IMG/VR virus record: IMGVR_UViG_3300037882_003601
Span: 1 to 27,639 of that record
Source of the DNA: a virus
Strand: one strand, 5' to 3'
DNA: 27,639 nucleotides
Shown here: one piece after another, positions 1-27,639 of the stretch
Layout: every line of letters starts with the position of its first letter
How positions within the stretch are numbered: position 1 is the stretch's first letter
Made by a program: the position numbers and the translations under genes
Notes under the pieces: model-generated
Told to the model about the DNA's origin: nothing
Databases searched by the model: none
Seen by the model: the letters and a program-made list of their open reading frames with translations, nothing else

Positions 1-127
1 GCCATTGATCAACCAGCAAATTGAGTTCATCAAAGGCCATCGCCGCATCGTCGGCATTAAGTACCTCGCCTGGACTTAACCGGTTACAGCGTCGATAAGC
101 GTCAGTGATAATTTGTATTGCGCGCAT
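1..127 (-). CDS. P22 gp4-like head-completion adaptor (N-terminal part, runs off left edge)
   Basis: Only the first 42 codons are in the window. The ATG at 127 is preceded by AAGGG at a good distance, in the short gap after the coat-gene terminator. The visible protein is rich in alpha-helical residues (ITDAYRRCNRLSPGE, then DDAAMAFDELNLLVDQW), a pattern like the N-terminus of P22 gp4, the protein that binds the portal after DNA packaging and starts tail assembly. Position right after the coat gene is also where gp4 sits in P22. The assignment rests on this short similarity and on gene order, so it is moderate. An ATG at 132 in another frame gives an unrelated ORF antiparallel in frame to coat and is not preferred. 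Confidence 0.55.
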   Translation of the reverse strand, partial: MRAIQIITDAYRRCNRLSPGEVLNADDAAMAFDELNLLVDQW

Positions 128-138
128 GCCATACCCTT

Positions 139-166
139 AAAAAAAGGGGAACCCGAAGGCTCCCCC
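139..166 (-). terminator. Rho-independent terminator after the coat gene
   Basis: Read on the minus strand, an 8-bp G/C-rich stem (165-158 with 153-146, one G-U pair) closes a UUCG tetraloop and is followed by seven U residues (145-139). It lies between the coat stop (176) and the start of the gp4-like gene (127), inside the late operon. Such a site would cut transcription after the most abundant product while readthrough feeds the downstream genes. Confidence 0.85.
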
Positions 167-175
167 AAAAGGACT

Positions 176-1450
176 TTAGTTAGTACGTCGTACACCGAAG
201 TTAGGCAATACCACCGCCGCACCCCATAACACATCAAAACGACTGATATAGCGGTTGTTGGTAATGTCGTAACCGCGCACAAAACGTAGCGAGATACCGC
301 CTTCATCGGCCATTGACGCTTGATAAGCCATATCCATCCCACCCGGCAATTCTTGCTTCGGGGAACAAAATACGACAGCGTCTTTGTGCCAGATAACATT
401 CTGCGTGTAAGTGGTATTCGCCGCACCGCTGGTAATGGTAAGCGCGACGTTATCCGCCGGTCTTGCCGTCACATTTTGGTAAGCGCCACCGGCAATAATC
501 GCCGGGGAAACGATGATCGTGGCATTACCCGCGCCATCACTTGATACCGCCGCCGTGACTACGAACGATTGCAGTACACCGGTTGACACCTTGGTTTCCG
601 GATTAACCGAAAACACGCTGGCAATGGTGAACGTATCGCCCTGATTCAAACGCGCCGCTGCCGCTGCTGTCCAACCATCCGTAACCAACGACGTGGTTGC
701 AGAATAAGGGTTATCGGTCGCACCGGCATTGATTAAGCCTTGGTTAGCGCCATTAACTAACGGCGTGCCGCCCAATGGGCCAACAGTGTGAGCAGGAACG
801 TTTTGCGACATGGCAAAGTCAAGGCCGATACCGGTCTTGATTACACCCGTCTTGTATTGCTCGCCCAGCACGCTTTGACTGTTAAACAGCGTCGCCAAGC
901 CAGCAACAATGGTTGCATTCGCACCTGGCTCGATAGCCGCCATACGATTACCGTCACGCGGTACGCTCATACGATCCATAGGAACTTGAGCGTTCAGAAT
1001 GTCGGCAATCGTGGCCGGTGGTGTACCCGGCGTGCCGACGATTTGATGAAAGCCGTTTTTCATGATCGTTGCTAAACTGAAATCCAGTATCGCCGCAATC
1101 TTCAAACCAGCAGGCTTTAGATAGCGCTCTTTAAAAGCCGGTTCTACCGTGCCATTACTGCCGATTGAGCTTGCCAGTTCAGTAGAGCCGACGGCAAAAT
1201 CAATGCCCAGAAGGGGTTGCAGCGGCACGTCTACGCTACGCTCAGTCACGTCCTGTATGTTCGCGACTTCACCGGAACGATGCGTAAATTGCACCGGCCC
1301 ACGCGCTTTTAAAGTCGATCCGGTTTTATGCTTACCTGTCCAGCCGTCTTCAAAATCACTGTTCACATTACCTAAAAACGCGCTGGCATTATGAGCAATG
1401 CGCAATACTTCGTTTGTTACGATAGCGCTTGTTACTAAGGCATTAGCCAT
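176..1450 (-). CDS. Major capsid (coat) protein, P22 gp5 family
   Basis: The 424-aa product matches P22 coat protein (430 aa) in length and plan: an N-terminal arm around residues 1-50, an HK97-like core, and an inserted Ala/Thr/Val-rich beta domain around 240-340 that includes a QGDTFTIASV segment like the P22 insertion domain. The C-terminus has RFDVLWGAAVVLPN, similar to the RIALWYGVNATRPE end of P22 coat. It would form the icosahedral shell together with the scaffold encoded just upstream. The ATG at 1450 has AGGAAA seven bases upstream. It is followed by a strong terminator, as expected for the most highly expressed late gene. Family assignment is from recall of P22 gp5, not a search. 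Confidence 0.85.
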   Translation of the reverse strand: MANALVTSAIVTNEVLRIAHNASAFLGNVNSDFEDGWTGKHKTGSTLKARGPVQFTHRSGEVANIQDVTERSVDVPLQPLLGIDFAVGSTELASSIGSNGTVEPAFKERYLKPAGLKIAAILDFSLATIMKNGFHQIVGTPGTPPATIADILNAQVPMDRMSVPRDGNRMAAIEPGANATIVAGLATLFNSQSVLGEQYKTGVIKTGIGLDFAMSQNVPAHTVGPLGGTPLVNGANQGLINAGATDNPYSATTSLVTDGWTAAAAARLNQGDTFTIASVFSVNPETKVSTGVLQSFVVTAAVSSDGAGNATIIVSPAIIAGGAYQNVTARPADNVALTITSGAANTTYTQNVIWHKDAVVFCSPKQELPGGMDMAYQASMADEGGISLRFVRGYDITNNRYISRFDVLWGAAVVLPNFGVRRTN

Positions 1451-1471
1451 GATAGTTTCCTATGATGCGTC

Positions 1472-2263
1472 TTACGACGCTTTACGTTCCTGCTCGTTTG
1501 CCCATTTTCGGTACTCTTTTTCGTACTTAATGGGGTCAGGAACGGAATTAATGTTTCCCTGTCCACGCAATGGTTCAAGCGGTGCAGGAGCTTTAGATGG
1601 TTTGGGTTTTGCGGACTGTGCTGCAAGCTTCATTTCAAGCTTGGCAACTTCTCGGCCAAGCTGAACAGGTGAACACTTTGCTAGACGTTCCGACTCGTCT
1701 AGGTTGTCAGGGTCAGCTAAGAAAGCCGCCAACTTAACCGGATCATCCGCCTCGAATAAGGCATCTACAATCGGCTTTGGCACGCCTCTGCTGTCAACAA
1801 GCCCGTCGAATGCATCAGCCAATTCAGATGACACTTCGTCGAACTTTTCTTTGCCTAGACTGTCTTCCAGCGACTTTACGACACTCGCCCGTCTTTCATG
1901 CTCGGCTTCGGCTTTCATTACTTCTTGCCATTGCTCACGAGTTAAAGACAGTGGTTCACTGTCACTAGCGACAGTGCCCACGCTATCACGATTTTCTGGC
2001 GGTTGCAAGCTATCCAAGCGCGCTTTTAAATCATATTTATCACGTGTGACTTTATCGATACGCCGACGCAGTTTATCCAACTCGCGCTGTTCGGGTGTTT
2101 TCTCGGGTTTGGCTTCCGGTTCTGCTTTTACTTGCGCCGGTTCGCTGCCGTCTTCGGTTACTTGATCCGCTTCCGGTTTTAGGGCTTCAGGATTAGCGTT
2201 AGCGGTAGTGTTATCTTCGCTCGCCGCCGGTGCTTGATTGGCAATGCTGGTTTCTTCGTTCAT
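1472..2263 (-). CDS. Scaffolding protein, P22 gp8-like
   Basis: 263 aa, strongly charged and without hydrophobic core segments. Residues 1-55 are acidic and low complexity. A Lys/Arg/Glu coiled-coil stretch follows (about 56-90), then acidic helices, and the C-terminal third is basic (PKPSKAPAPLEPLRG, then KYEKEYRKWANEQERK). A basic helical C-terminus that binds coat is the hallmark of P22 gp8 scaffold (303 aa). Its place directly upstream of coat agrees. The ATG at 2263 has AAGGA five bases upstream. It would guide procapsid assembly and leave before DNA packaging. Confidence 0.82.
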   Translation of the reverse strand: MNEETSIANQAPAASEDNTTANANPEALKPEADQVTEDGSEPAQVKAEPEAKPEKTPEQRELDKLRRRIDKVTRDKYDLKARLDSLQPPENRDSVGTVASDSEPLSLTREQWQEVMKAEAEHERRASVVKSLEDSLGKEKFDEVSSELADAFDGLVDSRGVPKPIVDALFEADDPVKLAAFLADPDNLDESERLAKCSPVQLGREVAKLEMKLAAQSAKPKPSKAPAPLEPLRGQGNINSVPDPIKYEKEYRKWANEQERKAS

Positions 2264-2300
2264 GGCTTTCCTTGTTATGCGCTCTCGCGCGTTAGTAAAA

Positions 2301-3359
2301 TCAATAGAGCATCATCAATTCCTCGTCATCGCGCGTCATTTGTTGCTTGCGCTGAATCCGTTGAATCTTTTCTTCCAGGTCGCGCTTCTGGCTGATATTC
2401 ATCATGGCGCTGGCCTTCTTGCCGATGATGTGTTCCAGCGTGACTGTCTTGTAACCAACAACCTTGTGCTGCGCATCGTGGATTGCCTGCTCGATAGCAA
2501 TCGCTTCTATTTGCGAATGCTGCTCATCTTCTAGGCGTTTACGTTCGTCATCAATCAGCTTCTTAGCCAATTTATCGCGCTTGGCATTACCACCACCAAA
2601 AGCGATAACAAACGGATCAACACCCGGTACAACGCTGGCATCTTGACTATCAGTAAACGATAGTGACTCGCTAACGGTCGGCGTGGTACCCGATACAACG
2701 CTTGCATCTTGCGAATCGGAGAATGCAACGGTTTCATCGCGGGTAACGCTGGCAACGAATGACGCGGATTGCGCATCGGTAAACGTGACCGATTCATTCT
2801 CGGTTGAGGCAAAAACCGCGATACTGGACTGCGCATCGGTAAAGGTGACTGACTCGTTACGTTGCCCGGACGTGACCAGGCCGGTTGACTGAGAATCAGT
2901 GAACGTTATCGATTCAGCACGGGCAACGGGATAAACAACGCTCGCCGACTGCGCATCGGTGAACGTTACTGTTTCGTCATTCTGCGACGTGCCAGCTGGT
3001 ACCGTGCCGTCTTGCGAGTCGGTGAAGGTGATTGATTCAGCGGTCGCGCCCGCTCTTACTGTCGCGGCATTCTGCGAGTCAGTAAAGGTAACTGTCTCGG
3101 CTTCGGTACTGCTGATGACTAGGGTTGCCGCTTGGCTATCGGTAAAGGTGACCGATTCGGCACGGGTACTGTTAAAGACAACGCTCGCCGATTGCGCGTC
3201 CGTAAAGGTGACCGTCTCGGCGGTTGCCGAATCACCCGTAACAGGCGAAAATACCAGGGTTTCGACAACCGGCCCAGAATCCCCAATGGGGAACCTAAGC
3301 CGCGACGCGATTAACGGAAAATTTATTCTACCGACAAAGGGATGACGATAGCGATACAT
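2301..3359 (-). CDS. Repeat-containing virion protein with VTFTDxQ repeats
   Basis: 352 aa. After about 40 N-terminal residues come ten tandem units of 20-22 aa built on (A/N/D)E(S/T)VTFTD(S/A)Q(S/D)A, each followed by a hydrophobic strand and a variable Ser/Thr-rich spacer. The unit looks like a beta-hairpin or beta-solenoid module. The last 100 residues differ sharply: charged, helical and coiled-coil-like (KRDKLAKKLIDDERKRLEDE, later QKRDLEEKIQRIQRKQQ). It lies between two structural genes and scaffold, so a head decoration or fibre role is likely. It is coupled to the gene upstream (stop 3364, start 3359) with no clear ribosome site. The repeat tract is prone to length change by recombination. 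Confidence 0.7.
   Translation of the reverse strand: MYRYRHPFVGRINFPLIASRLRFPIGDSGPVVETLVFSPVTGDSATAETVTFTDAQSASVVFNSTRAESVTFTDSQAATLVISSTEAETVTFTDSQNAATVRAGATAESITFTDSQDGTVPAGTSQNDETVTFTDAQSASVVYPVARAESITFTDSQSTGLVTSGQRNESVTFTDAQSSIAVFASTENESVTFTDAQSASFVASVTRDETVAFSDSQDASVVSGTTPTVSESLSFTDSQDASVVPGVDPFVIAFGGGNAKRDKLAKKLIDDERKRLEDEQHSQIEAIAIEQAIHDAQHKVVGYKTVTLEHIIGKKASAMMNISQKRDLEEKIQRIQRKQQMTRDDEELMMLY
2640..3245. repeat. Tandem 60-66-bp repeats within the VTFTDxQ gene
   Basis: Ten imperfect direct repeats of 60-66 bp encode the VTFTD(S/A)Q units. The most conserved DNA core corresponds to GTGACCTTTACTGA-like codons; spacers between cores are diverged, so the duplications are not recent, or diversification acts on the spacers. 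Confidence 0.85.
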
Positions 3360-3363
3360 CTAG

Positions 3364-4164
3364 TTAGCCGTTCGCGACAACTAACTCGACATCGATTACA
3401 CCCGTACTTGTAGCGTCGGTTACACTCATTAAAAATAGAGCGCTATCGGCGTAAATGATTGGCATCCCTGTCCGCGCCAAGTCGTGGACATCACCATGAT
3501 TCGCAATCATTACCCGACCTGACCATATTGGCCGCACGACTAGTATATTAAACGTACCAACGCTTGCCACAGAGCCAACTACGCCCGTGACACCTTGCAC
3601 ACCGGTATCACCGGATTGCAACGGCAATTGGAACATACGCCCCAAAATCAACGCTGCTGGCGCGGCAACTGTCCCGGTTGATCGACCTGCTGTTCCCGCT
3701 TGATTGGTATAGGTGACGTTAACGTTTTGTACGCCCGTACCCGCCGTTACTTGCTCAAGCCATAGTTGTGTATCAGTAAAATCCGTGCCACCCGGAACCC
3801 TGCTCGAAAAAGAATTTGGCGTATTGCCGCTGGTATTGACGTTAAATGCGTAAGCCCCGCCCTTCCATAGCAGATCAAACAATCTCAATCGACACGCTAC
3901 GGTTGAGCCATATCCAATCTGCGCTAAATAGCCCGTTGCGCCACCACCAAAAGCGTTGATAGTAGGACAGCCCGCCGTGGCATCGGTAGGAACGACGCCT
4001 GTTGTGGTTGATGTCCCGGCAAGCACGCCAGCGCCAGGTGCGCCAGCAATATCTAGCAGCCCCGTAGAACCCGCCGCAACGGTGGTTCTTGAGCCCGTTT
4101 TTGAAATCGCCACATATTGCTTTGCCGACGCAATAAAACCAGGGTCAAATGTTGTAATTGCCAT
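3364..4164 (-). CDS. Phage structural protein, head-region (hypothetical)
   Basis: 266 aa, rich in Gly, Thr, Val and Ala with few charged residues, as in beta-rich virion proteins. It has no signal peptide or membrane segment. Readable landmarks are LRLFDLLWKGGAYAFNV near residue 90-110 and RMFQLPLQSGDTGVQGVTGV near 190-210. The start at 4164 has AAGGCGG about eight bases upstream. It lies between the 202-aa virion protein and the repeat protein in the late operon, so it is probably an accessory head protein. I do not recognise a named family. Confidence 0.7.
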   Translation of the reverse strand: MAITTFDPGFIASAKQYVAISKTGSRTTVAAGSTGLLDIAGAPGAGVLAGTSTTTGVVPTDATAGCPTINAFGGGATGYLAQIGYGSTVACRLRLFDLLWKGGAYAFNVNTSGNTPNSFSSRVPGGTDFTDTQLWLEQVTAGTGVQNVNVTYTNQAGTAGRSTGTVAAPAALILGRMFQLPLQSGDTGVQGVTGVVGSVASVGTFNILVVRPIWSGRVMIANHGDVHDLARTGMPIIYADSALFLMSVTDATSTGVIDVELVVANG

Positions 4165-4185
4165 ATTGCGCCCGCCTTGTTAGTG

Positions 4186-4794
4186 TTAAGCCGCCGTTAA
4201 CGTGTAAACCACGTTGAGCGTATCCAGGTTAACCACCGCGCGAGAACCGCCGGTAAAGTCGCCCGCCGAAAACAGTACGCCGGTAGTGTCATCCTTAGTC
4301 GCACTCCCGCCATTATTGATGAAACAGCCGAATACCGTACCGGTTGAGGTAATGGCAAACGCTTGCGTCGGACTAGTGGATACCTGTGACGCGGCATTGC
4401 CCATCGTGACATCCTTGCGGTTGCCGGTATAGGTAGGCGCATTCGCTAATCCTTGCTCTAGCCATGCAGCATGAGAGGCTTGTGTATCGGCACCCGCCGC
4501 GGCACCCGTACCCTTTAAGCCCATGCGAATGGTTTGCGTATACGTAGCGCCTTTTAGGTACTTGTCCAAGATGTCATTTTTGCCGACGTTCGTTACCAAA
4601 TTAGGGAATGTTTCGGTTTCACCGACCTCAATTTGATAGACTCGCATTTCGCTAGTCAGCCGCAATTCCTCGGCTTTATCGCCTACCTCAATTGCCGCAT
4701 TGCGAGCGTCCCATAGCGGCATAAACTCGCTTAACTTAGTGGGGTCTGGACGTAAATGTGTGACGGTATATTCACCGTGGACGATATTGCTCAT
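4186..4794 (-). CDS. Phage structural protein with GLKGTG...SHAAWLE motif (hypothetical)
   Basis: 202 aa. The N-terminal 85 residues are charged and mixed helix/strand. From residue 90 comes a beta-rich domain with MGLKGTGAAAGADTQASHAAWLE, then TVFGCFINNGG, and the ending AVVNLDTLNVVYTLTA. I have seen this layout in hypothetical virion proteins of proteobacterial phages, but no function is known to me. Its ATG overlaps the stop of the upstream 63-aa gene (ATGA), so translation is coupled. Confidence 0.68.
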   Translation of the reverse strand: MSNIVHGEYTVTHLRPDPTKLSEFMPLWDARNAAIEVGDKAEELRLTSEMRVYQIEVGETETFPNLVTNVGKNDILDKYLKGATYTQTIRMGLKGTGAAAGADTQASHAAWLEQGLANAPTYTGNRKDVTMGNAASQVSTSPTQAFAITSTGTVFGCFINNGGSATKDDTTGVLFSAGDFTGGSRAVVNLDTLNVVYTLTAA

Positions 4795-4982
4795 AATGGC
4801 ATTCCTTGATCAGATTGTTCGTTGGATTCATTGGACTCTAAAACGTGTAGTAATTCGCGAGTCTTAGGATCGCGAATCGCGGTTCGCTTGCGCGGCTTAA
4901 TCGTAATTTCAACTAATTTCTTTAACATCTCGGCAAGCATTGATTGACCACGCAGTAGCGCTTGCATCTCCTGGTTATTCAT
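4791..4982 (-). CDS. 63-aa paralog of the portal C-terminus
   Basis: The product copies the last ~50 residues of the portal encoded immediately upstream. Both share EMQALL, a ML....KL.EI helix, KPRKRTA(V/I)RDP(K/Q)T and RELLHVLES. The DNA also shows it as a direct repeat at a spacing of 170 bp. It is coupled to the portal by an ATGA overlap (4979-4982) and to the next gene by another (4791-4794), so it sits in the operon as a proper gene. In the portal this segment lies in the barrel or C-terminal tail region. A separate copy could co-assemble with, or compete with, the portal tail. Function is inference; the duplication is seen directly. Confidence 0.75.
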   Translation of the reverse strand: MNNQEMQALLRGQSMLAEMLKKLVEITIKPRKRTAIRDPKTRELLHVLESNESNEQSDQGMPL

Positions 4983-5150
4983 TGTGTTTCGCCCATATCT
5001 ACCGACTCTAAAACGTGCAATAACTCTCGTGTTTGTGGATCGCGAACGGCGGTTCGCTTGCGCGGCTTGTCAGCGATTTCGATGAGTTTCGCCATGGCAG
5101 ACGCCAGCATGTTTTGATTGTCCAACAACGCTTGCATTTCCAAGTTCGGC
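4834..5150. repeat. Direct duplication of the portal 3' end (period 170 bp)
   Basis: Two diverged copies, about 4834-4978 and 5004-5148. Both begin with GACTCTAAAACGTG and share GGTTCGCTTGCGCGGCTT, with third-position changes between. The protein reading frame is kept in both, which argues for selection after the duplication. Confidence 0.8.
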
Positions 5151-7312
5151 ACCGGTTCTTGCGGCAATTCCTCGGCAACGGGGTCGGGTTGTTGCGGCTC
5201 AGGTTGTTGCGGCATTGCGCTAATCACATTGCCTTGCTCATCAAGCATATCGCCCGGTAACGGCGTCGGATTACGCAGTATTTGCTCGATCAAATCTTGC
5301 GTAACGGCTTGTATCTGTTGTTCGTTAGCGCCGACAATGCTTAGTCGTTTAGTCTCGGCATCGTAGGCTTTGATATCGTTCTCACGCTCGCGTACCTCGG
5401 CCAGACGCTTGGCATCGGCCATGCCTGCAATCGCCATATCCGCATCTTGCTGGGCGTCTTGCGCGTGCTGGATCGCTTCTTGCAAGGCTTGCTGGAGTTG
5501 TTGCACCTGTTGTGCCATTGCTGCCGGATCAACCTTCTGGTCAGAACCTTCGGGTTGCAGAATCGCCTTAACAGGAGGCGGGGCCATTGCTGCAACGGCT
5601 TGCGCGAACTTATCCGATCCAGGGAAATCAAGGGTCTGTGCCCAGAATGGCGCAATAATCGGGGCCATCGCCGGGTTAGCGCGCATCATTTCGGTGAACG
5701 ATGAATTAGTCTCTTTGCGCTGCGTGGCGTAACTGGCACCAACCACAACACGCACACCATATTTGCCAACGTTCGGATTGATCACAACACCATCCGGTGT
5801 ACGACTAAACGCCTCTTGCTGTTCCGGGTCGACGAACACATGACCGGGTGACTGATCAATACCAATAATCGGCTGTTTACGCCTGGTATCGGACAACTTA
5901 GCGTCCATTTGCATGACAATGCGCCCGACTTGCCCGAGGCTTGCCGACAAATGGCTTGGGAAGTGTGCGGTAGAGGCCTCACCTTGCTGCTTTTGAGCAT
6001 CGTAGGCCACACCGGAAACGACATTACTTTGCGCCCCAATGTTGGCTTGGTACATGCCAATGCTGGCTTGCAAATCCCTTAGCGCCTGCTCCGCTTCTTG
6101 GGAGTGGTTACGCAAATCCATGGATAGCGGCGTGCGATGCGGTGCGGGAATAGCAACACCCTGAGCATCCTGATCGTGATAGGGTAAATAGGAACGAGAA
6201 TCAACGCTTGCCCTATCCCATAATGGTTCTAGTCCGGAAATCGCACGGACAGAGGCTATCCACGGGGATTTAGGCGCTGTCCCTATGTGCGACAACATCT
6301 CGCTGCGATGATAGTTGTAGGCTTGCTGTGAGGCTCTAGCGCGACGCGGTATACCACAATACGTTAACCGGCCATCGGCGTAACCAACATAACCATACAC
6401 CGGCACAATGCCAATGTACTCAGATGGCCATTCCGCTTCGCGCCCTTCCGCGTCTTTGAACGTTTCCAGCACGGTAGCGCCAGACATCATGCGCCACTTA
6501 ACACACGAATATTTGTCCTTTTTGCTGTGCAAAATAGGTAATTTCACACCTAATCGCTCGCACATGTGCATGTATTCCGACTCTGTGCCGGAGACTTCCT
6601 CTCCGGATTGGTCTACATAGACCAGCATCGGGCGTTCTTTGGTTTCCTTAACCCACTGCTCGGCAACTAATATCGACTTACGATCATCACTGCGTCGTGT
6701 AGCAGTTAGATCACCAAAGTCGCGTACCTCGGCATTCGGCCAGCGCTTTTGGAATTTGGATATGGACATCGCGGTTAGAACGTACCCGAAATCCATATCG
6801 GAACCGTCCATTTCGTTAGACCATGGATCGACAACCACTCTTAACACGTCCGACTCGCTGCTGATACGCGGTTCTTGATAGTTCAGTGATCGATCAAGAT
6901 ACTCAGGGCGAACCGTGAGATAGCCAACGCCGACACGTGCCGCATTGGTTAGCGCGCGCTGGTAATGCTGCATTGCGCGTGACTCATGTTCGATGTGGCG
7001 AAATCGTCCGTCCATCTGTTCGGCGGCTTGCTTATCAGCCGATCCGCCTACCGGGATAGCATGAATACTCGGCGGTGTTTTCTCGACTTGCCCGGCCACA
7101 TTAGCCACGTATTGCCCAGTTTGATCGTGCACAAGGCACGGACGTTTACCGCCAGGATCGTTTTCACGCTGGCGCTTGATATCCTCTTCCCATTGTTGCG
7201 GGTCAGACGGATCGCTAAAGCGCAAATCTTCTTCGATCTGCCGACGCTGGTCGCTCATTGCCTCCATGGATTGAACGAACAACTTTTGTGCGTCTTCTAA
7301 AATGTCACTCAT
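4979..7312 (-). CDS. Portal protein, P22 gp1-like
   Basis: 777 aa (P22 gp1 is 725). The N-terminal half has the familiar portal pattern: DQRRQIEEDLRFSDP at the start, PCLVHDQTGQYVANVAG near 58-75, the RVGVGYLTVRPEY segment near 125, DPWSNEMDGSDMDFGYV near 162-177, and YRLTYCG/RRARASQQAYNYHRSE near 315-340. Residues about 590-660 are Gln/Ala-rich coiled coil, matching the long helical barrel of P22-type portals. The tail (723-777) is duplicated as the next gene. It forms the dodecameric DNA channel at one vertex and binds terminase. Its start overlaps the terL stop (ATGA). Confidence 0.88.
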   Translation of the reverse strand: MSDILEDAQKLFVQSMEAMSDQRRQIEEDLRFSDPSDPQQWEEDIKRQRENDPGGKRPCLVHDQTGQYVANVAGQVEKTPPSIHAIPVGGSADKQAAEQMDGRFRHIEHESRAMQHYQRALTNAARVGVGYLTVRPEYLDRSLNYQEPRISSESDVLRVVVDPWSNEMDGSDMDFGYVLTAMSISKFQKRWPNAEVRDFGDLTATRRSDDRKSILVAEQWVKETKERPMLVYVDQSGEEVSGTESEYMHMCERLGVKLPILHSKKDKYSCVKWRMMSGATVLETFKDAEGREAEWPSEYIGIVPVYGYVGYADGRLTYCGIPRRARASQQAYNYHRSEMLSHIGTAPKSPWIASVRAISGLEPLWDRASVDSRSYLPYHDQDAQGVAIPAPHRTPLSMDLRNHSQEAEQALRDLQASIGMYQANIGAQSNVVSGVAYDAQKQQGEASTAHFPSHLSASLGQVGRIVMQMDAKLSDTRRKQPIIGIDQSPGHVFVDPEQQEAFSRTPDGVVINPNVGKYGVRVVVGASYATQRKETNSSFTEMMRANPAMAPIIAPFWAQTLDFPGSDKFAQAVAAMAPPPVKAILQPEGSDQKVDPAAMAQQVQQLQQALQEAIQHAQDAQQDADMAIAGMADAKRLAEVRERENDIKAYDAETKRLSIVGANEQQIQAVTQDLIEQILRNPTPLPGDMLDEQGNVISAMPQQPEPQQPDPVAEELPQEPVPNLEMQALLDNQNMLASAMAKLIEIADKPRKRTAVRDPQTRELLHVLESVDMGETQ

Positions 7313-8532
7313 AGGTACGCACCTTGCGCGGCTGATTTAGTAAAATCGTAAATAGGAGCAGTCTTACCCGCCAATCGCGCGCCTTCACAGGCATAACGCA
7401 GTCCATCAATTACGTGATTGTTTTTGTCTTCTACGATTGGCAAAATTTCTTCCGTCAGCTTATCAATCTTGTAGGAATAGGTTGATAGCTCATCGATCAG
7501 ATGCGTACAACGCGGGTGTACCACGATCTCAAACGATTGCAGGAATGCGATACCCTCATCGATGCTACCCGCACCTTTCTGCGCTGCCTGCATCTTCGGG
7601 TAACCGTGCTTGATCATGTAACTAATCGTTTCCGGGCGAGCGCTATCGGCACGGCAAAACCATTTTCGTGATTCGGGCACGCGATCAAATAGTTCAGGGA
7701 GATTAAATATCTCACAGCCGACCATGTAGGCCTCATAGTCGACGTACAGGCGATTGCCATCAATGGACGCGCGTATCAACACGCTAGGATCAACGGAGTA
7801 TCCCCAATCCGCCCCCAGCCGATAGACAGTTCCCGGCGGACGTTCGAACTCCTCGACGATCCAATTTTTAAAGATGCGCGACTCGGACTGTCCCCGATAT
7901 TGCCCGTCCCATATCCAGGCGAATTTATCCGGATCGCGCTTGCGGTCGTACTCCAGTTCGGCCTTTAGCACATCCGGCAGACGTTTGTTATCGCTATAAT
8001 TAGCCTGTACCACAACAGCATCCGGCGGGAGTTTATCGCCGCGCAGTAGCTGGTCAATCGGATCAGTTTTTGAATTGGGATTCCAGTCGAACCACAATTC
8101 TGAATTTTGCTTGCGAATAGTGGGTCGGAGTAAATCTAGAGAAAATTGACTAGCATTCTGCGCTTCCGCAAACCACGCCCTATCAAAGCCTTCGAGCGAT
8201 TTAATCGACTCTGCAGTGTGGTTTTGCATGCCCTGAAATATCGTCGTGCCACCGGTTTTGCTAAAGATGCGCTTATCCTGCACCTCAAAATAGCTACCGG
8301 CGTTGTAATTCTCTATTTTTGATTCGAGCAACTTTTTAACGGAGAATTCGAGCGACTTGAGGATTTCGCGCAGACAAACGCAATCGAGTTTGCCGCGTAT
8401 GTTTTCTTCCAGCCACAGGTCTGCAAAAAAATGTGACTTGCCACTACCACGCCCGCCATGCGCACCTTTATACCGCGCCGGATTGAGTAGCGGCCGGAAA
8501 ACCTTGCTGGTCTCAATCGTCATCGATGTCAC
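7309..8532 (-). CDS. terL: Terminase large subunit
   Basis: 407 aa, a two-domain packaging motor of the SPP1 G2P/PBSX type. The ATPase domain has the Walker A GGRGSGKS (26-33), a Walker B region ending FAEA with the catalytic Glu (about 120-124), and the coupling motif FDWNP (148-152). The nuclease domain has acidic residues in ADWGYS (D242), RADSARPE (D296) and IDGLRYACE (D376). The first codon is GTG at 8532, overlapping the terS stop as GTGA; an ATG at 8523 is an alternative. It cuts the concatemer and pumps DNA through the portal encoded next. Confidence 0.93.
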   Translation of the reverse strand: MTSMTIETSKVFRPLLNPARYKGAHGGRGSGKSHFFADLWLEENIRGKLDCVCLREILKSLEFSVKKLLESKIENYNAGSYFEVQDKRIFSKTGGTTIFQGMQNHTAESIKSLEGFDRAWFAEAQNASQFSLDLLRPTIRKQNSELWFDWNPNSKTDPIDQLLRGDKLPPDAVVVQANYSDNKRLPDVLKAELEYDRKRDPDKFAWIWDGQYRGQSESRIFKNWIVEEFERPPGTVYRLGADWGYSVDPSVLIRASIDGNRLYVDYEAYMVGCEIFNLPELFDRVPESRKWFCRADSARPETISYMIKHGYPKMQAAQKGAGSIDEGIAFLQSFEIVVHPRCTHLIDELSTYSYKIDKLTEEILPIVEDKNNHVIDGLRYACEGARLAGKTAPIYDFTKSAAQGAYL

Positions 8533-8804
8533 TCGATGATTTTCCGAATCACTTCGCGGAATGTCAGCGGGTTTTCCTCATCGCCGGATAGCTGCACAGA
8601 CTGCGCGGCTTTGCCGTCTAATCGATCCGCCAACTCCTTGACTGCCCAAGGCTCGCCCAATGCAGCAAGGTCAAGCAACTTCTCCGCCGCTTCCCGTACC
8701 TTCTCACCATTATTCTGAGCAATCGCCCGCTTCAAATTATCGAGAAATGGCTTCTTAGCCAGTCCCCCCGCGGGGTTACCGGACTGCCCAGGTTTAAACG
8801 GCAT
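8529..8804 (-). CDS. Small terminase subunit candidate (DUF5681-like)
   Basis: 91 aa. The N-terminus FKPGQSGNPAGG is the signature of the DUF5681 family often found beside terL. The rest is helical (KPFLDNLKRAIAQNNGEKVREAAEKLLDLAALGEPWAVKELADRLDG would form two or three helices). Directly upstream of and overlapping terL, as small terminases are. It would recognise the packaging site and hand DNA to TerL. The protein is shorter than P22 gp3 (162 aa), so it may carry only the DNA-binding and oligomerising core. First gene after the late promoter region. Confidence 0.75.
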   Translation of the reverse strand: MPFKPGQSGNPAGGLAKKPFLDNLKRAIAQNNGEKVREAAEKLLDLAALGEPWAVKELADRLDGKAAQSVQLSGDEENPLTFREVIRKIIE

Positions 8805-8832
8805 TGCGCCGCAACTCTAACGATTTGAATTT

Positions 8833-8847
8833 GTTCGCTAGGCGAAC
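8833..8847. promoter_or_regulatory. Palindrome 1 (operator candidate) GTTCGCTAGGCGAAC
   Basis: Perfect 6-bp arms GTTCGC/GCGAAC around TAG. Identical to the site at 8938-8952, including three preceding T residues. It lies between the late promoter and terS, in the likely untranslated leader. Confidence 0.65.
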
Positions 8848-8900
8848 ATTTACCGAAACCATATTCATAAACCACAACATATAGTAGTTGCGAAGCCCTG

Positions 8901-8928
8901 AATGTACTACATATAGTGTTTTTGTCAA
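8901..8928 (-). promoter_or_regulatory. Candidate late promoter for the head operon
   Basis: Minus strand TTGACA (8928-8923), 16-bp spacer, TACATT (8906-8901). The -35 is perfect and the -10 is 4 of 6. It would start transcription near 8894, about 90 bases before terS. The palindrome just upstream of the -35 suggests regulation. Confidence 0.5.
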
Positions 8929-8937
8929 ACGCTATTT

Positions 8938-8952
8938 GTTCGCTAGGCGAAC
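8938..8952. promoter_or_regulatory. Palindrome 2 (operator candidate) GTTCGCTAGGCGAAC
   Basis: Second copy of the 15-bp palindrome, 105 bp from the first. It lies about ten bases upstream of the minus-strand -35 box (8923-8928), an activator-like position for the late operon, and about 50 bp upstream of the plus-strand -35 box. Confidence 0.65.
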
Positions 8953-9003
8953 TTTTTATCGTGAAATCAGCTAATTTATTTTAATTATTTGTTTAAATAG
9001 TTC

Positions 9004-9032
9004 TTGACATACTATCTATATATCTCTATAGT
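9004..9032 (+). promoter_or_regulatory. Strong sigma-70 type promoter for the 9090-9595 cassette
   Basis: TTGACA (9004-9009), 17-bp spacer, TATAGT (9027-9032). The region 9011-9032 also has matching ends ACTAT/ATAGT around a TATA-rich centre, an imperfect inverted repeat covering the -10 box where an autoregulator could bind. Further down, CCGGT (9064-9068) and ACCGG (9078-9082) form a hairpin whose 3' arm overlaps the GGAG ribosome site of the first gene. Confidence 0.75.
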
Positions 9033-9089
9033 TACAACATGACATCAGTCATACACACCCGCGCCGGTGAGTAGGCGACCGGAGAAAAA

Positions 9090-9401
9090 ATGAGCAAAAA
9101 TATCACAGAAAAACTCGCCGATTTATGTGTGGCTACCAATGGCGAAATTTACTATTCCGAGTGGGACGGTGGCGCATGGATGCATGAAGCGGTTGAAACT
9201 CAGGAAACAATTGAAAACTGGATCGAATCGAGCGCGACCTGGAACGAACGATCAGCCATGAAGCGCGGCGAAATCGCAAACATGCCATTCGTTTCCTGGG
9301 AAAACGTTCAAGTTCGAAAAGGCGACCAGCGCAAGAGCATTTCCGTTCTCGATTTTGGGGATTGCCGCTATGTCATTTCTCAAGACCTCACTGTTTTTTA
9401 A
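9090..9401 (+). CDS. Acidic 103-aa hypothetical protein, first gene of an opposite-strand cassette
   Basis: I do not recognise the family. The protein is clearly acidic (roughly 17 Asp/Glu against 10 Lys/Arg), soluble, Trp-rich in its first half (WDGGAWMHE, ENWIESSATW), and ends in beta strands (SISVLDFGDCRYVISQDLTVF). No signal peptide or membrane segment. It has its own strong promoter and GGAG ribosome site, and is directly followed by a small HTH gene (TAATG overlap). It runs against both neighbouring operons, as accessory (moron) genes do. A small acidic protein plus HTH regulator under a self-contained promoter is the layout of anti-CRISPR/Aca pairs, but this is analogy only. Confidence 0.72.
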   Translation: MSKNITEKLADLCVATNGEIYYSEWDGGAWMHEAVETQETIENWIESSATWNERSAMKRGEIANMPFVSWENVQVRKGDQRKSISVLDFGDCRYVISQDLTVF

Positions 9402-9595
9402 TGCCAACAATGACCCATTACCTATCAACCAAGGAATTCGCCGCTCAGTGCGGTCTTTGCGCCTCTAGAATATCCGTGCTGTGCAAGCTGGGGCGTATTC
9501 CGGGCGCGCAAAAAGTAGGCGGTGCGTACATTATCCCAGCTACTACCGTGATAATAAGCAATCCTAAACGCGGGCCTCGATCAACGAAATTTTAG
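9401..9595 (+). CDS. Small helix-turn-helix DNA-binding protein (HTH_17/excisionase-like)
   Basis: 64 aa. The winged-helix signature reads YLSTKEFAAQCGLCASRIS followed by LCKLGRIPGAQKVGGAYIIP, the typical HTH_17/MerR-like pattern with the RIPGA wing. A basic tail (NPKRGPRSTK) follows. The start at 9401 overlaps the preceding stop (TAATG); ATG at 9410 is an alternative. The 3' end overlaps the convergent VRR-NUC gene by 4 bp. It probably represses its own cassette promoter, whose -10 is covered by an inverted repeat. It could instead be an excisionase, but it is far from the integrase. Confidence 0.75.
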   Translation: MPTMTHYLSTKEFAAQCGLCASRISVLCKLGRIPGAQKVGGAYIIPATTVIISNPKRGPRSTKF

Positions 9596-9957
9596 ACATC
9601 GTCTAAATATTCCTTAACCACATTCGCCGCCTCATCACAGGATCGGCAAATCGCCGCCTTATTGCCGTATTCGGTCAATAATCGCAGAAAATCAAATTGC
9701 TCCGTTCGAACGATGCCTTTTTTGGCCTTGAACTCGATGTAAAGCGCCCCGAATCCCTTGCTTGGCACCGGCAAACACCAATCCGGCACGCCTTTGCGCA
9801 CGCCTTCTTTTTTCAGCATCGCGCCAACAATCACATTCCGGGCACCGCCGTTAGCAATGGCATACCCCAAATCCAGCGCGGGGTACTTTTTTTTGTTCCA
9901 GGCGCACCATTGGACAAACGCGACTTGGGTTAAATGTTCTTCGCGACTACGCGCCAT
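9592..9957 (-). CDS. VRR-NUC domain nuclease
   Basis: 121 aa, the usual size of a stand-alone phage VRR-NUC protein. The PD-(D/E)XK-like site is visible: E6/E7 in SREEHLTQ, GVPDW with D59, YIEFKAKKG with E75 and K77, and Gln87. Phage members often replace RusA-type resolvases and process replication or recombination intermediates before packaging. It is the last gene of the minus-strand early operon; 3 bases separate it from the HTH/zinc gene upstream. Converges with the plus-strand cassette (4-bp overlap). Confidence 0.88.
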   Translation of the reverse strand: MARSREEHLTQVAFVQWCAWNKKKYPALDLGYAIANGGARNVIVGAMLKKEGVRKGVPDWCLPVPSKGFGALYIEFKAKKGIVRTEQFDFLRLLTEYGNKAAICRSCDEAANVVKEYLDDV

Positions 9958-9960
9958 CGA

Positions 9961-10338
9961 TCAGCCCGCCTTTTTATATCGGCACGCATTCGAGCAAAAC
10001 CGGAACGTTTCTAGCTCGCTACGCGCTTGCCTCTTTTTTGTGCCGCAACGCTCGCATGTGCCAAACAGCACTAGGCGTTTGAACGTTTTCGTTCGACACG
10101 CATAGTTGACTTGGCCGAACGTGAGGCCGGTAATCAGCACAATATCGGCGTACGTTTTGCCTTTATCGCGCAGCTTTTTGATTTGTGCGGCCTGGGTTGC
10201 GGTCAAACGCTGCGTGAAATTTGATGTCTTGGGCGGTTTTTTGGGCGTTTTAGACCGCAATCGTTCGGGAACATAGCCCACTTGCCGCGCGGGTAGACCT
10301 AAATATTCGGCCGGTATGGTGGTATCGAGTAGATTCAT
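9961..10338 (-). CDS. HTH plus zinc-finger protein, candidate late regulator
   Basis: 125 aa. Residues 1-45 are basic and Pro-rich. Residues about 46-83 form an HTH (LTATQAAQIKKLRDKGKTYADI, GLTFGQVNYACR). A C-terminal zinc site follows: CERC (C95, C98) and CSNAC (C115, C119). DNA-binding by both parts is likely. It sits near the end of the early operon, just before the late operon, where lambda-like phages carry their late activator or antiterminator. It is therefore the best candidate in this window to act at the 8805-9089 palindromes. The role is inference; no homology to Q proteins is visible. Confidence 0.68.
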   Translation of the reverse strand: MNLLDTTIPAEYLGLPARQVGYVPERLRSKTPKKPPKTSNFTQRLTATQAAQIKKLRDKGKTYADIVLITGLTFGQVNYACRTKTFKRLVLFGTCERCGTKKRQARSELETFRFCSNACRYKKAG

Positions 10339-10339
10339 T

Positions 10340-10531
10340 TCATGCCTCCTTCTTCAAACCCGAATCATTGCGTGGCAATGGCTGCATGTATTCGCAACCG
10401 TTTTCCCGCATGAATGAGTCGGTGGCGTAAAACGCCCAAACGTATTGATACATGCCAGCTGGCGAGACGTAGCGCCAACACGCATCTTTAACCTGGCAGT
10501 CAGTGCCAGCGCATTTGGTGAGGACGCTCAT
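10340..10531 (-). CDS. Small Cys-rich phage protein (C-x5-C-x5-C)
   Basis: 63 aa from the ATG at 10531, which overlaps the upstream stop as ATGA. A longer reading from 10651 covers the upstream gene in another frame and is not preferred. The pattern CAGTDCQVKDACWRYVSP...QYVWAF...ENGCEYMQP is the common phage small protein with three spaced Cys, an Arg-Tyr, and a late CEYF-like motif; it probably binds a metal. Function unknown. It ends 2 bases before the HTH/zinc gene. Confidence 0.68.
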   Translation of the reverse strand: MSVLTKCAGTDCQVKDACWRYVSPAGMYQYVWAFYATDSFMRENGCEYMQPLPRNDSGLKKEA

Positions 10532-10719
10532 GCTCGCCTTTTTTGGTAGGTTTTGGAGGGGTAAGAATCGGGTGTAATCGGGACAAAAGCCGTTTCGTCT
10601 CTCATCGGCGTTGATATTTCGCCAGCCAAGATCCCAAACAATGCCCGCCACGATTGCGGGTTTTGCCGATACAGTCCCTTGATAATATCGATTTCGTCCG
10701 CTGGGAAGCCCGCCATCAC
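10528..10719 (-). CDS. Hypothetical protein, 63 aa
   Basis: Starts with two Met codons (MMAGFPADEIDIIKGLYR). The first half is helical with NPQSWRALFGILAG, the last third is polar and basic (SKTYQKRRA). No known family recognised. It lies between the 184-aa replication-region protein and the Cys-rich gene and is coupled to the latter by ATGA (10528-10531), which supports it over the overlapping ORF in the other frame. Confidence 0.5.
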   Translation of the reverse strand: MMAGFPADEIDIIKGLYRQNPQSWRALFGILAGEISTPMRDETAFVPITPDSYPSKTYQKRRA

Positions 10720-10767
10720 GCTATTAAAGTTGGCTATGGCGATGGGCTTTGCTCAGTGATAGATCGC

Positions 10768-11322
10768 TCATGCGACTACCAGCGCTTGCGCGGGTTTGTG
10801 GTAGTCAAGCAATGGGCAAACCGCGATAGCCGCAGGCAATGCGATCCGCCCTAACGTTACTGCCTCTGACAATTTGCGTTGCCTGTCGGCCAAGTCCCAG
10901 CCTTGGCTTACTATCCACGCACACGCCTGTTGATCGGCGCGCGCATCGCGCACAATCCGCTCGTAGGCTTCTTTAAACGCCATTCGTGCCGCAATCACGT
11001 CGCCCGATTCCAGCAAGTCACAAGCGCCGCTAAAAAAGGCTTTCTGTGCTTCCCTCGTCCAAACGGCGGTTTCGGCTTCGCTGTGCGGGCAGGTTGTCCA
11101 AGCCTCTTCCGCGCCCGGTCTGCCATCATCGATGCGAGAAATAACTGCCGGTAGGGTAAATGGCCCGGATAAGCCTTGCTTACACTTTTCCAGTGCCTTT
11201 AGAACCTGGATCGGATCGTATTTCGCCAACGAATCGGCAAACGCAAACAGCGCTGGATCGCTCAATGTCCGCCCACAGAGTTCAGCAGTTATCGATATCC
11301 CTTGTATTAATTTCTCTCTCAT
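10768..11322 (-). CDS. Replication-region phage protein with DDGRPGAEEAW motif
   Basis: 184 aa, mostly helical. The N-terminal part ELCGRTLSDPALFAFADSLAKYD...VLKALEKCKQGL, then SRIDDGRPGAEEAWTTCPHSEAETAVWT and ARMAFKEAYERIVRDAR, match a family of hypothetical proteins found beside replication genes in proteobacterial phages. The first 41 bp overlap the end of the 203-aa gene. It could be a helicase-loader-like partner (lambda P position), but no Walker motif is present, so it is not a DnaC-type ATPase. Function unknown. Confidence 0.75.
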   Translation of the reverse strand: MREKLIQGISITAELCGRTLSDPALFAFADSLAKYDPIQVLKALEKCKQGLSGPFTLPAVISRIDDGRPGAEEAWTTCPHSEAETAVWTREAQKAFFSGACDLLESGDVIAARMAFKEAYERIVRDARADQQACAWIVSQGWDLADRQRKLSEAVTLGRIALPAAIAVCPLLDYHKPAQALVVA

Positions 11323-11893
11323 TTTTTTTATCTCGCTCTCGCATCATTTGGATTACCCGATCAACCGACGAACCGTTTGCTGCATGCTTGTCAATTTGGT
11401 TCGCCGCCGTTTGCGTCATCTGTTTGTTTGTTGCCCATTCCGTGCGCAGCTTTTCCGCGTCGGCCAATAACAAGCCGACCGCGTGCCCCTTTTGAACATA
11501 GAATGTGTTGCGGTGCGTCAGGAAAAACGCCGCAATAAAGGGTGATTCGACCGCGCCTACCCGCTTTACGAAGTTCGCCATCTGTGTATTAACCATTGCA
11601 TTGCGCACGGGTTCTGAGCCGTACACGGCAAAATAGGCGTTGGAATAGCTTGCCCAGGTTTCCGCCGCGCTTACTTTTGCAACGTTTTTCGTTGCAATGC
11701 CCGCGTGCTTATTAGCACTTGATCTCCTAGATCGCTCGGTGCTGCTCATTGCGCCGCTCTTTAACGTGCCGTTTTCTAGGAGTAATTCGATCTCCATTCG
11801 CACCGCTTGCCGCACGTATTGCTCTAGCATGGACGGCATTTCCGATCGCAGCGTTGCGACCAATATCCGTTCTAATTTTTCTTCGCTGAACAT
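11282..11893 (-). CDS. Replication-region protein with LLADAEKLRTEWAT motif
   Basis: 203 aa. The first 40 residues are helical (SEEKLERILVATLRSEMPSM). A basic linker holds SSTERSRRSSANKH. The C-terminal domain (about 80-165) contains AAETWASYSNAYFAVYGSEP, VAAFFLTHRNTFYV-type sequence and GLLLADAEKLRTEWATN, a signature I associate with phage proteins in the O/P replication slot. Likely role: replication initiation or primosome; not proven. The start at 11893 overlaps the stop of a 22-aa leader peptide (TAATG), and a small hairpin covers its GGGG ribosome site. Confidence 0.75.
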   Translation of the reverse strand: MFSEEKLERILVATLRSEMPSMLEQYVRQAVRMEIELLLENGTLKSGAMSSTERSRRSSANKHAGIATKNVAKVSAAETWASYSNAYFAVYGSEPVRNAMVNTQMANFVKRVGAVESPFIAAFFLTHRNTFYVQKGHAVGLLLADAEKLRTEWATNKQMTQTAANQIDKHAANGSSVDRVIQMMRERDKKNEREINTRDIDNC

Positions 11894-11961
11894 TAATTTT
11901 TCCCCGGAAAAGGAAAATGCGCCCTGGTATTTAAAGCAGTGATCTGTAATGCTTCAAACAT
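11893..11961 (-). CDS. 22-aa leader peptide coupled to the replication gene
   Basis: ATG at 11961 has a strong ribosome site (AGAGGTAAAG). The peptide MFEALQITALN... ends with a TAA that overlaps the ATG of the 203-aa gene. Near its end the sequence TTTTC-CGGG-GAAAA can fold and cover the weak GGGG site of the next gene, so ribosomes finishing the leader would open it. Small size limits confidence. Confidence 0.5.
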   Translation of the reverse strand: MFEALQITALNTRAHFPFPGKN

Positions 11962-12256
11962 CTTTACCTCTTGTAGTTAGGTAAGGTTCCATGTTGAATC
12001 TCGGAGAAAATGGGCAAAGCTTCCCCTTACCCTTTTCCAAGCATGTCGTTCCACGTCGTTATTCGACGCGTAACGGGCAAATGGCTCAGGTATCACCGGC
12101 CATTCTTAGTCAGACTTTTACGGCTGATACGCCGCCCCGGACAGGCTCTAACTATTTCGCTTCCACCTCGAGGCTGTGTCCACTTCTAGCCTCAGTACCA
12201 CCCACACCCAAACGTTCTGGTTACCGTTACCTGTGTGAACGCATTACGCCTAACCT
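11962..12256. other. Non-coding stretch in the right-hand early operon
   Basis: I see no convincing gene. A plus-strand ORF (11991-12260) has no ribosome site, no recognisable family, and opposes the operon. Complementary pieces GTATCA (12090-12095) and TGATAC (12125-12130) with GG/CC flanks could form a bulged stem in the transcript, so this may be a structured untranslated leader. Confidence 0.4.
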
Positions 12257-12343
12257 TTAATCGTCGCCATTGTGTCGACGGATGACAGCGCCAGTAAACA
12301 CCGCTAGCACAAACGCCGCGATCAGATAAGTTGTGATGATCAT
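12257..12343 (-). CDS. 28-aa single-pass membrane peptide
   Basis: MIITTYLIAAFVLAVFTGAV is a clean transmembrane segment, followed by a basic/acidic tail RRHNGDD. The ribosome site AAGAAGGTAAGC just before the ATG is good. It lies immediately downstream of the terminator at 12361-12383, so it would be made only when transcription reads through. No family recognised. Confidence 0.55.
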   Translation of the reverse strand: MIITTYLIAAFVLAVFTGAVIRRHNGDD

Positions 12344-12353
12344 GCTTACCTTC

Positions 12354-12539
12354 TTACGAATAAAAATCCCGCACGAAGCAGGAAAACCCACCAGAGAGGG
12401 CTGGTCTACCGTGGGTAGGAGGAAATCGATTGATGCAAATAGGGGGGGAATTAGAGATGGCTTGGCAGGCAGCTATGCGAAATAGCCACTCGCGCGACAG
12501 GAAGATACAAAACGTATCAAAATGCGTTTGATTCATCAT
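12354..12539 (-). CDS. Possible 61-aa protein overlapping the terminator
   Basis: ATG at 12539 (with a second ATG next) has GAGAGG eight bases upstream. The product includes FDTFCIFLSREWLFRIAAC and ends GRPALSGGFSCFVRDFYS; its last codons are the terminator hairpin itself. This end is loosely reminiscent of small Icd/Ash-type phage peptides encoded over control RNAs, from memory only. A longer start at GTG 12548 is less likely. May be a chance ORF. Confidence 0.35.
   Translation of the reverse strand: MMNQTHFDTFCIFLSREWLFRIAACQAISNSPPICINRFPPTHGRPALSGGFSCFVRDFYS
12361..12383 (-). terminator. tR1-like terminator between cro and the replication genes
   Basis: Minus strand: CCTGC (12382-12378), loop TTCGT, GCGGG (12372-12368; one U-G pair), then ATTTTTA. 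Short stem, so termination may be partial, as for lambda tR1. Readthrough reaches the membrane peptide, leader and replication genes. Upstream, CCCAC/GTGGG (12389-12393 with 12411-12415) encloses CCAG/CTGG, a second fold. Confidence 0.65.
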
Positions 12540-12570
12540 TACCAGCACCTCTCAATTTCCATCTAATTCG

Positions 12571-12667
12571 CCCAGGGGTCAGCCGCTGGGAATTTCCACT
12601 ACAAGTTCAACTCTCTCAAGCCTAAACGCCTGGGATTAGGTGCCCCGTTTCTCGCCAACTACGGGAC
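12571..12667 (-). ncRNA. Candidate structured RNA downstream of cro
   Basis: Three hairpins in 97 bases: stem A 12661-12667 with 12642-12648 (7 bp on the minus strand with one wobble, which would be a C-A mismatch on the plus strand), stem B CCTAA/TTAGG (12621-12625, 12636-12640) and stem C CCCAG/CTGGG (12571-12575, 12586-12590). The loop of B (CCTGGG, 12629-12634) is complementary to CCCAGG of stem C (12571-12576), allowing a switch or kissing contact. Could be an antisense regulator (C4-like in position) or a leader element. Confidence 0.4.
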
Positions 12668-12709
12668 AAGAGTTCGTGCATTGGGGGAGATACACTGCAA
12701 GCGAATTAC

Positions 12710-12892
12710 TTAATAATCACGCAAAGCATTAAAAATACGGTCAACAGTGCTAGGACGCGGTTCTTTGTATTTCCTGAGCATCCCTTGCAGGGTATTAATC
12801 GAAAAGCCGCTGTTTCGGCATATTTTTGCCCAATCTCCGCGCCGCTTTTCCAAACGTTCTTTAACGAGTTTCAACTTGATTTCATAGTCCAT
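12710..12892 (-). CDS. Cro-like repressor
   Basis: 60 aa with one helix-turn-helix: GDWAKICRNSGFSINTLQGML, flanked by charged helices (KLVKERLEKRR and STVDRIFNALRD). Size and position, divergent from the XRE repressor, are those of Cro in lambda-like phages. The predicted promoter places the transcription start at the A of the ATG, so the mRNA may be leaderless. It probably binds the AGTACnAAAnGACATW sites next to it and shuts off the repressor promoter. Confidence 0.82.
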   Translation of the reverse strand: MDYEIKLKLVKERLEKRRGDWAKICRNSGFSINTLQGMLRKYKEPRPSTVDRIFNALRDY

Positions 12893-12898
12893 GCGCCT

Positions 12899-12927
12899 AG
12901 TATGTCCTTTGGTACTGTCGTTGTCAA
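12899..12927 (-). promoter_or_regulatory. PR-like promoter for cro and the replication operon
   Basis: Minus strand TTGACA (12927-12922), 17-bp spacer, CATACT (12904-12899). The start point falls at about 12892. Operator-like site O1 covers the spacer and -10. Confidence 0.7.
12901..12916. promoter_or_regulatory. Operator-like site O1
   Basis: TATGTCCTTTGGTACT; its reverse complement AGTACCAAAGGACATA fits the shared pattern AGTACnAAAnGACATW. Overlaps the PR-like -10 and spacer. Confidence 0.6.
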
Positions 12928-12950
12928 GTACGAAATGACATTGTTAACAT
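12921..12950 (+). promoter_or_regulatory. PRM-like promoter for the repressor
   Basis: TTGTCA (12921-12926), 18-bp spacer, TAACAT (12945-12950). Weak, as maintenance promoters are. Its -35 coincides with the -35 of the divergent promoter (TTGTCAA reads as both), so only one polymerase can bind. Because the -10 covers 12945-12950, the ATG at 12949 cannot be the repressor start from this promoter. Confidence 0.5.
12927..12942. promoter_or_regulatory. Operator-like site O2
   Basis: AGTACGAAATGACATT, same pattern as O1 in the opposite orientation. Lies in the spacer of the PRM-like promoter, next to the shared -35. Confidence 0.6.
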
Positions 12951-12965
12951 GTACCAAAAGAAACT
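12950..12965. promoter_or_regulatory. Operator-like site O3 (weak)
   Basis: TGTACCAAAAGAAACT keeps GTACCAAA and the following G but loses GACAT. Overlaps the end of the PRM-like -10, a position suited to self-repression. Confidence 0.35.
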
Positions 12966-13002
12966 TGTTTTAACCTATTATTTATTAATGGAAATAATAA
13001 AA

Positions 13003-13317
13003 ATGCCCAGTGAGATTCTTGCTGAAAACATGCTAGCGTTACGCGACAACGGTAATGCAGGGAAAACCCAAGCCGAAATTGCGAAGGCTTCCGGGTTATC
13101 GCAAAAGAAAATCAGTCGCATCATTAGAAATGAGCAGGAAACCGGAATTGACACGCTTGCTAAACTCGCGATGGGGTTTGGGTTGCAGGCATGGCAATTG
13201 TTAGTTGAGAACCTTGACCCCAAAAACCCGCCGGTGCTTGTGCCAATCAGTGAAAAAGAACTGCTGCTTTATAAAAAATTATTAGAAACCGCCAAACTTT
13301 TCGAGAAGACAAAATGA
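13003..13317 (+). CDS. Phage repressor, XRE-family HTH (CI-like)
   Basis: 104 aa from ATG 13003 (EILAENMLALRDNG). The HTH is clear: KTQAEIAKASGLSQKKISRIIR, followed by TGIDTLAKLAMGFGLQAWQLL. The C-terminus (NPPVLVPISEKELLLYKKLLE) is the usual tail of short, non-cleavable repressors; the S24/LexA-type peptidase domain of lambda CI is absent, so induction by RecA cleavage is not expected. ATG 12988 is possible; ATG 12949 lies on the -10. Divergent from the Cro-like gene, coupled to the lipoprotein by ATGA (13314-13317). Confidence 0.82.
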   Translation: MPSEILAENMLALRDNGNAGKTQAEIAKASGLSQKKISRIIRNEQETGIDTLAKLAMGFGLQAWQLLVENLDPKNPPVLVPISEKELLLYKKLLETAKLFEKTK

Positions 13318-13547
13318 AAAAAACAATCATGCTGTTGTTAGTCTCCACTCTTTGCGCATGCGCTTCACACCCCATGACCTCACACGAACGTGCAGAATTA
13401 AGCCGAATAATGTCTGAATATCAACGACAATCGCATGAGGCCGGACAGGCGCGAGAAATGGCTATGCGTAATCGCCAGCATCGGAATACGCCTATGCATA
13501 CTCAGTGCTACATGCTGGGCAATACCCTCAACTGCAACACTCAATAG
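13314..13547 (+). CDS. Small lipoprotein coupled to the repressor
   Basis: 77 aa with a lipoprotein signal: MKK, hydrophobic TIMLLLVSTL, and lipobox L-C-A-C with the modified Cys at about residue 17. The mature part is polar (HERAELSRIMSEYQRQ, HRNTPMHTQC) and ends GNTLNCNTQ, with Cys65 and Cys74 possibly bonded. Its start overlaps the repressor stop, so it should be made in lysogens. A prophage-expressed surface lipoprotein may exclude superinfecting phages or alter the host envelope; this is inference. Confidence 0.75.
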   Translation: MKKTIMLLLVSTLCACASHPMTSHERAELSRIMSEYQRQSHEAGQAREMAMRNRQHRNTPMHTQCYMLGNTLNCNTQ

Positions 13548-13601
13548 CCTTACCCTAGCAAGTTAACCGCTGAACCAAGCAACGCTTTCGTTCGTGCTAG
13601 A

Positions 13602-13617
13602 TATGTCTTTTTGTACT
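13602..13617. promoter_or_regulatory. Operator-like site O4 (OL-like)
   Basis: TATGTCTTTTTGTACT; reverse complement AGTACAAAAAGACATA matches the switch-region pattern. It touches the -35 of the promoter at 13617. A further half-site GGACATA (13636-13642) lies next to the -10. Confidence 0.6.
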
Positions 13618-13646
13618 TGACATAACTGACCTTTAGGACATACAAT
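13617..13646 (+). promoter_or_regulatory. PL-like promoter of the recombination operon
   Basis: TTGACA (13617-13622), 18-bp spacer, TACAAT (13641-13646). O4 overlaps the -35 and a half-site covers the spacer end, so the repressor would silence genes 13769-21298. The 120-base leader that follows holds CCGG-AACTAG-CCGG (about 13709-13722) and no gene I can support. Confidence 0.7.
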
Positions 13647-13768
13647 TACTTAACGCTGGCCAATAAGTCAGCCGACCACCCAAGCGCACATGATAAATAG
13701 CGAACCCGGAACTAGCCGGATGGCGGTGAAAGTGGAAGCGAAGGCAACTTTGATTTGAAAGGGCTGAC

Positions 13769-14005
13769 ATGCGGGACTTAATAGAGTTGCTCAAAGTAGA
13801 GCAAGAACCAATGAACGTAGAAGCATTGCGCCAAACAAGGCCACAAACCGCCGAACTAGCGCAACGATTTGCCGAAGCCTATGACAGCCGCGCCGCAAAA
13901 GTCGCGCTCCTGCGTCAACGTATGCACCGCTTGGGCAAGGCTCTCGCCGGTGAAGAAGTGCTAGCACAAAAGACCGGCCTTAAGAAATTTGAGTATCGAT
14001 CATGA
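13769..14005 (+). CDS. Hypothetical early protein, 78 aa
   Basis: First gene of the left early operon. Helical and charged (ELAQRFAEAYDSRAAKVALLRQRMHRLGKALAGEE), with a basic C-terminus. Weak coiled-coil character and no known domain. Preceded by AAAGGG. Overlaps the next gene by ATGA (14002-14005). Confidence 0.6.
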   Translation: MRDLIELLKVEQEPMNVEALRQTRPQTAELAQRFAEAYDSRAAKVALLRQRMHRLGKALAGEEVLAQKTGLKKFEYRS

Positions 14006-14262
14006 TCAAAGAAATGATTCACTGCAATCAAGACGGCAGTTTCGAGGTCATGGAAAATGAGCCGGGTTATTCCGACACATTTGACGTGAGTTTTTCCAAC
14101 CGGTGCAGCCACATTGTCATCGCAGAATTGGCCAGCGAAAAAGTCGCCCTCAATTTGGCGCTCTGCCAAAACGCAATACTTAGTTTGTTTCTTTCTTGCT
14201 CAAGCGATAAACAAGCCGACGCTACGAGAAAGACGATATTGCGAGCATTGGAGAAGAAATGA
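14002..14262 (+). CDS. Hypothetical early protein, 86 aa
   Basis: MIKEMIHCNQDGSFEVMENEPGYSDTFDVSFSN, then a helical Ala/Leu-rich part with several Cys (NLALCQNAILSLFLSC). No recognised family. Both ends overlap neighbours as ATGA, which supports it as a translated member of the operon. Confidence 0.58.
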   Translation: MIKEMIHCNQDGSFEVMENEPGYSDTFDVSFSNRCSHIVIAELASEKVALNLALCQNAILSLFLSCSSDKQADATRKTILRALEKK

Positions 14263-14579
14263 GCGGACAAGATTTCGATGTTGACACCTGTGTTGCTCGA
14301 TACGACGAAGAATTCGAGCGTGCCGAATTTGTCGCGGCGCAAATTATCCGATACGAGAACGAATGCGAAACCGATTGCATGGACGCTATTTTTGTGGCCA
14401 ATGAAGACAAAATTGCAGCGGCGCTGATTTTGATCCTGAACGAAGCCATAAAAGCCGAACGCGGCGATATCGACGACAAGATTGCTTTTACCCGATCCGT
14501 GTATTTGCATGCCCGCGTCTTTATCAAAAACTACGCTAACGAAAAAGCCGAACACGATTTGGAGCATCGCGATGACTAA
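14259..14579 (+). CDS. Acidic hypothetical early protein, 106 aa
   Basis: Strongly acidic, helical (ARYDEEFERAEFVAAQII, NECETDCMDAIFVANEDKI, AEHDLEHRDD). No domain recognised. Coupled to both neighbours (ATGA at 14259; an 8-bp ATGACTAA overlap at its end). Confidence 0.58.
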   Translation: MSGQDFDVDTCVARYDEEFERAEFVAAQIIRYENECETDCMDAIFVANEDKIAAALILILNEAIKAERGDIDDKIAFTRSVYLHARVFIKNYANEKAEHDLEHRDD

Positions 14580-14751
14580 TGCAGCGAAAGACAGTCACCC
14601 GACCAATGCCGATTCTGACGCATTACTGTTTAACGTAATCGATGTGATTGACCGTGTTCGAACCGGCACAACTACGGTTCGTGACGCTGAATTTTTGGAA
14701 TCAGAACTATTAATACCGCAATCATTAAGAGGGAAAAATGTCAAAAAGTGA
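14572..14751 (+). CDS. Hypothetical early protein, 59 aa
   Basis: Starts at ATG 14572 inside the preceding stop (ATGACTAA). Product: MTNAAKDSHPTNADSDALLF, then NVIDVIDRVRTGTTTVRDAE and a basic end. A longer reading from 14482 has no support. It overlaps the start of the Erf gene by 14 bp. Confidence 0.5.
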   Translation: MTNAAKDSHPTNADSDALLFNVIDVIDRVRTGTTTVRDAEFLESELLIPQSLRGKNVKK

Positions 14752-15388
14752 ATCTATCGGCAATTTAGCAAAGGCATTGTCTATCGTTCAGGCTCAGATT
14801 GCTGGAGCAAAAAAAACATCGTTGAACCCACATTTTAAAAGTCGCTATGCGGACTTAACTGAGGTTTGGAATGCGTGCCGGGACGAATTGGCAAAAAATA
14901 ACCTGTGCGTGGTGCAAACGAACGAACCGTGTGAGCGCGGGATATCGCTGCGTAGTACGCTTATCCACTCAAGCGGCGAATGGATCGATGGACTAATCGA
15001 AGTCCCGGCCAACAAACAAGATGCGCAAGGGTTTGGATCAGCGCAAACGTATGCGCGTCGCTACGGCCTTGCCGCAATCGTCGGCGTAACCAGCGAAGAT
15101 GATGACGGCAACGCCGCCGCCGCACCAAAGACAAGCGCGCCGATAACGGGGACAACTGGCGTTTTTGATTCCCTAAGCGTCGATGTGCAAACAGTAATCA
15201 ATGACCTCGCCATCGAAGTTCTATCGCTTGCTGCGATGGATAAAATACCCGATGCGTACTACCGGATCGAAACGGAAGAACTCGACGCCGATCAAAAAGT
15301 CGCGCTATGGTCGCTGATTAAAGATTCTAAAGTGAGGGCGGCGCTGAAAAAGTTTTCTGAATCTGAAAGGGCACGTGTTCATGACTAG
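14738..15388 (+). CDS. erf: Erf-family single-strand annealing recombinase
   Basis: 216 aa (P22 Erf 204). The ERF core is plain: SLNPHFKSRYADLTEVW (28-44), then SSGEWIDG, and GFGSAQTYARRYGLAAIVG (98-116) followed by the acidic EDDDG (120-124). It anneals complementary single strands, promoting concatemer formation and genome circularisation. An SSB two genes downstream is its usual partner. The start has GAGGG nearby. Its TAG stop lies within the start of the next small ORF (ATGACTAG, 8-bp overlap). Confidence 0.92.
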   Translation: MSKSESIGNLAKALSIVQAQIAGAKKTSLNPHFKSRYADLTEVWNACRDELAKNNLCVVQTNEPCERGISLRSTLIHSSGEWIDGLIEVPANKQDAQGFGSAQTYARRYGLAAIVGVTSEDDDGNAAAAPKTSAPITGTTGVFDSLSVDVQTVINDLAIEVLSLAAMDKIPDAYYRIETEELDADQKVALWSLIKDSKVRAALKKFSESERARVHD

Positions 15389-15461
15389 CGTCGAAAGCAA
15401 GATTTGTGGTAATTGCAAATTGGATTACCCAAAGCCAAAAAAACTATCGATTAACCAATGA
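15381..15461 (+). pseudogene. N-terminal zinc-finger half of an HNH gene, cut off by an in-frame TGA
   Basis: A coupled ATG (15381) opens a 26-aa ORF with CGNC (residues 9-12), stopped by TGA at 15459-15461. Reading on in the same frame gives IHRQFCSRRCAATK, the second Cys pair of the same C-x2-C...C-x3-C finger, and then the HNH protein without further stops. So one gene of 214 codons (15381-16025) appears split by a single stop; CGA to TGA would be the simplest cause. Confidence 0.6.
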
Positions 15462-15533
15462 ATTCATCGACAGTTTTGCTCTCGCCGTTGCGCCGCAACG
15501 AAATTAGATATTGATATTGCTCGTTTGCAGGCG

Positions 15534-16025
15534 ATGTATCTTGAAGAAAAGAAAAGCTCCAATCAAATTGCTAAAGAATTTGGAATGTCAAGCGTTCACG
15601 TCTTGCGGCTTTTGCGCGGCGCTTCAACTAAGATTAGGCCTCATTCAGAAAACAAGAAGTTGGCATTAAACAATCCGATAGTTAAGGAAAAATGTAGGCT
15701 GTCCGCGACTGGCAGAAAACATTCCGAAGAATCAAAAAATAAACTTCGCGCGCTCATTGGCAAGAAAAATGCGAACTGGAGGAACGGCCTGACAGTGGCC
15801 GGTGGTTATCTTCAATTCACTGCATCAATTGCAAACGGTGAACACGCTGGCAGGCTTTTGCATGATGTTATCGCTGAATGGCTTTATGAAAGAAAGTTAG
15901 TAAAAAGTGAGCACGTTCATCACATTGATGGAAATAAATTGAATAACAATCCAGAGAATTTATTAATTATGACTGCGAGCGACCACGTTCGCTTCCATTC
16001 GAAAGAAAGGCGACTCAATGGCTAA
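15534..16025 (+). CDS. HNH endonuclease (downstream part of interrupted gene)
   Basis: 163 aa from ATG 15534; a TTG at 15525 is also possible. Residues near the start hold an HTH-like SSNQIAKEFGMSSVHVLRLLRG. A basic NUMOD-like stretch follows (SEESKNKLRALIGKKNANWRNG). The C-terminal HNH domain has GRLLHDVIAEW, VHHIDGNKLNNNPENL and ASDHVRFH, matching the HNH_3 pattern of phage homing-type nucleases. It cuts DNA, either as a selfish element or for phage benefit. Its zinc finger is separated by the TGA at 15459. Ends overlapping ssb by 8 bp, so it belongs to the operon rather than interrupting it. Confidence 0.8.
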   Translation: MYLEEKKSSNQIAKEFGMSSVHVLRLLRGASTKIRPHSENKKLALNNPIVKEKCRLSATGRKHSEESKNKLRALIGKKNANWRNGLTVAGGYLQFTASIANGEHAGRLLHDVIAEWLYERKLVKSEHVHHIDGNKLNNNPENLLIMTASDHVRFHSKERRLNG

Positions 16026-16446
16026 CGATTTAAATTTGTGCGTATTTATAGGGCGATTGGGCGATGATCCAATATCCAGACATACGAAATCAGGCAAAGA
16101 GGCCGTAAATTTTCGTATTGCTGTTGGTAAATCATGGATCGACAAATTAAGCCAGGAGAAAATAGAGGTCACCGAATGGGTACCTGTTGTTGTATGGGGT
16201 GACCTTGCGGAAATTTGTCGAAAGTATTTGAAAAAAGGTTCACTTGTGCAAATTACTGGTGAGTTTAAAACGCGTAAGTACACAAAAGATGGCCAAGATC
16301 GCTACTCGACTGAGATCGTTGCCGACCGTATGCAAATGCTAGGAGGGAAATCGGCACCTTCAGAAAAAGAAGTAACCGCTAGGCCAACTGGCCCGGCAGG
16401 GCGTCAAGGTGCGTTTGATGATTTCCAGGATGATATTCCTTTTTAG
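16018..16446 (+). CDS. ssb: Single-stranded DNA-binding protein
   Basis: 142 aa. N-terminal OB fold with NLCVFIGRLGDDPISRHTKSGK, VNFRIAVGKSW, TEWVPVVVWGDLAEICRKYLKKGSLVQITGE and TRKYTKDGQDRYSTEIVAD. A disordered linker leads to the acidic tip DDFQDDIPF, which recruits partner proteins. Complete bacterial/phage SSB. Works with Erf upstream in recombination and replication. Confidence 0.95.
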   Translation: MANDLNLCVFIGRLGDDPISRHTKSGKEAVNFRIAVGKSWIDKLSQEKIEVTEWVPVVVWGDLAEICRKYLKKGSLVQITGEFKTRKYTKDGQDRYSTEIVADRMQMLGGKSAPSEKEVTARPTGPAGRQGAFDDFQDDIPF

Positions 16447-16457
16447 ATCATATACTT

Positions 16458-16787
16458 ATGATTTCTGACCACGATATTGAGCGCGCCATCGACTATTTAC
16501 GCGACAACGCGCGCAAAGCAGCAAAGGCGCGTGCGGAACGGGAATATCTCGATGAATATAGAAAAGTTGCCAAGGCACAAATCATGCGGGAACACGATAA
16601 CAAACCGATAGGCACGCAAGAAGCGATAGCCTATGCCGATCCGCGCTATATCGCACACCTAGCCACGATGAAAATCGCCATTGAAGCCGACGAGTACCAC
16701 AGATGGTCGCGCACGGCTGCAGAAGCGAAATTGTCGGCTTGGCAAACGATGTCTGCAAACAACAGAATATTGGACAAAGTTCAATGA
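16458..16787 (+). CDS. Hypothetical helical protein, 109 aa
   Basis: All-helical and charged: DHDIERAIDYLRDNARKAAKARAEREYLDEYRKVAKA, then EAIAYADPRYIAHLATMKIAIEADEYHR and AEAKLSAWQTMSANNRI. This AYADP...AAEAK...W plan occurs in a common phage protein next to recombination genes; function unknown to me, perhaps an Erf/SSB accessory. Overlaps the next gene by ATGA. Confidence 0.68.
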   Translation: MISDHDIERAIDYLRDNARKAAKARAEREYLDEYRKVAKAQIMREHDNKPIGTQEAIAYADPRYIAHLATMKIAIEADEYHRWSRTAAEAKLSAWQTMSANNRILDKVQ

Positions 16788-17098
16788 CCCAATCAATCGC
16801 AAACATTATCCACAACGCAATCGAGATTTATTTATGGGATGGTTTTTATCCTAAATCATTTGCGAAGAAAGATTTTAGTTGCTGTGCCGTCTATCGCGCT
16901 GCGAAAAACGGGCGAAGCGACGCGGCGCTAGAATTTTTACACGAACTAGGCTGGGACGCTGGTTACACAGCGTTTTTAGAATTCCCCATCGGCGTACAAA
17001 GACAATACGCCCGAGCGCTCGCGCTAACGTTTGCAGAATTGATCGCGCGTGAAGAGGGAAATCGATCTAACAGAAAATTTAAGGAAGGCCGCAAATGA
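16784..17098 (+). CDS. Hypothetical protein, 104 aa, ending ELIAREEG
   Basis: Start at ATG 16784, inside the previous stop. Product: SIANIIHNAIEIYLWDGFYP, CCAVYRAAKNGRSDAALEFLHELGWD, then FAELIAREEGNRSN. Helical, no known domain. Its 3' end carries a 24-base sequence repeated at the end of the next gene. ATGA overlap with that gene at 17095. Confidence 0.6.
   Translation: MTQSIANIIHNAIEIYLWDGFYPKSFAKKDFSCCAVYRAAKNGRSDAALEFLHELGWDAGYTAFLEFPIGVQRQYARALALTFAELIAREEGNRSNRKFKEGRK
17036..17059 (+). repeat. 24-base direct repeat, copy 1
   Basis: Starts GAATTGATCGCGCGTGAAG; matches 17662-17685 with one difference. Encodes ELIAREEG. Confidence 0.8.
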
Positions 17099-17691
17099 AA
17101 CCACTCACCATTACCGCCAAGCAGCGAAGCAAGATACAAGATTACGTTCGGACACACCACTTGCCGAAAGGTCTAGGCACCGCAGAAGCAGCATGCTCTA
17201 TCGCGGCAATTAATTTGGCTCTAACCGGGGAACTCACTGATGACATACCCGAATGCATGAGTGTAGTTATCGGACGATGGATCGTACAAATACAAGATTC
17301 CATGCCCGATGAAATGCGGAATTCCGACGAATGGAAATCACTACTGCCGGACGCTGCCGGAACGGGAAGGGACGACGAGCCTACGCGCATAGCCATAATA
17401 ATAGATTGGATGTGGTCTATTGTTTTACCAAAAATTCAGCCGATAGCCGATAAATATGGCTTTGGCTCAGAGTGGGGGAACATGCTAATCGAGAAAACAA
17501 TAGTATCGGCGAAGGAAGCAGAGAGGGCTTTTTATGCTGCTGCTGCTTATGTTGCTGCTGATGCTTCTGCTTCTGCTTCTGCTGATGCTAAAAACGAATT
17601 TTGGAACCACGTAAACCCGCCAGCACTTTTAAATAAATTGATTTATTTATCCGAACTCAAAGAATTGATTGCGCGTGAAGAGGGAGTATGA
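17095..17691 (+). CDS. Hypothetical phage protein, 198 aa
   Basis: N-terminal KPLTITAKQRSKIQDYVRTH, LGTAEAACSIAAINLALTGE, ECMSVVIGRWIVQIQDSMPDEMRNSDEWKSLLPDAAGTG and IDWMWSIVLP form a family I have seen as a hypothetical in phages; role unknown. Residues about 146-167 are a low-complexity Ala/Ser run coded by GCTGCT and GCTTCT repeats (about 17535-17590), which may slip. It ends ELIAREEGV from the direct repeat. The next gene starts in an ATGA overlap. Confidence 0.68.
   Translation: MKPLTITAKQRSKIQDYVRTHHLPKGLGTAEAACSIAAINLALTGELTDDIPECMSVVIGRWIVQIQDSMPDEMRNSDEWKSLLPDAAGTGRDDEPTRIAIIIDWMWSIVLPKIQPIADKYGFGSEWGNMLIEKTIVSAKEAERAFYAAAAYVAADASASASADAKNEFWNHVNPPALLNKLIYLSELKELIAREEGV
17662..17685 (+). 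repeat. 24-base direct repeat, copy 2
   Basis: Starts GAATTGATTGCGCGTGAAG; same frame and the same position at a gene end as copy 1, 626 bp away. Confidence 0.8.
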
Positions 17692-17978
17692 AAAAAGCCT
17701 TGACCAAGATAACGCAAAGAATGTGGCACTACAAAAATGGTGTAATGGTCGACGGCCAACATGGCGACATCTGGGGGGACGTGAGCCGCATCTGGGGGAA
17801 CGTAAGCCGCATCAGGGGAGACGTGAGCAACATACGGGGAGATGTTAGCGACATACGGGGGGATGTGACCGGTCTCTGTGGAAACGTGAACGACATCCGG
17901 GGGGACGTAGATAAATGTGAAATCACCGACGAAGAACGGATTGCTGGCGTGGATATCAAGGATTTGATCGATCCATGA
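17688..17978 (+). CDS. Heptad-repeat protein (GDVSxIR)
   Basis: 96 aa. After a 25-aa head come seven units of seven residues, consensus G(D/N)VSxIR (residues about 26-76), then a conserved tail DKCEITDEERIAGVDIKDLI. Each unit could add one coil of a narrow beta-solenoid. The tail looks like a capping helix. Similar repeat-plus-CEITDEER proteins occur in phages and bacteria, function unknown. The 21-bp repeats also keep long antisense frames open, which are not genes. Confidence 0.7.
   Translation: MKKALTKITQRMWHYKNGVMVDGQHGDIWGDVSRIWGNVSRIRGDVSNIRGDVSDIRGDVTGLCGNVNDIRGDVDKCEITDEERIAGVDIKDLIDP
17765..17912 (+). repeat. 21-bp minisatellite within the heptad-repeat gene
   Basis: About seven 21-bp units of GG(G/A)GA(C/T)GT(G/T)AGC type, each coding one GDVSxIR heptad. 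Length changes in whole units would keep the frame. Confidence 0.75.
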
Positions 17979-18034
17979 TTCCCCCTTGGCAGAAACGCAC
18001 AAAAATGTTCGCTTGGGCTGTTCTAGAGGAATGA
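17975..18034 (+). CDS. 19-aa micro-ORF in the pre-integrase gap
   Basis: MIPPWQKRTKMFAWAVLEE; starts in an ATGA overlap with the heptad gene and ends in an ATGA overlap with the next micro-ORF. The unbroken coupling suggests translation; the peptide itself matches nothing I know. Confidence 0.35.
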   Translation: MIPPWQKRTKMFAWAVLEE

Positions 18035-18078
18035 TAGCGCCCCTCACCCTAGCCGAAGCCGCTACCTACATGCGCTAA
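18031..18078 (+). pseudogene. 15-aa HTH/excisionase-like remnant
   Basis: MIAPLTLAEAATYMR resembles the first helix of an HTH_17 excisionase and then stops. Just upstream of the DUF4224 and integrase genes, so it may be the stub of a lost xis. Confidence 0.3.
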
Positions 18079-18079
18079 C

Positions 18080-18304
18080 ATGGCACACTATTTGTCATCA
18101 TCTACACTGAGGTCTTTAATTGGCACTCATATGAGAGCTAAACAAGCCGATTGGCTAAACCTGAATCGTTGGCGTTATTCCATTGATTGCCATGGAAAAA
18201 TAAAAGTCGATCAAGATTATTACAACCACCGAATGAAGACCGCCGACACTCCTGCTCATGCCGAATCGTTGGTTCGGGAACCCAATTTTGAGGCACTGCT
18301 ATGA
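18080..18304 (+). CDS. DUF4224-like protein beside the integrase
   Basis: 74 aa. HYLSSSTLRSLIGTHMRAKQ, then WLNLNRWRYSIDCHGKIKV follow the DUF4224 plan (LT..EL..LTG....Q..WL...G..F.....G.P.V). Members nearly always sit directly before phage tyrosine integrases, as here (ATGA overlap at 18301), and probably help bind att DNA, like an excisionase. Starts 2 bases after the micro-ORF stop. Confidence 0.75.
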   Translation: MAHYLSSSTLRSLIGTHMRAKQADWLNLNRWRYSIDCHGKIKVDQDYYNHRMKTADTPAHAESLVREPNFEALL

Positions 18305-19188
18305 TCGCGCGCCGAAAGAAATTTATTGCGCTTGGGTTGCCACCAAGAATGCATCCGGTAGTCGGAAAAAGAGTAACGTCCTATCGATATCTAAGTCCTG
18401 ATAACAAATGGATACCGCTTGGTAGAGACCTTGCCTCAGCTAAGAAAAAAGCGTTTGAGTTTAATACCCGAACCCCTGAACTTAACACCGTCGTCTATTG
18501 GTTCAAAGAATATTTTAATAGCCAATGGTTTAAGCGACTAGCCTTGCGCACGCAGGTAGATTATCAAGAGTGCGCACGTCCAAACGGAAAGTTATTGCCG
18601 GTGTTTGGCCACATGCGGTTTCAGGATGTCACGCGCCCTCACATTGCTCAGTACAGGGATAAGCGAGGAGAGAAAGCCAAACGTCGAGCCAACACGGAAA
18701 TCACTTTGTTATCCGTAGTATGTCAGCTAGCCATGGAGCGAGATGAAACGATCAAGGAAAACCCGTGCAAGGGAGTTCGTCGCATACCGCAAAACAAGCG
18801 CTCGCGCGACGTTGCCCGCGATGAACGATTAGCCTATCTCGAAATGGCAAAGGGCATGAGCGAAGGGCTATACAAGATCGCGTTAATCGGCGAATTTGCG
18901 TTCCTGACCGGCCAGCGTCGCGCCGGGCTGCTAAAGTGTTCGGTATCCAATCTCAAAGATCATGGCATCGAGTTCCAATCAACCAAACATAAATCCAACG
19001 AAGACGCGGCGACCATCGTTATTCAGTGGTCACCGGCGCTGCGGCAGTGCGTCGAGAGCATTCGATCATTGTCGCGCCCAGTCGTAACACTGCGCGACCC
19101 ATTACTGTTTTGCACGTTATCCGGGAACCCGTACACCGAATCCACGGTTTATCTGATTTTAATCAACTGTTTTGCTCGTATTTTGTAG
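18301..19188 (+). pseudogene. int: Tyrosine integrase lacking its catalytic C-terminus
   Basis: 295 aa, against about 340-400 for relatives. The N-terminal arm-binding part (1-60: basic, SYRYLSPDNKWIPLG), the SAM-like core-binding domain (about 62-160: WFKEYFNSQWFKRLALRTQVDY...F, TRPHIAQYRDKR) and the start of the catalytic domain are intact, with the first Arg in FLTGQRRAGLL (R206) and a Lys in the STKHK beta turn. After GNPYTESTV the protein runs into YLILINCFARIL and stops. The HxxR, His/Trp and nucleophilic Tyr boxes are missing, and no frame up to 19342 contains them. As seen, it cannot catalyse recombination by itself; it may still bind DNA. Typed as pseudogene on that basis. Confidence 0.82.
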
Positions 19189-19246
19189 CATCAACACCGT
19201 GACACAACCCAATAACCACGCGAGGCAAATTTCTATGCTACAAAAT
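19180..19246. repeat. 12-bp inverted repeat at the broken end of int
   Basis: ATTTTGTAGCAT (19180-19191) and ATGCTACAAAAT (19235-19246) are perfect inverted copies 43 bp apart. The first contains the premature int stop. They could be att arm or core sites, or the scar where the int end was lost. The rest of 19189-19342 holds no gene I can support. Confidence 0.6.
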
Positions 19247-19342
19247 TTCTACTCTATAAAATCCGCAAAAAACGACAAATCTATACCACGAGAAACGAAA
19301 GTTTTGGCAGAAAAATGCCATACCAGAAAGGTGAAAATTTGA

Positions 19343-19639
19343 ATGAGCCACGAATGGGTACCAACGGGCGAGCGCCTACCGAAACCAGGCGTAAAAGTGA
19401 TTGTTTTTTATTTTAACTCTCGCGGTTTGGGACGGAGAACGCTTGCTCATCATGCGCCCAAGTACACAATCCAAGCCGAACATTGGGATGAAGACGCGGA
19501 AGTAGACGAAAACGAAGAGGGCTGTTTCGAGCCGGAAGGCTGGTGGGAAACACCAGCTGAAGGTGAGTTTCTGTCATTTATTAGCGACGAGGTTACGCAC
19601 TGGATGTTCATCCCACCGCCTCCTCCTCATTTGGGGTAA
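19343..19639 (+). CDS. DUF551 domain protein
   Basis: 98 aa. HEWVPTGERLPKPGVKVIVFY at the start and DEVTHWMFIPPPPP at the end are the two DUF551 signatures; an acidic insert (DEDAEVDENEEGCFEPEGWW) lies between. A small phage protein of unknown role. AAAGGTG precedes the ATG by about 10 bases. Confidence 0.85.
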   Translation: MSHEWVPTGERLPKPGVKVIVFYFNSRGLGRRTLAHHAPKYTIQAEHWDEDAEVDENEEGCFEPEGWWETPAEGEFLSFISDEVTHWMFIPPPPPHLG

Positions 19640-19795
19640 TGGTTCAGTTGGCAAAGTGGTGATTGGGAGAACGGCCTCGCTCGTGTAGTTAACGGTTTTC
19701 CCTTCAGGGTGGACAAGCTTAAATGCCTTGGAAACGGGCAAGTTCCAAGAGTGGTTGCGAGAGCATGGGGAATTTTAAATGCTTCAATACGGTAA
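19640..19795 (+). pseudogene. C-terminal remnant of a cytosine-C5 DNA methyltransferase
   Basis: The 51 codons after the DUF551 stop, in its frame, read SGDWENGLARVVNGFPFRVD and LKCLGNGQVPRVVARAW, i.e. the tail of phage C5 methyltransferases (motif X region with LGNGQVP). No start codon, no ribosome site, and none of motifs I-VIII upstream, where DUF551 lies. A deletion seems to have joined DUF551 to the last part of the gene. Such enzymes usually protect phage DNA from restriction; the activity is lost here. Confidence 0.72.
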
Positions 19796-19822
19796 AAAAT
19801 GGCAGACTCGGAAGGGTGACAA

Positions 19823-20029
19823 ATGAACAACCACGCGGAATTGCTAGAAAGATTGATCGCCTCAATTAGGGCGGAAACAGTCGTTGATATTTTACAAATT
19901 TGTGCCGACGAAATACGGCGGCTACAACGATACAGTAAACTGCTACAAGAGGTTAATATCGATCATCGCGCCGAAATAGCCGAATTGAAAATTCGCCTCA
20001 GCCATAAATCGGAATTGCAAAACAAGTAA
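19823..20029 (+). CDS. Small coiled-coil protein, 68 aa
   Basis: Helical throughout: AELLERLIASIRAETVVDILQ, then CADEIRRLQRYSKLLQEVN and AEIAELKIRLSHK, a likely coiled coil. No family recognised. A GGGTG-type ribosome site precedes it. Confidence 0.58.
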   Translation: MNNHAELLERLIASIRAETVVDILQICADEIRRLQRYSKLLQEVNIDHRAEIAELKIRLSHKSELQNK

Positions 20030-20042
20030 ACAGGAAATCAAA

Positions 20043-20267
20043 ATGAAATATTCTGAATGGCAAGACGGCGATATTCCGCCCGAGGTTTCCGGCTGGTATC
20101 AGCGGCAAGCAATATGGGATGGCGCTTGGGCGGTGATTGGCAATGGTTATTTCGACAAAGTTACGAATACTTGGCTTATAACCCAGCAAGCTTTAAAGCG
20201 GGCAAACACTTTTTCGAAGTGGCAAATTGCAAACGGTGACATCTGGCGATGGCGAGGGAAACTCTGA
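20043..20267 (+). CDS. Tandem WRG-family protein 1
   Basis: 74 aa: MKYSEWQDGDIPPEVSGWYQR at the N-terminus, WRWRGKL at the end. The plan is the same as in the next two genes: MKYSxWQxG, a Pro, a GxY(Q/E)xR strand, a variable Trp-rich middle and a WRG(R/K) end. Good ribosome site AGGAAA. Function unknown; a small beta protein used by phages early. Confidence 0.68.
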   Translation: MKYSEWQDGDIPPEVSGWYQRQAIWDGAWAVIGNGYFDKVTNTWLITQQALKRANTFSKWQIANGDIWRWRGKL

Positions 20268-20486
20268 ATGAAATATTCAGCATGGCAAGATGGCGGCACC
20301 GATCCTCAAATTAAGGGCGTTTATGAGGCAAGACGAGATGAAACTAGCGCCGTCGGCCCATGGCTATTCATTTCCGGCAATTGGTATCCCATAATGTTTC
20401 ACAATAAAGTCAACAATAGCTACTCGTATTCAACGATCCCATTCGATATAACAAGTATTGCATTCCAATGGCGGGGGAGAATTTAG
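20268..20486 (+). CDS. Tandem WRG-family protein 2
   Basis: 72 aa. MKYSAWQDGGTDPQIKGVYE... and QWRGRI at the end. Starts on the base after the previous stop. The central part (PWLFISGNWYPIMFHNKVNN) differs strongly from its paralogs, so the copies have diverged in the middle while ends are kept. Confidence 0.68.
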   Translation: MKYSAWQDGGTDPQIKGVYEARRDETSAVGPWLFISGNWYPIMFHNKVNNSYSYSTIPFDITSIAFQWRGRI

Positions 20487-20487
20487 A

Positions 20488-20706
20488 ATGAAATATTCCG
20501 ACTGGCAAAATGGCAGTATCCGGCCAAAATTATCCGGGGTTTATCAGCGTAGATCGTCGCTCAGGCGGTTCTCTGAAGAACCCAACACTACATTTTGTCG
20601 TTACGACAAAGACGCCGATAGATGGTGCAGAACAATGCCATCGGATGACAACTATTTCCCCGAGGGTCTCGGGCAATTTTGGCAATGGCGGGGGCGACTC
20701 GATTAA
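20488..20706 (+). CDS. Tandem WRG-family protein 3
   Basis: 72 aa from ATG 20488 (a longer frame from 20458 lies in the previous gene). MKYSDWQNGSIRPKLSGVYQ at the start, FWQWRGRLD at the end; the middle is basic and polar (RRSSLRRFSEEPN, DKDADRW). Third member of the array. Confidence 0.68.
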   Translation: MKYSDWQNGSIRPKLSGVYQRRSSLRRFSEEPNTTFCRYDKDADRWCRTMPSDDNYFPEGLGQFWQWRGRLD

Positions 20707-20788
20707 TGCACATCCCGACTATTGACAATGCCGTGCGGTAGCCAAAGCGCTAGCACACCGAAAGATATTGGTGCGCGAGGATTGGAAA

Positions 20789-21037
20789 ATGACGGATATG
20801 CAAATTAAAAAACCAGAACCAACGAAAAGCCTCGCCGACAATAATAAATTTGTTTGCCGTAAATGCATGGTCGAAATGCGCCCGGGCAAAGCCATCGAAA
20901 ACACACTAACCGGCGCGCCAGAATTTATCGACGGGCCACCAATCGTTACCATGTCATCCGGTGGCCCAGGGAAATTGATAGACTGCCTAAAATGCCTGGA
21001 ATGCGGCTGGAGTATTTACACTGGGAATGGAAATTAA
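20789..21037 (+). CDS. Zinc-ribbon type phage protein, 82 aa
   Basis: ATG 20789 has GAGG eight bases upstream. FVCRKCMVEMRPG gives C-x2-C and LIDCLKCLECGWS gives C-x2-C-x2-C, separated by GPPIVTMSSGGPGKL. This Cys spacing with a conserved GGPGKL is found in small hypothetical phage proteins; metal binding is likely, function unknown. Confidence 0.7.
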   Translation: MTDMQIKKPEPTKSLADNNKFVCRKCMVEMRPGKAIENTLTGAPEFIDGPPIVTMSSGGPGKLIDCLKCLECGWSIYTGNGN

Positions 21038-21298
21038 ATGACCGTTATGAAAAATGATACAGAAGAAGCACTCAATCAACTAAAAATCTTAGCGCGCGGC
21101 CTGGATTCCGACCCCAAACTCGACGAAAATTCGGACTATTACGACGCGTTTGTTTTTTTGTCTAATTACATTTACGCAAAAGGATTACGTGGTATTGCTA
21201 GCGAGACCTCCGGCGGGGGATCAGGTTTCCATTTTCCGCGTTCCGGAACGGGAGTCGTTGGTTGCATAGACTTCGTCCCAAAAGACCATTTCTACTAG
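21038..21298 (+). CDS. Hypothetical early protein, 86 aa
   Basis: Last plus-strand gene of the operon, starting directly after the previous TAA. An acidic helical first half (EEALNQLKILARGLDSDPKL) and a Gly-rich second half with GGGSGFHFPRSGTG. No family recognised. Confidence 0.58.
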   Translation: MTVMKNDTEEALNQLKILARGLDSDPKLDENSDYYDAFVFLSNYIYAKGLRGIASETSGGGSGFHFPRSGTGVVGCIDFVPKDHFY

Positions 21299-21306
21299 TA
21301 TTTTAC

Positions 21307-21336
21307 ATTCTAATGCTTCCGCTATCACATTAGAAT
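21307..21336. terminator. Inverted repeat between convergent operons
   Basis: ATTCTAATG (21307-21315) and CATTAGAAT (21328-21336), a perfect 9-bp stem with a 12-base loop, between the ends of the two converging operons. AT-rich and without a clear U run, so termination would be weak; it could instead be a protein site. Confidence 0.35.
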
Positions 21337-21358
21337 CGTGCAAATAATGGCAGATGGC

Positions 21359-23887
21359 CTATTGGCGGGCGTTTCCAACAACCTCCCAATCAGTCGCCAC
21401 GGCGTTTTCCTGAGTCAGAGGCACACTACCCGCACGCTGCATTGATTTACCAGACACCGCGCTTGCTACCGCCGCTTGTAGCGTTTCGTAAGGCGGTAAG
21501 ACGGGTAACCATGCCGTTACATTGTCTACCGGCGTCATCGTTACCGTTGGCTCGCTACGACGGCGCACGGTTCGCCCTGCTTGGATCGCTGGCAACACAT
21601 CCGTTAACGTCATTGGTTCCGGCTGGGGTGGCGGTGAAACCACTGGATAGCCCACATGCGCCGGATCACGATTTTTATAGGCGTCCAAGACGCTGCAACA
21701 GTTGGCGTAATAGCGCAAATCCGCCCAATTAACGATATCCGCGCAGTCGAATTCCGCAATCAGATAATCTTTGAATTCTGCATCTGTGAGCAACGACAAT
21801 TGGTTCACTGTTTTGTACTGAGCAAGGTAGCAAACCCATTCCGCGCCCAAGCACGTTTGCAGCGATGCGCGCCGCCTACCATCCGAACGGATAGCCTCGG
21901 ATTGGTACACCCACTCGCCGGTTTTGTATCGAGCGAAATCGAAGGCTGGCCATTTGCCGTCTTGACGGGTGATGAAAAACAATCCTTGGTGACCGTCCGC
22001 GCTCATGACAATACCGCCACTCGTCGGTGCAATCAGCCTGGGATAGCCGTTAAAGGGCACGCCAGGATGTCCGCCAGGTGCGCCGTATGAGCCGCCCCAA
22101 TAGGGCAGCGTAGAGCCGTCTACGGCAGTCACAGCGACCGAGTTGTCGTACCAGTGGCACGTAAACGCCGCGTCTTTGTACTTCGGCCCGCACCATGCGC
22201 CCCGGTCAAGCGCCAGCGTTGGCCATGAGTAGCGCAACACTTCAGGGCGCTTGCCCATGTAATGTTTTGGTAGATTGCGTACCAATTTGATCGTGCCCGC
22301 ATCGAGGTCAATGCGCATTAGCTGATAGGTGTCGTGGCAAACGTACTCAACTGTTTTACCATCGCTCAATGTTTCCATTTGCGTCGGGTGGCAAAATTGC
22401 GCCGTTGCGAACGGTACTGCATCGAACGTCATCGCACCCCAAGCCGCGCGATTCAAATCTTCATCCTCTTTGAAATCGCCCTGATTATCACCGGGATAAA
22501 CACCAAAGAATTTAGTCGGGACTTTTGGTGCTTTTGCCAGAGTAGAGAGTAATCCGGTTTTTAGATCAAGCATGCGAATTGCGGAATTGTGCTCATCGCC
22601 AATGAGTAAACAGCCAGCGTATTTGCCCGCCGTTATGCCAGTCACGCCGCGCGGCTGATTCATTTTGTTCTGGCCAACTAGGCCGTCGAGGTACCCATCA
22701 CCATTACCGCCCGCTGCAACGCGGCCATTCCTGGTTTTTAGATCGATCCGCACGATAGATGATTTCCACGGCTCGGCGACGTAAATAACATCCGGCTCGT
22801 TATCAAGGGGTGACCAGCACATATCCCAAGCACGATCAATGCGGGGCGCGTTAACAGGATCGTCCGCGACAAAATTAAAATACTGCGCTTCCCAGTCGTG
22901 ACGGGCTTTAGGATCATCAATAGCAGATGCGCATCGCGTATTGGGCGCACCGTCTTTTGATTCCCAGCCGTAGAAGGTCTCGCACTTCCCTGTTTCAATG
23001 CTCTTCTCCCACACCGAACCGATTGGCGACCCAAATATCAAGTCTCCATTCGGGCGCTCAAGAACTTTAAATGCAAATGATTTAGGCTGAGCGGTTTCAA
23101 CGTCGCCCGATTTGCTGTCGTTCAGAGACATATCGCCGAAGATCGTCGCGTATTGTTTTTTATATCGCGCGACAGATGAGGGCGTGCGACCGTCATAATC
23201 GCTTTCGGTGTATCGATGATAGTTGGTCATGATCGGCCCGCCCCACGGGGTCATCGTAGGCAGTGACATACCGTCATAGTCGCTTGAGAAACTCACGGCG
23301 ATAGGTTGTGACCACACCTGAGCGGCACCTTGATACGGATCGATGTTGGTGGTAAACCCGGCTGATTTAACCAACGGAACATTAAGGTTGCCAGACTTGC
23401 GCACGCCTTTATAGGGCACAATTTTTGATCCGTAATTAAACGGCCAGTAATCGCGTTCGGGGAAGTAATGCGGCGCTAACAGAATGTTCTTTGCATCCGG
23501 CAATTGCACTTTTCCTTTGCTCACAACGAAGGCAGTGTTGAGCGTGCATTCGAGCGACGATCCGAGGTGGTAAATTCCATCTGCAAGATTGAGTGATTTC
23601 GCGCTTGGCTTCCATGATGCGTCAATGGTGGTAAAAACCGGCGAGGTCACTGCTACAACCCGTTGGCCGGACTCGATAGAATATAAATGCATCGTCCAAG
23701 GCACGACAGCGCCAGTCCAAGGCTTCATGCCGCCCGCATAGGTGTCGAACAAGCGCGCGCCGATAGCGATAACATCGTCGACGAGTGAATATGAAGTCCA
23801 AAGCGACCAACGGTCATACGTCGAATAAATATTAGCTTGTGGTGTAAGGACACCAACAATGGGTTGATTCGTGCCGTTGATGATCAT
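21359..23887 (-). CDS. Large virion-associated protein with NHL-like beta-propeller
   Basis: 842 aa, no signal peptide. The first 300 residues are beta-rich and Trp/Tyr-rich (YDRWSLWTSYSLVDDVIAIGARLFDTYAGG). Residues about 355-640 carry propeller blades: VIYVAEPWKSSIVRIDLKTR, AAGGNGDGYLDG, MNQPRGVTGI, CLLIGDEHNSAIRMLDLKTG, VEYVCHDTYQLMRIDLDAGT. The DG....A....P.G...... pattern is typical of NHL repeats. The tail from about 745 is Pro-rich and variable. Last gene of the tail region; best guess is a receptor-contacting fibre or tip. The NHL assignment is by eye. Confidence 0.72.
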   Translation of the reverse strand: MIINGTNQPIVGVLTPQANIYSTYDRWSLWTSYSLVDDVIAIGARLFDTYAGGMKPWTGAVVPWTMHLYSIESGQRVVAVTSPVFTTIDASWKPSAKSLNLADGIYHLGSSLECTLNTAFVVSKGKVQLPDAKNILLAPHYFPERDYWPFNYGSKIVPYKGVRKSGNLNVPLVKSAGFTTNIDPYQGAAQVWSQPIAVSFSSDYDGMSLPTMTPWGGPIMTNYHRYTESDYDGRTPSSVARYKKQYATIFGDMSLNDSKSGDVETAQPKSFAFKVLERPNGDLIFGSPIGSVWEKSIETGKCETFYGWESKDGAPNTRCASAIDDPKARHDWEAQYFNFVADDPVNAPRIDRAWDMCWSPLDNEPDVIYVAEPWKSSIVRIDLKTRNGRVAAGGNGDGYLDGLVGQNKMNQPRGVTGITAGKYAGCLLIGDEHNSAIRMLDLKTGLLSTLAKAPKVPTKFFGVYPGDNQGDFKEDEDLNRAAWGAMTFDAVPFATAQFCHPTQMETLSDGKTVEYVCHDTYQLMRIDLDAGTIKLVRNLPKHYMGKRPEVLRYSWPTLALDRGAWCGPKYKDAAFTCHWYDNSVAVTAVDGSTLPYWGGSYGAPGGHPGVPFNGYPRLIAPTSGGIVMSADGHQGLFFITRQDGKWPAFDFARYKTGEWVYQSEAIRSDGRRRASLQTCLGAEWVCYLAQYKTVNQLSLLTDAEFKDYLIAEFDCADIVNWADLRYYANCCSVLDAYKNRDPAHVGYPVVSPPPQPEPMTLTDVLPAIQAGRTVRRRSEPTVTMTPVDNVTAWLPVLPPYETLQAAVASAVSGKSMQRAGSVPLTQENAVATDWEVVGNARQ

Positions 23888-23892
23888 GTTTG

Positions 23893-24075
23893 TTATCGCC
23901 CGACGTGGATTCGTGGCAAGTCAATAAATAGCGTTAGCACCCACAACACGACGGCAACAACCACGACGATGTTGAGAATGTTTTTAATCTTTTCTTCCAT
24001 TGGGATGTAGGTGTTGACCACCCACAACAACACGCCGACAAAAACTAACGTCACGATCAAAGTCATTAAATTCAT
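23893..24075 (-). CDS. Small membrane protein, Thivi_2564-like family
   Basis: 60 aa with two membrane helices: LMTLIVTLVFVGVLLWVVNTY and LNIVVVVAVVLWVLTLF, joined by IPMEEKIKNI. This LLWVVNTYIPM...KKILNIVVVVAVVLWLL plan is a known small membrane family of proteobacteria and their phages. In a lysis-type cluster it may act as a holin or pinholin-like protein; not shown. Confidence 0.75.
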   Translation of the reverse strand: MNLMTLIVTLVFVGVLLWVVNTYIPMEEKIKNILNIVVVVAVVLWVLTLFIDLPRIHVGR

Positions 24076-24089
24076 AGTACCCCCATTGT

Positions 24090-24212
24090 TTAATCGATAT
24101 GCTGAAACACAATTACCGTTACAACGACAACGCCCAATAACAACGCAATATCAATGGCGTTAATTTGTTGGGCAAATAAGATGATCGGTTTGACAGCTTC
24201 AAGTAACGCCAT
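24090..24212 (-). CDS. 40-aa single-pass membrane protein
   Basis: MALLEAVKPIILFAQQINAI is followed by a membrane helix DIALLLGVVVVTVIVF and QHID. The start at 24212 is directly next to the stop of the lipoprotein gene upstream (24213). Small membrane proteins like this are common in phage lysis clusters. Confidence 0.6.
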   Translation of the reverse strand: MALLEAVKPIILFAQQINAIDIALLLGVVVVTVIVFQHID

Positions 24213-24455
24213 TTATTTGATCTCCGTTATGACAAGAGGGCTTCGACAAATCGCTATCCACCCTTGCAACTTTTCTGGACTCGTGCCGAATTCCTGAAAC
24301 CAGGTTTCGACATCGAGATATTTACAAAGCGCGGCTTTGGCGAGTCGGAATTCCTCTTTCTTGACCTCCGAACGTACCTCACGAACGCCTAGGGTAAGCG
24401 CCGAATATTGCGCGCAGCCCGATAGCAATAGCACCAATAAAATAGCCGTTTTCAT
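24213..24455 (-). CDS. Small lipoprotein, possible outer-membrane spanin
   Basis: 80 aa with signal MKTAILLVLLLSGC: lipobox LSGC, modified Cys14. The mature part is charged and helical (TLGVREVRSEVKKEEFRLAK), with Cys residues at about 44 and 70. Placement among holin-like genes suggests an o-spanin or other lysis lipoprotein, though it lacks the Pro-rich character of Rz1. Overlaps the upstream gene by ATGA. Confidence 0.7.
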   Translation of the reverse strand: MKTAILLVLLLSGCAQYSALTLGVREVRSEVKKEEFRLAKAALCKYLDVETWFQEFGTSPEKLQGWIAICRSPLVITEIK

Positions 24456-24655
24456 TGAAGACTCACTGTTGGGTTGAGTATATTTTTCGTGGCGTACACG
24501 CGGAAAACAACCACCATCACACCAGCAAACAATTCGACGAGGTTATTGATGGACATCATTAATTGTTCCGGGTGAAACTCCAAGCCAAACACACGCAAAA
24601 TTGCATCGACAAGAATAAATATCGCCGCAATAATCGTCTTTTTTCCATCTAACAT
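24452..24655 (-). CDS. Holin-like small membrane protein
   Basis: 67 aa. KKTIIAAIFILVDAILRVFG is a membrane helix, followed by the polar LEFHPEQLMMSINN and a second helix LVELFAGVMVVVFRVY, with a basic ATKNILN tail. Two helices and small size fit class II/III holins, which form lesions at lysis. No endolysin is visible next to it. Confidence 0.65.
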   Translation of the reverse strand: MLDGKKTIIAAIFILVDAILRVFGLEFHPEQLMMSINNLVELFAGVMVVVFRVYATKNILNPTVSLQ

Positions 24656-24657
24656 AA

Positions 24658-25122
24658 TCAGTCCCTTTGTTTTGTAAATTGCGAAGACTCTTGCAACGAC
24701 TCTATGCTTTGTTGCTGCAATCGATTAACTACCTCGCCCTCGCTGACGTGCGAAAAAATCCAGTAGATCGAGCCGCCAATGATTGATTGGAACAGCGTCA
24801 GTAAAATTGTTGCGACTGCGACACCGGCGCGCCACGAAGACATCATTTTCTCGATTTTGGTATCCACGATCTTTATTTCTCGATCTATTTTTGCATCGAG
24901 AAGTTGACCGCTACCGCGATTTTCATCAACGCGCGACCATATCTTTGACAGGTCTACTTGCGCGTTTTGCGAGTGGATCATTAACTCCGCAATGGTTTTA
25001 TCGAGCAATCCGATTTGCTGGACGTTGCTGCGTATATGGCCGATTTCCTCGACGATATAACGCACCTGCTCGCGCATTTTAGTTAGGTCATTCGACAAAT
25101 CTTCGTTCGTGATAGTGGACAT
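24658..25122 (-). CDS. Coiled-coil protein with one membrane helix
   Basis: 154 aa: a long heptad-rich N-terminal coil (about 1-95, DLTKMREQVRYIVEEIGHIR and KIDREIKIVDTKIEKMM), a membrane segment VAVATILLTLFQSIIGGSIYWIF (about 104-126) and a short coiled tail. Proteins of this plan often accompany phage lysis genes and may be i-spanin or holin-like; the long N-terminal part would be cytoplasmic or periplasmic depending on orientation. Confidence 0.65.
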   Translation of the reverse strand: MSTITNEDLSNDLTKMREQVRYIVEEIGHIRSNVQQIGLLDKTIAELMIHSQNAQVDLSKIWSRVDENRGSGQLLDAKIDREIKIVDTKIEKMMSSWRAGVAVATILLTLFQSIIGGSIYWIFSHVSEGEVVNRLQQQSIESLQESSQFTKQRD

Positions 25123-25125
25123 AAT

Positions 25126-25407
25126 TTAATCAATCGTCTTGATAACAATTCCAACGTGCTTGTTAACCTCAAAGTGATAGCGCTCGATGAGTTCTTTTTT
25201 TCCGATCAATTCGATCACTACGTAGATTTCCAACCCATCGTGATTTAACCCTCGCATTTTTATTTTCTCACCAACGTTTACTTCTTCGGCCTCGATTTGG
25301 ACTATGTTTTTAACATCGTTATTGATAGGCATAACCATCTTAATTTCCAGCGTGCCGTGCAGCGCAATCGAATGTCTCCAGGTATTCCAAAGTTTTTTGA
25401 TTTCCAC
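25126..25407 (-). CDS. Hypothetical protein, 93 aa
   Basis: Beta-rich with charged loops (LEIKMVMPINNDVKNIVQIE, GEKIKMRGLNHDGLEIYVVIE). No membrane segment, no family recognised. Sits between the LVIVD propeller gene and the lysis-type cluster. Confidence 0.55.
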   Translation of the reverse strand: MEIKKLWNTWRHSIALHGTLEIKMVMPINNDVKNIVQIEAEEVNVGEKIKMRGLNHDGLEIYVVIELIGKKELIERYHFEVNKHVGIVIKTID

Positions 25408-25422
25408 TTTGCTTTACCTCAG

Positions 25423-26685
25423 TTACGAGTTAATGTAAAAAAGCTGCCGTAGTGCCGAACTTGATGCGCCGCTAGTATCCGGCGTGAATTCAGAGAAATC
25501 CGAAAGGATGGTTAGCCAGCCTACCGGTGGTTCAGCATCCGGTCTTGCCCAGGAAACATAAATACTATTATTTTGCACTGAGACACTATAAGCATATGGC
25601 TCTGCACCGGGGACAACTGTGTTGTCAATAATGATCGTCTCGATAAAAACCGGCGATAGTGGACTGCTGATATCAAAGCGCTTTAATTCAAAATTAGTCG
25701 CTGTTGCCAAAACGTTATCGGCGTTCATGATGAATAAATTATTGCCGTCTACATGGACGTAAAACGGCACATCTCCGTTAGGAACATTGGCATATTCATA
25801 AGGGATATATTCAGTCTGAAGCGAGGGCGCGGTAGGTGTAGAAATATCCACTATTTGCACGCGGTCTACGTTCGGCACATACAAATAATTACCGCTACGC
25901 GCAAATTTATTAAGCGGAATAAAATTACCTAAATAAGAATATTCCGCGATTAATAAGTTAAGTGTCCCGACCTTGGTAATATTTTCCGGATCGGAAATAT
26001 CGAAAACCCAAAAGCCATTAAACGTTGAATAGCCAAAATCAGGCGGATCGGCGACTTGCGCTTCGTTCGCAGTGTCATAAATCGTGACGTACAAATAATC
26101 ACTCACAATTTTCATGCTCGCCGCATACCAGACAGCCGGGTAAGTCACATCAATTTGCCAATTCCCGGCGATAGCGGGCGTGCTTGGCGTGGCAATATCA
26201 ATCGTTCTAATGTAAGCCGGAGTATTCGAATTTACCGTACCGACACCTTGCATAAACAGGTAATCGTTATGAACCAGCATGGGAACGGCGTATTCAGCGC
26301 GAATATCGTTGCTGGGCAATGTCGCTGGAATTTGCCCGACGTTAACCGGCGCGGCTTTATTGGTAACATCAATGACAACGATATTGGTGTTTTGCAACGA
26401 TAAGGCGCGATTGTTGTTGCAAACGTAAACATAATTGCCGCCAACCACTAAGTTGATGCTGGCGCGACGTACACCGGTCGGCGCGGTAGGCGCGACTACT
26501 GAACATGACCCGACTTGCACGCAAGCCGCCGGGTTACTGACATCGATAATGCGCAATAAGAAATCCGTTTGCCCGACATTATCGGCAAGCAAATAACAAT
26601 AATCACCGACAACAACGGATTCGCCTAATGCCGGATCAACCTGAAAAGTCGGGGTAAGTTCAAAGTCATTGCGAGTGTAAGGCAT
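25423..26685 (-). CDS. Tail protein with LVIVD beta-propeller repeats
   Basis: 420 aa from ATG 26685, which overlaps the previous stop (TAATG); the longer frame from 26766 lies within that gene. Six LVIVD-type blades are readable: LRIIDVSNPAACVQVGS, IVVIDVTNKAAPVNVGQI, IRTIDIATPSTPAIAGNW, FWVFDISDPENITKVGTL, VQIVDISTPTAPSLQTE and LKRFDISSPLSPVFIE, each followed by an aromatic (N/D)YLYV strand. These make a six- to seven-bladed propeller. No signal peptide, and coupling to the tail adaptor gene, point to a virion protein such as a receptor-binding tip. Confidence 0.8.
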   Translation of the reverse strand: MPYTRNDFELTPTFQVDPALGESVVVGDYCYLLADNVGQTDFLLRIIDVSNPAACVQVGSCSVVAPTAPTGVRRASINLVVGGNYVYVCNNNRALSLQNTNIVVIDVTNKAAPVNVGQIPATLPSNDIRAEYAVPMLVHNDYLFMQGVGTVNSNTPAYIRTIDIATPSTPAIAGNWQIDVTYPAVWYAASMKIVSDYLYVTIYDTANEAQVADPPDFGYSTFNGFWVFDISDPENITKVGTLNLLIAEYSYLGNFIPLNKFARSGNYLYVPNVDRVQIVDISTPTAPSLQTEYIPYEYANVPNGDVPFYVHVDGNNLFIMNADNVLATATNFELKRFDISSPLSPVFIETIIIDNTVVPGAEPYAYSVSVQNNSIYVSWARPDAEPPVGWLTILSDFSEFTPDTSGASSSALRQLFYINS

Positions 26686-27377
26686 TAAGTTCTCTGTCCG
26701 ACAAGAGTGAACCCCAGGCTTGCAAGGGTAGTATCGAAGGTTGCAGGCCCGACAATGGAAAACCAATCCGACGCCGCGAAGCTAATCGCCGGGAAACCAA
26801 CGAAGGTTGCGACAGTACCCGCCGCCGCCCAACGAATCGTCCCTTTTGAAACATCATTGACACGAAAGTCATAATTCGCTTGCGCCGTTGCCGCAACTTG
26901 TGAAATCGCTTTACTTTGCCCAATGCCGGTTATCGCTTCCATATTGATAGGGAACGTTCCGGCACAACCAAACGGTGCGCGAATGACTAACACATTATTG
27001 ACCGACACCCCTGAAATAAAAGCCGTGATGACATACGGCTTTTGTTGAGTAAATGTCGGGATAGTCGGGTCAAGGGCGCTATCGGCTCGACGTGTCCAGA
27101 CAGTCGCACCGGCGGGTGTTTTCAGCGCAATGTCGTAACTTTGCCCGGTAGTCATATACAACGGCTGGGGCAACTCGCCGCGGGCATTAAGCGCGATGTA
27201 TTGCCCGCCGATACCGTCGCTGGTGTAAGTATGCGCTACCGCGCCAGCAGCATCGGTATACATCGTGGCGTGTGTCGTTGTCCCGGTCAAATAGGTATAC
27301 AATCGCCCGCCAACCATCAATTCACCGATATCAGTGAATTCCTGTAAGTTAAAATAACCTGGTTGCTTTACCGCCAT
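26685..27377 (-). CDS. Tail fibre or spike head-binding protein
   Basis: 230 aa. The N-terminal ~110 residues read GYFNLQEFTDIGELMVGGRL, YTYLTGTTTHATMYTDAAG, then NARGELPQPLYM, SYDIALKTPAGATVWTRRAD. This is the widespread fibre-attachment domain of podovirus tail fibres, related in plan to the P22 tailspike head-binding domain. The C-terminal ~100 residues are a separate beta domain. It may be the adaptor that links the propeller proteins downstream to the tail. AAGGG precedes the ATG by seven bases. Confidence 0.8.
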   Translation of the reverse strand: MAVKQPGYFNLQEFTDIGELMVGGRLYTYLTGTTTHATMYTDAAGAVAHTYTSDGIGGQYIALNARGELPQPLYMTTGQSYDIALKTPAGATVWTRRADSALDPTIPTFTQQKPYVITAFISGVSVNNVLVIRAPFGCAGTFPINMEAITGIGQSKAISQVAATAQANYDFRVNDVSKGTIRWAAAGTVATFVGFPAISFAASDWFSIVGPATFDTTLASLGFTLVGQRT

Positions 27378-27394
27378 GATCTACCCTTAATAAA

Positions 27395-27529
27395 ATGGAC
27401 TTTATTCAATTTAAGTTCTGGAAAGCCGCTGTTTTTGTGCTGGCGGCATTCGTGTACGGCTTGTATCGCGGCTTCATTGGTCAGTCGCTAAAACCGGGGC
27501 CGAACGATAAGCTACCGCCGGAACGGTAG
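27395..27529 (+). CDS. 44-aa membrane protein on the opposite strand
   Basis: MDFIQFKFWKAAVFVLAAFV begins a single membrane helix, followed by YGLYRGFIGQ and a polar end KPGPNDKLPPER. This resembles a widespread 40-45-aa phage membrane protein (FWK..VFV..AF.YGL.RG). There is no ribosome site before the ATG, and its end overlaps the reading frame of the minus-strand gene at 27481. It would have its start 17 bases from the divergent tail gene. Confidence 0.4.
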   Translation: MDFIQFKFWKAAVFVLAAFVYGLYRGFIGQSLKPGPNDKLPPER

Positions 27530-27639
27530 GAGAAGCCAAGCGCCTAATGGGATTGCCTAACGCTGCATTTCGCGCAGTCTTGCTATTGAGCAGTAGATTC
27601 GCGCCGCGCCCGCCCGCTGCTGTAGCCGCTAACGCCCCA
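27481..27639 (-). CDS. C-terminal end of a late gene, probably an ejection protein (runs off right edge)
   Basis: The last 52 codons of an open minus frame ending TGA at 27483-27481. The Ala/Gly/Asn-rich sequence (GALAATAAGGRGANLLLNSK, RNAALGNPIRR, ending APVLATDQ) is like the C-termini of P22-type internal ejection proteins, and gene order (ejection proteins before the tail fibre) agrees. The fragment is short and low in complexity, so assignment is tentative. Confidence 0.45.

Follow-up and report, generated by a model that had tools for sequence, protein, structure and literature searches.

The two coupled genes between the terminase and VRR-NUC operons of this virus are best explained as an accessory (moron) phage operon that has a promoter and a regulator of its own and in which countering a host defence is the likeliest single role of the first gene product, a reading to which we assign a probability of about 0.5. 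The cassette consists of a sigma-70-type promoter, a gene for an acidic ORFan of 103 aa and, coupled directly to it, a gene for a 64-aa helix-turn-helix (HTH) protein (Table 1). The window, meaning the whole stretch of DNA that was analysed, is a 27,639-base IMG/VR virus record.

Table 1. Positions of the cassette elements and of related features in the window.
Feature	Position	Strand	Remarks
terS-terL-portal-head operon	8804 to 176	minus
terS	8529-8804	minus
Dyad GTTCGC-TAG-GCGAAC, copy 1	8833-8847		exact; about 29 bp upstream of terS
Promoter-like TTGACA-N16-TACATT toward terS	8901-8928	minus	10/12; between the dyads
Dyad GTTCGC-TAG-GCGAAC, copy 2	8938-8952		exact; between terS and cassette; probable operator
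Sigma-70-type promoter TTGACA-N17-TATAGT	9004-9032	plus	11/12 consensus positions
Inverted repeat ACTAT-N12-ATAGT	9011-9032		over spacer and -10; weak; candidate HTH site
Dyad ATGAC-ATCA-GTCAT	9039-9052		start of predicted transcript; alternative operator or 5' hairpin
5'-UTR hairpin	9059-9082 (about)	plus	3' arm extends into GGAG ribosome-binding site (9081-9084)
103-aa acidic ORFan, putative effector	9090-9401	plus	pI 4.6
64-aa MerR/Xis-like HTH protein, putative autoregulator	9401-9595	plus	ATG overlaps stop of 103-aa ORF (TAATG, one base)
Stem TTTAGAC-ATC-GTCTAAA	9591-9607		7-bp, AT-rich, no U-tract; over convergent overlapping stops of HTH gene and VRR-NUC
VRR-NUC	9592-9957	minus
O-like protein and VRR-NUC nuclease operon	11893 to 9592	minus
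DUF4224 gene	18080-18304		overlaps integrase start
Integrase	18301-19188

Genomic Context of the Cassette

The window phage is temperate and P22-like, because it carries ERF, SSB, an integrase and a Cro/CI-type HTH gene and has P22-like head relatives. PHROG matches were obtained for the major head protein, the portal and the scaffold; TerL shares 72% identity with its counterpart in a Manatee Spring phage and 68% with the one in Xanthomonas phage PBR31, and P22-like portal and coat genes are annotated in the relatives. Approximately 790 bases separate the VRR-NUC operon from the terS operon, and the cassette lies in this interval, with replication genes on one side and DNA-packaging genes on the other, on the plus strand, against both flanking operons, as the preliminary description of this DNA had it. 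The gene content of the pre-terminase stretch differs among relatives. Opposite-strand ORFs found before terS in relatives belong to no family and may be spurious, and were set aside.

The cassette had also been called self-contained and inserted, and neither term is borne out. No plus-strand terminator was found 3' of the HTH gene, whose stop codon overlaps that of the convergent VRR-NUC gene under the AT-rich stem. The 103-aa ORF uses codons as the phage does, and no empty site came to light in any relative: a VRR-NUC-based search for such a site returned no relatives, and neither cassette gene is present in any of the TerL relatives fetched, none of which is close enough to reveal an empty site.

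Other parts of the window hold further genes of interest. Proteins of 352, 266 and 202 aa, the first two lacking a PHROG match, are encoded on the minus strand between the portal and scaffold genes (2301-4794); in PBR31 the scaffold gene directly follows the portal gene, so the three may be accessory genes within the head operon. An 842-aa protein lacking a PHROG match, encoded where the late (tail) genes end (21359-23887, minus strand), is a possible novel tail or injected protein. In the immunity-like region (12710-12961), a small HTH-like gene (12710-12892, minus strand) diverges from the Cro/CI-type gene (12949, plus strand), and the TTTGGTAC/GTACCAAA repeats of this region are different from the GTTCGC dyads described below.

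Promoter and Upstream Gap

The near-consensus promoter of the preliminary description was confirmed. Only two sites with at least 11 of 12 consensus positions occur in the window, against 0.2 expected from shuffles, and the cassette promoter is one of them; within the 285-bp gap a chance promoter of this quality appears in 1.75% of shuffles. It reads against the operons on either side and gives the cassette the independent promoter that is one mark of a phage moron.

An inverted repeat over the -10 element and a hairpin at the ribosome-binding site had been reported as well, and both are present, but neither is strong. The repeat has 5-bp arms around 12 bp and lies in an AT-rich gap so rich in dyads (15 with arms of at least 5 bp against 5.6 expected, p 0.01) that it is not singled out, and the hairpin is modest (UTR MFE -14.2 kcal/mol, z -1.8). 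An additional ATAGT is found at 8997-9001, and 8805-9089 contains five copies of ATAGT/ACTAT where 0.98 would be expected (p 0.002, for a motif picked post hoc).

The 103-aa Protein

The 103-aa ORF, whose ATG is preceded at 5 nt by GGAG, has a phage-like coding signal, scoring 0.29 bits/codon in frame while the five alternative frames range from -0.13 to 0.07. Its product is acidic, a property that is not distinctive, as four of 27 further small proteins in the tabulation also fall below pI 5. The preliminary description held that it belongs to no known family, and this is upheld: no match better than E 0.07 was found in Pfam, NCBIfam and PADLOC, PHROGs gave sub-threshold matches to uncharacterised families (best E 0.026), and PDB sequences gave nothing (best E 0.1). 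Searches of 50,697 phages and 72,556 plasmids (tblastn), of IMG/VR and of genome contigs revealed no homologue, nor did a scan for relatives with the motif V-x-K-G...DFGD. Two candidates were rejected as chance matches, namely a 17-aa match within a 153-aa Falkowbacteria protein (L086) and a phage head-morphogenesis type protein (L091). Membership in a known family of unrelated role, which would have spoken against a counter-defence function, was thus looked for and not found.

An AlphaFold2 single-sequence model of the protein has the order a-b-b-a-a-b-b-b at low confidence (mean pLDDT 60), and a fold search with it gave nothing usable (best Foldseek E 0.02 among viral and 0.23 among PDB structures; VIA Z at most 3.4), an absence of fold matches that proves nothing with such a model.

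The 64-aa HTH Protein

The directly coupled HTH gene of the preliminary description is likewise present. In profile searches PF12728 HTH_17 is the sole Pfam family at E up to 5, with E-values of 5e-5 (23.8 bits) and 2.7e-6, under the curated cut-off of 27 bits. Weak matches were obtained to the Cox-like phrog_575 (E 0.002), to excisionase PHROGs and to other phage DNA-binding families, the members of which include repressors. The model topology, E-H-H-E-E, is that of the MerR/Xis winged HTH, and the closest folds are BldC, the MerR family and phage Xis, all with low scores (Z about 4 for phage Xis); searching PDB with a profile of the HTH alignment yielded chance matches only. Eight positions (A14, G18, L27, I33, G35, A36, G40 and P46) are invariant between the protein and five homologues. 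The closest homologue, in contig L002, is 42% identical to it. Judged by profile and predicted topology, the protein is a truncated MerR/Xis-like domain of the HTH_17 type. Its ORF shows no phage-like codon bias (-0.02 bits/codon).

Could the protein be the phage excisionase, with the 103-aa ORF as an unrelated passenger? The weak Cox-like and excisionase PHROG matches and the presence of phage Xis among the closest folds speak for this reading, but the immunity region lies between the HTH gene and the integrase, which are 8.7 kb apart. We regard an excisionase as extremely unlikely because of this distance and because a DUF4224 gene overlaps the integrase start; a true excisionase, which the preliminary description had named as an outcome that would count against it, is therefore not indicated. 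The DUF4224 gene and the tyrosine integrase (18080-19188) are probably the true integration/excision pair.

The charges of the two cassette proteins bear on another alternative, a type II toxin-antitoxin module with the toxin first and a truncated MerR-like antitoxin second, which we consider distinctly improbable. An acidic first protein is followed here by a basic HTH protein (pI 10.2), and most toxin-antitoxin pairs have the opposite charge order. No PIN, RelE, MazF or other toxin family was detected in Pfam, NCBIfam or PADLOC, so that a known toxin partner was not found. The overlapping genes and their own promoter do agree with such a module, truncated MerR-like antitoxins paired with PIN toxins have been described (PMC2701414), and toxin-first operons with HTH antitoxins resemble acr-aca operons (PMC9410906).

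Neighbours of the HTH Homologues

The HTH family is very broad, with stand-alone members in phages and plasmids and others that are domains at the N-terminus of methylases and further enzymes. Among sampled IMG/VR contigs, found by pattern scans, the neighbours of the homologues vary. The preliminary description had raised the question of whether the HTH protein is repeatedly next to different small genes; this holds in some contigs, in one case with a recognised anti-defence gene as the neighbour, but there is no consistent pattern.

The anti-defence gene is ardC. In contigs L100 (4874-5887) and L112 (reverse strand, 3576-4589), a 51-aa HTH_17-type gene begins 3 nt after an ardC gene whose 284-aa product matches ArdcN (E 6e-37) and a zincin metallopeptidase (E 4e-50); the two contigs are near-identical, and the link represents one virus lineage. 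This 51-aa protein is a possible ardC regulator. In the phage contig L101 (1023-1557), a 63-aa HTH gene overlaps the end of a gene for a 115-aa acidic ORFan (pI 4.05), and the spanin/holin-like ORFs near this pair run on the other strand. The homologue in L002 is located after a ParB-like gene, and some phage homologues are without a small partner gene. In L113 (2379-2934) and L107 (reverse strand, 5079-5747), an HTH of this type follows another domain within one fused protein. That domain has no Pfam match in L113 and is of no assigned type in L107, and both proteins are possible effector-regulator fusions.

Duplicated Dyads Upstream of terS

Two exact GTTCGC dyads precede terS, within 23-nt repeats (8829-8851 and 8934-8956) identical at 22 of 23 positions. 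They lie 105 bp apart, corresponding to 10 turns at 10.5 bp; a dyad duplicated within 500 bp arose in six of 1000 shuffles, and the dyad occurs nowhere else in the window. With the promoter-like site toward terS between them, at about -51 and +54 from its predicted start, the pair may resemble gal-type looping operators and may indicate late-gene control.

This arrangement is the basis of a rival reading of the cassette, a switch of the late operon, in which the HTH protein, acting by itself or with the 103-aa protein as its partner or antagonist, would bind both dyads, form a loop as with the two gal operators and repress the terS/head operon, the divergent cassette promoter being coordinately controlled. 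The flanking geometry, the improbability of the dyad pair and the divergent HTH gene, which encodes the nearest regulator and a candidate binder, are consistent with such a switch. We nevertheless hold it to be unlikely. The terS promoter matches at 10 of 12 positions and is not significant alone, since six such sites were found window-wide against 5.65 expected, and the pair is absent upstream of terS in all TerL relatives fetched and, at similar spacing, from IMG/VR contigs in an exact scan. Truncated MerR/Xis domains, moreover, often bind direct repeats and not dyads.

The GTTCGC half-site is identical to that of the Aca2 operator, GTTCGC-AATT-GCGAAC (PMC9410881), with a spacer of 3 bp in the dyads as opposed to 4 bp in the operator. 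No PF08965 Aca2_YdiL protein is present in the contig, and an Aca2-like binder of the dyads was rejected accordingly.

The shared half-site is also a point in favour of a true acr-aca operon, a specific form of the accessory-operon reading in which the 103-aa protein would inhibit CRISPR-Cas and the HTH protein would be an Aca of a new HTH_17 type. The search criteria for such operons are closely spaced genes on a single strand, each coding for fewer than 200 aa, together with an HTH protein of less than 150 aa and a mobile element (PMC9765179, PMC6739104), and the cassette, with products of 103 and 64 aa, a 1-bp overlap and a phage contig, has this layout. The anti-CRISPR/Aca-like layout of the preliminary description stands to that extent, but the criteria are non-specific and fit many phage gene pairs. 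The HTH protein has no match among the Pfam families assigned to Aca1-10 (PMC9410906, Table 1), and the 103-aa protein showed no Acr homology in searches of Pfam, NCBIfam, PHROGs or PDB sequences, Acr families being mutually unrelated. The position of the HTH protein outside the Aca1-10 families agrees with the earlier suggestion of a new pairing, yet the pairing would not be the first of its kind, because AcrVA1 homologues in IMG/VR have been reported with neighbouring HTH_17 or HTH_XRE proteins (PMC6739104), a report that itself lends the acr-aca reading some credit. Taken together, these observations make a true acr-aca operon very unlikely.

Proposed Function of the Cassette

We propose that host RNA polymerase would transcribe the cassette from 9004-9032, and that the 103-aa effector would be translated first and the HTH protein after it by stop-start coupling. 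The Cox/MerR-like winged HTH may bind short repeats in the upstream gap, either the ATAGT/ACTAT copies within or near the promoter or the GTTCGC dyads, and binding at such a predicted site would lower expression of the cassette. The effector would work in the host cell, presumably early in infection or during lysogeny, and countering a defence, be it restriction, CRISPR or another system, would be its likeliest single role. The layout, the mobile context and the ardC precedent weakly favour counter-defence, and the ardC association, seen in one lineage, is compatible with an anti-defence role that the effector may have.

An accessory operon is favoured by a promoter among the top two of the window, the coupled ORFs, the coding signal of the 103-aa ORF, the HTH_17 and weak Cox-like matches, the distance of the HTH gene from the integrase, the ardC-HTH and L101 pairs and the variable pre-terminase gene content. 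Against it, the effector lacks a homologue, so that its conservation has no independent support; the ardC association comes from one lineage, other HTH homologues being ParB-adjacent, partnerless or enzyme domains; and there are no terminator, no empty site, a weak promoter repeat and an HTH ORF without phage-like codon bias.

If the effector counters host defence, the cassette adds a new ORFan anti-defence family, and truncated MerR/Xis-like proteins, besides XRE/KorA-like ones, become a guide to anti-defence genes; if the HTH protein binds the GTTCGC dyads, loop-type late-gene control would operate in a P22-like phage. The stronger proposal, that the 103-aa protein founds a new counter-defence family and the HTH protein a new class of MerR/Xis-type autorepressors usable to find anti-defence genes, appears improbable to us. 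What the evidence bears out at present is no more than an ordinary accessory operon under regulation, with a putative effector.

Comparison with Known Systems

The cassette resembles the acr-aca operons acrIF8-aca2 of phage ZF40 and acrIC7-acrIC6-aca10 in its strong consensus promoter, in the order of a small ORFan followed by a small HTH gene on the same strand and in its location in a phage, and the dyads near it have the half-site of the Aca2 operator. It differs from them in the HTH_17/MerR-Xis type of its regulator, which is not one of Aca1-10, in the absence of an Acr homologue, in the weak inverted repeat of the core promoter and in the position of the GTTCGC dyads, which have a 3-bp spacer and lie outside the core promoter. 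With the PIN-MerR type II pairs it shares a truncated MerR-like DNA-binding protein, a two-gene operon and mobile DNA, but its partner protein has no PIN domain and the charges are reversed.

Like P2 Cox, phage Xis and the BldC-like truncated MerR proteins, the 64-aa protein consists of a single small winged-HTH domain, and Cox acts both as excisionase and as repressor; in contrast to these proteins, its sequence similarity is weak and its gene is not beside an integrase. The ardC-HTH pair is alike in having a short HTH_17-type gene directly downstream, in that case of an anti-defence gene, although its first gene product, ArdC, is unrelated to the 103-aa protein and the pair is known from a single lineage. 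Viewed against these systems, the cassette is of a known kind, a regulated phage accessory operon, and what is new in it is the ORFan effector.
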